Made by a program: the position numbers and the translations under genes
In this document: positions 1 through 64,000 of the stretch, piece by piece
How the letters are laid out: each line of letters begins with the position of its first letter
Numbering within the stretch: position 1 is the first letter of the stretch
Source: Rubripirellula tenax
Lineage (GTDB): Bacteria; Planctomycetota; Planctomycetia; Pirellulales; Pirellulaceae
Assembly (NCBI RefSeq): GCF_007860125.1
Contig: NZ_SJPW01000002.1
Coordinates: 124,001-188,000, forward strand
Reading direction: 5' to 3'
DNA: 64,000 nt
Notes under the pieces: model-generated
What the model was told of the DNA's origin: nothing
Seen by the model: only the letters and a program-made list of their open reading frames with translations
Database searches by the model: none

Positions 1-760
1 GGCCAGTCCCGCCAAGCCATGTTGCCCAGACAACGTGACGGCCGTCCGAGGTGACTTTCAGTGCTCCGGTATCTGCATTGCCGCCCGGGCTTGGTTGAAA
101 GGTTCCCTTGAACCAAGAACTCGGCGGAAGCAGACCTTTGCCTGGATGGCTCATGGGAAGGTAGACGTCCCCCGCATCGTCTAGGGCAACGTCCCTGTAG
201 AGTAATCCGACTCCAACATAAGACGCCCACACGACCGCCGTACCTTGCGGGTTGATCTTGGCGACGAATCCGTTCTGCATGCCATAGATGCCTGCGTCAG
301 CACCCTGGAACGTCGGCTGGACTGCGTTTTCGGAAACTGGGAACCCCGGTCCGGCTCACCCAGCGACGTAGACGTAGCCTTGGCTATCGACCTCAACGGC
401 ATACGCTCGGTCGTAGTTTGGACCACCAAGCAGCGTCGACCAAATCAGTCGCCCGCCCGAATCGAACTTGGAAACAAACGCATCGCAATAGCCTCCAGCT
501 CCAATCTCGGTGCCCGTCTTGTCATGCTTGGTTTGGAATGCGTCGCCTGTTGTGGGGAAGTCATCGGATCGAGTTCCTCCGACGACATAGACGAAACCGG
601 CGTCGTCAACGTAGGCGTCACGCGCGTGTTCCCATTCCGACCCGCCCAAGAAAGTAGAAAACGAAATTTCCGCAGCGCCCGCCGAGGTGCTCGCGTAAGC
701 ACTGGCAGCTATCACCACGATGATCATTTGCCACCGACGTACTGCTTTTCCAACGAACAT
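1..760 (-). pseudogene. SBBP beta-propeller-repeat secreted protein, in-frame stop
   Basis: Secreted protein of SBBP (beta-propeller) repeats; the family is common in planctomycetes and of unknown function. The start at 760 gives a signal peptide (hydrophobic IIVVIAASAYASTSAGA, cleavage near residue 30). Repeats with the pattern FSTFLGG, DDAGFVYVVGGT, DFPTTGDAFQ and DAFVSKFDSGG follow. At 356-358 an in-frame TGA interrupts repeat two after VYVAG. The same frame then continues without another stop to the window edge with AGPGFPVSENAVQPTFQG, NGFVAKINPQG and a further WATWLGG block. The stop falls where families of this kind usually carry Arg or another polar residue, so one base change from CGA or AGA would explain it. 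It may be a real nonsense mutation or a sequencing error. The C-terminus lies outside the window. Confidence 0.75.
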
Positions 761-1010
761 CGCTTCTCCAAAAAAGTTTCATACATTCACTTGGTCACGA
801 TTCACGCTCGCCTCGCCTGGATGGCGAAGACGTGCGTGGCGTGGTTTGCTGCACCAAACATGTATGAGCAACGCCAACGATGGAGAACTTTATAGTCTGT
901 ATCAAAGGACATCGCTGGTAGGTTCGCTTGAGCGTGTTGATTGCTACCCGACGATCGAGCTACAAAACGCCCAGGCCAGGTCGGCAATACGAGCTCAAGG
1001 GGATCGACGC

Positions 1011-1220
1011 ATGGCGAAAGAGAACACCACGTCGCTGGCCGAGGCGCAGCGTGAGATCATGGACGTCGTTTGAAATCAGGAGGAGGGCACCGTCACGCAG
1101 GTGCGAGACTAGTTGACTGAGCGACGTGAAGTCGCTCGCAATACGATTCATGCCATGATCGTCCGACTCGAAGGGCGTCCTGCCAAGCCGATGTAAGTCT
1201 ATCTGCCCAGAGATGGATAA
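1011..1220 (+). pseudogene. BlaI/MecI-family repressor remnant
   Basis: Read straight through its stops, the frame from ATG 1011 gives LAEAQREIMDVV, then stop, NQEEGTVTQVRD, stop, LTERREVARNTIHAMIVRLE, and later stop, VYLPRDG. This matches the winged-helix part of BlaI/MecI/CopY repressors (LTxAQxEIMxVVW followed by VARNTVxTMxxRLE). The first stop sits exactly where the family's Trp codon is expected (TGG to TGA). The metal or BlaR partner is absent and the C-terminal half is gone. No frameshift is needed, so it looks like a gene inactivated by point mutations and then truncated. Neighbours on both sides are on the minus strand and unrelated. Confidence 0.7.
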
Positions 1221-1226
1221 GGAGAC

Positions 1227-1253
1227 GGACACCGCGACAATGTCGCGGTGTCC
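1227..1253 (-). terminator. Perfect hairpin downstream of the oxidoreductase gene
   Basis: Bases 1227-1239 and 1241-1253 are perfect reverse complements (13 bp, GGACACCGCGACA and its complement). The hairpin lies about 40 bp beyond the stop of the minus-strand gene ending at 1295. There is no clear T run, so intrinsic termination is likely but not certain. Confidence 0.5.
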
Positions 1254-1294
1254 TTGAATCTGTGAGGCTAAGAATGTCTCGCCTACACGGCGGA

Positions 1295-2665
1295 TCACAT
1301 ATTGATCTCGAAACCTTTTCGCGATTCTCGCGACAAGAACGCGTTGGCTTCATCGTCGCCAATGATTTCACGTTTGGTCGGATCCCACTTCAATTCGCGG
1401 CCCATTCGGATCGAAATGTTTGCAAGGTGACAGGTCTCAAGCATCCGGTTGTGTGACCACACGTCCGAGATCGGTTGCTCGCGAGAAACCATCGACTCGA
1501 TAAAGTTAGCCGAGTGATTTTGGCTAACCGGTCCGCCGTAGACTGCTTCTACTGCGCCTTCGGGTAACGGATTGGTTTCCAGATCCTCGACGGGTTTGCC
1601 CGCCAGTTTGCCGCGGTTGACGAAGAAGCGAGCCTTGGTTCCTTCGAACAGGATGCCGTTGTCTCCCTCGCTGGTGATGACCATCGGAATGTCACCGGGC
1701 ATGTTGGCATGGATTTCAAATTTGGTCGGCGAATTGTATTGGTCGCCGACGGTTGGATAGCCATCTTTGTAATCGACGGGCAACGAAAAGCTGACCGGCG
1801 TGATCTTGTTGGGTCCGGTATCGCCCGCGCCCAACGCCCAAGTCGCAATGTCAACATGGTGGGCGCCCCAGTCGTTCATCTGACCACCGGAATACTCATA
1901 CCAGTTCCGCCACGCGTAGTGACAGTTGGTGTAGAGCGGCACGCCGCCCCCGTAACCTTCACGCATCTCTGGCAGGGCCCGGTAGTCAACCTTCTGGGCT
2001 GGGCCGAGCCACATGTCCCAATCGAGGCCTTCGGGAGCATCAATCGCTGGGATCACTGGCGAGCCTGTGGCGCCGTTGATTCCACAGGTGACCTTGGTGA
2101 TCTCGCCGATACGACCGTCTCGGATCAAAGCGATTGCTTTGAGAAAGCGATGGTCCATTTCCGTTCGCTGCATCGTCCCAACCTGACAGATTCGGCCGGT
2201 TTGCTTGACAATCTTCTCGATCAGTTTTCCTTCGTCGATGGTCAACGTCAAAGGCTTTTCGCAGTAGACGTCCTTGCCGGCCAACATGGCTTCGACGGAG
2301 ATCTTTGTGTGCCAATGATCTGGCGTCGCAATCATGACCGCATCGATGTCGTCGCGATCGAGTACCTCGCGGTAATCGTTGTAGCCTTGCGCCTTCTGGC
2401 CAGATTCTTTCTCGAGCTTTTCGATGTGAGCGCCCAGCACATTGGCGTCGACGTCAGCAAAGGCGGCAAAGTCCGCGAACTTGGTCGTCTTGCTCGTAAT
2501 CGTCCAGCCCTGGTTTCTCAGCCCGATGGTGGCGAAGACAGGTCGCTCGTTCGGTGAGTCTTGGGCGCGTGTGACGGCGCTCGTGCCCATGAAGAAGCCA
2601 GCAGCGGTCGCCCCGCCGGTCGTCTGCAGAAAATCACGTCGGGTGAAATTACGTTTTGAAATCAT
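1295..2665 (-). CDS. Gfo/Idh/MocA-family oxidoreductase, Tat-exported
   Basis: NAD(P)-dependent dehydrogenase family, acting on sugars or sugar-like substrates. The N-terminus has a twin-arginine signal (RRDFLQTTGGATAAGFFMG, about residues 9-27), so the folded enzyme is probably exported. A Rossmann part follows with ANVLGAHIEKLEKE, the DDIDAVMIATPDHWH segment, and the family's CEKPLTLTID motif near residue 135, which carries the conserved Lys. The C-terminal half has GGGVPLYTNCHYAWRNWYEY and GGQMNDWGAHHVDIA, typical of the planctomycete branch. The length of 456 residues is normal. It is monocistronic, and the exact substrate cannot be read from sequence. Confidence 0.9.
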   Translation of the reverse strand: MISKRNFTRRDFLQTTGGATAAGFFMGTSAVTRAQDSPNERPVFATIGLRNQGWTITSKTTKFADFAAFADVDANVLGAHIEKLEKESGQKAQGYNDYREVLDRDDIDAVMIATPDHWHTKISVEAMLAGKDVYCEKPLTLTIDEGKLIEKIVKQTGRICQVGTMQRTEMDHRFLKAIALIRDGRIGEITKVTCGINGATGSPVIPAIDAPEGLDWDMWLGPAQKVDYRALPEMREGYGGGVPLYTNCHYAWRNWYEYSGGQMNDWGAHHVDIATWALGAGDTGPNKITPVSFSLPVDYKDGYPTVGDQYNSPTKFEIHANMPGDIPMVITSEGDNGILFEGTKARFFVNRGKLAGKPVEDLETNPLPEGAVEAVYGGPVSQNHSANFIESMVSREQPISDVWSHNRMLETCHLANISIRMGRELKWDPTKREIIGDDEANAFLSRESRKGFEINM

Positions 2666-3137
2666 TGTGAATCGTCTTGGGGAAATTCGGGTAACGTTTT
2701 AGACAGAATAGGCTAAAGCGGAATGCTGATTCTAGTCGCTTTCGTCCTTCCATCGTACGGCGGGCTGAAAACGGTTTCAGATACTGAATGGGGGTTCCAT
2801 GCTAGGCACAGCCTCTTTTCCCCGCAGCGATGGCTCGGCTTGGTGTCTCAGACGCTTAAGCATCCATGAAAAAGCCCACCCGAATCGAATTTTAGCGGCT
2901 GTGAGCCAATTTTTCTTTCTGGAAACGGCTCCGTCAGAAGTGGGCGAAAAAGCCCATCGCGAGAACAAATCGAGCTGGTTGGAACGGAGGCGTAAGCCGT
3001 TTTGAACGGGGTCTTTCCCGTCGATGGGTTCCCCTCCTAGATCCCCTGTCCGTCGCAGAAAAGTTGCATGCGATGGAAATACGCTGGTCGGGTCATTGCC
3101 AAAAGTGTGGTGATGTTCCGCCGCTCAAGCAGCAGGG
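2666..3137. other. Intergenic, no gene recognised
   Basis: About 470 bp between two minus-strand genes. It should hold the promoter of the oxidoreductase at its left end. A small hairpin TGGGC-GAAAAA-GCCCA lies near 2940. Short open frames here have no recognisable domain and no convincing ribosome binding site. Confidence 0.5.
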
Positions 3138-4394
3138 TCATTTAAGTCTTAGGCAGATTATTTCTGTGTCGTCACGGATGTAGCCGTGCCCGTCTGCGAT
3201 GGAGAGCGATTGACGCGTGGTTGCGAACAATCGCTTGCGGCCCAGCTCTTGGTAGCCTTCGGGAGAAACTTTGACGAGCACTAATTCGCCTTTCATCGTC
3301 GTGATCCATAGCTTGCCGTCGGCGAGCGTTAGATTGCCTTTGCCGAAGCGTGTTTCGCTCCACACCGTTTCTCCCGTGGACGCTCGGATGCACGACAAGT
3401 GAGTGGTGGGCCCGGCGCTACCGACGTTGTCGAATCCATACAGGTATCCGTCGACGACCACCGATGTTTGCCATTCGTTTCGCATCACGCTTTTCGTGTC
3501 GACCGAAGACCAGCGTTCGGTCACTGTGTCGTTTCCACCATCGTTCTTAATGTCCAGCAAGACGCAACCGTGGTTCTCGCCCGCCGAAATGAACACGCCA
3601 CCATCAACGTTGATCGGCGATGCCGTGTTGCAGTCGTACGGTGTTTTGAAGGGATAGCTCCAAAGCACGCGACCGTCGGATGGATCGATGCCGTAGACAG
3701 CCGTTCCGGTGAAGCTAACGATTCGTTTGACACCGCCGATTTCTAGCAGCGTTGGTGATGAATAGCCAGCCGCGCCCGAAGCGGCTGCCCAAACCTTGTC
3801 GCCGTTTTCAGCGTCGAAGCCGATGACGGTGCCGCTTGGAGTATTGGCGTGAACGATCACGTTCGATCCGACGACCAAAGGCGATGACGACATGCCGTAC
3901 TCGGATGCTTTTCCGCCGTCAGCGAAAATGTCCGTTTTCCACTTCAACTTTCCAGTGTCCAGCGATACGGCGGCCAGCCATCCGTTACCCGTCATCGCGT
4001 ACACCATGCCACCGCTAATCGTCGGTGTGGCTCGCGGTCCGTCGCCTTGTCCGTTCTCGTAAGCAGGGCCAACGGAAACGTTCCAAATCTTGTTTCCTGT
4101 CTGGGCACTCATCGCCACCAGCAGCTGTGAATTGCCTTCGTTGTACATCGTGATCGCCTTTCCATCGGCGACGGCAACGGCCGACATCCCGACACCGCCA
4201 GGGACTCGCCAAGCGACACGGACGTTGTCCAACGAATCAGCCAATTCGACTTCGGACGACGTGCCATCCCGAGTCGGGCCAAGGAACTGTGCCCAATCGT
4301 CGGCGCCGACTGGCAGGGCGCCGACCAGCCCACTGGCTATTCCAACGGCGACGAATCCGGCGAACAGGCAAGAGCAACGTGAATGAAGGTTCAT
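3138..4394 (-). CDS. Secreted PQQ-like beta-propeller protein
   Basis: Outer-membrane- or periplasm-facing beta-propeller of the PQQ_2/BamB-like type. The start is set at 4394 (MNLHSRCSC) because a signal peptide follows directly and ends near GALPVGA; the frame is open further upstream but reads as non-secretory. After the signal comes DDWAQFLGPTRDGTSSE, the usual opening of this planctomycete family. Repeated blades follow: GNKIWNVSVG, TGKLKWKTDIF, NGDKVWAAASG, DGRVLWSYPF and TGETVWSETRFG. No catalytic PQQ-dehydrogenase residues were identified, so a binding or scaffold role is as likely as an enzyme. It stands alone. Confidence 0.87.
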   Translation of the reverse strand: MNLHSRCSCLFAGFVAVGIASGLVGALPVGADDWAQFLGPTRDGTSSEVELADSLDNVRVAWRVPGGVGMSAVAVADGKAITMYNEGNSQLLVAMSAQTGNKIWNVSVGPAYENGQGDGPRATPTISGGMVYAMTGNGWLAAVSLDTGKLKWKTDIFADGGKASEYGMSSSPLVVGSNVIVHANTPSGTVIGFDAENGDKVWAAASGAAGYSSPTLLEIGGVKRIVSFTGTAVYGIDPSDGRVLWSYPFKTPYDCNTASPINVDGGVFISAGENHGCVLLDIKNDGGNDTVTERWSSVDTKSVMRNEWQTSVVVDGYLYGFDNVGSAGPTTHLSCIRASTGETVWSETRFGKGNLTLADGKLWITTMKGELVLVKVSPEGYQELGRKRLFATTRQSLSIADGHGYIRDDTEIICLRLK

Positions 4395-4953
4395 GCGATT
4401 GATAAACGAAGTTGGGAAGGATGATGGTGATGAAACAAAGCATAACGCACGGCTTGGCGTGGATGCATATCGCGAGTCAGACTTCCGAACAGCCACCCCG
4501 CGAACTTGCTCTTCGCGTTGTCGATTCGGTCGCGGACGTCAGCACGGTTAGCGTTTGATCTTTGAAGTCAGCACCTGCACGCGGCACGACGGGCATCGAC
4601 ACTGTCGCTCCGGTAACAGTGAATCCCGAACGCGGAAGTTCGACAATCGCGATTTCAATCGAAGTCTTACGGACAACGCGGAGACCTCCGTGGCCTGGCT
4701 TCTGATGGAAAAAAGACACGCTCGCTACTGCTGTTTTTGAATGCTTTCGGCAAGCGACGCACTGGGTGGGAGTCAATTTCGCACAAGCATCGGAAGCTGT
4801 TTTCCATGCAAGTGCGGATCTTACCGGCCGCCATGACCGGTCCCAATGACTGCCCTCGCAGGCTGCTGGTGTCGCTCGGCTAGTTCGTGGATAGTTATTG
4901 CGGCCGTCCGTTTGTGTCTAGCGAATGGCCAGAGACTGTGGGATGTTTTAGTT
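4395..4953. other. Intergenic between divergent genes
   Basis: About 560 bp separating the minus-strand propeller gene from the plus-strand LOV-phosphatase, so promoters for both should lie here. A minus-strand frame at 4477-4776 is open, but its translation has no recognised domain and I do not call it. Confidence 0.45.
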
Positions 4954-6156
4954 ATGAATTCTTCTAGAGCTGTTCGAAGATCCGATGCCTCATCCCAACT
5001 GAGCATCCGACACCAACCTCTGATTGACCAGTTGCTGCTGAAGGATCGAGCTCTCGCTTCGGCCGCCGAAGGAATTACGATCGCCGATGCTCTCGCCTCC
5101 GATCGCCCGCTGATCTACGTCAATGAAGGTTTCACTCGTTTGACGGGCTACAGCAGTGAAGAGACCGTTGGCACGAATTGTCGGTTTCTCCAAGGCCCAA
5201 ATACAGATCCAAATTCGGTCAAGCAGCTCCGCGATGCAATTTCCGCTGAGCGATATTGCGAAGTGGAGCTAATGAACTATCGAAAAGATGGTACTCCGTT
5301 TTGGAATCATTTATCCATCACGCCAATTCGCAATGAGGCCGGCCAGACAACACACTTTGTTGGGATCCAATCGGATACGACAAGACGCCACGAAGCGGAG
5401 GCAAGTCTGCGTTTGGCAAGCGAAAGAATGCAGAACGACTTGCGTGCTGCTGCCAAAATTCAACATGCGCTCTTACCTACCAATCTGCCAAAGCTCTCTC
5501 GAGCGAGGATTGCATGGTCCTACTTGCCCTGTGACGAACTAGCGGGCGACATCTTGGACGTCTTTCAGTTGGACGAATCTCGTATCGCCTTCTACGACCT
5601 TGATGTAAGTGGGCATGGTGTCCAAGCGGCATTGCTGTCGACCACGCTGAGCCGTTGGTTATCGAGGGCCTCCAGTGAATTGAAAGAGAATCCCGTCGCG
5701 GTCCTGGAACATCTCAATGACAACTTTCAACTTGACGTTGAGTCGCCTCAATTTTTTACATGCTGCTATGGAGTTTTAGATCTTAAAAGCAAAACTCTAA
5801 GCTTTGCATCGGCGGGGCACCCTTCGCCGGTTCTCCTGCGATCCAATCGAGCGGCCGAAATTTATTCACCGGGTTTCCCCGTCGGTATCGTCGCAGACCC
5901 TGACTACCAGCTGCAAGTTGTCAATCTTTGCGCAAATGATCGGGTCTACATCTTCAGTGATGGTGCTGTGGAACAAATCGGCCCTTCAGGTCGGGAGTTT
6001 GGGGTCGATCGACTTCTCCGAGAGCTAGAGCGACATCCAAGTGTTTCTTTGCAAACCAGTATCGATCTTTGCCTGGGCGCGGTGCTCAGTAGCACGGAGG
6101 ATGGCATCACCGACGATGATATTTCCATGCTGGGTATTGAACTCCACGCGACATAA
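4954..6156 (+). CDS. LOV-domain PP2C (SpoIIE/RsbU-type) phosphatase
   Basis: Two-domain signalling protein of 400 residues, soluble. A PAS/LOV domain spans about residues 30-145. It has the photoactive motif GTNCRFLQG, whose Cys76 would form the flavin adduct, plus ELMNYRKDGTPFWN and HFVGIQSDTT, where FMN contacts lie in known LOV proteins. A helical linker (146-170) leads to a SpoIIE-like PP2M phosphatase domain (170-398). That domain has AAKIQHALLP, the metal-binding ELAGDILD (Asp199), LDVSGHGVQAALLS, AGHPSPVLL, FSDGAVEQ and TDDDISML. The start is set at 4954 because upstream residues have no domain and are Cys/Trp-rich. Blue-light control of a partner-switch (anti-anti-sigma dephosphorylation) is inferred; no RsbV/RsbW-like partner lies nearby. 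Confidence 0.9.
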   Translation: MNSSRAVRRSDASSQLSIRHQPLIDQLLLKDRALASAAEGITIADALASDRPLIYVNEGFTRLTGYSSEETVGTNCRFLQGPNTDPNSVKQLRDAISAERYCEVELMNYRKDGTPFWNHLSITPIRNEAGQTTHFVGIQSDTTRRHEAEASLRLASERMQNDLRAAAKIQHALLPTNLPKLSRARIAWSYLPCDELAGDILDVFQLDESRIAFYDLDVSGHGVQAALLSTTLSRWLSRASSELKENPVAVLEHLNDNFQLDVESPQFFTCCYGVLDLKSKTLSFASAGHPSPVLLRSNRAAEIYSPGFPVGIVADPDYQLQVVNLCANDRVYIFSDGAVEQIGPSGREFGVDRLLRELERHPSVSLQTSIDLCLGAVLSSTEDGITDDDISMLGIELHAT

Positions 6157-6631
6157 CTCGCACCGCCAGCGGTAGTTCAATATCAGCGGCATTCGCTTTC
6201 GTCGAGTCTTGCGAAGCTCTTGGACTGAACTTTCGTTGTAAGCGTCGTTCCAACTTCTGAAACGCACAATCAAATGGGAGATAAATCGCTTTTGATCTCG
6301 TGGAGGTTCTTGTCAAGCAAGCGAGCGAAGCAGGTCTTTGTCGACCTCGGGAGCATGGTTTTCATCGCTGTTCAGTGATTCTAGACGTTTTCGTTTCGTC
6401 CCAGTCAAGGAACTCAAGACCGCACATGGATCACCCCTTCAAGGGTGGGTTAAGGAAAACAATCATTCGATACAAAGTACCCTTGCTCAAGTTTTCGGAA
6501 ACGACTTCTGGCAAGTTGTTGTGAGCTAACCTTGACTGCGACCTCGGAAATTCTGAGGAACGCGGCGCTTCCGATGATGCCGAATGAATCAGTCGCGTCG
6601 AGCCGAACGTTCGGACTGTAGCGTTGTTTGG
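6157..6631. other. Intergenic, nothing recognised
   Basis: About 475 bp after the LOV-phosphatase. Several short overlapping open frames exist, but none has a domain, a good ribosome binding site or coding-like composition. Confidence 0.45.
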
Positions 6632-6874
6632 ATGAAAGTTGCACTCGTTATCACCGGACTGCTTGCCGGTTTAGCATTGGCGGCACCGGTGCTGGTTGTC
6701 GTCGGCTACTTTTTTCGGATCATTCCGAGGTTGGTTCTCACGTTCGCACCCACCGTCTTTGTGTACTCGGTGTTGACGGCCTTGATTCGTTGCGTCTTGC
6801 CCATCGAGTCGAGCATCAAATCTTCGGCTGTTGGTTTGGAGGTTGCGATTCTGCTTGGCTGGTTGGTGATGTAA
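6632..6874 (+). CDS. Small two-segment membrane protein, unknown
   Basis: Eighty residues with two or three hydrophobic stretches (VALVITGLLAGLALAAPVLVVVGYFF and the segment around LTFAPTVFVYSVLTALI), ending in VAILLGWLVM. I start it at the internal ATG 6632 because the residues before it are polar and no ribosome binding site supports the longer form. No family was recognised. A composition that gives clean membrane helices in one frame is the only argument for it being real. Confidence 0.4.
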   Translation: MKVALVITGLLAGLALAAPVLVVVGYFFRIIPRLVLTFAPTVFVYSVLTALIRCVLPIESSIKSSAVGLEVAILLGWLVM

Positions 6875-6931
6875 CCATCCCGGGCGACTGCATTGCAAGA
6901 ATACAACGCACAGCGATGGCCTGACGTCACC

Positions 6932-9162
6932 CTAGGCCATGCCATTGCACTCAGCGGACGGGTCAGGCTCGAAATGCCCGACGATCGGCGCCAGCCGGAA
7001 TGTGACTAGCTTTGGCGACCAAGCCGGAAGCAACTCGATCTCTCCGGGATTGGAATAGACCAATGCTTCGGTCACCATCGCGGGCACTCCGCAGAGCACG
7101 TCCGTGTTCGGAAGCCAACCGGGATTATGCAGCGTGATCAGGTTCGGTTGGATGTAGTCGTAACGCATCAACGTAAACAGGTTTTGCCAAAACAACTGTG
7201 GGTACTTGGTTCGTGCGGCACAAAAGGAACGCACCGCGAAACAATGACCGGACCAATCCTGCGGAAGACGTTGCTCAAGGGCAACTCGCATCGCGGTCAT
7301 GAAATCCGGATCACTCTCCCAGTTCAATTCATGCGCCGGCCAAACAGGATAACTGTGCGACATGTGGCGGTGATCGAAATCCTCCTTGAATCCGGCATAG
7401 GCCCATTCTTGAAACGCTCCTTCTTGATCAACTCGATAGGACGGGAACTTCTCAAGCATGGCCTTCAGTTCGACCACTCGGTTTGGCTTGATCTTTAAGT
7501 CCTCATAGGCCTGAACCAGATTGCTGATCGCCTGCTTACCCGCAGCGATATCTTGCACGGCGTTGATCGACTGGGCAGGCAAATGCTCTGGTGAGTAAGA
7601 GGGCACGAAAACGAATTTACCGTTTTCATCTACCTCGGTCAGAAAGTCTTCATAGAAGAGCACGTTCTTTTCCATCAACGGCAAGGCGTGCTTCTTCAGG
7701 AATTCTTGGTCGCCCGTGACAAGATAGTGTTCGTAAATCGGATAGATCAGCCACGCCGCGCCCGCCGTCCAGCAATGCCCCGGCCATTTACCAAAGTGCG
7801 TGTGATAGTTTTCTCGCCCGGACGTACGTGCACCCGACGTGATCCCGCGGAAGCCGTAGATGTTTTTCGCATTCACCTCCCACGAGGGCGCGATCTCCTC
7901 GATCAGGTTCAAGTAGGCGGCTATCGATTCCGGCAACCCGCAAGTACTGGCCCCGGCAATCTGCTGGTTTAGGTTGGTGTCGAGCGTGAAGTCGTTGGAC
8001 CACGCTGGTTTGTGATTTCCGTTCCACACCCCGCTCAACGTCGGCGGCAGTTCTCCGCTGGAAGAAAGCAGAGCATAGCGTCCCACGTTGAACATCTTCT
8101 GAAGGAAAGCCGGAAGGATGTTGTCGGCTTGATGCTGCTTCGCAATCAGCTCTTCGGAAGACAAATAGCGATCGTCCGAGTTGTCCAGGTCGATCGTCAT
8201 CCGCTGCATTGCGGTCCGATGCAGCGTTTCGTGACGCATCAGCAAGCTTCCGTAGTCAGCCGGCAGGCGTGAAAGATCTGCTTGGATGTCGTTCAGCTTG
8301 GAATCTTCAAAGCTCTCAAGATCGGTAATTCGAGTCAGCAGAAGAATCCGTTTTGCGTTGGAACATCGTACCACACCGTCGACCTGTTCAGTCGCCCCGC
8401 CGTCGCAAACGACACGTGTCGTGCCTTCGTAGCCTCGCGGGGTTTTGTTGTACTTGCATCGCGCCGTGATCCAATTCTTTGACAGGTCCGCGTCGATTCG
8501 TTCGACGTCATCCGTCAATCCGTGCGACTGATCCACCACGTTGATATCCAGACTGACCGGCAAGCCATCGGGCGATTCAAACAGCTGTACAATCACGTTA
8601 TCTTTGCGGGACACAAATGTCTTATTGGCCCAGCGGCCCTCGGCGCTGCGAAACCGGACGACGACCTCTCCCGTCATGAAATCAACCGTTCGCAAATAGT
8701 CTTCGACATCGCCCGTATCCTGACGCTCAATGGTCATCGTGTAGGCCGGATGGTAAGCCGGTGTATTGACGATTTCCGGATGGCCGTTGGCAGCCATGGC
8801 CTGGCGCCAATGATCGAATGCCTGGCGAGACCTGCCTTCCAGCATCAATCGCCGTACTTCAGGCAATGCATCGGAGGTCACGGGCGGCAGTGGACGCTCA
8901 TCCAGGAACGGTCGGAAAGACGTTCGTGGTTGAAGACGATTCTTTCTTGATAGGGCTGGCCCAAGACAGTCGCCCCCATCACGCCATTGCCCGTCACCAG
9001 GCCGCCATCCCATCGGTTTGCCGGTTGCGTGCTGCACATACCCGGAAGACTCATGACAGCAGCCCGCTTGTCCAGCGGAATGGGAGTCCCCGCTTTGGCT
9101 GAAACGATTCCGCCCAACGCGATGGTAGTGACGAGGATAAAAACAGCCGACCGGGCTTTCAT
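6932..9162 (-). pseudogene. GH95-type alpha-L-fucosidase, frameshifted
   Basis: Glycoside hydrolase family 95 proteins remove terminal alpha-L-fucose from glycans by inversion. The true N-terminus starts at 9162 with a signal peptide (AVFILVTTIALGGIVSAKAG) and the GH95 opening NRWDGGLVTGNGVMGATVLG and ERIVFNHERL. That frame hits a stop near 8878, while the rest of the enzyme (FLDERPLPP, LPEVRRLMLEGRSRQAFDHW onward) is in another frame that overlaps it. A one-base shift between about 8905 and 8925, at GTCTTTCC on the coding strand, is therefore required. The body carries TLDTNLNQQ, where family members have catalytic Asn residues, and RHMSHSYPVWPAHEL. The tail after ELLPAW looks shorter than usual. 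Recent mutation or sequence error are both possible. Confidence 0.8.
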
Positions 9163-9268
9163 GTTTCGTCTCCAATTGAGACGGATCGTAACCGTAAGTT
9201 TCTAAAGACTCGTCCACCAACAAGTCTGACAAATTTCCTCTGACCGATGCCTGCTCTAAACGCGCGGA

Positions 9269-10693
9269 CTACCGAAGCTGTTCGGGCGCGTCATCACACA
9301 GTTGACGTAGTTCTCTTAGCCGGGAAGCGTGCTGGCTTTCGGAGGCAAGGTTTTTCCGTTCTAGCGGATCGTTCTTCAAATCGAACAGTTGCTGATAGAC
9401 AGGCTGGGTATCTGGAAAACGGACGAATTTCCAATCCTTCGTGCGGATACCTTCGGTGCTCGGAATTGGCGAGCGCGGAGGGTCCGTTTGGTACGTGTGC
9501 TGGTAGAAGAAATGCTCTCTCCATGCCACCGATTTGTCTCTCACCAGAGGCATCATGTCCTTCCCCTGCATCGACTCTGGAGGATCGACTCCAGCGATCG
9601 AAAGAATCGTAGGCGCAACGTCGATACTCAAAACCATTTCTTCGCGTCGCGAGCCAGACTGTTCAGTCGCAATGCGTGGATCGTAAACGATCATTGGCAC
9701 TCGGATAGAGTTCTCGTACATGAGCCATTTTCCCGACAATCCGTGATCTCCCAGTAGCAGCCCGTGATCCGATGAATAGATCACGACGGTGTTTTCAGCG
9801 AGCCCCAGGTCTTCAAGCTCATCGAGAATCACTCCGACCGAAGCGTCCAATCGCGATACGAGCCGATAGACAGTACGCAACTCTTGCAAACCGCGATCGC
9901 CGCCATCGACCCGTCGCTTTGCCCCGTCTCCTCCGAGAGACTCTTGTAAAAATTCAGGTAAAGCTTCGTAGTCTTCGCTTGTACAAGTCTCAGGACGCGG
10001 AAGATCTGCGTCCTCGTAAGTGTTGGGAGCATTCGGGTCAAAGTAGTCGAATGGCCCATGGGGTTCTTTAAAAGCCACCGTCAGGCAGAACGGTTGTTCC
10101 GAATCAGATTCACGCAGAAACTCCACCGCCTTCTCGGTCATGACCTCGGTGAGGTAGCGAGTCTCCCCATCAACTTCTTGGCGAAAACTGATGCTTTGCG
10201 GAAAGCCATACCACTTGTCAAACTTATCCGCCGGCAGGCAGAGTTGCCGATCTCTTCGCCCCGGATTGCCCACCGCAAACTTCCCCAGGTAGCCGGTTCG
10301 GTATCCGGATTTGCGAAGCAGGACGGGATACGTTTCGTCGAATGCGGCGGCCGATAGGGGCTCAATGAAATCCTCGACTCCATGCCTGATCATGTGCTGT
10401 CCGGTCATCAAGCAAGCTCGGTTGGAACAGCAGATCGCTGTCGTCGCAAATGCGTTTTGAAACACGACACCACGGCGTGCCAGGCGATCTAGATTGGGTG
10501 TCTTTATGTGCTGGTTCCCCATGCATCCCAAGCAATTAGGAGGCTGGTCATCGGCAAACAAGAACAGAATATTTGGTGGTCGCTGCTCTGCACATGCCAA
10601 TTGCGATTGGAGCAGGCAAAAACCAGCAAACAAACAGAGACTGGTGAACAGTCTTGTCCGGACATTGTCTCGATCGCACATAAGTATTCTCAT
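9269..10693 (-). CDS. Sulfatase with variant CCSNR active-site motif
   Basis: Formylglycine-dependent sulfatase of 474 residues, secreted (hydrophobic FTSLCLFAGFCLLQSQLACA). PPNILFLFADDQPPNCLG supplies metal-binding Asp residues. The active-site segment reads TTAICCSNRACLMTGQ, so the nucleophile is Cys88 in C-C-S-N-R rather than C-x-P/A-S-R; the LTG part is kept as MTG. Other conserved blocks are GYRTGYLGKFA, FCLTVAFKEPHGPFD, VVIYSSDHGLLLGDHGLSGKW and FDLKNDPLERKNL. I chose ATG 10693 because the signal peptide follows; a second ATG at 10681 is equally possible. Whether the maturation enzyme accepts this motif cannot be told. The gene lies downstream of, and in the same direction as, the phosphatase cluster. 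Confidence 0.88.
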   Translation of the reverse strand: MRILMCDRDNVRTRLFTSLCLFAGFCLLQSQLACAEQRPPNILFLFADDQPPNCLGCMGNQHIKTPNLDRLARRGVVFQNAFATTAICCSNRACLMTGQHMIRHGVEDFIEPLSAAAFDETYPVLLRKSGYRTGYLGKFAVGNPGRRDRQLCLPADKFDKWYGFPQSISFRQEVDGETRYLTEVMTEKAVEFLRESDSEQPFCLTVAFKEPHGPFDYFDPNAPNTYEDADLPRPETCTSEDYEALPEFLQESLGGDGAKRRVDGGDRGLQELRTVYRLVSRLDASVGVILDELEDLGLAENTVVIYSSDHGLLLGDHGLSGKWLMYENSIRVPMIVYDPRIATEQSGSRREEMVLSIDVAPTILSIAGVDPPESMQGKDMMPLVRDKSVAWREHFFYQHTYQTDPPRSPIPSTEGIRTKDWKFVRFPDTQPVYQQLFDLKNDPLERKNLASESQHASRLRELRQLCDDAPEQLR

Positions 10694-10900
10694 CTCGAAC
10701 CTATCAACTATTTGGCCGGTACTCTTTCCATGTTCCTGGCGTTCCATGACTCGTGCCCAGAAGGAGTATAGGCGAAGCACCGTACTGCGTTGGACGCATC
10801 GTGCGATTCGAGACGCACACGGATCTCGCTGCTGACGACAACGAATCCATCCCGACCTCGATCGCTGATGGCCTAACTTCAGTGTACGCGGCATCCTCTA

Positions 10901-11161
10901 TCATTGCGTCAGTGTGATTGAAGAGGACACGATCAAGTTTGAACAACGGTGAGCCGCCAGGTACGACCAATCGTTATGATTCCCCGCCTTGAAGTCGCCA
11001 ATGGCGACACGTTTGTTTTTATTTGCACCTGGATCGAGTCGGTGCCCCGATGGCCATGCGAACTCGTCAACCTCACCACCGAAGAACTTGGTGTTTTGCT
11101 TTGCAAAATCGACGAAGACAGCACGCAGACGATCTGCCGTTTCGTCAGTCGCGTATTCCAA
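10901..11161 (-). CDS. Possible small ORF after the AlkZ-related gene
   Basis: An open frame of 86 residues (LEYATDETADRLRAVFVDF, then EFAWPSGHRLDPGANKNK) starts with TTG two bases after the stop of the gene ending at 11164. Its composition is balanced and hydrophilic, unlike most antisense frames, and the spacing fits a translationally coupled gene. No family is recognised and there is no independent ribosome binding site. It could be a real small gene or chance. Confidence 0.25.
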   Translation of the reverse strand: MEYATDETADRLRAVFVDFAKQNTKFFGGEVDEFAWPSGHRLDPGANKNKRVAIGDFKAGNHNDWSYLAAHRCSNLIVSSSITLTQ

Positions 11162-11163
11162 GC

Positions 11164-11715
11164 CTACGATTGTTCTTCCACAAGCTCCAAATGAACCTCG
11201 CTCATGGGCAGCCAAAAATCGTTTTTGTGGCGAGGGTCGTTTGAGCGGACGATGTTCAGGCTGATTTGCAACTTCCTGAGCGCCGTTTCAAATTGGCTCT
11301 TGGTACAAGCAAGCCGGTTCATCGCACGCTTACGAAGATCGCCTGTGTAGGCCTGTTCCAACCGAACCATCTCAAAGATCTGTTGCTCAAGTTGACCCAA
11401 CTGGTCAGCCGGCTTGTAGAACCGTGGGTAGTGTTCATCAAGAAAGTGCTGCATCTCTATCAGCACTGCGTCGCCACCTGCGACTTTGCCATAGAAGACC
11501 TCATCGGGGTAGGTCTGAGGGATGCGGGTTTTCCAATTCCAAACCGCACTGACCTTGGGACTCCATCCACCCGCTTTGGGCTTCGCTTCGGACAGTCCGG
11601 TGTTGTCCCACAAAGAGGGGTACGGCGACCCTTTGCTCCCGAAAACCGTGCAGATTTTTTGTTCCAGCACGAATCGGTAAGCATCCTCAAATATCTTGAT
11701 TCGTTTTGGTTGCAT
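11164..11715 (-). CDS. AlkZ-related conserved protein
   Basis: Soluble protein of 183 residues with a pattern I recall from proteins labelled AlkZ-related: FEDAYRFVLEQKICTVFGSK, PSLWDNTGL, WSPKVSAVWNWK, YPDEVFYGKVAGG, and the C-terminal KLQISLNIVRSNDP-KNDFWLPMSEV. AlkZ-family enzymes are winged-helix DNA glycosylases, but this protein is much shorter and I cannot point to catalytic residues, so a repair role is only suggested. The start ATG 11715 is the only good one. It is 24 bp downstream of the low-molecular-weight phosphatase gene and probably co-transcribed with it. Confidence 0.6.
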   Translation of the reverse strand: MQPKRIKIFEDAYRFVLEQKICTVFGSKGSPYPSLWDNTGLSEAKPKAGGWSPKVSAVWNWKTRIPQTYPDEVFYGKVAGGDAVLIEMQHFLDEHYPRFYKPADQLGQLEQQIFEMVRLEQAYTGDLRKRAMNRLACTKSQFETALRKLQISLNIVRSNDPRHKNDFWLPMSEVHLELVEEQS

Positions 11716-11739
11716 GCTGCCATTCTAACCTTGACGACG

Positions 11740-12102
11740 TCATCTGTCCGGTCCCAGTGAACTCTGTCGGAGTCGTTCAATGATCGGCTCAGCAGCGGAT
11801 CGGATCAGCTCCCCCAATTCGTCATCCATGAACTGGTAGTCGTCGGGAATGTCCAGCACATAAATCGGTTTGAACTTCGCTTCGCCAGGAAAGTCGGCCA
11901 AAACTCGCTGCCGATGTTTGTCTTCCATCACCAGAATCACGTCCGCCCAAGCGATATCGTCCGAACGAATCGTCTGCACCGCCGCCTTTGCCGTGCCACG
12001 CGAACGAACAGACACACGCTCATCACGTCGGTAAATCGCCTCCGCCGTCGGACTCCGCCACTGGTTCTTGCTGCACAAGAACATGATGTTGAGTCGACTC
12101 AT
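11740..12102 (-). CDS. Low-molecular-weight protein tyrosine phosphatase family
   Basis: 120 residues. The N-terminal FLCSKNQWRSPTAEAIY is the LMW-PTP phosphate-binding loop type (C-x-x-N-x-x-R-S), also shared with arsenate reductases. WADVILVMEDKHRQRVL and VLDIPDDYQFMDDEL follow, as in the 'protein tyrosine phosphatase family' of small proteins. The start at 12102 follows the stop of the upstream phosphatase by two bases, so the pair is translationally coupled. The usual DPY-type Asp segment is only loosely present (DIPDDY), so phosphatase chemistry is likely but unproven. Longer upstream frames overlap the neighbouring gene and were not used. Confidence 0.78.
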   Translation of the reverse strand: MSRLNIMFLCSKNQWRSPTAEAIYRRDERVSVRSRGTAKAAVQTIRSDDIAWADVILVMEDKHRQRVLADFPGEAKFKPIYVLDIPDDYQFMDDELGELIRSAAEPIIERLRQSSLGPDR

Positions 12103-12104
12103 GG

Positions 12105-12686
12105 TTAGCTGTCTTGATTCTTGGTCCACGACAGTACAAAGCCTTCTTGCGATTCGTTTTCTAGTGCTTTCCAACTCGCTCGTTCCACGTCCGCTTGTCG
12201 CAATTGAGTTAGCAAGCCCAGCACGTTCTCGGGTGACGCAAGACCGTGCCGTTGGAGCCAGCAACAAATCGCCGATCCCGTTCGCCCCATGCCGCCGAAG
12301 CAGTGAACATAAACGGGACGATTGGCGGCGAGCGAAAGGTCGATTGCATCCAGAATGCTTCGCATCCGATCAACCGAAGTTGTGCCGCCGTCGGAAATCG
12401 GAAAACGAAGATGGGCGATCGGGTCGTTTTGCTGGTCCGCGAGTCGGCGGAGTTCGTCGTCATAGCGAACGAAGGGCACGCCAGAATTGTTCGTCTCGTT
12501 CTCTTCTTGCAAATTGATGAACGTCCGCATGCCAGCGTCATACAGCGACTTGATCCGCTGGCGATGATCTGCTGGATCTGGCCGACCTGGATACGCCCCC
12601 GCGAGCAATAAATCATCGACGACCCAATACGTGCGGTTACACGGCGTCGGCTTGGATGGGTGGGTGAACGTGAGTGGGATACTCAA
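12105..12686 (-). CDS. Dual-specificity/tyrosine phosphatase-like protein
   Basis: Cys-based phosphatase. The signature VYVHCFGGMGRTGSAICCWL gives the H-C-x5-R-S/T-type loop (HCFGGMGRTG), preceded by GMRTFINLQEENE, a segment common in this family, and a general-acid region DELRRLADQQ. WVVDDLLLAGAYPGRPD opens the domain. I place the start at TTG 12686 because GGAG stands seven bases before it on the coding strand and the domain begins soon after; an ATG start would run into the divergent gene at 12754. It is followed immediately by an LMW-PTP gene, an unusual tandem of two unrelated phosphatase folds. Confidence 0.8.
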   Translation of the reverse strand: MSIPLTFTHPSKPTPCNRTYWVVDDLLLAGAYPGRPDPADHRQRIKSLYDAGMRTFINLQEENETNNSGVPFVRYDDELRRLADQQNDPIAHLRFPISDGGTTSVDRMRSILDAIDLSLAANRPVYVHCFGGMGRTGSAICCWLQRHGLASPENVLGLLTQLRQADVERASWKALENESQEGFVLSWTKNQDS

Positions 12687-12753
12687 TCGAAGTCTCCAGT
12701 GGAACGCGGTAGACTGACAAGCTTCACGCGGCCAGCTAGAAAAGGAAAACATC

Positions 12754-13746
12754 ATGACTTGGTTCACAAAGCTTACCGGAATCGAGGAAGAATCGCCTGA
12801 GCAGGTTCGCCGCGAATTATCCATCGACGGCGATCAGATCGTCTGCCCCAATGGGAAACGATTCGCGTTCGGAACTTTGGAAACGCCGAAGCTGTCGGAT
12901 CTTCGGCACACTGTCTCGCAGCTTGACGTTCCGGCGCGTCCGTCGACGATCCGCGAACAGGTCGGCGACGTTCGCCAGTTGCACGCGGACTCAGCCAATG
13001 CCAACGCTTTGTTCCAAGTCGCCTCACAATTCAACCTGTTGGAAATGACCGGGCCATCGGTCACACCCGAACGTGGCGTCGGCATCTACGAGAGCGACCC
13101 GACTCAAGGCCCGGCGTGCGCGATCGCGTGCGGAGCCGGGACGATCTATCGAAATTACTTTGCACTGGTCGGCGATCGCATCGGCCAATCTGCTGACCAT
13201 CAAATCGACTGCTCCGCCGACCTGGGAAGCAGACTCGGCAACGAAGACGGCCAGCTTTGGCAGATGCAAAACGGTTACCTTTTCCCGTCCGATGACGGCC
13301 TTCGCCGCATCACGGATCGTCTGCAATCGGCAAGCGAATCGGAACTGGACGAGCTTCGCGGCGAGTTACGGATCGGCCTTCAATGGCAAGCCGACGTGAC
13401 GCTGCCACATTCCGGACATCGCGTCAGCCAAGCATACTGTTCAGCGTTGCCGGTCGCCTACGGTCGCCAGCGAGTCGAACTTTGGACGGACTTTGCGAAG
13501 CTAATCCTCGACGTCGCTTACGAAGCGACGCTATTGGCTGCCGTCATCAACGCGTCACGCACCGGTGTCAACGTCGTTTACCTCACGCTGCTCGGCGGCG
13601 GCGTATTCGGCAATGATGACGAATGGATCATCAGCGCGATCGAGAGAGCGTTCGTTAAAACGAAGTCGAATAACCTCGATGCCAGAATCGTCTCTTACCG
13701 ACATTCCAAACCGTCGGTCTCAGAACTCGTCAATCGCGTCGGATAA
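12754..13746 (+). CDS. Conserved protein, possibly macrodomain/PARG-like
   Basis: 330 residues, no signal peptide. The blocks ALFQVASQFNLLEM, TQGPACAIACGAGTIYRNYF and VVYLTLLGGGVFGNDDEWI recall macrodomain/poly(ADP-ribose)-glycohydrolase-like proteins, where a glycine-rich loop next to F-x-N binds ADP-ribose. This assignment is from pattern memory only. The start ATG is preceded by AAAAGGA at good spacing. It is divergent from the two phosphatase genes with only about 67 bp between start codons, so they may share a control region. If the call is right, the locus would combine ADP-ribose and phosphate removal. Confidence 0.6.
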   Translation: MTWFTKLTGIEEESPEQVRRELSIDGDQIVCPNGKRFAFGTLETPKLSDLRHTVSQLDVPARPSTIREQVGDVRQLHADSANANALFQVASQFNLLEMTGPSVTPERGVGIYESDPTQGPACAIACGAGTIYRNYFALVGDRIGQSADHQIDCSADLGSRLGNEDGQLWQMQNGYLFPSDDGLRRITDRLQSASESELDELRGELRIGLQWQADVTLPHSGHRVSQAYCSALPVAYGRQRVELWTDFAKLILDVAYEATLLAAVINASRTGVNVVYLTLLGGGVFGNDDEWIISAIERAFVKTKSNNLDARIVSYRHSKPSVSELVNRVG

Positions 13747-13793
13747 CAGGATCGCATCACCTACGACCAACGCTGCAAACCGCAGAAGACGTT

Positions 13794-13824
13794 CGCTGGT
13801 CTCGAGACGGAGCCGAGACCAGCG
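13794..13824 (+). terminator. Hairpin after the macrodomain-like gene
   Basis: CGCTGGTCTCG (13794-13804) and its exact complement (13814-13824) form an 11-bp stem with a nine-base loop, about 50 bp past the stop of the plus-strand gene. No long T run follows. Confidence 0.55.
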
Positions 13825-13915
13825 GTTGAGACAGGCCACTGCAATTTCCTTCGGGAAAGTCTAGGCTTTGGCCGAAGCAAACCGTACCCGACCAAAACCA
13901 GCGGAAAATATCAAA

Positions 13916-14215
13916 ATGAAAGTCATCGTTGATCTGTGTGTCGTCCCGATGGGCGTTGGTATCTCGGTGGGCAAGTACGTCGCTGAATGCCAAAAGGTGC
14001 TGCAAGAGGCTGGGTTGAAACACCAGCTTCACGCATACGGCACGAACATCGAGGGCGACTGGGACGAAGTCTTTGCCGCGGTGAAGCGTTGCCACGAACG
14101 TGTTCACGAAATGGGTGCTCCGCGAATCACCACGAGCATCAAAGTCGGAACCCGGACGGATCGCGAGCAGTCGATGCAGGACAAAATCGACAGTGTGACC
14201 AAGATGGAAACTTAG
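13916..14215 (+). CDS. MTH1187-family thiamine-binding protein
   Basis: 99 residues with the MTH1187/YkoF-type pattern: MKVIVDLCVVPMGVGISVGK, YVAECQKVLQEAG, HAYGTNIEGDWDEVFAAVK, and GAPRITTSIKVGTRTDR. The family folds as a ferredoxin-like beta-alpha sandwich and is linked to thiamine-pathway compound binding; no transporter or riboswitch is next to it here. The start at 13916 removes a Lys/Pro-rich upstream stretch and begins the first beta strand directly. It is cytoplasmic and monocistronic. Confidence 0.87.
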   Translation: MKVIVDLCVVPMGVGISVGKYVAECQKVLQEAGLKHQLHAYGTNIEGDWDEVFAAVKRCHERVHEMGAPRITTSIKVGTRTDREQSMQDKIDSVTKMET

Positions 14216-14272
14216 ATGCTCTCCGCCTAACTTTGGGTTAGCCGTCGCATCTGACGAAGGTGACGCTCCGAA

Positions 14273-14288
14273 GTCGGCCGCCGGAGCA
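14273..14288 (+). repeat. Intergenic repeat GTCGGCCGCCGGAGCA, copy 1
   Basis: This 16-base core recurs at 23904 and 27093, always in intergenic DNA and in the same orientation. Here it is preceded by GCTCCGAA, so it can fold with its own end (GCTCCG with CGGAGC). Confidence 0.5.
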
Positions 14289-14659
14289 GCGAAAGAGATT
14301 GCTGGAATCCGCATCGGTGTCGCGGACCGAACGCCCCCAGCCGATCGCGTAATCCGCTTCGGCTTGTCCAACCTCAGCATGTTCTTGCAACAACGAAACC
14401 GCATTGGTGTCTGCCGATAGCAGGCCTACACATCGGTGATCGAGATCCGCAACTTTCATTGGTTTTTGCCGGTTGCTGTCCCACCCTGCGTGCCCAGTAA
14501 TTCTTGCTCGGTACAGTCCAGCAGCATGAAGCCTGCATCAAGGACTTAAGCGAGCAGATTCGGGAAGCCGAAGTAGCCAACGATGTTCCTCCGCCGATCA
14601 AGGAGGAACAAGTCGAGGCGATTCTGTGGCTCAAACCGCCTCAGGTTTCTGCCGAAAGG

Positions 14660-14688
14660 GGCCGGGACAGTTTCCGGCCTTTTTTTTT
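14660..14688 (+). terminator. Intrinsic terminator
   Basis: GGCCGG (14660-14665) and CCGGCC (14674-14679) form a stem with an eight-base loop, followed at once by nine T. It is a textbook Rho-independent terminator on the plus strand that insulates the downstream sigma-factor operon. Confidence 0.8.
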
Positions 14689-14761
14689 GCTCTCAACCGT
14701 AACCAACCCATGCTCCCGCGGTATATCCTTCCTGACCAGCCGGTATTGATCAGGGAAATAC

Positions 14762-15292
14762 ATGCCCGGAAAACGACCAGAACCATCCTTCGAATTCGTA
14801 CAGCTTCTGACCAGCCATCAGAGCCGACTATACGCCTATGTACTGTCGCTTCTTGGCGACCGCACTCAGGCGGAGGACGTCATGCAGGAGACCAATGCCG
14901 TTCTCTGGCGCAAATCGCATGACTTCAAACTGGGCACCAACTTCGGTGCCTGGATGCTCAAAATCGCCTACTTCCAGGTCATGGCTCACCGCCGCAGACT
15001 CACCCGGGATCGCCTTGTTTTCGACGATGACTTCCTTCGAGACATCGCTGAAGGCGCGGAGCAGCAGTGCGAGTGGCAGGGAGAAAAACAACGACGTCTG
15101 GGCGACTGCATCGGAAAACTAACCGATCGGTATCAGGAACTCATCCGCCGTCGATACACCGAAGGTGCCACTCTGAAATCCATAGCCGCTCAAAGCGGTC
15201 AGTCAGAGAACTCAATCAAGCAGGCCCTTTTCAGAGCGCGCGCCGCTTTAATCGAGTGCGTCAAAGGTCAACGCCGGGAGGAAGTTATATGA
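14762..15292 (+). CDS. ECF sigma factor, planctomycete type
   Basis: RNA polymerase sigma-70 family, 176 residues. Region 2 is residues 9-75 (FVQLLTSHQSRLYAYVLSLL, DRTQAEDVMQETNAVLW, FGAWMLKIAYFQVMAHRR) and region 4 is residues 115-165 (LTDRYQELIRRRYTEGATLK, SIAAQSGQSENSIKQALFRA). It matches the Rhodopirellula/Verrucomicrobium ECF group, usually paired with FecR-like membrane proteins. The start ATG is preceded by AGGG at seven bases. Its stop overlaps the ATG of the FecR gene (ATGA), so the pair is coupled. It probably controls the three sulfatases behind it. Confidence 0.93.
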   Translation: MPGKRPEPSFEFVQLLTSHQSRLYAYVLSLLGDRTQAEDVMQETNAVLWRKSHDFKLGTNFGAWMLKIAYFQVMAHRRRLTRDRLVFDDDFLRDIAEGAEQQCEWQGEKQRRLGDCIGKLTDRYQELIRRRYTEGATLKSIAAQSGQSENSIKQALFRARAALIECVKGQRREEVI

Positions 15293-16833
15293 CAGAGGAA
15301 GAGAACAAAGAACTGGAGTCTCTCCTCATGGAACTTACGGAGGGCGAGCTTTCGTCGGAACAAAGTCATCGTTTGGCGGAGGTGATTCGTCAGCATCCGG
15401 CGGCAAAACAACAGTACCTCGAATACTGCCAGGTTCACACCATGCTTGCATGGGAACACGGTGTGTTGGGGGATCTACAGATGCGGGATCTTTCAGACAC
15501 ACCCGAACCTCCCTCAGATTCCTTCAGCTTTTGGAAACCATTGGGCACGGCCGCCGCGCTGGTGCTGGCCGGAGTGATCCTGTGGCCACAATCGGGCGCA
15601 CCATCAAAAATGAAACCAGGCGAAACGGTCGCTTCTCTGACCCGGAGCGTGGCCGCCAGTCTGGAACTGTTCGGCGCATCGTCTGACTTCAACAATGGCA
15701 GCGCCGTAAGAACCGGCTGTTACCAACTTGACGAAGGCCTTGTTCAAATCACCTTTGAATCAGGTGTCGAAGTGGTCATCGAAGCACCGGCCTCTTTCGA
15801 GATTCATGGCCCTGAGTTCATGATCTTGAACGAAGGACGTCTGGCGGCCAATGTAACTCCGGAGGGTGTCGGCTTCACAGTGGAAACGCCGGATGCTGAA
15901 GTGGTTGATTACGGTACAGAATTCGCAATCGAAGTCGTGTGCGAACGCAGCAGTGAAGTCCACGTGTTCAAAGGGGAAGTGGAAGTGCAACCCAAGCAGC
16001 GGGACACCTCGATAGATCCCGTTCGTCTTGTCACGAATCAGGCGACTCGCATCGATCACTCGACTCTCATCCCTCTCGGCATCTCCGTAGACGATCAGAG
16101 ATTTCTCAGAAGTCTCGATGAGCCGGACCCAACTTATATTGGAAACGTTCGTGAACTTCTGCCGCTCGCTTACTATCGCATGGCGGTTATCGACGACGGA
16201 CTTACCTTGAAGGATGCTGCCAAAGGTCATGAAAATACGGCCTCCGTCGTGAAAGGTGATACGCGGCGCCAACCATTCGCTCCGGGCCGTATCGGTTCAT
16301 CCCTTCGTCTGGATGGGCCTAGAAAGGGAGTGTATGCACAGATCTCTTCAGGCCTCGAACTCCCAACAACAGAGTTCACCATCATGGCTTGGATCCGCAC
16401 CCAGACATTGCCAAGGAACGCAGTTCTTGTCTCAGACATGAATCTCTCGGGCGACGAAACATTTCGCTTTGGGCTTGTTGGCGATCATGGGCATTTGGGC
16501 CTCACCCTCGCCAACGGAAAGCGGTTTCTGCAGATAGTGGATTCGTCACCATTGCCTCTCGAAGATTGGACACATGTTGCCGTCGTAAAGACGACTGAAA
16601 GTTTGCGGCTATACAGAAACGGAGCCCTCGTTTCCTCAGAGCCTTTAAATGGGTTTCAAGCACAATCGCACAACCGTTTCAGCATCGGGGGAATCCCTAA
16701 AGAGTCCGGCGGCAAGAAACGAAATCGAAGATCGGGCTTCTGGCATGGGCGGATCGACGAACTTGCCTTCTTCGGATCAGCTCTGACCAGCGAACAGATT
16801 GAAAACCTGTTTCAACTCACCCCATCCATCTAA
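15289..16833 (+). CDS. FecR/anti-sigma protein with LamG domain
   Basis: 514 residues in four parts. Residues 1-75 are cytoplasmic and helical (EENKELESLLMELTEGELS). One membrane helix follows near residues 82-100 (LGTAAALVLAGVILW). A FecR domain covers about 125-240 (VQITFESGVEVVIEAPASFE, DYGTEFAIEV, VHVFKGEVEV). A LamG/concanavalin-like domain covers about 290-505 (FTIMAWIRTQ, DWTHVAVVKTTESLRLYRNG, GRIDELAFFGSAL). The ATG at 15289 overlaps the sigma-factor stop, fixing the start. FecR proteins of this design hold the sigma factor at the membrane; the LamG part outside could sense a carbohydrate. That sensing role is inference. Confidence 0.9.
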   Translation: MTEEENKELESLLMELTEGELSSEQSHRLAEVIRQHPAAKQQYLEYCQVHTMLAWEHGVLGDLQMRDLSDTPEPPSDSFSFWKPLGTAAALVLAGVILWPQSGAPSKMKPGETVASLTRSVAASLELFGASSDFNNGSAVRTGCYQLDEGLVQITFESGVEVVIEAPASFEIHGPEFMILNEGRLAANVTPEGVGFTVETPDAEVVDYGTEFAIEVVCERSSEVHVFKGEVEVQPKQRDTSIDPVRLVTNQATRIDHSTLIPLGISVDDQRFLRSLDEPDPTYIGNVRELLPLAYYRMAVIDDGLTLKDAAKGHENTASVVKGDTRRQPFAPGRIGSSLRLDGPRKGVYAQISSGLELPTTEFTIMAWIRTQTLPRNAVLVSDMNLSGDETFRFGLVGDHGHLGLTLANGKRFLQIVDSSPLPLEDWTHVAVVKTTESLRLYRNGALVSSEPLNGFQAQSHNRFSIGGIPKESGGKKRNRRSGFWHGRIDELAFFGSALTSEQIENLFQLTPSI

Positions 16834-16859
16834 ACCTTGAAGAAACCTGAATAGTAACC

Positions 16860-18293
16860 ATGAGATTTCAACACGTACTGAAAGCATTGATCCTCAGTTT
16901 GATCGGAATGCCCTCCATCGCCCTGGCGGAAGAGAAACCGAACATCGTCATCATTCTCACAGATGATCAGGGCTATGCCGATGTCAGCTACAACCCGCAC
17001 TCCCCGCCAGAAGTCAGTACACCGAATATCGATGCTCTCGCACATTCGTCCGTCATCTGTACTCAGGGCTATACCAGTGGGCACGTGTGTTCGCCGACTC
17101 GTGCAGGACTCATGACAGGTCGCTATCAGCAACGATTTGGAATCTACACAGCAGGGGAGGGAGGCTCAGGCGTTCCGCTTGATGAAGTTTTCATTCCCCA
17201 ACGACTCCAGCCAGCCGGTTACGTCTCTGGTGCATTGGGTAAGTGGCATCTCGGACTCACTGAAGAGTACCACGCCATGAATCGAGGGTTCGATGAGTTC
17301 TATGGCTTTATGGGACGCGGGGCACATCCCTACTTTGACCACTCAGACATGGATCACCCCATTTATCGTGGCCTCAAACCCATCGAAGAAGAAGGCTACC
17401 TCACCACTCGAATCACGGAGGAAGCGGTCGATTTTATCAACCGCCACAAGGAGGAGCCTTTCTTCCTCTATGTCGCTTACAACGCAGTGCATGCTCCACC
17501 GGAGGCCCCCGAAGAAGACATCAAGAAAGTTACTGGCGACGAAACACGCGACACGCTCATGGCCATGATTAAGCACCTCGATATGGGAGTGGGCGAGATT
17601 GTGAACACGCTGAAGAAACACGACATTTTTGACAATACACTGCTAGTCTTTCTCACGGACAATGGCGGTTCCGGTGCCATGAACGCCAACAATGCACCGC
17701 TTCGCGGCTTCAAGCAGATGGACTACGAAGGCGGAGTTCATGTCCCGTTCATTGTGTCGTGGCCGGCCCAACTGGAAGGCGGGAAAAAATGCGACGTGCC
17801 CATGTGGTCGACTGATTTGTTTGCTACGGCTCTCGACGCTGCTGGGCTTCCGATGCCAAAGGACAAACCTCTGGATGGTAAGAGCATCCTGCCCACCCTC
17901 AAAGGTGAAACCGACAAACTCCACGACGAATTGTACTGGAGTTCTGCGGGTGCCAATGGAAAGTGGGCCATCCGCAGCGGGAATTGGAAATTGGTCGCAG
18001 AGAAAGATCGTATTGAACTCTTCGATCTCGAAAAAGATCTCAGCGAAACCACCGACCTTGCTGCAAAACACCCGAAAGTCGTTTCCGAACTCAGGGACAA
18101 ATACAATGCATGGCTCGACGAAATGGCAGACCCGGTAAGCAAGCAGGAAAAGCGCTGGAATCCTGATGCCGGTGCACCAGCCAAAAAAATGTCGAAAGAA
18201 GAAAAGAAAGCAGCACGCGAAAAAGAGAAAGCCGAACGCATCAAAGCACGCGAAGCAAAGAAGAGCAGCCAAACTCCAAAATCATCGAAATGA
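16860..18293 (+). CDS. Sulfatase of the ECF operon (first)
   Basis: Secreted formylglycine sulfatase of 477 residues: signal peptide to ALA-EE, NIVIILTDDQGYADVSY (metal site), the active-site CSPTRAGLMTG with Cys77 as the formylglycine residue, GALGKWHLG, VFLTDNGGSGA and a C-terminal subdomain with ELFDLEKDLSETTDLA. The last 40 residues are almost only Lys, Glu, Ala and Arg, a charged tail that is not part of the fold. It lies 26 bp after the FecR/LamG gene in the same direction and is very likely co-transcribed. Its substrate is unknown. Confidence 0.93.
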   Translation: MRFQHVLKALILSLIGMPSIALAEEKPNIVIILTDDQGYADVSYNPHSPPEVSTPNIDALAHSSVICTQGYTSGHVCSPTRAGLMTGRYQQRFGIYTAGEGGSGVPLDEVFIPQRLQPAGYVSGALGKWHLGLTEEYHAMNRGFDEFYGFMGRGAHPYFDHSDMDHPIYRGLKPIEEEGYLTTRITEEAVDFINRHKEEPFFLYVAYNAVHAPPEAPEEDIKKVTGDETRDTLMAMIKHLDMGVGEIVNTLKKHDIFDNTLLVFLTDNGGSGAMNANNAPLRGFKQMDYEGGVHVPFIVSWPAQLEGGKKCDVPMWSTDLFATALDAAGLPMPKDKPLDGKSILPTLKGETDKLHDELYWSSAGANGKWAIRSGNWKLVAEKDRIELFDLEKDLSETTDLAAKHPKVVSELRDKYNAWLDEMADPVSKQEKRWNPDAGAPAKKMSKEEKKAAREKEKAERIKAREAKKSSQTPKSSK

Positions 18294-18348
18294 ACCGCTC
18301 TGAAGGGAGCGCGATCCACCACACATGCCGTTATCCAAAAATCTCACC

Positions 18349-19818
18349 ATGAAAACCTATATTTCATTTTCGATCTTCTGTTTGTCGGCAATGGTTGCCA
18401 CAGCCGCTCGCGCGGAGCGCCCGAACGTATTGCTGATCGTCTGCGACGACCTGAACAACCACGTCAGCACGGCGGGGTACCAGCCGCTCAAGACGCCGGG
18501 CCTAGAGAAACTCGCGGCCGCGGGCATGACGTTCGGCCGAGCCTACTGCCAGTACCCGGTGTGCGGCCCGTCGCGGGCGTCGTTCCTCAGCGGGCTTTAC
18601 CCTGAATCGTCGGGCATCCTCGACAACAAGCTGGACATCCGCAACGTGCGCCCCGGCACGAAGTCAATGCCGCAGGCGTTCAAGACCAACGGCTACTGGA
18701 CGGCCGGCGTGGGTAAGGTTTTTCATAACAGCAAGGCCGACCCGGGCGACGTTGCGTGGCACGAAGTGATCAGGTTCAACAACGAAGAAAACCCCGTCGA
18801 AAGGAAGCTGCGCAAGGCTTACGAAGCTGAGCACGGGCCGATCAAGGACGAAGACGATCGGTCCTGGCGTCGCCACCTTAAGGAAAATCGCAGCGCCCTG
18901 GCCGGCCAGACGCCGCCGGGCTTCGGCCCGACCCAGATGCGCGACGAACAGCACAAGGACGGCAAGAACGTACGCCAGGTCGCAAAGTGGCTGGACGAGA
19001 AAGCCCACGCCAACAAGCCGTTTTTCATCGCGTGTGGTATCCAGAAACCACACGTGCCGTTCTGGGCGCCGCAGAAATATTTTGACCATCACCCGCTCAG
19101 CGCGATCGAATACCGCCCGACTCCCAAGGGCGACTGGAAGAACAGGCCCTTGCTGGCAATATCGAAGCGCTACGAAGCGTTTGGCTTCGAATTGGAGAAA
19201 GAAAACGACGAATTGCGCCGCCAGTACATGCAGGCTTACCACGCTTGCATCAGCTTCGTCGATGCGCAGATCTCCCTGCTCTTTGATTCGCTAAAACGCA
19301 ACGGCCGCTGGGACGACACGATCATCATCTTCACCTCGGACCACGGCTATCATCTGGGCGAGCACTCGCTATGGGGCAAGGTGACGCTGTTCGAGGAATG
19401 CGCGCGGGTGCCGATGATCGTCCGCGTGCCTGGGCTGACGAAGGACGGCACCAGGAGTGAGGCGATCGTAGAACTGGTCGACATGTTCCCGACGCTCGTG
19501 GAACTGTGCGGCATCAACGGTCCGAACGAACTTCAGGGCAAAAGCCTTGCCCCGTTGCTTAAAGACCCCAGCGCCAAAGGTCGCTCGGCTGCATACACGG
19601 TCGTCAGCCGGGGCAAGGCCCTGGGCCGATCGATCCGCACGCAACGTTGGCATTACGGCGAATGGGGCAGCGCGGATCAGGCCGAGTTGTACGACCTGAT
19701 CAACGACCCGCACGAAGACAACAACGTGGCGTCCAGGCCGCGTTTCGCCGAGCAGCGCCGCCAGATGCACTCGCTGCTGATCGAGACGCGCAAGAGTGCC
19801 GAATCCAAACGCAAGTAA
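18349..19818 (+). CDS. Iduronate-2-sulfatase-like sulfatase, G+C-rich
   Basis: Secreted sulfatase of 489 residues, nearest to the iduronate-2-sulfatase branch: signal peptide MKTYISF-VATAARA, RPNVLLIVCDDLNNHVS, active site VCGPSRASFLSG with Cys72, GVGKVFH, FFIACGIQKPHVPFWAP, FTSDHGYHLGEHSLWGK and ELYDLINDPHEDNNVA. I start at ATG 18349, right before the signal peptide. Codon use is strikingly G+C-rich against both neighbours (one 60-base line counted 70 per cent, against 52 on each side), suggesting this cistron arrived separately. It is the second sulfatase of the operon. Confidence 0.92.
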   Translation: MKTYISFSIFCLSAMVATAARAERPNVLLIVCDDLNNHVSTAGYQPLKTPGLEKLAAAGMTFGRAYCQYPVCGPSRASFLSGLYPESSGILDNKLDIRNVRPGTKSMPQAFKTNGYWTAGVGKVFHNSKADPGDVAWHEVIRFNNEENPVERKLRKAYEAEHGPIKDEDDRSWRRHLKENRSALAGQTPPGFGPTQMRDEQHKDGKNVRQVAKWLDEKAHANKPFFIACGIQKPHVPFWAPQKYFDHHPLSAIEYRPTPKGDWKNRPLLAISKRYEAFGFELEKENDELRRQYMQAYHACISFVDAQISLLFDSLKRNGRWDDTIIIFTSDHGYHLGEHSLWGKVTLFEECARVPMIVRVPGLTKDGTRSEAIVELVDMFPTLVELCGINGPNELQGKSLAPLLKDPSAKGRSAAYTVVSRGKALGRSIRTQRWHYGEWGSADQAELYDLINDPHEDNNVASRPRFAEQRRQMHSLLIETRKSAESKRK

Positions 19819-19840
19819 ATCAAACCGCCAAAGAAATGAC

Positions 19841-21652
19841 ATGAAAAGACCACGCCAATCGAGACACACCATGCCCCATTGCATCCGCCTGTTCCTTGTT
19901 CTCCTGATCGCATTTTCTTCGTACGCCCGTGCCAACGAATTGAAACAAGATTCTTCCGGCGGGCGGACTTCCGGAGAACGTCCTAACATCATCATGTTTC
20001 TGATCGACGATCAGAACCCTTCGAGCATCGCCGCGTTTGGGGGCGACACCTACACTCCCAATCTCGATCGCATGGCGGAGGAAGGAATGAAGTTCACTCG
20101 CGCCTACGTCAGCAGCTCGGTTTGTACTCCTTCTCGATACAGCTTCCTGACCGGTCGGTTTGCTGGTAACTCGCATAGCAAACTTTACGCCGAAGCGGTC
20201 GGCGGCAAAGAGAATCAGGGGCTTCCCAATTTCAATGTCGCACTGGAACGCGACAATATGAACGTTGGAAATGTTCTCCGTGAAGCCGGTTATACCACCG
20301 GTTTTGTTGGGAAATTTCACCTCACTTCAGATTTGGATTTTCCGGAGTTCTACAAAGGCAAAATCAAATGGATCAACATTCCCAAAGACGTGAGTCCCGG
20401 GCCTGAAGCGTCGGCTCAGTTCAAACACAACGAACGCTGGATGCGCCGTTACCTCCAAACGCTGGGCTTTTCCTCGGCGAAGAACGTCTACCCGGAAAAC
20501 GTGCGGTCGCCCTATTCCACGCACAACCCAGAGTGGACGACGGTGGCAGCACTGGAGTTCATTGAAGAGAACAAGGACGGTCCGTTTTATCTTCATCTTT
20601 GCAGTACCCTGCTGCACGGGCCGGATAAGTCCTGGCGAAAATCCATGGATCACCCGCTCATCACCGGAGAGGGAGAAGTTGAAAGCCTTCCAGAGGTCAT
20701 GACGCCGCGCGCAGAGCTTCTCAAAACAATCACTGAAAAAGGTTTCGATTCCGACAGCCATGTGGCTGGTGAAGCGTGGATCGACGATTCGCTCGGGGCG
20801 ATTCTCCGAAAGCTTAAGGAACTCCGAATCGATGACAACACGCTGGTGATTTTTGCGCCGGATCACGGTCGCGATGGCAAAGCATCCGTCTTTTCACACG
20901 GTGCTTGCCAGGTACCCATGATCATGCGCTGGCCGGAAGGAATTCCCGCAGGGCAGGTGTGCGAAGAACTCGTGCAGAACATCGACCTCGTACCCACTTT
21001 CTTCGATCTGGGTAACGCAGAGAAACCGGAATCTTACCGGATCGATGGACGGAGTCTCGCCCCTCTTTTCAAGAACGGACAAGCCGAAGATTGGCGGAAT
21101 CATCTTTATCTCGAAATGGGAGCTGCGCGGGCAACGGTCACGAAAGACTGGTCCTACATTGCCGTTCGCCACACCAAAGAACAGATCGCTGCCATTAAGA
21201 AAGCCACGCCGAAAAACTTACCCAAAGCCATGTCCTACATTGGACGTTTGGGCATCGGAGTGAGAGGGGCAGATCGCCCCGGCTTCTTCGACGAAGATCA
21301 ACTCTACCACCTGGAGAAGGATCCGAAAGAAATGAAGAACCTGGCTTATAAAAAAGCTCAGGCACCTCGCATGAAAGAGATGCGCAATCTCATGCAGCAG
21401 GACCTCGAAGTCATTGGTCGTCCTTTTGGGGAGTTCATTCCCGGAGGGAACGCCGCTCTACCTGGCCAAATCGACAAACAGATCGAAATCGTTAAACAAC
21501 TCGAAATCAAGGGCAAGACGGTAACAGTGCCAAAGGCTTTGAATAAAGATCTGGGAGTTAACGATGAACCGGCTCCTGACGACAAAGCGACGAAAAAAGC
21601 GGAACGCGAGGCGCGTAAAAAGGCTCGCGAAGAAGCCAAATCAAAAAGCTAG
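19841..21652 (+). CDS. Sulfatase of the ECF operon (third)
   Basis: 603-residue secreted sulfatase: signal peptide around RLFLVLLIAFSSYARA, RPNIIMFLIDDQNPSS, active-site VCTPSRYSFLTGRF with Cys95, GFVGKFHL, VIFAPDHGRDGK and DQLYHLEKDPKEMKNL. Start ATG 19841 is only 22 bp after the previous stop. The C-terminus ends in a Lys/Arg/Glu/Ala tail (KKAEREARKKAREEAKSKS) very like that of the first sulfatase of this operon, although the middle sulfatase lacks it. This suggests a shared purpose, such as surface or glycan binding, but that is inference. Confidence 0.92.
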   Translation: MKRPRQSRHTMPHCIRLFLVLLIAFSSYARANELKQDSSGGRTSGERPNIIMFLIDDQNPSSIAAFGGDTYTPNLDRMAEEGMKFTRAYVSSSVCTPSRYSFLTGRFAGNSHSKLYAEAVGGKENQGLPNFNVALERDNMNVGNVLREAGYTTGFVGKFHLTSDLDFPEFYKGKIKWINIPKDVSPGPEASAQFKHNERWMRRYLQTLGFSSAKNVYPENVRSPYSTHNPEWTTVAALEFIEENKDGPFYLHLCSTLLHGPDKSWRKSMDHPLITGEGEVESLPEVMTPRAELLKTITEKGFDSDSHVAGEAWIDDSLGAILRKLKELRIDDNTLVIFAPDHGRDGKASVFSHGACQVPMIMRWPEGIPAGQVCEELVQNIDLVPTFFDLGNAEKPESYRIDGRSLAPLFKNGQAEDWRNHLYLEMGAARATVTKDWSYIAVRHTKEQIAAIKKATPKNLPKAMSYIGRLGIGVRGADRPGFFDEDQLYHLEKDPKEMKNLAYKKAQAPRMKEMRNLMQQDLEVIGRPFGEFIPGGNAALPGQIDKQIEIVKQLEIKGKTVTVPKALNKDLGVNDEPAPDDKATKKAEREARKKAREEAKSKS

Positions 21653-22242
21653 TGTCCCCAAAGACTTCACGCACGCACAGCAAAACGAAATAGGCGAAAA
21701 CGCACACCTCCGTCCCTGCGCAGCAAGCCCGTTGGAAACCGCTCTCCCTTGACAGTCTCTTACAGGAACAGGTGCATCGACCGACGCGATTTACGCAAGG
21801 CGATTGTCACCGTCAGGGCCATATTTGGACCGGCTGCTCGGAATGTCGAACAGCGATTCGGAACTTCAACTTCATGCGCACGGTTTGAGTCCCAAGTCTA
21901 CCTTCGACTTGGACACCAACCACGCGGGCTTCTCACCTGCTTGCAAACGACGAAACCCTCGATCACACAAGGATTTGTGATCGTGGGTTTACGGTTTGAC
22001 CAAAGTATGACTCGGTCGAAGCTCTGCGATTGGGGCTCGAACCAAGATGACTTTCAAGAGAGGAAAATGAACTATTTGACAGAGACCGATGTGAGTTGCG
22101 CGACATGCTATGACGCTGAGGTTGCATCGACTTCGGTCAACTCCGTAGCTGAATAATTGTCGTCGGTGATCTACTCAGGCAGTCACCGATGCATGTTCTG
22201 GGAATTTCGCCCCAAGATGCTCCGGCTTCATCGACCGGTAGA
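21653..22242. other. Boundary between sulfatase operon and island
   Basis: About 590 bp. A longer plus-strand frame from 21749 has no domain. A possible 29-residue ORF (22067-22156) is listed separately. A hairpin TCGGTGA/TCACCGA near 22165-22193 lies just past the recombinase stop and may terminate that gene. A GGTTCGAG-like string near 22035 is not a tRNA. Confidence 0.4.
22067..22156 (+). CDS. Possible 29-residue peptide, CYDAEVAST motif
   Basis: ATG 22067 follows AGAGAGG by four bases. The frame gives MNYLTETDVSCATCYDAEVA and ends in SVAE. A stretch at 26939 in another intergenic region has the same CxDAEVAST core with only synonymous differences in that core, so it is or was coding. Its function is unknown; it may be the surviving end of a longer gene. 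Confidence 0.3.
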   Translation: MNYLTETDVSCATCYDAEVASTSVNSVAE

Positions 22243-23286
22243 TCATCCGCCCGCGAACTTCCGCCGGCAACAAGGGCATTCACCCTCGATTCCCTGTGGT
22301 AGAGCCATGAAAGCGGAAGGCTGAGGGATCGTCATGATTGCTTTGAATGCCAATGGATCTCGATGAGCATAGTGCCGGTACGTGACGCCGCTCACAGAGT
22401 GACCGAGGATTTCGATGGAAGACTCAGGCAGGTGTTCGTCATAGTATGTCGCGCAGGTCTTGCGGAGGTCCTTCAGCAGCCAGTCTTTGGCAACGCCGGT
22501 TTCAATGTCGACTTTATCGCAAATCCCGGCGAGGGCGATCAACCGTTTGAAGACCGCGTTGGGTCTCGCAGTTCCACCCACGAAGATCGGTTCCTCCGGT
22601 ACGAGCGTCGGAGGTTGAAGGCGACGCAAATGTGCGTGAACCGCTCGATTCATCGGCCGATAGAACGATTTGTTCGTTTTAACTCGTCGATAGAATATCC
22701 ATCCATAGCGAGATCGAAGCTTCGATTGTCGATCGGGCGATTCACGGCTCCAGAAAACGTGCCGCCATAAGAGCGGTTCGTGAGTTGTTTTGGTCTTCCA
22801 GATGGTACCCGTGTCCAGGCCGTAGTTGAAAAAAAGAACGATTGCGGATCGCCAGTACTGGCCAAACGAGTGCGGTTGCTTCCACGCGCGTGGTCGGCGC
22901 ATCTGGTACGTGGCAAAGTAGAGTGCGTTCAGTTCCGCCTTGCTCAGATACTGACGACCAGCGACATCGCGTTGCGGACGCGGCTTTGGGAATCGCGGAA
23001 GCGATTCAATGATGTCGTTTTCCCATGCCCATGCGGCGACAGCGCGGACATGATCACGTGCCTTGTTCGATGTCCGCTCCGGATTCTCACCCCCTTGTTC
23101 AACCGCATCGTCGTAAACCCAATCCAGGAAATCTCGAATGCTTGATCGAGATAGCTGTTCCAGAGGAATCTCTTGCCCCCAACTGATCCACTTTCTCACG
23201 GTGGCTTTGTACTCGTCGCTTGTACCCTTCGAGTGCTTTTTGGCTTTGCAATAGCGTTGGACAGCGGATGGAAACTTTGTCGACAT
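22243..23286 (-). CDS. Divergent tyrosine recombinase / integrase
   Basis: 347 residues. The N-terminal SAM-like core-binding part is residues 1-100 (HSKGTSDEYKATVRKWISWG, SIRDFLDWVYDDA). The catalytic part has VKTNKSFYRPM (hairpin Lys), WLLKDLRKTCATYYDEHLPE, IEILGHSVSGVTYRHYAH (His and the nucleophile Tyr). Box II reads K-D-L-R where classic enzymes have H-x-x-R, and no obvious Arg stands at box I (NYGLDTGTIW). The C-terminus has a C-P-C-C metal-type cluster. ATG 23286 is chosen because AGGAG precedes it; an ATG 18 bases upstream lacks this. It marks the left side of an accessory segment. Confidence 0.87.
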   Translation of the reverse strand: MSTKFPSAVQRYCKAKKHSKGTSDEYKATVRKWISWGQEIPLEQLSRSSIRDFLDWVYDDAVEQGGENPERTSNKARDHVRAVAAWAWENDIIESLPRFPKPRPQRDVAGRQYLSKAELNALYFATYQMRRPRAWKQPHSFGQYWRSAIVLFFNYGLDTGTIWKTKTTHEPLLWRHVFWSRESPDRQSKLRSRYGWIFYRRVKTNKSFYRPMNRAVHAHLRRLQPPTLVPEEPIFVGGTARPNAVFKRLIALAGICDKVDIETGVAKDWLLKDLRKTCATYYDEHLPESSIEILGHSVSGVTYRHYAHRDPLAFKAIMTIPQPSAFMALPQGIEGECPCCRRKFAGG

Positions 23287-23618
23287 TTGGAGAATCTCCT
23301 GCATTGCCGTCGACTACCTCCAGTAGGCTCCGCTCGACGTGCTACGGGGCTGAGTGCTCCTTGCTCGACTTCCGAATCTGGGAATGGAAATGTGACTTTC
23401 CAGGATAGTTCGAGCAAGCGCGACGGATCCAGGTCGATGAACCGGTGGATCGTTAGATCGTGCGTTGTACTGGACTGTTGAGGTCACCGACACGCATCTT
23501 GTGGCCTGTCGCAGTCGTGGAACTGGCATATTCGCGCCCAGGCAATTGAGGAAGTGAGCCTGTCACAGGTCCATGCACGATTTATCGACCGAACGGACAA
23601 AACCAATCAGAGACCGCC
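23287..23618. other. Intergenic upstream of the recombinase
   Basis: About 330 bp that should hold the recombinase promoter. No gene, hairpin or attachment-site-like duplication could be seen by eye. Confidence 0.35.
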
Positions 23619-23813
23619 ATGACCACTACCTGCCCTCGATGCAGACAGACGTTGCAGAGCGGAAGCGGATTCTGCGTAGGTTGTGGTCTCACTTGCACGG
23701 ACGTCGATTCGCGGAAGTTCAGATTAGAACAGGATGCACGAAGTCGAATTGAGCGGGCAAGGCTACTTGGAAGGCTATTCCGATTCCTACGTTGGATACG
23801 ATGGGTTCGCTGA
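23619..23813 (+). CDS. Zinc-ribbon small protein
   Basis: 64 residues. MTTTCPRCRQTLQ and GFCVGCGLTC give two C-x-x-C pairs 13 residues apart, a zinc-ribbon knuckle. A basic helix (RIERARLLGRLFRFLRWIRW) follows that could touch membrane or nucleic acid. AGAG stands a few bases before the ATG. It is short and no family assignment is possible. Confidence 0.5.
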   Translation: MTTTCPRCRQTLQSGSGFCVGCGLTCTDVDSRKFRLEQDARSRIERARLLGRLFRFLRWIRWVR

Positions 23814-24133
23814 AAAATTCGTTGCTACCATCGTTTTGGCGCCCAGGCACCCTCTTTAGTTCCAATCACTACGTCCGTACGATGAACCGGAGCAACCTCA
23901 GGCGTCGGCCGCCGGAGCACCGAACAGAATCGTGAAAGACCGTTTCGGTGCGAGGCACCGACGGCATTTTGCCGAAGATCTTCGACCTTGCGTTTTTCCA
24001 ACCGAGCGGACTTCGAGGATTCGCTAGCTTGCGTCGGTCTGCGGAAAGTTGCGGGATTCTTTTTGAGCGTACTCGTCCGGCTGTAGCTGAAACGTTTCTT
24101 CTCCCGAACCCATCTTCTGCTGCCTCGTGACGT
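23814..24133. other. Intergenic, repeat-bearing
   Basis: 320 bp between convergent genes with no gene recognised. It contains repeat copy 2 (23904) and then a stretch of short unconvincing frames. Confidence 0.4.
23904..23920 (+). repeat. Intergenic repeat GTCGGCCGCCGGAGCAC, copy 2
   Basis: Identical to copy 1 over 16 bases and to copy 3 at all but one. Preceded by GGC and followed by CGAAC, a context also close to copy 3. Confidence 0.55.
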
Positions 24134-24640
24134 TCATCTCAGCCAACGACCGTACTCGACGTGCTTGTCTTTCATGTCATCGAAAAGCCATACCATCCGG
24201 TCGAGGAACCAGAGTTTGGCGATCATCATAATGGCGGTTCCTCCGACGACTGCCCAAGCATCGAGCTGGACCAACCCGACAACGAATGGAATCAATCCCA
24301 GTCCTGCAAGTGCGTTGAGGATCTGTGCTATGCGCGCATGATGGGCGGGAATCGAAATGTTATTCCGGTTCAACCAGACCCTCTCGCCAAGCACGCCTTT
24401 GGACATCCAATTATCGGTGCTCGCAGGAATCGGGAAGACTCTCGGATTGAACCACGTCCAGATCAGTATGGCGGCGATGGGCAGCAGTGCCCACCAGCCA
24501 AGCCAAATGCGACTCCAGATCCCCATCGCCAACATCGGAAGCACAGGAACGCGAGTCCAGCCGCTGATCGGGTTGGCATGCCGCTGCCAAACAGCGTCGC
24601 TCATGCCCATCATCTGCTCCGACGATTTTCCAATATCCAC
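24134..24640 (-). CDS. DUF6653-type membrane protein
   Basis: 168 residues with a conserved pattern I associate with DUF6653: MSDAVWQRHANPISGWTR, IWSRIWLGWWALLPIAAI, STDNWMSKGVLGERVWLNR, IPAHHARIAQILN. Two pairs of hydrophobic segments indicate an inner-membrane protein. Its function is unknown. Its start overlaps the end of the hydrolase fragment by one base, so it is the last gene of the second ECF operon. Translation may instead begin at a downstream Met such as MSDAVW. Confidence 0.75.
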   Translation of the reverse strand: MDIGKSSEQMMGMSDAVWQRHANPISGWTRVPVLPMLAMGIWSRIWLGWWALLPIAAILIWTWFNPRVFPIPASTDNWMSKGVLGERVWLNRNNISIPAHHARIAQILNALAGLGLIPFVVGLVQLDAWAVVGGTAIMMIAKLWFLDRMVWLFDDMKDKHVEYGRWLR

Positions 24641-24900
24641 TACGGAGCCTTAGTTGGCAGGTCACACAACTCACCCAGAGCAAACGCTGCTCCTGTTATG
24701 GCACCGTGTAGAATGGCGATCGGCGGTTGATCGTCAGCAACGGAATCCTCTGGGCCCGTATGAACCACCTGTGTACTGCCGAAGCGGGTTTGGACCGTTT
24801 GTTCCCGCACGGGGAACGGCAGCACGTCAGTAATTTTTTGGCACCACTGCCGGATCACTTCCCGACTTTCATCGTTTTTGAAGGCACGAACTTGCTTCAC
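24640..24900 (-). pseudogene. Alpha/beta hydrolase, N-terminal fragment
   Basis: 86 residues ending TKAP. The part RFGSTQVVHTGPED, then PPIAILHGAITGAAFALGEL, is the first beta strand and oxyanion loop (HG) of an alpha/beta hydrolase. Enzymes of that family have about 280 residues with the catalytic Ser, Asp and His after this point, so it cannot be active. The next gene begins at the same base where this one stops, so the missing two thirds were probably lost in a deletion joining the hydrolase to the DUF6653 gene. Confidence 0.65.
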
Positions 24901-24901
24901 T

Positions 24902-25354
24902 TCAGGACTCCGTTTTGGATCGGATAAATTTCAGTTTGAGGACGTCCAGACCCGTTGGCTCATGTACCGACTCGCTCAATAACTCGAATCCGTATCGCTG
25001 GTAGAACTTGCGGCCAATCCCATTCGCTTTGAACACTTCGACTTCCAGATCGCCTCGCAGCTCGACGGCCTTGCCCATTAAGGCTCGTCCTGCGCCAGTG
25101 CCTTGGAATTCTGCTTTTACAAAAATCGCTCCCACTTCATTGCCGATCAATGCAATAAAGCCAATCACTTGTCCGTCTTGTTCCATCACCCAGGTCTCAG
25201 CATTCGGCAAGTAAACACTGGGAATGTCGTGGCGGATTTGATCCTGAAACGCCTCGGGCAGGAACGGATGCGCGAGCTTGGACGCACTTTCCCAAGTGAC
25301 CATCAGGTCGCCCAAGTCGCTGGATTCATATTTGCGGAGGATACGCTGCATCAA
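24902..25354 (-). CDS. GNAT-family N-acetyltransferase
   Basis: 150 residues: MMQRILRKYESSDLGDLMVT is the start of the GNAT fold, VMEQDGQVIGFIALIGNEVG strands 3-4, and VKAEFQGTGAGRALMGKAV the acetyl-CoA pyrophosphate-binding motif (Q-x-x-G-x-G/A). GRKFYQRYGFELLSES is the terminal motif. The substrate cannot be predicted. It lies in a tight minus-strand run with short gaps to both neighbours (16 bp upstream, 1 bp downstream). Confidence 0.88.
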   Translation of the reverse strand: MMQRILRKYESSDLGDLMVTWESASKLAHPFLPEAFQDQIRHDIPSVYLPNAETWVMEQDGQVIGFIALIGNEVGAIFVKAEFQGTGAGRALMGKAVELRGDLEVEVFKANGIGRKFYQRYGFELLSESVHEPTGLDVLKLKFIRSKTES

Positions 25355-25369
25355 AGGGTCTCCCTTCGT

Positions 25370-25849
25370 CTAAGTTGGACAAGAGGTTGTCGGAATCAAA
25401 AAACTGAGGTGATGGGATGCGTGAATCCACATAAAATCTCGCCAGTCATCAACGGACAGATTATCAAGCAGCGGGTACTCCTCCATCGAACCGTTGAAGC
25501 CATTGGCTCGACGACAGGAGTCGACACACGCATCAATGATCGCGTCATTGTCGACCGAATCCATGTGCGTGGGTCGAAGGCTCTTGAAGGTTGGGAATCC
25601 TTTTCCTAGCTTTCGCTTTCTCAATGAGTAACGGAATCCCCAATGGATCACTGTGGCTCGAAGCACCAACGGTAGCCGAAATCCGAAACCGTCCATCCCT
25701 CCATTCATGGTTGTCATCAAGTGCTGACACGCTTGCGTCAGATTCCAATTGCCGGCACGTTCGTATCCGCTGGTGCGAAGCATATTGATGTCTTGGATCA
25801 CTTCATCGGCCGACCGAAAGTCAATTGTTCTACGTTTCATCGGTTGCAC
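25370..25849 (-). CDS. DUF1569 (DinB-like) protein
   Basis: 159 residues. RTIDFRSADEVIQDINML, GNWNLTQACQHLMTTMNGGM and HASHHLSFLIP match the DUF1569 family, a DinB-like four-helix bundle with metal-binding His. Start ATG 25849 lies inside the end of the upstream gene (20-base overlap). Substrate and role are unknown. The last residues (TTSCPT) differ from the usual ending. Confidence 0.8.
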   Translation of the reverse strand: MQPMKRRTIDFRSADEVIQDINMLRTSGYERAGNWNLTQACQHLMTTMNGGMDGFGFRLPLVLRATVIHWGFRYSLRKRKLGKGFPTFKSLRPTHMDSVDNDAIIDACVDSCRRANGFNGSMEEYPLLDNLSVDDWRDFMWIHASHHLSFLIPTTSCPT

Positions 25850-26138
25850 TCGCTATGACATCGATGGCTCTCAGGATGCGCTGTTCGCCGACACGGTTTC
25901 GCACCGCCAAGGCATACACCCAAAGAGCAAGGTTCACCCACACTAACATCGTCGCGGCAAAGATTAACTGATGCGTTGAATTGCCCCAGTCGATAATCCA
26001 GAACACGACAGCCAAGCCGACCACCTCTGCAACGGTGCAAAAACCAAGTAGTATTTTGAACCACCGCTCATTGCGGGCCATGGACTGAAGTGCACCTCCG
26101 CGAATCGCGTTGAGTTTTTCATCGTTCATTGTTTTCAT
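25830..26138 (-). CDS. Two-helix membrane protein, probable sigma partner
   Basis: 102 residues beginning at ATG 26138, which overlaps the sigma-factor stop as ATGA. Two membrane helices (FKILLGFCTVAEVVGLAVVF and the stretch LIFAATMLVWVNLALWVYALA) separate a short N-terminal cytoplasmic part (EKLNAIRGGALQSMARNERW) from a charged end. Proteins in this position after ECF sigma genes are often their membrane regulators; that role is inferred from position only. No anti-sigma fold signature is visible. Confidence 0.72.
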   Translation of the reverse strand: MKTMNDEKLNAIRGGALQSMARNERWFKILLGFCTVAEVVGLAVVFWIIDWGNSTHQLIFAATMLVWVNLALWVYALAVRNRVGEQRILRAIDVIASATDET

Positions 26139-26689
26139 TCTTTCGTGTGGTTGATTTGCTTGCGAATGCAGGCAAGTGAATAACTGATCCTGGACTTCAC
26201 CGTTCCCAGAGGAATACCAAGAATGTCGGCGACTTCTTCGCTGGTAAATCCTTCCAGGTAATGCAAATAGATCACCTCGCGTCCGTTGGGCGTCAATCGA
26301 TCGAGCCATTTGGGAATCTGCATGATCAAATCTTGATGTTGCGAATCACCCAACTCCGTTTCCGAAACCTCTTCGAAGATGTCAGAGTTAGAAAACTCGT
26401 GTTTTTGTCGCTGAAGTTTGGTGATTCGATAGACCTGACGGCTCGCGATACAAAACATCCACGATCGGAAACGCAGCGGTTCTCGTAACCACCTGATCTT
26501 CCTGACGACCTGCAACAGCGTTGTCTGCAAAACGTCTTCGGCATCGGAGCGATCACCCAGCGTTTTCATCAGATACCCAAACAGCTCATCCTGATGCACT
26601 CGCAATAGGCTGTCCGCGGCGTCCCGATCGCCCGCTTGGGCACGCAGCACGAGCAGCGTCAGTCGTTTCGGGGAAAGATCGATGTCCAT
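26135..26689 (-). CDS. ECF sigma factor (second)
   Basis: 184 residues: region 2 (LLRVHQDELFGYLMKTLGDR, SDAEDVLQTTLLQVVRKIRW, RFRSWMFCIASRQVYR) and region 4 (RLTPNGREVIYLHYLEGFTS, EEVADILGIPLGTVKSRISY). First gene of a six-cistron minus-strand run: sigma, two-helix protein, DUF1569, GNAT, hydrolase fragment, DUF6653. The mixed cargo and broken gene suggest a gathered accessory operon, not an old fixed one. Its promoter should lie in 26690-26780. Confidence 0.9.
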   Translation of the reverse strand: MDIDLSPKRLTLLVLRAQAGDRDAADSLLRVHQDELFGYLMKTLGDRSDAEDVLQTTLLQVVRKIRWLREPLRFRSWMFCIASRQVYRITKLQRQKHEFSNSDIFEEVSETELGDSQHQDLIMQIPKWLDRLTPNGREVIYLHYLEGFTSEEVADILGIPLGTVKSRISYSLACIRKQINHTKE

Positions 26690-26938
26690 TACCCACTAAG
26701 AGTGTCTGTCGTGCAAAACCGATCGAAACAAAAACCAAAATTTCGGGGAGATGTCATCTCGACGTTTTCTATTGGAGACCAAGTCTATGCGGACGCGTCG
26801 TTTTTCGCCGATAATCATCCTTGTTCCAGCTGTCGTCTGTACGCTGCAATCCAAGTGAGAGTATGGCTGGATCGCCAAATTCAAATGAACTTGGAGCATG
26901 ATCGCGAGCAAACGCGGAACTTGGCCAACTTAAGGTAG

Positions 26939-27058
26939 ACCGACGCGGATTACGCACCATGCTGTGATGCTGAAGTTGCATCAACCGAACTCGATTCGTT
27001 CGAGGCGGTACTCGCGTTGGTGAGATCCACCCCTGCGTTGACTCGCTTGCTATCTTGA
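26939..27058 (+). pseudogene. Remnant sharing the CDAEVAST core
   Basis: Open from just after a TAG to TGA 27056-27058; reads TDADYAPCCDAEVASTELDS and continues FEAVLALV. The CDAEVAST core matches 22067-22156 with synonymous codon changes only (GAT/GAC, GAA/GAG, TCA/TCG). There is no start codon or ribosome binding site, so it looks like the tail of a lost gene. Confidence 0.35.
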
Positions 27059-27092
27059 TGGCTGTGGTTCAGTCAGGTGGTGGCTCACCGGC

Positions 27093-27109
27093 GTCGGCCA
27101 CCGGAGCAC
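27093..27109 (+). repeat. Intergenic repeat GTCGGCCACCGGAGCAC, copy 3
   Basis: One base (A for G) differs from copies 1 and 2. It lies about 100 bp before the SIR2 gene. The rest of 26690-27211 holds the remnant at 26939 and the sigma promoter region. Confidence 0.5.
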
Positions 27110-27211
27110 TCGAACCAACCTAGAAATGCCTGAAAACGAGGCTGCGTACCTTTTCTTCCCCAACGATGTTAAACTGGGTGACCTAGCGATTTCCTGCAAA
27201 GAGTTCACAGC

Positions 27212-28282
27212 ATGCCCGTTGAAATTAAACCAGCCCGACATCTTACAAACGCGATATCGAAAACGCGGGACCATCACCCAAATTTCACTCTGCTTTTGGG
27301 TGCTGGTGCAAGCGTCGAGAGCGGCATCAAGTCGGGTGCGTCACTTGTCAAAGACTGGCGACAGGAGTACGCAGCTATTCACGGCCATCCCGATGATGCC
27401 GAGGACTATCTACAATCACAACGCTGGTATGGCCAGCCTGAAGAATACTCGATGCTCTTCGAGCAACTTTTCGATCAACCAAGTCTTCGACGAGAGTTCA
27501 TCGAGTCATTGATTAAGGATGCAAACCCATCGTGGGGCTATGTTTATCTGGTGAACTTGATTCGCGAGGGTGTTTTTAACACTGTCTTTACGACGAACTT
27601 TGATGACCTGTTAAACGAGGCTTGCTATCTATTTTCAACAGAAACACGGCCAATTGTTTGTGCCCATGACTCGAGCATTCGGTCAATCAGGGTGTTCTCA
27701 TCGCGCCCAAAGATCATAAAGCTACATGGGGACTTTTTGTTTGACAGTATCAAAAACACGGTAAGGGAGCTTGAAAACCTCGAAGACAACATGCGGGAAA
27801 AGTTTCGGCAGTGCGCTGGTGAGTTCGGAATGATCGTCATCGGATATGGCGGAAACGATCGAACGATAATGGATACGTTCGATGCACTTCTTAGGAATGA
27901 CGACTACTTCCCACATGGAGTCTACTGGTGCGTACGAGGTGATGATGTCCCTCCGAGAGTGGAGGAACTCTCTCGTTTCAGCAATTTTCATGTTGTGAAG
28001 ATTGACGGATTCGACAGTTTCCTCGCTACACTAAATGGTGAGCTCGGATTTGGGCCACCTATCGAGGACCCGTATATTGCTGTCCGTAACCGATTGAAAA
28101 ACCTCATCCATGCGCTTCCTTTTCCTCAGCCGTGGGATACGACGACAAGCGTTTTGCATGACGACAGGGTGTCGTCTCGCCAGGGCGCGAGTTTACGCGG
28201 CCAATTGATGGTTCGTGGTAGCTTTGGGTGCGTAAGGTCGTATCGACGCCTCATTAGCCTTCAAGACCGCGCCATAGGTTGA
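27212..28282 (+). CDS. SIR2-domain protein, apparently 3'-truncated
   Basis: SIR2-like NAD-binding domain over residues 20-270: LLLGAGASVESG (NAD loop), VFTTNFDDLLNEA (NAD contacts), IIKLHGDF with the catalytic-type His172, IVIGYGGNDRTIM. Such stand-alone SIR2 proteins are frequent in phage-defence systems, where they deplete NAD+, and normally carry several hundred more residues for sensing. Here homology-like sequence ends near residue 300, and the last 55 residues (DDRVSSRQGASLRGQLMVRG) look like chance reading frame. The following gene lacks its beginning, so a deletion joined them. No partner gene (for example an Argonaute or TIR) is adjacent. Confidence 0.75.
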   Translation: MPVEIKPARHLTNAISKTRDHHPNFTLLLGAGASVESGIKSGASLVKDWRQEYAAIHGHPDDAEDYLQSQRWYGQPEEYSMLFEQLFDQPSLRREFIESLIKDANPSWGYVYLVNLIREGVFNTVFTTNFDDLLNEACYLFSTETRPIVCAHDSSIRSIRVFSSRPKIIKLHGDFLFDSIKNTVRELENLEDNMREKFRQCAGEFGMIVIGYGGNDRTIMDTFDALLRNDDYFPHGVYWCVRGDDVPPRVEELSRFSNFHVVKIDGFDSFLATLNGELGFGPPIEDPYIAVRNRLKNLIHALPFPQPWDTTTSVLHDDRVSSRQGASLRGQLMVRGSFGCVRSYRRLISLQDRAIG

Positions 28283-28427
28283 CTCCCACGTTCTTTTTGT
28301 TTTGCAACATCAGTGTGACGCGGGACGCCCTTGTTCTGAAACACCAATCCGAGGTTACGCAATGCCGCGAAACCGACGCACCTCAATCAACCGTCAAACT
28401 GCGCCCTGAAGAGACCACACCCAATGC

Positions 28428-29174
28428 GCGTCAGATGCCGGGATTTATGTCGGGCAATCAAAACAGGTGATCGTTCGCCATTGTCGAGCCGAACGAAACG
28501 TTGCTGGAATCGAAATCGAAAATTGCATTGGCGCAGATGTCTATGAAAACGTTGCCAACAACAATACCGGTGGCATTCTGGTGTTTTCGCTGCCCGGATT
28601 GACGTTGAAAAACGGGTCAGATTGCCGCGTTTTCAACAATCAAATGTCTGACAACAACCACGCCAACTTTGCAAAGGAAGGCGCGATGGTTGCAAGCGTA
28701 CCGCCAGGCAGCGGTTTGATGATCATGGCAAATGATCGCGTCGAAGTATTTGGGAACAAGTTCGAAGGAAACATCAGTGCGAGCTGCTTGGTGGTCAGCT
28801 TCTTGATCACGCAGCGAAAATACGATGATAGCGGGTACGATCCGTACCCCGAGGCGATCCATATCCATGACAACACATTCGCTGGTGGTGGTACAGATCC
28901 ACAGGGCGAGTATATGTCAATGTACGCCGCCGCTACGAACGAATCGCTTCCGGATATCGTGTTTGATGGAGTGCTTGACGCCGAGAAGCTGGTTGATGGC
29001 AAGCTACCATCGGAGCTGAGTCTGTCAGTGGTCGACAATGGTGACGCCAAGTTTGTGAACTTGGATCTAAGCAAGATGCTGGCAGGTGGCAAGCCCGTCT
29101 TTAACACCGACATGAGCGTCTATGCCGGAACGCTAGAACGCGTGCAGGCTGTGGAGATCCCTGGCGTTAACTGA
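28428..29174 (+). pseudogene. Parallel beta-helix protein, 5'-truncated
   Basis: Reading in frame from about 28428 gives ASDAGIYVGQS, before the nominal GTG start 28467, then RHCRAERNVAGIEIENCIG, NNTGGILVFSLPGL, CRVFNNQMSDNNHANF, YDPYPEAIHIHDNTF. This is the C-terminal two thirds of the planctomycete/proteobacterial parallel beta-helix protein that is normally about 400 residues with a signal peptide. An in-frame TGA stands at 28407 and nothing homologous precedes it. Without its signal it is probably dead, though a short form starting at GTG 28467 could be made. It normally sits directly before the diheme cytochrome, as it does here. Confidence 0.75.
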
Positions 29175-29231
29175 ATCGAAGAATCGTCCGCCTTCTTGTT
29201 TTTCTTCATTTACCACGCAAGTTCTATCGTG

Positions 29232-30392
29232 ATGCGAACTTCGATTTTCAGAATGCATGTGCCTACGTTTTGCAGAGCAGTTGTTGGAGCGACAGCTTTG
29301 GTCGCACTGACACTGACGGGCTGTGACACCGAATCGAAACCGTTCACAGCGACTGAGTCGGCTTCAAGCCTACCTGAGGTGTCGCAAGCAAACCTGTCTC
29401 AATCAAAGGCATTGCGTGCTTCGCGAAAGAACAAGTTCAAGGCTCGCCTTTCTGACTACGAATTGTTCATAGGTCCGATGAAGGATTTGGCTCCCGCGCA
29501 CGATGTGATCGAGTACGAACTCAACACCCCGCTGTTCACCGACTATGCCCAGAAGCAGCGTCTTGTCCGTTTGCCGGTAGGGACCGCGGCAACGTACACG
29601 CCCCAGGGACCACTCGATTTCCCCGTCGGTACGATCATCGCGAAAACATTTTACTATGCTCATGATTTGAACGACCTATCGAAGGGTCGCCGGTTGATTG
29701 AGACGCGAATCATGGAGCATCAGGAGAGCGGTTGGATCGGTATCCCGTATCTGTGGGACGAAGATCAGAGCGACGCTCGTTTAGCGATCACCGGCGGGAC
29801 GGTCGAGGTCACGTGGAAACATACCGACGGCGACGTACGAACCAATGCTCACGCGGTGCCGAATCTGAATGACTGCAAGCGCTGCCATACAGGTTCAACG
29901 ATGCAGCCCATCGGCCCCAAGGCAAGGAACTTGAATCGCGACTTTGTGTACGCCGATGGCAGCCAAAATCAATTGGTTCATTGGGCCAAGATTGGTGCTT
30001 TGGAAGGCCTACCTGAACTGGACACAGTTTCTCAACTTGCCGTCTGGGATGACAACTCCACCGGCAGCGTGAATGATCGCGCTCGAGCCTATTTGGAAGT
30101 CAACTGCGGCCATTGCCATAACCCGGCGGGGCCTGCCCGGAATTCGGGGCTACATTTGAATGCTGAAGCAGATCACCCTTACCGCCTAGGTGTGTTTAAG
30201 ACACCTGTCGCCGCAGGAAAAGGAACGGGAGGTCGGCTGTATGCAATCGTGCCTGGAAAGCCGCACGAATCGATCATGGAATACCGCATGCAAACCGTTA
30301 AGGCGGGCGAAGTGATGCCAGAGTTCGGGAAGGCCCTGGTTCACAAGGAAGGCCTCGCGCTGTTGCAGCAGTGGATCGCAGAGATGGACTAG
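29232..30392 (+). CDS. Diheme c-type cytochrome lipoprotein (SO2930-type)
   Basis: 386 residues starting at ATG 29232. The lipobox LTLTGC-DTE (Cys near 30) makes it a lipoprotein. The body has DYELFIGPMKDLAPAHDVIE, YELNTPLFTDYAQKQRLVRL and FPVGTIIAKTFYY. Then come two heme-attachment sites, DCKRCHTGSTMQPIG and VNCGHCHNPAGPARNSG. I remember this as the SO2930/HNE_0200-type family that pairs with the beta-helix protein encoded just upstream. The partner is truncated here while this gene is intact. Electron transfer partner and substrate are unknown. Confidence 0.88.
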   Translation: MRTSIFRMHVPTFCRAVVGATALVALTLTGCDTESKPFTATESASSLPEVSQANLSQSKALRASRKNKFKARLSDYELFIGPMKDLAPAHDVIEYELNTPLFTDYAQKQRLVRLPVGTAATYTPQGPLDFPVGTIIAKTFYYAHDLNDLSKGRRLIETRIMEHQESGWIGIPYLWDEDQSDARLAITGGTVEVTWKHTDGDVRTNAHAVPNLNDCKRCHTGSTMQPIGPKARNLNRDFVYADGSQNQLVHWAKIGALEGLPELDTVSQLAVWDDNSTGSVNDRARAYLEVNCGHCHNPAGPARNSGLHLNAEADHPYRLGVFKTPVAAGKGTGGRLYAIVPGKPHESIMEYRMQTVKAGEVMPEFGKALVHKEGLALLQQWIAEMD

Positions 30393-30777
30393 GGCCAGTC
30401 CGCTTGTTCCTTGCGAAACGGCTCTGCGACTGACTGGCCGAGATGGCACGACCGGTGTGATCACGCGTTGAGCACTCCCTTTGATGTGTCCATGTTTCGA
30501 TTGACCAAGAGCTATTACTGCATTCTCAAACCAAAGGCGATTCCATTCAGACGGATCGTGCTATGCGGATCGACGGGACCACCCGCGTCAAGCCACGCTT
30601 GACCCAAAGAAATGGCGACAGAAATCTTTTCCGGCTTCAGATCGCCTGCTCGATTCAACAGATGTCTCACCCGCAGCTTGGATCTTAAGTCACCGCTTCG
30701 CGTTAGAGGCCGCCCTAAAAACGGAAAGACTGACACCTTTGATTCACCTCGGCGAGGCGTCTGCATCTACGCAGCAA
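30393..30777. other. Intergenic with a hairpin
   Basis: GGCCAGTC (30393-30400) and GACTGGCC (30432-30439) form an 8-bp stem with a long loop just past the cytochrome stop, a possible terminator. A minus-strand frame (30515-30766) has no recognised domain. Nothing else is visible. Confidence 0.35.
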
Positions 30778-31512
30778 TCACGGGGCGAACTTCGCTTTCG
30801 CCGTTACCCAACCGGGCTGAACGTCGGCGGCATTCCAAATCGCCAGGTTGTCGATATAGATAGTGCCTTTGTCGGTCGCGGTGATGCCAATCGCGTGGTT
30901 GGCGAAATCGGCACCAACGCCTGGATCGTTTCCGTAGATGGTCGGGCCGTCTTGGAACCGGACCAGGAATTCGTCTCCTTTGATTTCGATCATGACGTGG
31001 TACCACTGGTCTTGTTGTAGTACGAAGTCGCTTTCGGCGATCGTCTTCTTCTCGTGATCAACCAAAATTTGGCTGCCGTCGGCGCCGAAGTAGATTCGCC
31101 TGAGATGGTGTCCCGCTTCGATCATCGGCAGCAACTTGGTTCCTTTGCCCCCGACGATTTTGAACGAGTATCTCAAGATCACGTCGCGCGGTGAGTCTCG
31201 GATCTGCAGTCTCGGGGCCGTTCCGAGATGCCCATTCCCTTGGGCTTCTTTCTTTGCTTGGTATTCGGGCGAAGACTCCGTCCCGACCAACATCCCTTGC
31301 TTTGCTTTCCATGTGGTTCCCTGGCCGCAGACAAAGAACTTGTGGCTTTTGTCGACAACAAAGTCGGTTTCAAAATCCATATCCAAGACAACCTGGCCCG
31401 GCTTTGCCAGGATCGGCTGCAAGTGATTCAAGTCGGCCGCAGACGCGTGCTGGAACACCGCGAGACCGAGCAGTACTGTGATTCGCATCATGTTCGTTCT
31501 TGTCATTCGCAT
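30778..31512 (-). CDS. Secreted LamG/DUF1080-like protein
   Basis: 244 residues. Signal peptide (MRITVLLGLAVFQHASA; a start at 31488 is as good as 31512). The rest has the jelly-roll pattern of concanavalin-like or 3-keto-disaccharide-hydrolase-type domains: VVLDMDFETDFV, TTWKAKQGMLVGTESSPEYQ, DVILRYSFKIVGG, WYHVMIEIKGDEFLVRFQDG, IGITATDKGTIYIDNLAIWN. It probably binds or cleaves a glycan outside the cytoplasm, but no catalytic residue can be named. It is monocistronic and faces the cytochrome gene. Confidence 0.78.
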   Translation of the reverse strand: MRMTRTNMMRITVLLGLAVFQHASAADLNHLQPILAKPGQVVLDMDFETDFVVDKSHKFFVCGQGTTWKAKQGMLVGTESSPEYQAKKEAQGNGHLGTAPRLQIRDSPRDVILRYSFKIVGGKGTKLLPMIEAGHHLRRIYFGADGSQILVDHEKKTIAESDFVLQQDQWYHVMIEIKGDEFLVRFQDGPTIYGNDPGVGADFANHAIGITATDKGTIYIDNLAIWNAADVQPGWVTAKAKFAP

Positions 31513-31639
31513 TTAGCATCGGTGGAAGGAGGTGGAAATCATTCTGGCAGCAGATTGTAACCACCCAGCTGCGTCTGATCACAGAATCAGCGATGGCTGA
31601 ATTGATGACGGATAGACCCAGCTCTGGTCTAGCCGATTT

Positions 31640-32353
31640 TCAATCTTCTTCGGCGTCCATCTCGTGGCGAGTCAGCATCGCATCGCTGACCTCCAATCCC
31701 ATCGAAGACACCGTCATCACGAGTTCGGACTGGCCGCTCAGATTCAATTTTTTGCTGATCGCACTTTTATGGCGTTCGATCGTCTTTACGCTGCGGTGCA
31801 AAATCTTTGCGGTTTGCGGCACGCTCAACCCGTGTCCAAGCAAGGCCATCACCTCGACTTCTCGCTTGGTCAGGACATTCAATGGCCCCAAGTCGATGAA
31901 CCGTGTTTCGTAAGTCTCAAAGGGGATGGCATTGACGACGGGATGCGAGCTCCAGCCTGCGTGCGTCAAGCTAACGACGATCACCCGGTCGAACGGTGGC
32001 TTTCGATCGGCCATCGGCCAAAGCGTCGACTTGATGCGACGACCGTGATAGATGTGATCGATCGACATTGGTTTGGATGTGGTGACGACTTGTTGGATCA
32101 TGTCCATCCGCTCGTCAACAAACGTGTCGGGATGAAAGTCTCTCATCGACTTCCCGTCGACATCAGCGTCGGCAGATCCCAAGAACCATTCGCGCGAAAC
32201 CGCGTTGACAAACAAAAGACGTTCGTGGACATCAATCACACTTAACCCAACACCGGGCGTTCGGGATAGCGCGTCCCACAGCGTGTTCTTCCCAAAGTCG
32301 GGCGGATCAACGCGTGATTGGATTCGCTCGGTTTTGGCGTCGGTGTTGGCCAT
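31640..32353 (-). CDS. PAS-LuxR type regulator
   Basis: 237 residues. The PAS domain is residues 25-120 (LSRTPGVGLSVIDVHERLLF, VNAVSREWFLG, MRDFHPDTFVDERMD) and the LuxR helix-turn-helix is residues 160-220 (LNVLTKREVEVMALLGHGLS, VPQTAKILHRSVKTIERHKS). It is not a classic receiver-domain response regulator, since the PAS part replaces the receiver. Its ligand is unknown. It lies between a secreted lectin-like gene and a porin gene, both on the same strand, so it may regulate one of them. Confidence 0.85.
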   Translation of the reverse strand: MANTDAKTERIQSRVDPPDFGKNTLWDALSRTPGVGLSVIDVHERLLFVNAVSREWFLGSADADVDGKSMRDFHPDTFVDERMDMIQQVVTTSKPMSIDHIYHGRRIKSTLWPMADRKPPFDRVIVVSLTHAGWSSHPVVNAIPFETYETRFIDLGPLNVLTKREVEVMALLGHGLSVPQTAKILHRSVKTIERHKSAISKKLNLSGQSELVMTVSSMGLEVSDAMLTRHEMDAEED

Positions 32354-32666
32354 GCGATGACTCGGCTCGGACGAAGGTTTGGATGGATTCGCTCATAGAA
32401 TAACCCGACGCAGCATCCGATACTAATCGTGTGACGTCACGGTTGGCGGCCCTCGCGGAGGATTCAAGCAATCTGATTGCGGCGAGGCGCGAAATGCACG
32501 GGAATGGTCAAGACATGTGCGGTCACACGGAACCCTCGTGATCACGCGTGACTGACCAATGAAGGGAGTCGTGGGGCACGGCTCCCTTCATGCCCTGCAT
32601 CCGCAAATTGGGCGGCAAAACGGTTGTAGCAACCGGTGTTTTGAGATTGGATCTCGCCGCAGCGAC
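32354..32666. other. Intergenic with a terminator
   Basis: 313 bp between two minus-strand genes. It holds the porin terminator (listed separately) and the upstream region of the regulator. No gene seen. Confidence 0.4.
32560..32590 (-). terminator. Hairpin downstream of the porin gene
   Basis: TGAAGGGAG and its complement CTCCCTTCA close a 31-base hairpin with one internal mismatch and inner pairs CGTG/CACG, about 75 bp beyond the porin stop on the minus strand. Confidence 0.55.
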
Positions 32667-33980
32667 CTAGATCGAAATGTTAACTCGAACACCCAAAATC
32701 ACCACGTCATCGACGGTGTCACGGCCGGGATTGAGGAACTGCAGGTCGGGTGTCACGGTGACGTGCTTGGTGGCTTGAACGTTATAGAACAATTCGGTTC
32801 CTGAGCCATCGCCCAAGTTGCCGGCGACGGTGGCAATGAAGGGTGCGAGCTCGTCGCTGAGTCCGGCATAGTAGTAGCCGACGCCGAACGTGTCATTTTC
32901 TCGCCCTCGGATGGGGCTATTGCCACCGATCCCGGCGCTTAAGAAGTACGCGATCGGATTGGTGTCTTCGTCGGAGATGCCGCCGCGGGTAAAGAATCCC
33001 CAGCCGCGACTCGCGTCACGTGGATCGGTAACCAGGTATTGATCGGTGTTGAAGTACAACGACCACGAGTCACTTTTTCGGTCGATCGCCACCGTTGGGA
33101 AAACGATCCGCGGATCTTGGTCGAGCGCGGCAAAGTTACGACTGCTCCAAGTACCACCCAGCAAAACATGGCCAGGCTTGCGCAGGAAGTTCGTCGGCAC
33201 ACGCAGCTCCGTCGAAATCGCAGCGCCCTCGGCAAACAATTCGTCCACCCCAAACGAGTCGGTCGTGTCGACGGCGTTCAGCAAAGTGAAACTGAACAGC
33301 GGCTCGCCATCCAGAAGGGTTGCGAATCCGAAACCGATTGTTGAATACGGAATCGTTCGCAGAGCCACGGGATTGGCGACGAGCGCCGCATTGGAAAACT
33401 GACGAACGCCACGCCCGTGGGCAAATGCGTTCTTGTCACCATCAAGCGTGTCGAGCTTGCCGCCGAAGACGACGAACGATTCTGACAATGCTTGGGTGAT
33501 TAAGAAGTTGGTCAGGTAGAGATCCCGACTATCAACCACCGGCAAATCCGCCGTAATCGTTGGCGGCAGAAAAACGCCCGAAGGTTCGGTGATCGATCGG
33601 CCAAACCGATGCTCGGCGCGAACTTGCAAGAACAGTCCTTCTTGAACGCCCAGTTTCCCGAAGTCAAAAATGCCAAGGTAGTCGCCGTGTCCGCCGTAGA
33701 GATCGGTCTGTTCGAAGCCTCCGTCAACGGTCCCGGTATAGAACTGGGTGATGTTGGACTGAAACAGGATGCCCGATTCTGCCAGCGATCCCGTCATTCG
33801 ATCATAGAAGCAGTCGGGTTCTGCGGGGCTGGTCCCGCAACCGTCGCACGTCCACGCGTCCGTCAAGTCATCGCAGGCCACATCGCACTCCGCAGCGGTG
33901 ACGACGTTTCCACCGACGCAAATCATGAGCAGAAGCGTCGCTCGCCCGAGTGACTCAATGACGTTTGTTAGTACTGACAT
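32667..33980 (-). CDS. OprB-type carbohydrate porin
   Basis: 437 residues, signal peptide (ATLLLMICVGGNVVTA), then a Cys-rich leader typical of planctomycetes (CDVACDDLTDAWTCDGCG) and the OprB body: RMTGSLAESGILFQSNITQF, YGGHGDYLGIFDFGKLGVQE, FLITQALSESFVVFGGKLDT, FGVGYYYAGLSDELAPF, and a final ILGVRVNISI with an aromatic/hydrophobic C-terminal strand. OprB porins pass sugars across the outer membrane. The gene stands alone; a terminator hairpin follows it. Confidence 0.88.
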   Translation of the reverse strand: MSVLTNVIESLGRATLLLMICVGGNVVTAAECDVACDDLTDAWTCDGCGTSPAEPDCFYDRMTGSLAESGILFQSNITQFYTGTVDGGFEQTDLYGGHGDYLGIFDFGKLGVQEGLFLQVRAEHRFGRSITEPSGVFLPPTITADLPVVDSRDLYLTNFLITQALSESFVVFGGKLDTLDGDKNAFAHGRGVRQFSNAALVANPVALRTIPYSTIGFGFATLLDGEPLFSFTLLNAVDTTDSFGVDELFAEGAAISTELRVPTNFLRKPGHVLLGGTWSSRNFAALDQDPRIVFPTVAIDRKSDSWSLYFNTDQYLVTDPRDASRGWGFFTRGGISDEDTNPIAYFLSAGIGGNSPIRGRENDTFGVGYYYAGLSDELAPFIATVAGNLGDGSGTELFYNVQATKHVTVTPDLQFLNPGRDTVDDVVILGVRVNISI

Positions 33981-34395
33981 ATCGACGATAACGTTTGCAG
34001 ACTCTGGCGCAGAAATTTGAAACGGAGCCCCCCGCTTCGCTCGCGTCTGTACCGCAGACGCCTTCGAAGAATCGGCCCATTCGGGACCCTGGGATCAACC
34101 GCGTCGGACAAACGGCAAAACTGGAAGCGGCCGCAGAACGCTGGTGCCGATCAAGGCGACTTTTCCGCATGGGAAGCGTGCCCGAAAGTCCACTCGTCGG
34201 CCGGGATCATCGCGACGAAATTCGCACGCTGACCGCTGGGTGTATGGCCTCATTCCGTCTGAACAGAGGAACACTTGGGGCCTTCACGTCGTCTGTTGTT
34301 AGTAAGATGCGGGTCGCTGCTGGGTTGCCAATCCCATTGAAATGGCTAGCATCGCATGCAACATGTAATTACTTCTATGAATGCTGGGGGTTGGA
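33981..34395. other. Intergenic between divergent genes
   Basis: 415 bp that should hold the porin promoter and the promoter of the NTF2-like operon. No gene or strong repeat is recognised. Confidence 0.4.
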
Positions 34396-35322
34396 ATGAA
34401 CAGATTGATCTTAGGGGCTGGATTCTTGTGGATTGTTGCCGGAATCGCCGCGGCTGACGATAACGCCGTGAACCAAGCGATCGGTCGCTATCAAGACGCC
34501 TTCAATCGACAAGATGTTTCCCTGATTGAAACTCTTTGGTTTGAAGCCGCCGTCCTGGAAGATGCTTCGGCACAAACGAATCTGACGGGTCGCGAAGCGA
34601 TCATCGGTCAATTGAAAGATGCCTTTGCGCAAGACATCCCACCGACCTTATCCATTGAGACCGATTCCGTCGCCGTTCAAGCCGACGGGTCGATCCTGGT
34701 CACAGGAACCAACACGCTGACCTCGGGCGATTCGGCGGAGCCCAACCGTGAATCATTTGCCTTCACCGCCGCCCTCCGTTCCATCAACGGAAAGTGGCAG
34801 ATCACGAAAGTCACCGAAACCACGATCGACGATGGTGAAAATCAAGCCTCGCCAAGCCCATTGCAAACGATCAAGTGGTTGGTGGGTGCTTGGTCGGCCG
34901 CCAGCGATGCGAGCGCCGACGAATCCGTCGGAAATCAAATCGTCAACGAGTTTCGGTTGGTGCCGGGGGATCGCTTTATGGTTCGCACATTTGGGACCGA
35001 GGGAGCGTCGTCACAGGATAGCCCCGGCTATCAAATGATCGGAACCCTTCCCGGCGAACAGCAACTTCGTTCGTGGACGTTCTTGGGCGATGGCTCGGTA
35101 TCGCAAGGGAAATGGATCGTCGAGTCCGAACGAATTTTGATCGAATCAAGCGGTCGTCTGGCGGATGGATCGGAGGCCGCTGGAACGTACGTCCTCAATC
35201 GCATCGATGACAACACGATGACAATGAAAGTGGTCGGTCACACGATCAATGGTGAACCAGTTCCGTCGATGGGAACCGTCACGCTCACCCGCCAAACCAC
35301 GACCCAGGAAACCCAACCATGA
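34396..35322 (+). CDS. SgcJ/EcaC-type NTF2-like secreted protein
   Basis: 308 residues. Start ATG 34396 is preceded by GGGGG at good spacing and gives a signal peptide (ILGAGFLWIVAGIAAA). The N-terminal NTF2/SnoaL-like domain is residues 22-145 (QAIGRYQDAFNRQDVSLIET, NLTGREAIIGQLKDAF, ALRSINGKWQITKV). The C-terminal lipocalin-like domain is residues 160-300 (LVGAWSAASD, YQMIGTLPGEQQLRSW). Its stop overlaps the next start (ATGA), so both are made together. The role is unknown; SgcJ-like domains often bind small hydrophobic molecules. Confidence 0.82.
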   Translation: MNRLILGAGFLWIVAGIAAADDNAVNQAIGRYQDAFNRQDVSLIETLWFEAAVLEDASAQTNLTGREAIIGQLKDAFAQDIPPTLSIETDSVAVQADGSILVTGTNTLTSGDSAEPNRESFAFTAALRSINGKWQITKVTETTIDDGENQASPSPLQTIKWLVGAWSAASDASADESVGNQIVNEFRLVPGDRFMVRTFGTEGASSQDSPGYQMIGTLPGEQQLRSWTFLGDGSVSQGKWIVESERILIESSGRLADGSEAAGTYVLNRIDDNTMTMKVVGHTINGEPVPSMGTVTLTRQTTTQETQP

Positions 35323-37088
35323 TTTCAACAACCATGAAGTACGCCGGGCGACGAAGTTTTGCGATCGCAATCGCAGTGCTTGCGATGCTGTGCAGTGACC
35401 CGCTCTATCAAGCCGCCCAGGCGGGTGGCTTCGGTGGACGCGGCGGTGGCGGACGATCGATGGGCGGCGGTGGTCGGTCACTGGGCGGTGGCGGCGCACG
35501 CCCCAGCTTTAGTGGTGGCGGCTCCCGCCCCAGCTTCGGCGGCGGCCAAGTGTCTCGTCCGGATTTTAATTCTGGCGGCACCCGACCAAATTTTGGTGGC
35601 TCGAACAGTCGCCCAAGTTTTAGCGGTGGATCCCATTCATCGCCGGCGATGCCCAGTTTGAATCGCCCATCGATTAACCGTCCTGCCAGCACCCGGCCGT
35701 CGGTGACACGCCCCAGTGCCACAAGACCCAGCGTTACACGACCCAGCGCCACACGACCAACAACCAATCGACCCACGATCGATCGGCCGAACATTTCGAA
35801 ACCTGGCGCGATCACGAAACCCGGTGGCGTGACCAAGCCTGGGGGAATCACAAGGCCCGGAAACATCACCAAGCCCGGCGGTGTTACCCGACCCGGCAAT
35901 ATCGGTGGCGGCGATGGACGTCCAGGATTGACCCGCCCTGACGGAAATCGCCCAAATATCGATCGACCGAACCTGTCGCGACCAGGGATGGATCGACCAT
36001 CCGCAGGCGACGTCGGTGACTTCCTTGGGCTGGATCGGCCCGTTCGTCCCGACGCGAAACCCAATCGTCCGACGACACTTCCTGGGCGGGCTCCCGATCG
36101 CCGACCAGACATTGGAAACGGCAATGGCAGCAGAGTGATCGGCAACCTTGGCGATCGCGACAAGGTCAACATTGGTGACATCAACATTGGCAATAACAAT
36201 GTCATCAGCAATCGCCCATCATGGTCCAACATCGATCGCGACCAGATCACGCAAATCAACAACCGGTGGGGCGATCAACTGGGTTCGGTCGGCAATTGGC
36301 AAACTCGTTATCCCGAACGTTTCGACCGTCGTCGCGACTGGGGCAACGACGTTCGCAATCGTTGGGTTGACCCTGGCTTCGGCCGCCCGGGTTGTTATCG
36401 CCCTGGTTACTTCCGACCGAACTGGTGGGTTCGTCATCCGTTCGCTTTCGGCGGATGGAGTTACTTCTACGCTTTCAATTCGTATCCCTACACGTATTGG
36501 TACACGACGCCAACTTACGTGCAAACGACACAGTGGGTTTCGTCGCCCACCGCATCGATGTCGGCCGAGGCACCGGTCTACTACGACTATGGCGATGGCG
36601 GCAACGTCACGATCGAAGACAACCGCGTCTACATCGGCGGCGAAGAAGTCGCCAGCACCGACGAGTTTGCCGAAAGCGCGGCGGAACTGGCAACGGTTGA
36701 TCCGCCCACAGACGAGGACGCCGCCAAGGAAGCCGAGTGGTTGCCGTTGGGTACGTTCGCGCTGACGACCGACCCCGATGATGTGAACCCAAGCCAAGTG
36801 GTTCAGTTGGCCGTTGACAAGACGGGCATCATTTCCGGAACGCTCTACAACGAGACCACCGACAAGACCCAAGCCATTCAAGGAAGCGTTGACAAAGAGA
36901 CACAGCGAGTCGCGATGCGTCTGGGCGAAAGCGAAACGGTGATCGCTGAAACAGGACTCTACAATTTGACGCAGGACGAGGCCTCGGTGCTGGTTCACTT
37001 TGGCAAGGACAAGACGGAAAACTACTTGCTGGTTCGGCTGGAAGAACCCGAGGACGATTCGTCGGAAGAAAACCCCAAGAGCGAATAG
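35319..37088 (+). CDS. Secreted Gly/Pro/Arg-rich repeat protein
   Basis: 589 residues. The signal peptide is followed by a glycine/arginine-rich stretch (GGRGGGGRSMGGG), then short repeats with the pattern RPSxTRPSATRPSVTRP (about residues 110-150) and GGVTKPGGITRPGN (about 160-200), a low-complexity region of Asn-Arg-Pro runs, a Tyr/Trp-rich middle (WWVRHPFAFGGWSYFYAFN) and a folded C-terminal domain (residues 420-575) with LVQLAVDKTG-like beta strands. No enzyme motif is seen. It is probably a cell-surface or matrix protein. The start overlaps the upstream stop by ATGA, so it is part of a two-gene operon. Confidence 0.8.
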   Translation: MISTTMKYAGRRSFAIAIAVLAMLCSDPLYQAAQAGGFGGRGGGGRSMGGGGRSLGGGGARPSFSGGGSRPSFGGGQVSRPDFNSGGTRPNFGGSNSRPSFSGGSHSSPAMPSLNRPSINRPASTRPSVTRPSATRPSVTRPSATRPTTNRPTIDRPNISKPGAITKPGGVTKPGGITRPGNITKPGGVTRPGNIGGGDGRPGLTRPDGNRPNIDRPNLSRPGMDRPSAGDVGDFLGLDRPVRPDAKPNRPTTLPGRAPDRRPDIGNGNGSRVIGNLGDRDKVNIGDINIGNNNVISNRPSWSNIDRDQITQINNRWGDQLGSVGNWQTRYPERFDRRRDWGNDVRNRWVDPGFGRPGCYRPGYFRPNWWVRHPFAFGGWSYFYAFNSYPYTYWYTTPTYVQTTQWVSSPTASMSAEAPVYYDYGDGGNVTIEDNRVYIGGEEVASTDEFAESAAELATVDPPTDEDAAKEAEWLPLGTFALTTDPDDVNPSQVVQLAVDKTGIISGTLYNETTDKTQAIQGSVDKETQRVAMRLGESETVIAETGLYNLTQDEASVLVHFGKDKTENYLLVRLEEPEDDSSEENPKSE

Positions 37089-37103
37089 GCAAGATCGCGA
37101 AAG

Positions 37104-37208
37104 ACTGAGCGGTAGATACGTGGCATAGGCTTCCAGCCTGTCGTTCGACAATTGGAAGGTTGGAAGCCTACCCAACCTTCAATCGCCGAATGTGATCGAC
37201 CGCTCAGT
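37104..37208. repeat. Nested palindromic element
   Basis: ACTGAGCGGT (37104-37113) matches ACCGCTCAGT (37199-37208) as outer inverted repeat, and TAGGCTTCCA (37126-37135) matches TGGAAGCCTA (37161-37170) inside. CGAAAG stands outside on both sides (37098 and 37210), possibly a duplicated target. The size, about 105 bp, fits a MITE or a long REP-type element. Confidence 0.55.
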
Positions 37209-37254
37209 CCGAAAGCTACTTGCTCCTTGTCTTTCAACAAGTCGGAGATCCTTC

Positions 37255-39609
37255 ATGCGCCGCTTCATGGCTTCGTTTCTTATCGTCGTCGGCACACTTC
37301 CCTCACTCGTGGCCGCCGACGGTGATGGGAGTACGCTACCGTTTCCGCCGACGCCGACGGAAAGCGTCACCAAGCCACGGCTTGAGGATTCAACGATGAA
37401 GTGGCCGGCGGCCGTGAAGCGACTTTCCGATGATGCACCGAACATCTTGATCGTGATGTTGGATGATGTCGGCTTCGGAGTTTCCGAAACGTTTGGCGGT
37501 GAAATCAAGACGCCGACGTTCGACAAGTTGGCCAAGGAAGGGATCGCTTACAACGCCTTTCACACTTGTTCGATTTGTTCGCCAACGCGAGCGTCGTTGC
37601 TGACCGGACGCAATCACACTCGTATCGGCAGCGGCACGATCGCCGAACGAGCGATCGCGTTTGACGGTTACACGGGTATCATTCCCAAGTCTGCCGCGAC
37701 GGTCGCCGAAGTGCTGAAGCATTACGGCTATCACACGTCCGCGTTCGGCAAATGGCACAACACGCCCGCAGTTGAAATCACCGCGATGGGGCCGAAGGAC
37801 CATTGGCCTAACCACTACGGCTTTGAACACTTCTACGGATTCTTGGGCGGCGAAACATCGCAGTGGGAACCACGCCTGACGCGAAACTTTGACGCGATCG
37901 AGCCGCCAAAAAACGATCCGGAGTATCACCTGACCGTCGACATGGCCGACCAGGCTCTCGCGTGGCTGGACAACCACCAAGCGTTCTCGCCCGACAAGCC
38001 GTTCATGATGTACTGGGCACCTGGCGGTGTTCACGGCCCGCACCACATCTTTCCCGAATGGGCGGACAAGTACAAAGGCAAGTTTGATGACGGCTGGGAC
38101 GAATACCGCAAACGTGTTCATGCTCGTCAGCTGGAAATGGGAATCATCCCGCCGGGAACGAAGCTCACCGAGCGTGATGACACGCTGGAAGCCTGGGACG
38201 ACATTCCCGAAGACCAACGTGCATTTCAAACTCGCCTGATGGAACTCTTCGCGGGCTTCTTGGAACACACCGATGTGCAGGTCGGCCGCGTGATCGACGG
38301 CTTGGAACAACGCGGACTCCGCGACAACACATTGGTGTTCTACATCTTCGGCGACAACGGATCGAGCAGCGAAGGACAACGGGGATCGGTCAGCGAACTG
38401 CTGGCTCAAAACAACATCCCCAACACGATCGAGCAACAACTTGATGCGCTCGAGAAAATCGGTGGTCTGGAAGCTCTTGGAACTTCCGCGACCGACAACA
38501 TCTATCACGCCGGTTGGGCGTGGGCGGGCAGCACTCCATTCAAGGGTACCAAACTGCTCGGTGCGTACTTCGGCGGCACGCGGAATCCGATGGTCGTTTC
38601 GTGGCCAGCGAAGATCAAACCCGATCGCAAACTACGAAACCAATTCCATCACGTGATCGACATCGCACCGACGGTCTACGAACTGCTGGACATCAAACCG
38701 CCAAGCGTCGTCAACGGCATCCAACAAATCCCCATCGACGGCGTCAGTTTGGCGTACACGTTTGGTGATGCTGACGCAGCGGGTCAAAAACAAACGCAGT
38801 TCTTTGATAACAACGGCAGCCGCGCGATCTATGAAGACGGTTGGTTGGCGTGCGCGTTCGGTCCCTTCATTCCCTGGAACACACCGGCATCGGTGCCTCG
38901 GATTGCGGCGTGGGATTCTGCCACCGACGAATGGGAACTCTACGACCTGCGAACCGACTTTTCACAGGCGAATGATTTGTCGAAAACCAACCCGGCAAAG
39001 CTCGCCGAAATGAAACACAAATTCATGCAGCTGGCCGAGGACAACAAGGACTTTCCGATCGGAGCGGGCAATTGGTTGCGGCTTCATCCGGAAGACCGCG
39101 TCAAAACCAATTACACGAATTGGACATTCAGCCAAACGACGCGGCGAATGCCCGAATTCGCGGCTCCCGGTATTGGGCGGCAGAGCACCGAAGTAACGCT
39201 CGACGTCGAGATCGGCGACAAAGCCAGCGGCGTGCTATATGCAGTCGGGGGCAGCGGTGGTGGCTTGACTGTGTTCATGGACGAAGGCCACCTCGTTTAT
39301 GAATACAACATGATGATCATCGAAAACTATTCGCTGAAGTCGGCCAAGCCACTGTCGGCGGGCGAGCACACGATCACAATCTCGACCGACATCGAAGGCC
39401 CTGGCAAAGCGGGCGTCGCCGACGTCCGCGTCGATGGCGAGTCGATCGGCAAAGCAACGATCGCTCGAACCGTCCCCGCGGCCTTCAGCGCCACGGAGTC
39501 ATTCGACGTTGGGATCGACCTGGGGTCGCCCGTGTCTCGTGCCTACCACGATCGACGTCCCTTTGCGTTCGATGGGAAGATCTCAAAAATGACTGTCCAA
39601 CTGAAGTAA
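37255..39609 (+). CDS. Large arylsulfatase with C-terminal extension
   Basis: 784 residues. Start ATG 37255 has GGAG seven bases before it, and the signal peptide (MASFLIVVGTLPSLVA) follows directly. The sulfatase part is residues 60-600: NILIVMLDDVGFGVSETFGG, active-site SICSPTRASLLTGRNHTRIG with Cys108, SAFGKWHNTP, FGDNGSSSEGQRG, WAGSTPFKGTKL. About 180 residues beyond the sulfatase fold (GVLYAVGGSGGGLTVFMDEG, LSAGEHTITI) resemble a C-terminal beta-sandwich. It is a close paralog of the gene at 45471, of the AtsA-like large arylsulfatase type. Substrate unknown. Confidence 0.93.
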   Translation: MRRFMASFLIVVGTLPSLVAADGDGSTLPFPPTPTESVTKPRLEDSTMKWPAAVKRLSDDAPNILIVMLDDVGFGVSETFGGEIKTPTFDKLAKEGIAYNAFHTCSICSPTRASLLTGRNHTRIGSGTIAERAIAFDGYTGIIPKSAATVAEVLKHYGYHTSAFGKWHNTPAVEITAMGPKDHWPNHYGFEHFYGFLGGETSQWEPRLTRNFDAIEPPKNDPEYHLTVDMADQALAWLDNHQAFSPDKPFMMYWAPGGVHGPHHIFPEWADKYKGKFDDGWDEYRKRVHARQLEMGIIPPGTKLTERDDTLEAWDDIPEDQRAFQTRLMELFAGFLEHTDVQVGRVIDGLEQRGLRDNTLVFYIFGDNGSSSEGQRGSVSELLAQNNIPNTIEQQLDALEKIGGLEALGTSATDNIYHAGWAWAGSTPFKGTKLLGAYFGGTRNPMVVSWPAKIKPDRKLRNQFHHVIDIAPTVYELLDIKPPSVVNGIQQIPIDGVSLAYTFGDADAAGQKQTQFFDNNGSRAIYEDGWLACAFGPFIPWNTPASVPRIAAWDSATDEWELYDLRTDFSQANDLSKTNPAKLAEMKHKFMQLAEDNKDFPIGAGNWLRLHPEDRVKTNYTNWTFSQTTRRMPEFAAPGIGRQSTEVTLDVEIGDKASGVLYAVGGSGGGLTVFMDEGHLVYEYNMMIIENYSLKSAKPLSAGEHTITISTDIEGPGKAGVADVRVDGESIGKATIARTVPAAFSATESFDVGIDLGSPVSRAYHDRRPFAFDGKISKMTVQLK

Positions 39610-39634
39610 CCCGTTCCTCCAGGAATCTATCAAC

Positions 39635-41134
39635 ATGAGACTGACTGCTCTATTGCTCTTGATCGCGGCTACACTTTCGGCGGTTGCAAGCGTCGCTTCC
39701 GCCGCGGACAAACCGAACATCCTGGTCATCATGGGCGACGACATTGGGTGGTTCAATCCGAGTTGTTACAACCACGGCATGATGGGATATCAAACGCCCA
39801 ACATTGATTCGATTGCACGCGGCGGAGTGATGTTCACGGATGCCTATGGCCAACAAAGTTGCACGGCCGGGCGAGCGGCGTTCATCACTGGGCAATGCCC
39901 CAAGCGAACGGGACTGCTCAAAATTGGAATGCCTGGCGAGGATTCCGGATTGCAAAAAGAAGATCCGACCATCGCCGAACTCCTCAAGCCGATGGGTTAC
40001 GCGACCGGGCAATTCGGTAAGAACCACCTCGGCGATCTCGATAAGTATCTGCCGACCAACCACGGCTTCGATGAGTTCTACGGCAACCTGTACCACCTCA
40101 ACGCCGAAGAAGAACCCGAAGATCCGGACTATCCCAAGGATCCCGAGTTCCGCAAGAAGTTCGGTCCACGCGGTGTGATCAAGTCCAGTGCCGACGGAAA
40201 AATCGAAGACACCGGGCCGCTGACCAGCAAGCGAATGGAAACCATCGACACCGAATTCCTCGGCGGTGCGATGGACTTCATCGACCGACAACACAAAGCC
40301 GACAAGCCATTCTTCTGTTGGTTCAATTCGACTCGCATGCACATCTTCACGCACTTGCAAGACGAAGCCAAGGGAAAGACCGGGCGCGGCATCTACGCCG
40401 ACGGCATGGTCGAACACGACGGTCACGTTGGTCAATTGCTTGGTAAGCTCGATGAACTCGGCATCACCGAAAACACGATCGTGATCTACACGACCGACAA
40501 CGGAGCCGAAAAGTTTTCATGGCCCGACGGAGGAACGAGTCCCTTCCGTGGTGAGAAAGCGTCGACGTGGGAAGGCGGCATTCGCGTGCCGTTCGCAATC
40601 CGCTGGCCAGCTGCGATCAAGGGCGGACGTGTCTCCAACGAAATCGTCTCGCTCGAAGACTGCCTGCCAACGTTGCTCGCCGCTGCGGGCGAACCCGCGA
40701 TCAAAGAGAAGTTGCTCAAGGGCCATCAAGCGGGCGACACCACCTACAAAGTCCACGTCGACGGCTACAATTTCTTGCCGTATTTGAAAGGCGAAGTCGA
40801 ATCTGGACCGCGAGACACGTACTTTGCTTTCGTCGACGACGGCAGCCTTGGTGCGCTGCGATACAAGGCGTTCAAGTTTCACTTTTCAACCCAAACGCGA
40901 GATGGCATCGGGTCATGGTTCTTCAAGCAAGAAGAACGCAAGGCACCGCTGGTCATTGACTTGCGAGCCGACCCGTTCGAGGTCGCGCCCGAAGATTCTT
41001 CGTACTACGACGATTGGCTCGTGCGTCACATGTATGTGATGGTGCCCCTGAAAAACCTTGTCGGCAACTTCATGGCCACATTCAAGGACTTCCCCGTCCG
41101 GCAAGAAAGCGGCACCTTCACCCCCAAACAATAA
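39635..41134 (+). CDS. Arylsulfatase, CTAGR type
   Basis: 499 residues: signal peptide (ALLLLIAATLSAVASVASA), NILVIMGDDIGWFNPSCY, active site QSCTAGRAAFITGQCPKRTG with Cys76 in C-x-A-x-R (Ala replaces Pro), TGQFGKNHLGD, IYTTDNGAEKFSWPDGGTSP, FRGEKASTWEGGIRVP. Its paralog at 57215 shares all of these. AGGA stands a few bases before the ATG. It is 25 bp after the previous sulfatase, so the two are co-transcribed. The palindromic elements begin right after its stop codon. Confidence 0.93.
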   Translation: MRLTALLLLIAATLSAVASVASAADKPNILVIMGDDIGWFNPSCYNHGMMGYQTPNIDSIARGGVMFTDAYGQQSCTAGRAAFITGQCPKRTGLLKIGMPGEDSGLQKEDPTIAELLKPMGYATGQFGKNHLGDLDKYLPTNHGFDEFYGNLYHLNAEEEPEDPDYPKDPEFRKKFGPRGVIKSSADGKIEDTGPLTSKRMETIDTEFLGGAMDFIDRQHKADKPFFCWFNSTRMHIFTHLQDEAKGKTGRGIYADGMVEHDGHVGQLLGKLDELGITENTIVIYTTDNGAEKFSWPDGGTSPFRGEKASTWEGGIRVPFAIRWPAAIKGGRVSNEIVSLEDCLPTLLAAAGEPAIKEKLLKGHQAGDTTYKVHVDGYNFLPYLKGEVESGPRDTYFAFVDDGSLGALRYKAFKFHFSTQTRDGIGSWFFKQEERKAPLVIDLRADPFEVAPEDSSYYDDWLVRHMYVMVPLKNLVGNFMATFKDFPVRQESGTFTPKQ

Positions 41135-41150
41135 CGAACTCACCCTCCTT

Positions 41151-41177
41151 TTTTCATACCTCCATCTTATTACCAAA
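41151..41177 (+). repeat. Half copy of the palindrome
   Basis: 27 bases matching one arm of the palindromes at 42107 and 43987 with three mismatches. No partner arm lies nearby, so the element is a decayed or half copy directly behind the sulfatase stop. Confidence 0.6.
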
Positions 41178-41201
41178 GTTCATTGGTGAGGAGATTGCTA
41201 A

Positions 41202-41266
41202 GAAAATGGAGGTAAGGAAATAAAACCCCAACACCCACGACTCTTCATTTCCTTACCTCCATTTTC
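41202..41266. repeat. Palindrome A, upstream of the nuclease gene
   Basis: Perfect 20-bp arms (41202-41221 and 41247-41266) around a 25-base loop. Arms contain GGAGGTAAGGAAAT. It stands 41 bp before the start of the PD-(D/E)XK gene. Both strands carry a Shine-Dalgarno-like GGAGG. Confidence 0.85.
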
Positions 41267-41307
41267 GCACCAAAAATTCCCCCGACACTTTTCCCTGGCA
41301 AACTGCA

Positions 41308-42114
41308 ATGCCCGTCCGATGTGCTCATTCGATTGCAAACCTTTCCACGGACGAGTTCGGTGAACTTGATTACCGGGTGATGGGGCATGCGTTTGATATG
41401 CACAACGAACTGGGGCGATTGGCGGATGAACGAATTTACCAAGCCGATCTAGCTGCTCGGATTGAGACGACCGGCATGAGGACTCGTCGCGAGTTCAAGA
41501 TCCAACTTTCGCATCAGTCGTTTTGCAAATCGTTGTTCGTTGACTTCGTCGTCGCGGATCGGGGTGTGTATGAGTTGAAGGCAGTCAAGAAGATCACGGA
41601 CGCTCACCTTGGGCAGTTGTTGACGTACCTGCTGTTACTCGATTTGTCGCATGGGAAAATCATTGACTTCGGATCTTCCGAAGTGGAATCCAAATTCGTC
41701 AACGCCACGCTCGACTCAGAATCGCGTCGAGCGTTTCGAATCAATGCATCCGACTATCGCGGCGAGGACCATTTTCGAGATCTCGTGATCGAACTGCTTC
41801 GAGATTGGGGAACCTCGCTGACCTTGTCGCTTTACATCGAAGCAATCGAACACCTGCTCGGCGGAAACCAAGTGGCCACTGCGATGCTACCGCTCAATCG
41901 AAACGGCGTTCCCCTGGGCAACCAGCGTTTTCAGCTCGCTTCAAGCGACACCGCGTTTAGGTTGACCGCAATGAAACAAGGCCTTGACGCATTTCAGAAA
42001 CAGCTGTCGAGGCTCGTGCTGCACAGTCCACTTCAAGCGATCCACTGGGTCAATATCGCCCACGCTTTAGTCACCTTTCGTACGATCCGCCGCGCATCGT
42101 GCAAAGTTTGGTAA
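41308..42114 (+). CDS. GxxExxY-type PD-(D/E)XK nuclease-fold protein
   Basis: 268 residues, soluble. FGELDYRVMGHAFDMHNELG and DERIYQADLAAR are the GxxExxY family's opening, though the Gly of the name motif is displaced (LADERIY). The nuclease core is LFVDFVVADRGVYELKAVKK with Asp79, Glu89 and Lys91 in D-x(n)-E-x-K arrangement, followed by HLGQLLTYLLLLDLSHGKII. About 120 residues then follow that exist only in the longer planctomycete form (LIELLRDWGT-like, SPLQAIHWVNI). The family is annotated as a nuclease fold but its job is unknown. The stop codon TAA is part of the left arm of palindrome B, and palindrome A precedes the start. Confidence 0.85.
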   Translation: MPVRCAHSIANLSTDEFGELDYRVMGHAFDMHNELGRLADERIYQADLAARIETTGMRTRREFKIQLSHQSFCKSLFVDFVVADRGVYELKAVKKITDAHLGQLLTYLLLLDLSHGKIIDFGSSEVESKFVNATLDSESRRAFRINASDYRGEDHFRDLVIELLRDWGTSLTLSLYIEAIEHLLGGNQVATAMLPLNRNGVPLGNQRFQLASSDTAFRLTAMKQGLDAFQKQLSRLVLHSPLQAIHWVNIAHALVTFRTIRRASCKVW

Positions 42115-42193
42115 GAAAATGGAGGTAAGAAAATCCCAGCACCGATCACCCAATTCTCTCTTTATATTTTCTTACCTCCATTTTCTTACCAAA
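42107..42193. repeat. Palindrome B, overlaps the nuclease stop
   Basis: Perfect 28-bp arms (42107-42134, 42166-42193) with a 31-base loop. Each arm contains the 11-mer GGTAAGAAAAT twice, three bases apart. TAA 42112-42114 inside the left arm is the stop of the preceding gene. The arm sequence matches palindrome C almost fully. Confidence 0.9.
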
Positions 42194-42223
42194 ACCCCGT
42201 CCTCCATTCGCTTCACTGACGAC

Positions 42224-43954
42224 ATGCCTCTTCTTACAAAACAATTGATTGCCTCACTCTTGGTGATCGTCATCGCCTGTTTGGGCTGTGATCGTTGCCT
42301 GGGTCAGTCTGCCGATGCGATCTTCGTTGGTGGTGACATCATCACCGTCAATGACGTGTCGCCGTCGGCGGAAGCCATTGCGATTCGTGATGGCAAAATC
42401 GTTGCGGTGGGCGATCGCGACGCGGTGATGCAGACCCGCGGGCCTGAGACAAAGATTGTTGATCTGGATGGTCAAACGATGCTGCCGGGATTCATCGACG
42501 GTCACAGCCATTTTATCAACGCTCTTTCCGTCGCCAATCAAGCCAACGTCTATCCGCCGCCGTTCGGGCCGGGTGATTCCGTCGACGCGATTGTCAGCGC
42601 CGTTAAGACGCTGCAAGCCGAGCAGCAGTTTTCGCCCGGCGAATTGATCATGGCGTATGGCTATGACGACAATGCTTTGCCAGCGGATCGCAAGTTGACA
42701 GCGGCTGACTTGGATGCGGCGTTCGCCGACAACCCCGTCATTGTTCAACATGTGTCCCTGCACGGTGCCGTGCTGAACTCGGCCGCACTGAAGAAATACG
42801 CAATCACGGCAGAAACCGCCACGCCGCCCGGTGGGATCATCCTGCGGAAACCGGGCACGAACGAACCCGAGGGCTTGTTGATGGAAACGGCGTACCTGCC
42901 AATTTTTGAGTCGCTTGAAAAACCCAAGGGTGAGGCTCTCATCCAAGCCATCCAACGTGGACAGCAAATCTACGCTGAAGCGGGCATCACGACGTCTCAT
43001 GAGGGCTCGTCGACTGCGTTGGATGTGCAGATTTTGAACCGTGCCGCCACCAACGGGGAACTTTACATCGACGTCATTGCGTTTCCGTTCATCACGGAAC
43101 TCGATCGGGTACTGACGTCGTTTCTGGCCAATCAATTCGGCAAGTACAACCAACGATTCAAACTTGGCGGCGTCAAAATCACGATCGACGGTTCACCCCA
43201 GGGCAAGACCGCGGAGTTCACGACGCCGTATCTGACCGGCGGCCCCGGCGGCGAACCACGTTGGCGAGGCGAACCGACGTTTCCGATTGAAACGTTCGAC
43301 GGCATGGTGAAGAAAGTTTACGACGCGGGCTTGCCGTTGATCGTGCATTGTAATGGCGACGCGGCGATCGACCATCTGTTGGCGGCGCACGAAAAGGCGT
43401 TGGGCGACAAGAAGTCCGACGATCATCGAACGGGCATCATTCACTGCCAATTCGTGCGGAAGGATCAACTCGACAAGATCGCCGAGTATAAGCTGTTCCC
43501 TTCGTTCTACACCGAGCACACGTACTTCTTCGCGGCCACGCACATTCAAAACCGCGGGCTGGAACAGGCATCGTTTCTAAGCCCGCTGAAATCATCGCTG
43601 GATCGAGGCATCCGGTTCGCTAACCACACCGATTTCAACGTCGCTCCGATCGACCAAATGTTCGTGATCTGGTCGGCGGTCAATCGCATGTCACGTGAAG
43701 GCGAAGTGCTTGATCCAGAACAGCGGATTTCAGCGATCGAAGCGATCAAGGCGGTGACTATTCACCCGGCGTATTGGTGTCGCGAGAAAGATCGCAAGGG
43801 ATCGCTCGAAGTCGGCAAACTGGCCGACTTTGTGATCTTGGACAAGAACCCGCAGAAGGTCGACCCAATCGCGATCAAGGACATTCGTGTGATAAAAACA
43901 ATCAAGGAAGGCGTGACTGTTTTTGCGTTGCCCAATCCAAGGAGACCAGAGTGA
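42224..43954 (+). CDS. Exported amidohydrolase (YtcJ-like)
   Basis: 576 residues. ATG 42224 is chosen because a lipoprotein-type signal follows (LLVIVIACLGC); the frame open upstream only reads through palindrome B. The amidohydrolase core: DAIFVGGDIITVND, MLPGFIDGHSHF (metal-binding H-x-H), GVKITIDGSPQGKTAEF, VHCNGDAAIDHLLAAH, HTDFNVAP, and a final LADFVILDKNPQKVDP. YtcJ-like metal hydrolases act on amide-type bonds; the substrate is unknown. The gene runs in the same direction as the sulfatases, 110 bp past the nuclease stop. Confidence 0.88.
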   Translation: MPLLTKQLIASLLVIVIACLGCDRCLGQSADAIFVGGDIITVNDVSPSAEAIAIRDGKIVAVGDRDAVMQTRGPETKIVDLDGQTMLPGFIDGHSHFINALSVANQANVYPPPFGPGDSVDAIVSAVKTLQAEQQFSPGELIMAYGYDDNALPADRKLTAADLDAAFADNPVIVQHVSLHGAVLNSAALKKYAITAETATPPGGIILRKPGTNEPEGLLMETAYLPIFESLEKPKGEALIQAIQRGQQIYAEAGITTSHEGSSTALDVQILNRAATNGELYIDVIAFPFITELDRVLTSFLANQFGKYNQRFKLGGVKITIDGSPQGKTAEFTTPYLTGGPGGEPRWRGEPTFPIETFDGMVKKVYDAGLPLIVHCNGDAAIDHLLAAHEKALGDKKSDDHRTGIIHCQFVRKDQLDKIAEYKLFPSFYTEHTYFFAATHIQNRGLEQASFLSPLKSSLDRGIRFANHTDFNVAPIDQMFVIWSAVNRMSREGEVLDPEQRISAIEAIKAVTIHPAYWCREKDRKGSLEVGKLADFVILDKNPQKVDPIAIKDIRVIKTIKEGVTVFALPNPRRPE

Positions 43955-43986
43955 AGCACACCTCTGATCGCGTCTCGTGAAAAATC

Positions 43987-44062
43987 TGGCAAGAAAATGG
44001 AGGTAAGAAAATAAAAACTTCCATGCGCACCGCTTGATTTTCTTACCTCCATTTTCTTACCA
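43987..44062. repeat. Palindrome C
   Basis: 26-base arms (43987-44012, 44037-44062) with a single mismatch, loop of 24 bases unlike those of A and B. Lies between the amidohydrolase and the HAD-META gene, so in an intergenic site just as A and B are. Confidence 0.88.
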
Positions 44063-44102
44063 AAACCAGTTCTCAATGATCCAACAAAACGCAGTCGAAG
44101 CC

Positions 44103-45428
44103 ATGAAAACAGTCTGTTCACTTCTGATCTTCGCTCTCCTGTCGACACCTGTCGCGGCCCAAGACTCGTTGCCGTCTTGGAATGACGGGGCGTCGAAGCA
44201 AGCGATCGTTGCGTTTGTGAAGAAGGTAACGACCGAGGGTTCCGAGTCGTTCGTTCCGGCGGCGGAGCGGATTGCGGTGTTCGACAATGACGGCACGTTG
44301 TGGTGCGAGTTCCCGCTGCCCAACCAAGCCACCTTTGCGTTCGACGAAATCAAGCGTCTGTTGCCCGAGAATCCCGTTTGGAAAGACGATCCTGCCGTCA
44401 CGGCGCTGGTCAGCGGTGATGTTGCGGCCTTGAAGGCCGACCACAACGCGGGCTTGATAAAGATCATCGCGTTGACGCACGCGGGGCTGACGCCTGACGA
44501 GTTTGACGAGCGAGTACAGAACTGGCTGGCGACCGCAAAACATCCCAAGTTCGACTGTGCTTACACGAACGTCATTTACCAACCGATGTTGGAAGTGCTC
44601 AATTACTTGCGAGCCAATGACTTTGAAACGTGGATCGTGTCGGGCGGCGGCAAGGACTTCATGCGAGTGTTCGCCGAAGCGACGTACGGGATCCCGCCCC
44701 AGCAAATCATCGGTTCGTACGGGAAGCTGAAGTATGAACTGAAAGAGGGTAAGCCGACGCTGACCAAGACGCTCGATTCGTTGTTCGTCGATGACAAAGA
44801 AGGCAAACCGGTGGGGATCGCTCAGTTCATTGGTCGTCGTCCGATCGCGTGCTTTGGAAACAGCGACGGAGATCAGGCGATGATGGAATACACCACGATC
44901 GACAACCCGCGACCAAGCTTCGGTTTGATCGTGCATCACACCGACGCCGAGCGTGAATACGCTTACGACGCGAACCCGACCAGCAGCGGCAAACTGACAA
45001 CGGCACTCGACGCCGCTCCGCAGCGAGGATGGACGGTCGTGGATATGAAGCAAGATTGGAAAACGGTGTTCCCCGATGACCCCAAGGACGGAACGTCCAG
45101 CCTGATTGGCGAATGGTTGGTCGAAGACATCGCCGGCAAGGGCGTCGTTGATCGCGTTCAGACAACGGTCAATTTTTCAGCCGATGGCACCGCCAGTGGC
45201 AGCACGGGTGTGAATCGCTATTCGGGTAAAGCCGACATCGACGGCAACAAGCTGACCTTTGGGTCATTGGCCACCACTCGGATGGCCGGCCCTGCGGCGC
45301 TGATGGACCAAGAGCAGCGTTTCTTGACGGCAGCCGAAACGATCGTGGCTTTCGAGTTTGGTGAACCTGGGATCGTTTACTTCCTCGACAACAATGCCAA
45401 CCGAGCGATGAAACTATCGAAGAAATAG
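44103..45428 (+). CDS. HAD phosphatase fused to META domain, exported
   Basis: 441 residues. Signal peptide (TVCSLLIFALLSTPVAA). The HAD fold is residues 30-300: IAVFDNDGTLWCEFPL (nucleophile Asp in D-x-D-G-T), IVSGGGKDF, ACFGNSDGDQAMM. The META/HslJ-like domain is residues 335-440: SLIGEWLVEDIAGKG, GTASGSTGVNRYSGKADIDG, TRMAGPAALMDQEQRFL. HAD enzymes of this sort hydrolyse phosphate esters; META domains are linked to stress and secretion. This pairing is uncommon in my memory. Start ATG 44103 sits just before the signal. Confidence 0.87.
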   Translation: MKTVCSLLIFALLSTPVAAQDSLPSWNDGASKQAIVAFVKKVTTEGSESFVPAAERIAVFDNDGTLWCEFPLPNQATFAFDEIKRLLPENPVWKDDPAVTALVSGDVAALKADHNAGLIKIIALTHAGLTPDEFDERVQNWLATAKHPKFDCAYTNVIYQPMLEVLNYLRANDFETWIVSGGGKDFMRVFAEATYGIPPQQIIGSYGKLKYELKEGKPTLTKTLDSLFVDDKEGKPVGIAQFIGRRPIACFGNSDGDQAMMEYTTIDNPRPSFGLIVHHTDAEREYAYDANPTSSGKLTTALDAAPQRGWTVVDMKQDWKTVFPDDPKDGTSSLIGEWLVEDIAGKGVVDRVQTTVNFSADGTASGSTGVNRYSGKADIDGNKLTFGSLATTRMAGPAALMDQEQRFLTAAETIVAFEFGEPGIVYFLDNNANRAMKLSKK

Positions 45429-45470
45429 CAGGCCTTTCCCAAGACTTCTCAACAACGAATTGCTACCACC

Positions 45471-47843
45471 ATGATGCGACGACTCTCCATTTCGTTTGGC
45501 TGCTTGGTAATGTTCGCCACCAGCGGATTCACGTCGGGACAAGACATTTTGCCTTTCCCGCCAACCCCTTCGGCTTCGCAAGCCGGCGTGACGATTGCCA
45601 GTTCAACCTATCAAAAACGTGTCGAGCCGAAGCGTCTGCCTGCGGATGCTCCGAATATCTTGATCGTCTTGATGGATGACTTGGGTGCCGGAACGCCATC
45701 GACGTACGGCGGTGAGATCCATACGCCGACGCTCAGCCGAATCGCCGGTGCAGGCGTTTCGTACAACCGATTTCACTCGACCGCGATGTGTTCGCCAACT
45801 CGGGCATCACTGTTGACCGGTCGCAATCACACCCGCGTCGGCAACGGCCAGATCGCTGCGATCGCCAATGATTTCGACGGATTCAGTGGCATCATTCCCA
45901 AGTCTTCCGCGACGATGGCGGAGGTGTTGAAGGCGTACGGTTACAACACGTCCGCGTTCGGCAAGTGGCACAACACGCCCGAAGAACAGATCACCAACAA
46001 GGGGCCATTCGAGTATTGGCCGACGGGTTACGGGTTTGAGTACTTTTACGGATTCCTGGCCGGTGAAGCATCGCAGTACGAACCGACGATGGTACGCAAC
46101 ACGAACTACGTCGCCCATCCAGAAGTGTCCGGTGGCAACGATCACTATCACCTGTCCGAAGATTTGGCCGACGACGCGATCACTTGGCTGCGGGAACAGA
46201 AAGCCTACGCACCCGACAAGCCGTTCTTTATGTATTGGGCGCCCGGTGCGTCGCATGGTCCGCATCACGTGATGAAGGAATGGGCGGACAAGTACCACGG
46301 AAAGTTTGATGACGGCTGGGATGCCTATCGCGAGCGCGTGTTCGTGAATCAGAAACGACTTGGCTGGATTCCGGAGAACGCCAAGCTGACGGCTCGCGCG
46401 GACTCGATGGCCTCGTGGGATTCGATTCCCGAAAGCGAGAAGCCGTTTCAACGTCGCTTGATGGAAATCTTTGCTGGATTCACCGAACACGCGGACGCGC
46501 AAGTCGGACGTGTGATCGACGAGGTGGAATCTCAGGGCAGGCTCGACAACACGTTGGTGCTGTATATCTGGGGTGACAACGGTTCGTCGTCCGAAGGACT
46601 CTACGGGACGATCAGCGAGCAGTTGGCTCAAAACGGAATTCCGACCAAAATTTCGCAGCACTTGACGGCATTGGAAGAGCTCGGCGGACTCGATGCGTTG
46701 GGCACCGCGAAGACCGACAACATGTATCACGCCGGATGGGCTTGGGCGGGCAGCACGCCGTACAAGGGAACCAAGTTGCAAGGTGCGTACTTCGGTGGCA
46801 CACGGCAACCGATGGCGGTGTCTTGGCCTAAGAAACTCAAGGCAGACAAAACAGCTCGACCTCAATTCCACCACGTCGTCGACATCGCTCCGACGATTTA
46901 TGAATTGCTGGACATCCCTGCTCCTCAAGTCGTCAACGGTTTTTCGCAGGATCCATTCGATGGCGTCAGCATGGCTTATTCGCTTGACGATCCGGCAGCG
47001 ACTGGCACGCGTCAAACGCAGTTCTTCGACATCATGGCCAGTCGCGGCGTGTACCAGAACGGTTGGTTCGCGAGTGCTCGCGGGCCGCGTGAACCTTGGG
47101 TCGGCGGCATTCCGCCGGGCATTCGCGAGTGGTCGCCGCTGACCGATACCTGGGAGCTTTACAACATCGACGAAGACTGGACGCAGGCGAACGATTTGGC
47201 GGCGGCCAATCCAGCCAAGCTGGAAGAGATGAAAGCGTTGTTTCTGACCGAGTCGGCGAAGAACAAAAACTTACCCATCGGTGGCGGCCTTTGGTCGACG
47301 GCGCTTTATCACCCCGAGGACGCACCGGCATCGCCCCTGACCCAGTGGACTTTCGATCATCCGATCACCGGCATGCCGGAATCCGCCGCACCGAAACTGG
47401 GTAAGGTCAGCAGCGTCGTGACGATGGAAGTCGATGTCCCCCAAGACGCCAACGGTGTGTTGTACGCCTTGGCGGGTTTCTCTGGGGGAGTGACCTGTTA
47501 CGTGAACGAGGGCATCCTGTGTTACGAATTCAACCTGTTTGAAATTGAACGCACGAAGATTCGTTCCTCGTCCACGCTTCCGATTGGCCAAGCAACGATC
47601 GAAATCGAATCCAAGCTGGTCGACAAGATCGGCGGGCCAATGGAGATCACATTGCGAGTGGACGGCAAGGAAGTCGGCAAGGGCCGCGTGCCTCGCGCGA
47701 TGTCGTTGCACTTCACCAGCAACGCAACGTTCGACATCGGCACGGACCTGGATTCGCCCGTCTCGCTGGACTACTACGACGAAGCACCATTCGAGTTCAG
47801 CGGTGCGATTGGCAAGACCACTGTGACTTACACGACGAAGTGA
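45471..47843 (+). CDS. Large arylsulfatase (paralog)
   Basis: 790 residues, closely parallel to the gene at 37255: NILIVLMDDLGAGTPSTYGG, active-site AMCSPTRASLLTGRNHTRVG with Cys107, SAFGKWHNTP, WGDNGSSSEGLYG, WAGSTPYKGTKLQG, and the same long C-terminal extension (GVLYALAGFSGGVTCYVNEG). Signal peptide at residues 4-24. It lies 43 bp after the HAD-META gene. The pair probably arose by duplication, with the repeat-nuclease block lying between the two copies. Confidence 0.93.
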   Translation: MMRRLSISFGCLVMFATSGFTSGQDILPFPPTPSASQAGVTIASSTYQKRVEPKRLPADAPNILIVLMDDLGAGTPSTYGGEIHTPTLSRIAGAGVSYNRFHSTAMCSPTRASLLTGRNHTRVGNGQIAAIANDFDGFSGIIPKSSATMAEVLKAYGYNTSAFGKWHNTPEEQITNKGPFEYWPTGYGFEYFYGFLAGEASQYEPTMVRNTNYVAHPEVSGGNDHYHLSEDLADDAITWLREQKAYAPDKPFFMYWAPGASHGPHHVMKEWADKYHGKFDDGWDAYRERVFVNQKRLGWIPENAKLTARADSMASWDSIPESEKPFQRRLMEIFAGFTEHADAQVGRVIDEVESQGRLDNTLVLYIWGDNGSSSEGLYGTISEQLAQNGIPTKISQHLTALEELGGLDALGTAKTDNMYHAGWAWAGSTPYKGTKLQGAYFGGTRQPMAVSWPKKLKADKTARPQFHHVVDIAPTIYELLDIPAPQVVNGFSQDPFDGVSMAYSLDDPAATGTRQTQFFDIMASRGVYQNGWFASARGPREPWVGGIPPGIREWSPLTDTWELYNIDEDWTQANDLAAANPAKLEEMKALFLTESAKNKNLPIGGGLWSTALYHPEDAPASPLTQWTFDHPITGMPESAAPKLGKVSSVVTMEVDVPQDANGVLYALAGFSGGVTCYVNEGILCYEFNLFEIERTKIRSSSTLPIGQATIEIESKLVDKIGGPMEITLRVDGKEVGKGRVPRAMSLHFTSNATFDIGTDLDSPVSLDYYDEAPFEFSGAIGKTTVTYTTK

Positions 47844-47877
47844 ATGACTTAGAAATTTCGAACTTGAAAGCGAAGTG

Positions 47878-48210
47878 ATGGAATATCAATTTGAGTCCAT
47901 GGGCCCGGCGATCCGCGTGATCGTTTTGGTGTTCATGATGGTCTTTGCGGTTCTTGCGCTGGGTTTGGTCGTCATGCTGGCGATGCTGCCCGGCCGGATC
48001 GCCGCCTCGCGAAATCATCCTCAGCAACAAGCCGTCAGCGTTTGCGGATGGGTGGGATTGCCGACGGGAATCCTTTGGGCGATCGCGATGGTGTGGGCGT
48101 TTTGGATCGACAAGGATCAACGAACCGCATCGCCAACGATTGACTCAAAACTAGCCGGTCAACTCGACCAGCTCGAAAAATCACTCACCGCCCTCGAAGC
48201 AAGCCGCTAA
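47878..48210 (+). CDS. DUF3302 membrane protein (YiaW-like)
   Basis: 110 residues. IRVIVLVFMMVFAVLALGLV and IAMVWAFW are membrane helices around a short cytoplasmic loop (PGRIAASRNHPQQQAVSV). The DUF3302 family (E. coli YiaW) is usually encoded next to an HlyD-type YiaV, as it is here. The C-terminal part LDQLEKSLTALEASR is a short coiled coil. ATG 47878 is used; a GTG three bases earlier is possible. First gene of a three-gene operon. Confidence 0.83.
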   Translation: MEYQFESMGPAIRVIVLVFMMVFAVLALGLVVMLAMLPGRIAASRNHPQQQAVSVCGWVGLPTGILWAIAMVWAFWIDKDQRTASPTIDSKLAGQLDQLEKSLTALEASR

Positions 48211-48224
48211 GGAGTTCACAAAGC

Positions 48225-48389
48225 ATGATTCCCGCCATCCTGAGTTGCGTTTACGTGATCTACCTTTACCGGACGTTGAACGCGCCAGCGTCGGAGCATA
48301 CGACGGACGCTCAATCCGAATCGCTTTCGGATCGCGTGTCACGCATCCAAAGTCGAATCGACTCGCTCACCAAGGAATCCAAGTCATGA
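48225..48389 (+). CDS. 54-residue membrane peptide between DUF3302 and HlyD
   Basis: MIPAILSCVYVIYLYRTLNA is a membrane anchor, followed by a charged tail with heptad-like SLSDRVSRIQSRIDSL. AAGGAG stands 11 bases before the ATG, and its stop TGA overlaps the ATG of the HlyD gene (ATGA). The spacing and coupling make a real gene likely. The coiled-coil tail parallels the end of the DUF3302 protein, so the two may associate. Confidence 0.65.
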   Translation: MIPAILSCVYVIYLYRTLNAPASEHTTDAQSESLSDRVSRIQSRIDSLTKESKS

Positions 48390-49510
48390 GCTGGTTACTT
48401 GGTGGAATTTATTGCGGCGTACTCTGGCTCGTTTTTGCGAAGCTGAAGCTCATTCGATTGTCCTTACCGATTGCGATCGTGGCGGGTTCGATTGGGCCTT
48501 CGCTGATCATCGCACTGTTGTTTTGTGCTCAGTACTTTCATCCGCTGACGTACAACGCAATCGCGTTTGAGCAAGTCGTGCCCATCGCTGCGGGCGTCAA
48601 TCAACGCGGTCGTGTGATCGAAGTGGCGGTCAAACCCAACGTGCCCGTCAAAGCGGGCGAGGTTCTGTTTCGTGTCGACCCGGTTCCTTACGAAAACACG
48701 ATTCGGCAATTGACCGCGGCACTAGAACAGGCCAACCAGAGCGAGAAGGTCGCCGAGGCGTCGGTAGAATTGGCCAACGCCAGCTTGGACCAGGCGACTT
48801 CAAGCTTGGAGCTTGCCAAGAAAACTCGCGATCGTGAACAGAAGCTGATGGATGAAAACGCAGGCAGCCAACAGAGCCTCGACACCGCGATCAACGGCTA
48901 CAACCAAGCAGCCGCGTCCGCGATCCAAGCCAGCACATCGTTGTCGCAAGCCAACTTGGCGGTCAGTTCCGCAGCAGCCCAAATCGTGCAAACGCAAACC
49001 CAACTCGACACCGCCAACTATCAACTCGAACAAACGACTGTTGTTGCACCGACGGACGGATACGTCGTCAACTTGCAGCTTCGCGAGGGCATGATGGTCG
49101 GCGCGGTCAGTGGTCCGGTGCTCAGCTTTGTGCTCGAAAATTCGGACGACAACCGTGGTGTCGTCGTGGCTTCGTTCAACCAGAAAAACTATTTGAGAAT
49201 CAAGCCCGGTCAATACGCCGAAGTGGCACTGCACAGTCATCCAGGCGAAATTTTCACAGGACGAGTCCTCAACACGATTGATGTGACGGGCGCTGGTCAG
49301 TTGACCGCATCGGGAATCCTGCCGACGATTCTAAGTTCGGGAAAACCATCTGCGTTCGCCGTGCGAATCAAACTCGACGAGGCTGACAGCGTCCGGTTGC
49401 CCGGTGGTACTCAAGCGCTCGCGGCCGTTTACACCGAAGACATTCAAATCGCCGGATTGCCGGTGATGTTTGTGATCCGAGCCCAAAGTTGGTTGCGGTA
49501 CTTGATGTAA
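48386..49510 (+). CDS. HlyD/EmrA-type membrane fusion protein (YiaV-like)
   Basis: 374 residues: two N-terminal membrane helices (LGGIYCGVLWLVFAKL, LPIAIVAGSIGPSLIIALLF), then the barrel-sandwich half GVNQRGRVIEVAVKPNVPVK, VLFRVDPVPYENTI, long coiled coil (residues 110-210, many Ala/Gln/Ser), second lipoyl half TTVVAPTDGYVVNLQLREG, and a beta-barrel (YAEVALHSHPGEIFTGRVLN). The start ATG 48386 overlaps the small gene's stop. It lacks a dedicated pump gene next to it. Confidence 0.88.
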   Translation: MSWLLGGIYCGVLWLVFAKLKLIRLSLPIAIVAGSIGPSLIIALLFCAQYFHPLTYNAIAFEQVVPIAAGVNQRGRVIEVAVKPNVPVKAGEVLFRVDPVPYENTIRQLTAALEQANQSEKVAEASVELANASLDQATSSLELAKKTRDREQKLMDENAGSQQSLDTAINGYNQAAASAIQASTSLSQANLAVSSAAAQIVQTQTQLDTANYQLEQTTVVAPTDGYVVNLQLREGMMVGAVSGPVLSFVLENSDDNRGVVVASFNQKNYLRIKPGQYAEVALHSHPGEIFTGRVLNTIDVTGAGQLTASGILPTILSSGKPSAFAVRIKLDEADSVRLPGGTQALAAVYTEDIQIAGLPVMFVIRAQSWLRYLM

Positions 49511-49552
49511 CGACAGACCAAGCTTGTCGATAATTGACGCAGGCGATCACCC

Positions 49553-50611
49553 CTAACGACTGGGCGGTGGTGGAAGCTTGAGTTCTCCTGCGGTGACCGC
49601 AAGCGAATGTTGATAGTGACGGAGCATCCCGTCGACGGATCGAAACTCAGGGCGATCGGCCAGGTCGCGAAATTGAGGATCCGATTGTACGGCAGTGAAT
49701 CGATCGATGATGGTCTGCAGCGAAGCGGGATCGGGGTCCGTGCCGCGGAACATTTCGGCGGGCAACGCCAGAAAGTTCGCCCATTGTTCGTCGAGTATTT
49801 TGTACAACTGGGGAGCAAGTTGAACGAGCTGATTGCGGATCACCTCGGATTCGCGAGACACGTGATGTTCACCAAGTCCGGGGTTGAATGCGGGTTGCGG
49901 ATTGGCTTCCGCGTGACCGGCGTACGAAGCAACCGCGATCGTTAACTCGCCGGCGGCGGTCGGGACGATTACCGGCTGGCCCGGCGCGGGGCTTCGATAA
50001 TACGAGCCGTTGGCGATCGGATCGACTCGAACAACGGATCCGTCAATCGAAACGCCTGCGAATAGTCCGCGACTGCGCGAGTAGGTGTAGATTTCCGCTT
50101 TGAGTTGACCATCGGTGGCCACACCGGTTTCGCGTCCGACGGGGCCCGCGGCTGCGGCGGCATCGGCGCCCAAAGTCAACTTGCCCGACAGTAGTCCTTG
50201 GATGCTGCGCGCGGTTTTGAAGACCAGGATAATGTCCGACGACTGAACACCGACTTGCCAGCCAATATTTCCGCCGGTCAACGACACAAAGACGGGCGCA
50301 TGCCAAATTCCGTTGGGTTCCCGAACGAATACCAGGCCACGGCCATGCCTCGCACCGACGATAAAACTGCCTTTGACGACATTGGGAATGATCGCAACAC
50401 CAAACGCGTCTGCCAACATCGCTTGCGGAATGCGGCTACCCGCCGTGTCCATCGTTTCGCGAAGCACCGTCGTTGATTCGCGAACCACCCGATCCTCCGC
50501 CGTTTCGGGCGTGCCCTGGGCGGACACCATGGGAGCGTGGTTCAGGTATGCGAACGACAACAGGCATCCGAAGGAAAAAACAACGGCGACGCGGGCGAGT
50601 GAACTTGGCAC
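49553..50611 (-). CDS. SYLF/Ysc84-type lipid-binding protein
   Basis: 352 residues if the GTG 50611 is used; I prefer it because AAGGA stands eight bases before it and a signal peptide (VAVVFSFGCLLSFAYL, ending VSAQ) follows. A start at 50719 is the long alternative. SYLF features: ESTTVLRETMDTAGSRIPQA, AFGVAIIPNVVKGSFIVGAR, GRGLVFVREPNGIWHAPVFV, LTGGNIGWQVGVQSSDIILV. The family binds phospholipids. The C-terminal 100 residues (LYKILDEQWANFLALP) are extra. It is convergent with the HlyD operon. Confidence 0.85.
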   Translation of the reverse strand: MPSSLARVAVVFSFGCLLSFAYLNHAPMVSAQGTPETAEDRVVRESTTVLRETMDTAGSRIPQAMLADAFGVAIIPNVVKGSFIVGARHGRGLVFVREPNGIWHAPVFVSLTGGNIGWQVGVQSSDIILVFKTARSIQGLLSGKLTLGADAAAAAGPVGRETGVATDGQLKAEIYTYSRSRGLFAGVSIDGSVVRVDPIANGSYYRSPAPGQPVIVPTAAGELTIAVASYAGHAEANPQPAFNPGLGEHHVSRESEVIRNQLVQLAPQLYKILDEQWANFLALPAEMFRGTDPDPASLQTIIDRFTAVQSDPQFRDLADRPEFRSVDGMLRHYQHSLAVTAGELKLPPPPSR

Positions 50612-50788
50612 GGCAAGAATCCTTTGGGTCGAACGAAAGCCATTTCTGTGGAGTACTTGGCAGTCTAACGCGAAACCAACATTCGCGAATATGCCAAGTC
50701 GCGTTGTCACCGTAGTCATCGGACGCGATCCATCTACAATGCCTCTACCGAACCGGATTGAAAAACGCTAACGCAGTAACCCGATGCT

Positions 50789-52066
50789 ATGAAGAACTTA
50801 GTCCCAGAAGCGAAACATCACGGCTGCAGGATCCCGATTTCGAGGGCGTTCTCTCTGGCGGCATTTTCGGCCATGACGGGGCTGATGTTGACGTTGATAT
50901 TGGGGTGCGGCGAAAACCGTTCGTCAGTAGCCGTTGCGAAGAAGCCTCCGAAAGTGATCGTTGCTCCGGCCTCGGCGATTCCAATGACGGACTACGACGA
51001 GTTCGTCGGGCGGACCGAAGCGTGTGAGTTCGTGGAAGTTCGATCCCGTGTATCCGGTTTTTTGCGGTCGGTCGAATTCGAAGATGGCGCGTTCGTGCAA
51101 GAAGGTCAATTGCTCGCCACCGTTGAACCCGATCAGTATCAAGCGATTCATGACCAGTCCTTGGCAATGGTGGAATTGCAAAAAACAAAAGTTGAATTGG
51201 CGGCAAGCGTTTTGGCGCGATCGAAAAAGTTGAAAGAAGGTTCCGCAATCTCGCAAGAACAGCTTGAGGAAGATGCCGCATCATTGAAGGCAGCCGAGGC
51301 TCAGATTACGGTCGCGATGGCCGACGCCGCCAGAACGGCATTGGACTTGAAGTACACCGCAGTGAAGGCGCCGATCGCGGGCCGCGTGGACCGGGCGCTG
51401 GTGACGGCTGGCAATGTGGTCACGGGAGGCTTGGGTAGCGGTACGTTGTTGACCACAATTGTCAATGATTCACCGACTTACGCCTACTTTGATGTCGACG
51501 AAGCGAGCATCTTGCGCTACATCCGGCAGAGCAAAAGCCAGTCAGCCGAGGGCGACCGCAAGACGACGGTATTGCGTGACTTGAACATTCCCGTGGAACT
51601 TCAACTCAAGGACGAGTCGGGGTTTCCTCACAAGGGCACACTCGACTTTCTTGAGAATCGAATCGACGACCGAACGGGCACGATTCGATTGCGAGGCGTT
51701 TTCGAAAACGACGACAACCTGCTGCGTGGCGGGCTGTTTGTTCGCGTCCGAATACCAACCAGCGAACCGTATGAAGCGGTGATGATTCCCGAGGCCGCGA
51801 TCGGAACCGACCAAACCTACAAGTTCGCTTTCGTCGTCGGTGACGACAACGTGGCCCAGCGACGCGCCGTCACGTTGGGGCCCTTGGTGGCCCAGCCCGA
51901 AGGTGGTTCGATGCGCGTGATCAAGGACGGAATCCGACCGGGCGAAAACGTGGTCGTTCAAGGCGTCCAGCGAGTCCAACCGGGAATCAAGGTGGATCCA
52001 CAAACGCAGGTCAAACCAACCATCGAACCAGAAGAAGTGCCTGTCGCAGCGGGAGAGGTTGAATGA
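50789..52066 (+). CDS. RND efflux membrane fusion lipoprotein
   Basis: 425 residues. Lipobox LILGC-GENR near 38-41. Then the MFP order: VIVAPASAIPMTDYDEFVGR, VRSRVSGFLRSVEFEDGAFV (lipoyl), coiled coil (residues 115-190), KYTAVKAPIAGRVDRALVTA, barrel FPHKGTLDFLENRIDDRTGT, and a membrane-proximal VRIPTSEPYEAVMIPEAAIG. Its stop overlaps the start of the RND pump gene by ATGA, so they are translated together. An outer-membrane TolC-like gene is not present in the window. Confidence 0.93.
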   Translation: MKNLVPEAKHHGCRIPISRAFSLAAFSAMTGLMLTLILGCGENRSSVAVAKKPPKVIVAPASAIPMTDYDEFVGRTEACEFVEVRSRVSGFLRSVEFEDGAFVQEGQLLATVEPDQYQAIHDQSLAMVELQKTKVELAASVLARSKKLKEGSAISQEQLEEDAASLKAAEAQITVAMADAARTALDLKYTAVKAPIAGRVDRALVTAGNVVTGGLGSGTLLTTIVNDSPTYAYFDVDEASILRYIRQSKSQSAEGDRKTTVLRDLNIPVELQLKDESGFPHKGTLDFLENRIDDRTGTIRLRGVFENDDNLLRGGLFVRVRIPTSEPYEAVMIPEAAIGTDQTYKFAFVVGDDNVAQRRAVTLGPLVAQPEGGSMRVIKDGIRPGENVVVQGVQRVQPGIKVDPQTQVKPTIEPEEVPVAAGEVE

Positions 52067-55000
52067 TCCCGCATTTTTTCATTGATCGTCCGATATTTGC
52101 CAGCGTCATCTCGGTACTGATCACGATGATCGGCGGGCTGTTCGTTTTTCAGTTGCCGATCGCGCAATATCCAGAGATCGCGCCGCCGACGGTTTCAGTA
52201 TCGTGCTTCTATCCGGGTGCCGGCAGTCGCGTCGTCGCGGAAACGGTTGCCGCGCCGATCGAACAACAGGTCACCGGCGTCGAAAACATGCTGTACATGT
52301 CCAGCAGTTCGACCAACGACGGTGGGTATGTTTTGACGGTCACGTTTGAACTTGGCACCGACTTGGACATGGCACAGGTGATGGTGCAAAACCGAGTCAA
52401 CTTGGCACTGCCGTCGCTGCCCGCCGAAGTCAAACAAACCGGCGTGTCGGTCAAGAAAAAGTCGCCCAACATTCTGTTGGTCGTCAACATGGTTTCGCCC
52501 GACGAATCGCGAGACCAACTTTACCTAAGCAATTATGCGACGATCCGTGTTCGCGATGAACTCGCCCGCACCGAAGGCGTCGGAGACTTAGCGTTCTTGG
52601 GGCAACTCGATTACAGCATGCGGGTTTGGCTGGATCCCGAACAAATGGCATCGCTGGACTTAGCCGCATCCGATGTGTTGGCGGCCCTTCGTGAACAAAA
52701 TGTCCAAGTCGCCGCCGGTGCGATCGGCCGCCCGCCCATTCCGGATGGCCAAGCGTTTCAGTACACGCTGACGACGCTCGGGCGATTGCGAGATCCGTCG
52801 CAGTTTGGTGATATCGTTATCAAAACCGGTGAAGAAGGACGCACGGTCCGATTGAAAGATATCGTCACCAAACAGCGATCGACCGAGGATGGGCAAACGT
52901 TTGGTGGCATCCAATTGGGTGCGAAAAATGAAGATACGTCGTGCGTGCTCGACGGGACACCCTCGGTGGGCCTGGGCATTTATCAATTGCCCGGTTCCAA
53001 CGCGCTGGACACGGCCGACCGCGTTCGTGCAAAAATGGAAGCGCTAAAGGCATCGTTTCCCGACGGCGTCGACTACAGAATTGTTTACGACACGACGCCG
53101 TTCATTTCAGAATCGATTGCCGAAGTCTTTCACGCGCTGCGTGACGCGATCATCTTGGTCGCCCTGGTTGTGCTGTTATTTTTGCAATCTTGGCGCGCCA
53201 CTTTGATTCCCCTGGTCGCCGTCCCCGTCGCAATCGTGGGGACGTTCGCGGTCATGGCAGGCGTCGGATTCAGTTTGAACAATCTATCGTTGTTTGGTCT
53301 GCTGCTTGCGATCGGGATCGTGGTGGACGATGCGATCGTGGTCGTCGAAGCGGTCGAACACAAGATTGAAAACGGATTGGGCGTTCGTGATGCGGCTCGC
53401 CAAGCGATGACCGAGGTGACAACGCCGATCATCGCGATTTCGTTGGTGTTGATGTGCGTTTTCATTCCGTGTTTGTTCATCTCCGGAATCACGGGACAAT
53501 TCTTTCGCCAGTTCGCGGTCACGATCGCCGCCGCGACGTTTTTCTCCGCCGTCAATTCGCTGACGCTCAGCCCTGCGCTGTGCGTGCTGTTGCTGAAACC
53601 CAAGGATCACCACGGCGATGGGCTGACTCGGTTGATCAACGGAATTTTCGGGAGATTCTTCAAATGGTTCAACCGAGCTTTTGACAGCGTGTCCAACGGC
53701 TACGCCCGTGGGACCGGCTGGTTGCTTCGGCTTAGCTTTTTGGTTTTGCTGCTGTACGGCGGGCTGCTCGGTTTGACGTATTTTACGATGACCAACACGC
53801 CCGTGGGTTTTGTGCCGTCGCAAGACAAGGGGTACCTGTTGGTCGATGTCCAGTTGCCCGATTCGGCTTCGTTGGAACGCACTCGAGCGGTGATGAAACG
53901 ATTCGACGAAATCGTTTTGTTGGGCCAGCGTGCAAACGAACCAGCAATCAAGGGCGTCGGCCACTCTTTGGTGATCAACGGCCAATCGATCGTGCAAGGA
54001 GCGGTCGGGTCCAACCTCGCATCGGCATTTGTGATTTTGGAACCGTTCGAGGAACGAGAAGAAGCCGAGGCCGCCGCCGACAACATTGCCAACAGGATTC
54101 GGCAGGTTTGTGCCGAAGAAATCTTTGACGCCAAGGTGTCCGTTTTTGGTCCGCCCGCCGTCGACGGGCTCGGCTCGGGCGGCGGGTTCAAGGTCATGAT
54201 TCGGGATGTGGCTTCGCTGGGCTTGGACAATTTGCAAGCGACGGCGGACGAGTTTGCGGCCGCCGGGACTGCCGAACCGGGTATCCTGGGCATGTTCAAC
54301 GGCTTTCGCGCCAACACGCCACAGATGTATGTCGACGTCGATCGAACGAAGTGCAAGACGATGGACATTTCGCTTCAAGAAGTGTTCACGTCGCTGCAAC
54401 TGTACTTGGGCGGAACCTATGCGAACGACTTCAATCAGTTTGGTCGTACGTGGCAAGTGAACTTACAAGCGGATCCGAAATTTCGGCTGCACCCCGAACA
54501 GATTTCGCAGTTCCGTGTTCGCTCTCGTCAGGGCAATATCGTTCCGCTCGGTGCGGTGGCAACGGTCAGCCAAAGCACCGGACCGTCGATGGTTCAACGT
54601 TACAACGGCGTGGAAGCGACGGCCATCAACGGCGCATCGATGCCGGGCGTCAGCACGGGTGACGTCGTCAAGATCGTCGACGGTTTGGCGGCGAAGCAGT
54701 TGCCCTTCGGCATGGACACCCAGTGGACGGAATTAACGTTTTTGCAAATCCGTGCAGGCAACACGGCATTGATCGTGTTCGCGGTTGCCGTGCTGTTGGT
54801 GGTCTTGGTTTTGTCGGCCCAATACGAAAGCCTGAAACTGCCGATGGCAGTCGTTTTGGTAGTACCGATGTGCCTTCTTTGCTCGGTCGTGGGAATTGCC
54901 GCGTCCGGAATGGACATCAACATCTTCGTGCAGGTCGGATTCATTGTTCTGGTCGGACTGGCCAGCAAGAACGCGATTCTGATTGTGGAATTTGCCAAGG

Positions 55001-55293
55001 AGCAACAAGCCGCCGGCAAGTCAAAATTTGATGCGACGATCGAGGCATGCCGATCCCGATTGCGGCCGATCATCATGACGTCGCTGGCGTTCATCTTGGG
55101 TGTCGTGCCACTGGTGCTGGCGACGGGTGCGGGCGCCGAGATGCGTCGCCCGCTTGGCGTCGCCGTGTTTTCGGGAATGATCGGCGTCACGTTGTTCGGG
55201 ATATTTTTGACGCCGGTGTTTTTCTATCTGATTGCAAGCGAGCGAAAGACGACTGAACCGACTTCCAACGAAGGATCCGATTCAAATCCGTGA
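52063..55293 (+). CDS. RND efflux pump (AcrB/HAE1 type)
   Basis: 1076 residues. Opens with HFFIDRPIFASVISVLITMI (TM1), QYPEIAPPTVSVSCFYPGAG and NRVNLALPSLPAEVKQTGVS. GLLLAIGIVVDDAIVVVEAV is TM4 with the paired Asp of proton relay. ALCVLLLKPKDHHGDGL and the second half with NAILIVEFAKEQQAAGKSKF and GVAVFSGMIGVTLFGIFLTP follow. Twelve transmembrane helices are expected. The substrate range is unknown; HAE1 pumps export hydrophobic or amphiphilic compounds. Convergent with the hydrolase gene 35 bp away. Confidence 0.95.
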   Translation: MIPHFFIDRPIFASVISVLITMIGGLFVFQLPIAQYPEIAPPTVSVSCFYPGAGSRVVAETVAAPIEQQVTGVENMLYMSSSSTNDGGYVLTVTFELGTDLDMAQVMVQNRVNLALPSLPAEVKQTGVSVKKKSPNILLVVNMVSPDESRDQLYLSNYATIRVRDELARTEGVGDLAFLGQLDYSMRVWLDPEQMASLDLAASDVLAALREQNVQVAAGAIGRPPIPDGQAFQYTLTTLGRLRDPSQFGDIVIKTGEEGRTVRLKDIVTKQRSTEDGQTFGGIQLGAKNEDTSCVLDGTPSVGLGIYQLPGSNALDTADRVRAKMEALKASFPDGVDYRIVYDTTPFISESIAEVFHALRDAIILVALVVLLFLQSWRATLIPLVAVPVAIVGTFAVMAGVGFSLNNLSLFGLLLAIGIVVDDAIVVVEAVEHKIENGLGVRDAARQAMTEVTTPIIAISLVLMCVFIPCLFISGITGQFFRQFAVTIAAATFFSAVNSLTLSPALCVLLLKPKDHHGDGLTRLINGIFGRFFKWFNRAFDSVSNGYARGTGWLLRLSFLVLLLYGGLLGLTYFTMTNTPVGFVPSQDKGYLLVDVQLPDSASLERTRAVMKRFDEIVLLGQRANEPAIKGVGHSLVINGQSIVQGAVGSNLASAFVILEPFEEREEAEAAADNIANRIRQVCAEEIFDAKVSVFGPPAVDGLGSGGGFKVMIRDVASLGLDNLQATADEFAAAGTAEPGILGMFNGFRANTPQMYVDVDRTKCKTMDISLQEVFTSLQLYLGGTYANDFNQFGRTWQVNLQADPKFRLHPEQISQFRVRSRQGNIVPLGAVATVSQSTGPSMVQRYNGVEATAINGASMPGVSTGDVVKIVDGLAAKQLPFGMDTQWTELTFLQIRAGNTALIVFAVAVLLVVLVLSAQYESLKLPMAVVLVVPMCLLCSVVGIAASGMDINIFVQVGFIVLVGLASKNAILIVEFAKEQQAAGKSKFDATIEACRSRLRPIIMTSLAFILGVVPLVLATGAGAEMRRPLGVAVFSGMIGVTLFGIFLTPVFFYLIASERKTTEPTSNEGSDSNP

Positions 55294-55328
55294 TGCGACA
55301 CCGACTCCGCGTGTCGGGCAATCGATCG

Positions 55329-56990
55329 TCAATTCTGCGATGGGGCGTAAAATTTGGTTTTCAAGCGGTTGAGCGATCGATCGTTCCATCCGATCGGCTG
55401 GGTCACCGCGACCCACGCGTCGATGTAGCTGGACGGACTGTAATTGTGGCCGTAGCCCACCGGAACGCTGGTCGCCAACGGTAGATCAAAACCAATCTGC
55501 AAGAAGGTCACCACGGGATACCACCCCAGTTTGGGTGACACATCAGGGCCGCGGGGGTCGTTTAGCCACTGAGGTCGTCGCCATGCCAAGTCGGGCGAAA
55601 ACCAAACCATCGGGTCGCTCGCGTGTTGAATGTAAACGCATCGAATCGGTCCCCAAGGCTTGTCAGAGTTCAAGAGATTGTCTTGAGACGTGAATCGAAT
55701 CATGGACTGGTCGTTGAATCGCGGTGCCCAAATCGTCGAATCAGAGGTTCGTCCCTGAACGACCGAGGACCATTGTCGGCTTGGAAACGGAGGACCGCTC
55801 CAGACGGCGCCCTGAATTGGATCTTGAAAGGTGTGCAACAGATCGGCGGCCTGTTCGCATCCAAGCGAACCGAGACTGAGTCCAAACAAATACAGCTTGG
55901 GTCGATCGTCCTTGGGCAAAGAAGTCCAGTACCCGTAAACACGATCAAACAAAAGTTGCGCAGATCGCTTCGAGCGTTCCGGATCGATCAGGATCGTCAA
56001 CCAACTGGGCAGATACGAATACTGAGTGCTCACGATCGCGGTATCGCCGTTGTGCAGATACTCAATCGTGTCCACAGCGCCCTCATCCAACCAACCGGTA
56101 CCCGTCGGCGTTGCAACGATCAAGACTTTGCGTTCAAAGCCACCGACACGCTTCAGTTCTTCGACCGCCAGACGGGCTCGTTCAACCGCGTCGTTGTCGT
56201 CGGCTTCCATTCCCGCATAGACGCGAATCGGTTGCTTGGCATCGCTGCCTGTAAAGTCGGAAATGTCTCGTCGTGATGGTCCGCCGACGATAAAGTTTTT
56301 GCCACGGCGACCGATCGAGGGCCAAGAGATCAACGACTCGGGGCTGCCACACGCAGATCGATCCAATGGCGGTTCGATGCCGGAATCGACCCTTTGATCG
56401 GCATTCAAAAAGACTCGATCCGCCGAACGAAGCAGTTGCCGCACGACCAAGTCGTTTGAAACGATAAACGCGAACGCCAGGATCGCCGTTGTGCTGATCG
56501 CGATTGAAACACGTTTGGGCACAAAGCGATTGAGCCGCATCGACAAATGGTTGACGCCATGGATCATCGTCCGCACCACCGCAACAATGATTGTCGCGAT
56601 GATGACGGCGATGGCGAAGAAGCCAAGCGGAAATTCGCTTTCCAAGGGCGGCATCTCCATCAAGACACGAATCGAGTTTTGCCAATCGGCGCACTTCCAA
56701 ACAAAGAAGGCAAGGATGCCTCCGGCCGCGACACTGGTGATCCGTTTACTCCACCGCTCAAGTCCCTCGGTGGGTTGGGGCAGTTCCAGGAATCCCCACA
56801 ACCACACCATCGCCACACCAAGCCCATAGCCGATCGCGAGCGAAAAACCGGATAGAAATCCCTGCACGATGTTGACTCGGGGAAGCAACGACGGCGTCAC
56901 CGACGCTGCAAAAAACAGCGTCGCAAAAACGAGCCCCGTGAACGAGAAGGTCTGCCAATATCGGTGCAGCCAAGCTTTCAGTTTCGGCAT
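55329..56990 (-). CDS. Membrane alpha/beta hydrolase (Abhydrolase_9 type)
   Basis: 553 residues. The start ATG 56990 (MPKLKAWLHRYWQ) is preferred over an upstream start in a proline-rich leader. The N-terminal half has four or five membrane helices (SFTGLVFATLFFAASVTPSL, GFSLAIGYGLGVAMVWLWGF, LGFFAIAVIIATIIVAVVRT). The C-terminal half is an alpha/beta hydrolase with LYLFGLSLGSLGCEQAADLL (nucleophile Ser in G-x-S-x-G). The family has been seen with this N-terminal membrane part; the substrate is unknown but a lipid is likely. Confidence 0.8.
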   Translation of the reverse strand: MPKLKAWLHRYWQTFSFTGLVFATLFFAASVTPSLLPRVNIVQGFLSGFSLAIGYGLGVAMVWLWGFLELPQPTEGLERWSKRITSVAAGGILAFFVWKCADWQNSIRVLMEMPPLESEFPLGFFAIAVIIATIIVAVVRTMIHGVNHLSMRLNRFVPKRVSIAISTTAILAFAFIVSNDLVVRQLLRSADRVFLNADQRVDSGIEPPLDRSACGSPESLISWPSIGRRGKNFIVGGPSRRDISDFTGSDAKQPIRVYAGMEADDNDAVERARLAVEELKRVGGFERKVLIVATPTGTGWLDEGAVDTIEYLHNGDTAIVSTQYSYLPSWLTILIDPERSKRSAQLLFDRVYGYWTSLPKDDRPKLYLFGLSLGSLGCEQAADLLHTFQDPIQGAVWSGPPFPSRQWSSVVQGRTSDSTIWAPRFNDQSMIRFTSQDNLLNSDKPWGPIRCVYIQHASDPMVWFSPDLAWRRPQWLNDPRGPDVSPKLGWYPVVTFLQIGFDLPLATSVPVGYGHNYSPSSYIDAWVAVTQPIGWNDRSLNRLKTKFYAPSQN

Positions 56991-57214
56991 AGCAATTGAA
57001 TTGAAGTGAAGTGGTGGGCGAAGCCGCACTTGCGGATGAATTGAAATCAAATTTCGGAATTGACCCGTCTAATTTGACGCCATTCTTTGGGTGAATCCTC
57101 GCATTTTTCCCTGTCAATGGCGACCGTCATGTTCGCAGTTGAGTCGAAACGGGCTATTATCTTGGGAAGCGTTTTGAACTTCCGGAAACATGAAACAGCA
57201 TAGGAACAGACTTA

Positions 57215-58750
57215 ATGAGAAATGTATCCTTGGCGATTGCCGGACTGATGGTAATTATCAGCTCAGTGGCATCTGCAGCCGACAAACCCAACATCGTCAT
57301 CATTTGGGGTGACGACATCGGTCGGTCCAACGTTAGCGCCTACACGCACGGCGTGATGGGCTACAAGACACCGAACATCGACCGCGTTGCTCGCGAAGGA
57401 ATGATGTTCACGGATTACTACGCCGAGCAAAGTTGCACGGCGGGCCGTGCCAGTTTCATCATGGGCCAACACGGCTTAAGAACGGGAATGACGAAGGTCG
57501 GTTTGCCGGGTGCCAAACTGGGCATGCAAAAGGAAGACCCCACGATCGCCGGATTGCTGAAAAACCACGGCTACGCGACTGGGCAGTTTGGTAAGAACCA
57601 CTTGGGCGACCGCGACGACATGTTGCCGACCAATCATGGCTTCGACGAATTTTACGGCAACCTTTATCACCTTAACGCCGAAGAAGAACCCGAGCACGTT
57701 GATTACCCGAAGGATCCCGAGTTCCGCAAAAAGTACGGTCCTCGTGGCGTGCTGCATTCGTTTGCCGATGGCAAGATCGAAGACACCGGGCCACTGACTC
57801 GCAAGCGAATGGAAACGATCGACGACGACACGGCTGATCGCGCCGTGGACTTCATGGAGCGACAAACCAAGGCCGAGAAGCCTTTCTTCGTTTGGGTGAA
57901 CTTCACTCACATGCACTTTCGCACTCACGTCAAACCGGAAAGTAAAGGGCAATCTGGTCGTTGGATGAGCGAGTATGCCGACGCTATGATCGACCACGAC
58001 AAGAACGTTGGTACCGTGCTGGATGCGATTGACGATCTTGGACTCGGCGACAACACCTTTGTCATGTACAGCACCGACAACGGCGTTCACATGAACACCT
58101 GGCCCGACGCCGGCATGACTCCTTTCCGAAACGAAAAGAACAGTAATTGGGAAGGTGCTTACCGAGTACCGGCCATGGTGCGTTACCCCGGCAAGATCAA
58201 ACCAGGCAGCGTATCGAACGAGATCGTTTCGCACCTGGATTGGTTGCCTACGATTTTGGCGATGGCTGGCGAACCCGATGTGAAAGAAAAATTGCTTACC
58301 GGACACAAAGCCATCGGTCGTGACTACAAGGTCCACCTGGACGGTTACAACCTGTTGCCGTATTTGACCGATGAAGAAGACAAGAGCCCTCGTGATTCGT
58401 TCATCTACTGCAACGATGACCAGCAACTCACGGCACTGCGTTACGACAACTGGAAACTCGTTTTCCTAGAGCAGCGCATTCGAGGCACGCTGCAGATTTG
58501 GGCTGAGCCGTTCGTATCGTTGCGTTTGCCAAAGATTTTCAACTTACGAGGCGACCCCTACGAGCGAGCCGATGTCACGTCGAACACGTATTACGACTGG
58601 ATGATCGACCGAGCTTATTTGCTGGTTCCAGCTCAAGATTACGTGGGCAAGTTCATGGCTACCTTCAAGGACTATCCGCCCCGTCAAAAGGCGGCCAGCT
58701 TCAATCTGGATGACGTCATGAAGAGCCTGATGGAAGGTCCAGCGAAGTAG
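57215..58750 (+). CDS. Arylsulfatase, CTAGR type (paralog)
   Basis: 511 residues: signal peptide (VSLAIAGLMVIISSVASA), NIVIIWGDDIGRSNVSAYTH, active-site QSCTAGRASFIMGQHGLRTG with Cys74, TGQFGKNHLGD, MYSTDNGVHMNTWPDAGMTP, FRNEKNSNWEGAYRVP. The paralog at 39635 is similar over its whole length (PTNHGFDEFYGNLYHLNAEE occurs in both). It stands alone with a terminator 27 bp past its stop. Confidence 0.93.
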   Translation: MRNVSLAIAGLMVIISSVASAADKPNIVIIWGDDIGRSNVSAYTHGVMGYKTPNIDRVAREGMMFTDYYAEQSCTAGRASFIMGQHGLRTGMTKVGLPGAKLGMQKEDPTIAGLLKNHGYATGQFGKNHLGDRDDMLPTNHGFDEFYGNLYHLNAEEEPEHVDYPKDPEFRKKYGPRGVLHSFADGKIEDTGPLTRKRMETIDDDTADRAVDFMERQTKAEKPFFVWVNFTHMHFRTHVKPESKGQSGRWMSEYADAMIDHDKNVGTVLDAIDDLGLGDNTFVMYSTDNGVHMNTWPDAGMTPFRNEKNSNWEGAYRVPAMVRYPGKIKPGSVSNEIVSHLDWLPTILAMAGEPDVKEKLLTGHKAIGRDYKVHLDGYNLLPYLTDEEDKSPRDSFIYCNDDQQLTALRYDNWKLVFLEQRIRGTLQIWAEPFVSLRLPKIFNLRGDPYERADVTSNTYYDWMIDRAYLLVPAQDYVGKFMATFKDYPPRQKAASFNLDDVMKSLMEGPAK

Positions 58751-58777
58751 AACCAGCGATGCTGGTGTGTCACAGTT

Positions 58778-58807
58778 GAAATCACGACGGGACTCCGCCG
58801 TGATTTC
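58778..58807 (+). terminator. Terminator after the sulfatase
   Basis: GAAATCACG and CGTGATTTC frame a GACT loop with inner CGG/CCG pairs and one mismatch. A T-rich run (TCTGTTT) follows. A good intrinsic terminator shape. Confidence 0.75.
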
Positions 58808-58977
58808 TCTGTTTCACTGACGTAACCCACGAATGGCTTGACTCAAAAGCAACTGGATTTCAATCAATTGAAGTGGAGGAATCTGCCGATTGTGCCGATG
58901 AACCGATGTGGGTTGTCTTGAACACCGGCGTCCTGATTCGATAATGTTCAGGTTCGCCACACCGGAGAACGGAGTCG

Positions 58978-60369
58978 ATGAAGCCGAGGTTCGTCTTAAT
59001 CGGCTTAGCGATGGCGTTGTTCAACAGCCTGTTGGCTTGCTCGATCGCGGTCGGCGAGGGGATGCTGGTATCGGATGACGGTCCGTACGAGTTCTCGACC
59101 ATGCCGGCCTTACCGCCCAGTGCTACGGTGCCGCTGACGGACTCGGATCCGTCACTCGACATGACGTTCCCGCTGCGTGCGGGATACGACGATGGGTTTG
59201 TCATTTCGGGGCCGCGCCAGCAGACCATCGGTGGCTCGGAAGATCCGTTTCGATTGAGAATCAATGGGTTCGGCCAACTTCGCGATACCGTATTCAACTC
59301 GGGAACGGATTCCTCGAATGACCTGAACCAAATCCAACTCAAGCGAGGTCGGCTGACGTTCTCTGGCAACGCGTTCGATTCCGACATCTTCTATCTTGTC
59401 CAACTTGATGGACGCAGCAACGCTGCGGACCAATTGAGAATCTTGGATTACTACTTCACCTACGACTTGGCTCATGCCCAGTGGGGATGCGATCCGGGGA
59501 CCCTCGGTTTTCGGTCGGGTCTTTACAAAATTCCGTTCACGTACGCACGCGGAATCAGCAGCCGGGAGTTCGAGTTCGCCGACCGCTCGATGGCCAGCAT
59601 CTTTTTCGATGTCAACCGCAGCCTTGCTTGGGGCCTGTACGGTTCGACCAACAGCTTCAGCCGGCCAGTGGACTGGGAGGTCGCGATCTTCAACGGATTG
59701 GTCACCGGCGGTGCTGAAACCGGCAGCAGCGGAAACTTGGATAACAACAACGCCTACTCGGGGCGACTGCAATGGGATGCGATGGGCGAGTGGGGCAGCA
59801 ACGACATGGCAGATCTCGAGGGCCATGAAGACCTTGCGTTGCGAATCGGCGGAGCAGGGGTCTACACGACGATCGACCGGAAAGGTTTGACCGAATTCAA
59901 CGCCATCCGTGTCGTTGATAGCGGGAGTTCCCTGGCATTGCTGCTTCCCGGTGGCGTCGACAACTATTCGGTCACCTCGTTCGTCGCCAACGCGTCGATC
60001 AAGTGGAGAGGTTGGTCGAGCACGCTAGAGTATTACTGGCGGAACATCGACGACTTTCAGGGGGCAACGGTACCGACGCTTTCTGATGATGGGTTTTGGT
60101 TACAAGCGGGGAAATTCGTCATTCCTGAAAAGCTGCAGTTGATGGCACGCTGGTCCCGTGTTCGGGGCACATCGGGAATGCTTGGCGTCCAGAACGAAAG
60201 TGCCGAGGAAATTGCTGCGGGCGCCGCATGGCATTTTCGTGACCAACACGTCAAACTTGTTGTGGACGCTACGCACGTCAATGGAGCCCCGATTAGTTCA
60301 TCTGCTCTCGACATTTTCCCGGGCGATGACGGCTGGCTCTTTCGAACACAATTTCAATTCGGATTCTGA
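58978..60369 (+). CDS. OprO/OprP-type phosphate-selective porin
   Basis: 463 residues. Signal peptide (LIGLAMALFNSLLACSIAVG). Porin body: RLRINGFGQLRDTVFNSGTD, NQIQLKRGRLTFSGNAFDSD, YLVQLDGRSNAADQLRILDY, LGFRSGLYKIPFTYARGISS, SLAWGLYGSTNSFSRPVDWE, and a C-terminal strand ending FRTQFQFGF (aromatic final residue). OprO/OprP channels prefer phosphate or pyrophosphate; the specificity here is not provable. It ends 22 bp before the MoxR gene, but the two are probably separate in function. Confidence 0.87.
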   Translation: MKPRFVLIGLAMALFNSLLACSIAVGEGMLVSDDGPYEFSTMPALPPSATVPLTDSDPSLDMTFPLRAGYDDGFVISGPRQQTIGGSEDPFRLRINGFGQLRDTVFNSGTDSSNDLNQIQLKRGRLTFSGNAFDSDIFYLVQLDGRSNAADQLRILDYYFTYDLAHAQWGCDPGTLGFRSGLYKIPFTYARGISSREFEFADRSMASIFFDVNRSLAWGLYGSTNSFSRPVDWEVAIFNGLVTGGAETGSSGNLDNNNAYSGRLQWDAMGEWGSNDMADLEGHEDLALRIGGAGVYTTIDRKGLTEFNAIRVVDSGSSLALLLPGGVDNYSVTSFVANASIKWRGWSSTLEYYWRNIDDFQGATVPTLSDDGFWLQAGKFVIPEKLQLMARWSRVRGTSGMLGVQNESAEEIAAGAAWHFRDQHVKLVVDATHVNGAPISSSALDIFPGDDGWLFRTQFQFGF

Positions 60370-60391
60370 CCACCAAGATTGCGACCGCGAC

Positions 60392-61360
60392 ATGAGTGCA
60401 CGAGAAAGTCTTCAAGAACTTCAGTCGCGAATGTCCGAGTCAATCATTGGGCAAGATCATGTGGTCCAGCAGTTGTTGCTGACATTGCTTTGCGATGGCA
60501 ACGCGTTGCTGGAAGGGCTGCCGGGACTGGCCAAGACGCGAGCGATCAAAACGCTTTCCAAGAATCTAGAATCCGATTTTAGTCGGATCCAGTTCACGCC
60601 GGACTTGCTGCCGTCGGACATCACGGGTGCAGAAATCTATCTGGGCGAAGATGCCGCTGAACGGTTCGTTTTCCAGCAAGGTCCTGTCTTCGCCAATTTA
60701 GTGCTTGCCGACGAAATCAATCGAGCGCCGGCAAAAGTCCAAGCCGCGTTGCTAGAAGCGATGGAAGAACAGCAGGTGACTGTGTCGGGTAAGACACACA
60801 AGATGCCCAAATTGTTCATGGTATTGGCGACCCAAAACCCGGTGGAGCAAGAAGGCACGTATCCGCTTCCGGAAGCTCAGATGGATCGTTTCCTAATGCA
60901 CATCACGATGACGCATCCAGATGATGCATCGGAGTTGGCGATCATGCGGTTGGTGCGTGGGGAGTCGTCGACAAGCTCGACTGGTGAAGAAAAACCCATC
61001 GTGCCACAGTCGGCCATCTTTGATGCTCGCAAGGAGATTGATGGCATTCGAATTTCTGAACCGATGGAAAAGTACATCGTTGCGATCGTGGCCGCGACTC
61101 GACGGCCGATCGACTATGGCAACGAACTCGCCCGCTGGATCCAGGTCGGCGTCAGTCCTCGCGCAACGCTGGCGATCGACAAGGTTTCGCGAGCGCATGC
61201 GTGGTATCACGGTCGCGATCACGTGACGCCCGATGATATCCAAGCGGTCGCGCACGATTGTTTGCGGCACCGCCTGATGCTGACGTATGAAGCGAGCGCG
61301 GATGGTGTTTCGCCGGATCAAGTTATCGACAAGATACTGCGCAAGGTCGCGGTCGCATGA
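60392..61360 (+). CDS. MoxR-family AAA+ ATPase
   Basis: 322 residues. The start is set at ATG 60392 because the frame before it is antisense-like and overlaps the porin. Walker A is ALLEGLPGLAKTRAIKTL (G-x-x-G-x-A-K-T), Walker B LVLADEINRAP, then ATQNPVEQEGTYPLPEAQMD and sensor region DRFLMHITMTHPDDASE. C-terminal lid: YGNELARWIQVGVSPRATLA. MoxR ATPases act as chaperones for the VWA proteins encoded downstream. It starts the MoxR-DUF58-DUF4381-BatA-BatB operon. Confidence 0.93.
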   Translation: MSARESLQELQSRMSESIIGQDHVVQQLLLTLLCDGNALLEGLPGLAKTRAIKTLSKNLESDFSRIQFTPDLLPSDITGAEIYLGEDAAERFVFQQGPVFANLVLADEINRAPAKVQAALLEAMEEQQVTVSGKTHKMPKLFMVLATQNPVEQEGTYPLPEAQMDRFLMHITMTHPDDASELAIMRLVRGESSTSSTGEEKPIVPQSAIFDARKEIDGIRISEPMEKYIVAIVAATRRPIDYGNELARWIQVGVSPRATLAIDKVSRAHAWYHGRDHVTPDDIQAVAHDCLRHRLMLTYEASADGVSPDQVIDKILRKVAVA

Positions 61361-62331
61361 GCGGCACGTTGACCGATCGGCTGGATGCCGCAACATCGGC
61401 GTCACGAGTGGACGCCGCCAGCGTTGACTCTCGCGTGACCACGAACCTGCACGCATTGGTACGATTGCGATCCAAGGCACGCGGGTTCACGTTTCTGCCC
61501 AAGCAGCCCACGGCCAGTTTGTTGTCGGGGCGTCACGCGTCACACATTCGCGGACGCGGATTGAACTTTGAAGAAATCCGTCGCTATCACGCTGGCGACG
61601 ATATTCGCACGATCGACTGGAAAGTCACCGCTCGGCTGCGATCGCCGCACACGCGAGTGTTTACCGAGGAACGCGATCGACCGACGCTGGTGGTTGTTGA
61701 CAGCCGCATCGGCATGTTCTTTGGAACGCAGCACAACATGAAGTCGGTGACGACCGCGGAAGCGGCGGCCCTGGCCGCTTGGCGCACGATCGACGTCGGT
61801 GACCGCATGGGCATGATCATTTTCGACGACGAGAACGCTCAAGCATTGCCGTTAGCCCGCAGTCGTGACGGAGTCATGCGGATGCTTCGTACGATCGTGG
61901 ACTTCAACGGTCGATTGTCCGCAGCATCGCCGGTTCGGTCCAACGCCTCGATGCTTGGTGTCGCACTTGACCAAGCCGCTCGGGTGGCGACCCATGACCA
62001 TTTGGTGATTGTGATCAGCGACTTTCACGGGCTAGACGATGCCGCTCGCCAGCGACTGAGAAAACTCCGCAGCCACAATGACGTGATCGCCGCATTGGTT
62101 CACGACCCGAGTGCTTCCAAACTTCCGCCCGCGTCACGGATTACAGTCAGTGACGGCGACATGCAGTTGGAATTGCCCGACAGCGATCGGATTCGAAAAC
62201 GTTTGCTCGATGCGACCGCTGGACGAATTCGCGATGTACTGTCGTTGCAGAAGAACTTGCGGATCCCTGTGATTCCGATCAGCGCAGGCGAAGAAACAGC
62301 AGCGCAGATTCAACATTGGCTGGGGCGTTGA
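61357..62331 (+). CDS. DUF58 protein
   Basis: 324 residues. The start ATG overlaps the MoxR stop (ATGA). GLNFEEIRRYHAGDDIRTID, then WKVTARLRSPHTRVFTEERD, is the DUF58 signature, and the C-terminal half is a VWA-like fold without full MIDAS (FGTQHNMKSV, VIVISDFHGLD). The role in the MoxR/Bat system is known by association only. No transmembrane helix, so cytoplasmic. Confidence 0.92.
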   Translation: MSGTLTDRLDAATSASRVDAASVDSRVTTNLHALVRLRSKARGFTFLPKQPTASLLSGRHASHIRGRGLNFEEIRRYHAGDDIRTIDWKVTARLRSPHTRVFTEERDRPTLVVVDSRIGMFFGTQHNMKSVTTAEAAALAAWRTIDVGDRMGMIIFDDENAQALPLARSRDGVMRMLRTIVDFNGRLSAASPVRSNASMLGVALDQAARVATHDHLVIVISDFHGLDDAARQRLRKLRSHNDVIAALVHDPSASKLPPASRITVSDGDMQLELPDSDRIRKRLLDATAGRIRDVLSLQKNLRIPVIPISAGEETAAQIQHWLGR

Positions 62332-62334
62332 GTG

Positions 62335-62811
62335 ATGGAAAGCCCTGATCCCGCCAGCCTGGATAACTTGAACGAGTTCGTGTTGCCCGATCCGGTGGGT
62401 TGGTTGCCGCTTGCACCGGTTTGGAAATTTCTCATCTCGATTGCGATCGTGTGGCTGACCGCTTGGGTTTGGATACGAGTGATTCGCTTTCTTCGCAATG
62501 CTTACCGTCGCCAAGCAATCGGGGAGCTTGCCGTGATCGAAGCGGAGGCGGATGTGGTGAAGCTAAATGAACTGCTAAAGCGAACCGCAATGACGGCGTA
62601 CGGACGCGATGAGGTGGCGTCACTGCATGGGGAGCGTTGGGTGGAGTTCTTGCACTCGGCTAGCCCGCCGACGTCAAATCGGAGTATCGCGATTCTTGGT
62701 GATGCGTCATCGCAACCCTCGATGGTTCTTTCGGCGGACAAACGAACCGAACTATTCGCATTCGCACGCGATTGGATTTGCCACCATTCACCGAAGGCAA
62801 CATCATGTTGA
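62335..62811 (+). CDS. DUF4381 membrane protein
   Basis: 158 residues. ATG 62335 is used; GTG 62332 directly after the DUF58 stop is possible. One membrane helix (FLISIAIVWLTAWVWIRVI). NLNEFVLPDPVGWLPLAPVW opens the family. The remaining cytoplasmic part has ALYGRD-like TAYGRDEVASLHGERWVEFL. Its stop overlaps the next start. Function unknown; it is always found in Bat-type operons. Confidence 0.87.
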   Translation: MESPDPASLDNLNEFVLPDPVGWLPLAPVWKFLISIAIVWLTAWVWIRVIRFLRNAYRRQAIGELAVIEAEADVVKLNELLKRTAMTAYGRDEVASLHGERWVEFLHSASPPTSNRSIAILGDASSQPSMVLSADKRTELFAFARDWICHHSPKATSC

Positions 62812-63830
62812 CCTGGGCCGCGCCGTGGTGCTTTGCGATCTTGCCATTGCCGTTGATCCTGCGAGCGGTGTTGCTGCCGCATTCACGCACCCGTGATTCC
62901 GTACGCGTGCCGATGTTTGATGTTTTGGTGACCACGAGCGGACAGACTCCTGGATCGGGAGCGTCGATTGCCTCGCGTTCTATAGCCGCCGCAGTCGTAT
63001 TGACGCTGGCGTGGATCGCGATCGTTGCTGCGCTCGCACAGCCTCAATGGTTGCTCGACCCGATTTCGCGTGACGTGGCGACTCGCGATTTGTTGCTGGC
63101 GGTGGATCTGTCAGGTTCGATGGAGACCGAGGATTTCACGGACGAGTCGGGAAAGAAAACCGACCGAATGACAGCGACCAAGCAAGTGCTGGACAGCTTT
63201 TTGCAATCACGTCACGGCGATCGAGTGGGCATGGTTGTGTTTGGCAACGGGGCGTTCGTTCAAGTCCCATTCACGCAGGACTTGGACGTTTGCCGTGAAT
63301 TGCTGGCAGACTTAGAGCCACGCATGGCCGGTCCCAAGACGGCACTGGGCGACGCGATCGGCTTGTCGATCAATTTGTTCGACCGCAGCGAAATGGAATC
63401 GAAAGTTCTGATCGCGATGACCGACGGCAACGACACGGGCAGCCGCGTACCACCGGCCCAAGCAGCCAAGATCGCAGCGAACAAGGGAATCATCATTCAC
63501 ACCATCGGCGTCGGCGATCCAGAAGCGGCCGGTGAACAAACACTTGATGAAACTGAATTGAAAGCGATCGCATCTGAAACGGGAGGCCAGTTCTTTCGCG
63601 CTCAGGATCGCGATGCGTTGCAATCGGTCTACACCAAGCTCGATGCGATGGACACACGCACCGTCGAAACGATCTCGCACAGGCCTCGGAAAGCTCTGTA
63701 TCCGATTCCGCTTGCCGCTTCGTTGGCACTATCGGTTGGGTACCAGACCCTCGCGATGGCCTGGGCGTTGCTTCGTCGGCGCCGATTGGTGGCGGTCGCG
63801 GGATCGGAAAGCATGGAGGTGGCCGTATGA
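62805..63830 (+). CDS. batA: BatA-type VWA membrane protein
   Basis: 341 residues. The start at ATG 62805 lies inside the end of DUF4381. Two N-terminal helices (AAPWCFAILPLPLILRAVL, SIAAAVVLTLAWIAIVAALA), a VWA domain with MIDAS DLSGSMETEDF, GDRVGMVVFGNGAFVQVPFT, ALIAMTDGNDTGS-like VLIAMTDGNDTGSR, and a last helix (YPIPLAASLALSVGYQTLAM). Bat proteins contribute to envelope stress tolerance in several phyla. Overlaps the next gene by ATGA. Confidence 0.9.
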   Translation: MLTWAAPWCFAILPLPLILRAVLLPHSRTRDSVRVPMFDVLVTTSGQTPGSGASIASRSIAAAVVLTLAWIAIVAALAQPQWLLDPISRDVATRDLLLAVDLSGSMETEDFTDESGKKTDRMTATKQVLDSFLQSRHGDRVGMVVFGNGAFVQVPFTQDLDVCRELLADLEPRMAGPKTALGDAIGLSINLFDRSEMESKVLIAMTDGNDTGSRVPPAQAAKIAANKGIIIHTIGVGDPEAAGEQTLDETELKAIASETGGQFFRAQDRDALQSVYTKLDAMDTRTVETISHRPRKALYPIPLAASLALSVGYQTLAMAWALLRRRRLVAVAGSESMEVAV

Positions 63831-64000
63831 TGGAATTTCTTGACGCTTTTCATTTTTTGCGGCCATGGTGGCTATTGGCAATTCTTCCGGTGACGTTGTT
63901 GGGGTGGTGGATGATCCGCCGCGACGATCCCACGGGTGACCTGAAACACGCCATCGCACCGCATCTGCTGCGGCCACTCACGATCTCGCCCGCATCAAGC
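63827..64000 (+). CDS. batB: BatB-type VWA protein, N-terminus only
   Basis: 58 residues up to the window edge. MMEFLDAFHFLRPWWLLAIL and PVTLLGWWMI make the first membrane helix of a VWA/BatB protein (the F-x-x-P-W-W-L-L-A pattern is typical). Coupled to batA by the ATGA overlap. The VWA and TPR parts lie beyond 64000. Confidence 0.75.
   Translation, partial: MMEFLDAFHFLRPWWLLAILPVTLLGWWMIRRDDPTGDLKHAIAPHLLRPLTISPASS

Follow-up and report, generated by a model that had tools for sequence, protein, structure and literature searches.

Palindromic repeats paired with a GxxExxY-family PD-(D/E)XK gene in Rubripirellula tenax suggest a REPtron-like selfish element

Closest described systems and layout of the locus

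Arrangements in which a low-copy enzyme gene is flanked by palindromes have been described as REP/RAYT (TnpA-REP) systems, REPtrons, REPINs and BIMEs (PMC2817692, PMC3116915, PMC8266576), and in REP/RAYT, enzyme and palindrome are reported to have co-evolved (PMC8266576). The locus considered here lies in a window of 64,000 nucleotides of Rubripirellula tenax DNA (the whole stretch that was analysed; contig NZ_SJPW01000002.1, positions 124,001 to 188,000), and the element to which it belongs resembles REP/RAYT in having a separate palindrome for each enzyme type and, in some genomes, many dispersed cognate intergenic palindromes, alternating orientations and tandem arrays. It differs in that the enzyme is a PD-(D/E)XK protein (PF13366), whereas that of REP/RAYT is an HuH Y1_Tnp protein, in that the arms consist of two tandem units of 11-12 nt with no GTAG/CGTC-type foot motif noted, and in that the palindromes are often only local. 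As the flanked gene is not an HuH transposase, the element was not regarded as a member of REP/RAYT. With IS200/IS605 and other hairpin-ended insertion sequences it shares a gene flanked by hairpins that are recognisable as single strands, but it is without an HuH tyrosine transposase, and its hairpins have the same sequence on both sides and are also found as solitary copies elsewhere. Imperfect palindromes between successive genes (in the window, A-gene-B-gene-C) are likewise reminiscent of integron attC sites, from which the element is distinguished by arms that have direct units inside them and hardly differ from copy to copy, and by arrays with a period of ~200-360 bp that often seem gene-free. 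The element thus departs from the known systems both in its class of enzyme and in the build of its repeats, although it shares their genetic logic. In the open full-text literature (bioRxiv lying outside it and subscription journals being sparsely represented), no account of the element was found, nor any title or abstract on GxxExxY function. A survey of prokaryote satellites counts satellites in Rhodopirellula baltica and was not found to name a nuclease (PMC6749651). The explanation favoured here, with a probability of roughly 0.64, is that this is a small selfish element akin to a REPtron, whose PD-(D/E)XK nuclease recognises and spreads its cognate palindromes.

An earlier note on this DNA had described three palindromes and one half copy with a common arm, two of the palindromes bracketing a gene that encodes D79, E89 and K91 and the second of these supplying the stop codon of that gene, and all of this was recovered when the locus was re-measured. 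Hairpin A (41195-41273) is located at the upstream gene border, with arms at 41195-41224 and 41244-41273 and a perfect core of 20 bp (41202-41221/41247-41266). Hairpin B (42107-42193), at the downstream border, has perfect arms in which 28 of 28 bp are complementary (42107-42134/42166-42193), and hairpin C (43987-44062) is an extra copy past the next gene, with arms (43987-44015/44034-44062) matching at 93%. The loops of A, B and C were again found to be 25, 31 and 24 bases long, those of A and C being core loops. The half copy (41151-41176, minus strand) is a single degenerate arm without a partner of its own, matches the reference arm at 77% and could pair with the left arm of A. Between A and B lies the GxxExxY gene (41308-42114, plus strand), the TAA stop codon of which (42112-42114) falls inside the left arm of B. 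The gene between hairpins B and C is an amidohydrolase gene (42119-43954 frame).

Every arm at the locus is composed of two tandem 11-12 nt units, GGTAAGAAAAT-GGA-GGTAAGAAAAT, and the arm pattern, with no more than three mismatches allowed, was matched six times in the window, with 0 matches expected from 100 shuffles. Both arms of hairpin A carry GGAAAT/ATTTCC where B and C have GAAAAT/ATTTTC, a common change indicating that the arms within one hairpin vary together. When folded as single-stranded DNA, hairpins A, B and C gave z values of -8.6, -11.3 and -9.9, respectively. In the host's 7.99-Mb genome, the 12-mer AATGGAGGTAAG was present at six places, all of them in this locus, and a looser genome search added one solitary arm (G000:C3:4678, two mismatches). 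The element, present in this genome as three hairpins and a half copy plus the solitary arm elsewhere, is probably of low copy number or mostly dead there. The two-unit build of the arms, their near-confinement to the locus and the second, degenerate nuclease-like domain of the protein had been overlooked in the otherwise accurate earlier description.

The long-form GxxExxY protein

To our knowledge, there is no agreed function for GxxExxY proteins. The window gene, which encodes 268 amino acids, is a full member of the family, scoring above both curated cut-offs (PF13366, PDDEXK_3, 74.5 bits against a cut-off of 22; TIGR04256, 70.4 bits against a cut-off of 35), and a Pfam scan of the gene gave PDDEXK_3 only, with no Y1_Tnp (HuH) domain. 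What sets it and the other long forms apart from the family as described is a fused second, inactive domain, and no family description found mentions palindromes. Residues ~14-132 make up the PD-(D/E)XK domain with D79, E89, K91 and Q103, all four of which are invariant in 31 of 31 long forms, while residues ~154-261 form a further domain that has the same topology but lacks the catalytic residues. AlphaFold (pLDDT 96, pTM 0.90) predicted two PD-(D/E)XK folds in tandem, the elements of each unit following the order helix-helix-strand-strand-strand-helix-strand-strand, and a profile comparison of the two halves aligned 101 columns, weakly (E 0.005 for one pair, probability 7%). As the fold order is alike in both units and the second is without the catalytic letters, the long form was taken to be, in all likelihood, an active nuclease domain to which an inactive copy has been fused. 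A structure search returned generic PD-(D/E)XK relatives, of which SSO0001 was the best (Z 8.4 over 101 residues, rmsd 3.7), with R.SwaI, Cas4 and Holliday junction resolvases scoring below it, and it pointed to no function beyond the generic PD-(D/E)XK fold. The dN/dS ratios of two orthologue pairs (0.10 and 0.07) indicate that the long-form gene is under purifying selection. A search of plasmids for long forms gave two weak matches, one of them annotated GxxExxY. At one locus (L129; G396:C1:3635219), the long-form gene is broken by a stop codon and the hairpins are retained.

Pairing of gene and repeat across relatives

A profile built from eight long forms gave 30 matches in 21 of the 398 genomes of the class; four more loci brought the number to 34, and with L130 excluded as being of the short-form type, 33 long-form loci were retained. 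At the borders of these genes, hairpins of differing sequence were found to share one design, in which GRCARRAnnATG occurs twice, 13-18 nt apart. A two-unit match of at least 16 bits no more than 300 bp from the gene was present at 30 of the 33 long-form loci, compared with 8 of 155 control ORF flanks taken from the same contigs at a distance of over 2.5 kb (Fisher p 4e-24), the unit PWM having been built from units read by eye and applied leave-one-out with near-identical partners also dropped. Two long forms found later, in other families of the phylum, both carry the repeat as judged by eye, in the form GGCAAAATGATTGAGGGCAAAATGAT at L245 and GGCAAGAAAATGGGGGCAAGAAAAT at L246. Long-form orthologues without palindromes, which had been named in the earlier note as evidence that would speak against it, were therefore the exception. 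The repeats at long-form loci are mostly inverted pairs, and in many loci the downstream arm begins ~-30 to +15 nt from the stop codon. An inverted-repeat score of at least 14 near the gene was reached in 18 of 31 cases versus 38 of 146 (Mann-Whitney p 1.7e-4), a difference that is significant but weaker than that of the motif test, as the detector allowed no gaps and hairpins of other kinds are frequent. From these comparisons, which are of sequences alone, the PD-(D/E)XK gene can with high confidence be considered paired with its own palindromes.

The positions of the GRCARRAnnATG unit that vary most are 5, 6, 8 and 9. For 30 loci, the arms of which were selected by eye, the distance between proteins was correlated with the distance between arms (Mantel r 0.449, 0 of 20,000 permutations); the value was 0.431 (0 of 10,000) in a partial Mantel test that took in GC difference and host family, and 0.360 (0 of 10,000) with near-identical pairs removed. 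Three long forms in genome G409 have three arm types, as do three in genome G034. Arms are common to L106 and L107, and to L120 and L121, across species, and the arm type of the window is also present at L110 and L112, in two other genera, where protein identity is 57-58%. As far as can be read from the DNA, each gene thus has its own arm sequence, and the arms track the protein and not the host. An automated version of the Mantel test, in which flank similarity was used (r 0.42 at the gene), was dropped because control distances gave nearly equal correlations (0.33-0.38).

It could be argued that the palindromes are moved by an HuH/RAYT transposase acting in trans, or multiply by replication slippage, and that the GxxExxY gene is carried along between hairpins as a passenger or as cargo. 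Y1_Tnp genes were indeed present in 16 of 16 genomes examined, slippage can produce tandem arrays, and genes other than GxxExxY also lie between hairpins, namely the amidohydrolase gene of the window and a vapBC-like segment at L106. A passenger would not, however, predict an arm that goes with the GxxExxY protein instead of the host genome, and the position of the arms at the gene border is constrained. Furthermore, Y1_Tnp genes are present in G449, which has 0 arms, and of the Y1_Tnp places listed for G034 a single weak match (C8:99393) lies within 1 kb of one of the arms listed, the others being farther from those listed arms. An HuH enzyme in trans cannot account for arms that follow the GxxExxY protein, though it may be the motor of their movement; on the whole, this explanation was considered improbable.

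A similarly low probability was assigned to a regulatory role of the hairpins, in which the protein would bind them as operators, terminators or mRNA stabilisers and the dispersed copies would form a regulon or serve as 3'-end elements. Such a role would fit the mostly intergenic location of the dispersed copies, several of which stand directly after stop codons, and the stop codon within the arm of hairpin B in the window. However, a scan for intrinsic terminators (a T run behind a G+C-rich stem) returned nothing terminator-like at any of the three hairpins of the window, and all Rfam matches were to microRNA models and under the gathering score (best 35.4 bits versus 60.5). Mismatches in the gene-sense hairpins were G-T in 13 cases and A-C in 26, which, although the numbers are small, is opposite to the outcome of selection for a sense-strand RNA stem. 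In addition, the gene has sites on either side, these are multiplied in tandem arrays that include spacers, and a regulator need not keep an invariant nuclease active site.

GxxExxY proteins were detected in 33 of 60 related genomes. The pattern ACCACRRATN{0,3}ACACRRAT was found in 16 of the 33 relatives that have a GxxExxY gene, against 1 of the 27 that have none (p 1e-4, ancestry ignored), and the short-form arm pattern reached up to 65 copies, in G035. Hairpin excess counted per gene (8 of 25 versus 3 of 25) was not significant (p 0.17), and extension of the palindrome link to the short forms is therefore likely but weaker than the link established for the long forms. In short-form arms, two or three units are spaced 8-11 nt apart, compared with two units 13-17 nt apart in long-form arms, and it is possible that half-sites correspond, in how many there are and how they are spaced, to the number of nuclease domains. 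Short-form GxxExxY genes at L049, L039 and L042 lie beside repeated three-unit hairpins, and the hairpins at L039 and L049 are tandem arrays of ~210-370 bp units.

Dispersal of the palindromes and a possible route of spread

One arm of G034, GACAGAAANATTGGTGCGACAGAAANATT, was counted 168 times genome-wide, with 0 matches for the reversed-pattern control. These arms stand in arrays and alone; many are paired facing outward, 112-147 bp from one another, and such pairs fold into long hairpins. When the pattern was shortened slightly, 161 arms were counted in G034, 6 in the sister species G450 and 0 in the sister species G449; the variation in occupancy on which the idea of a spreading element had been made to depend was thus present. 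At a first site with the same genes on both sides, the intervening DNA was 1.87 kb long in G034 versus 0.40 kb in G450, and at a second such site it was 1.8 kb versus 0.14 kb, a difference that includes a gene. In G377, which hosts an element closely related to that of the window, 21 window-type arms are spread over ~18 contigs, mostly intergenic by inspection. Several dispersed copies are placed just past stop codons, and arrays with a period of 162-363 bp lie beside several long-form genes. Spread into intergenic sites, as proposed in the earlier note, is therefore consistent with the distribution in G034 and G377; in the window's own genome, one solitary arm apart, no dispersal past this locus was found.

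Filled and empty sites were also compared for duplicated target bases, which the earlier note had looked to as a mark of insertion. No target-site duplication was found between G034 and its sister species, which are too diverged between genes for one to be read, the boundaries not being base-exact. Among the relatives examined in the window's genus, no clean empty site was found, as none of them has preserved synteny around the sulfatase/amidohydrolase/HAD block. Homing or drive, in which the nuclease would cut chromosomes or sites that have no hairpin, the hairpin or gene would be copied in during repair, and the palindromes would be targets or protection marks, was considered the least probable explanation of all, for although PD-(D/E)XK homing endonucleases exist and I-Bth0305I appeared weakly in the fold search (E 1.1), the copies occupy unrelated intergenic sites and neither the window's genus nor the sister species of G034 offered clean empty sites that would define a target.

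Under the favoured explanation, that of a REPtron-like element spread by its own PD-(D/E)XK nuclease, the long-form protein would bind both tandem units of an arm and would nick or cut the hairpin in its extruded form or where a replication fork leaves it single-stranded. Host repair and replication would then copy the broken palindrome, either beside itself, giving rise to arrays, or to other intergenic sites. Pairing and dispersal can be seen in the genomes compared, and cutting and movement are what we infer from them. The earlier proposal of a nuclease-plus-palindrome system analogous to REP/RAYT is accordingly supported as regards pairing, dispersal and occupancy, and movement by the protein stays conjectural. 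A broader proposal, to which an even chance was given, is that the GxxExxY family, in its short and long forms, supplies the enzymes of widespread selfish bacterial palindromic repeats, each nuclease cutting and multiplying a cognate hairpin of tandem half-sites, and that a REPtron evolved independently on PD-(D/E)XK. If true, this would constitute a second, independent solution to the spreading of REP-like repeats without an HuH transposase, and would account for dispersed hairpin families (e.g., ACCACRGAT...ACACRGAT) in planctomycete-type genomes. The cognate palindrome provides a testable substrate for the GxxExxY family, and the many gene-arm pairs represent a natural data set for a protein-DNA recognition code.

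Several minor observations were made at individual loci. An exact 22-mer match in Archaeoglobus (L052) was rejected as chance, the hairpin and the long-form gene both being absent there. At L051 (JAHBXS010000003.1, 7090-7150), a window-type hairpin with related but different letters in its left arm was seen, with no long-form gene in the 8-kb stretch examined. HicA/HicB-like frames, recognised by eye, follow directly after the downstream arm of the long-form gene at L108. At L106 (gene-sense ~7930-8990), a segment of ~700 bp with a toxin-antitoxin pair that is vapB/vapC-like by eye lies between near-identical copies of the downstream hairpin and flank, and its sister-species counterpart L107 has one hairpin and no vapB/vapC-like insert. 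Among the dispersed copies of G377 (L228-L244), several hairpins have in their loops a portion of another type of repeat, CTCACGCGAAGGCGCGAAG..., such that palindromes are nested in palindromes.
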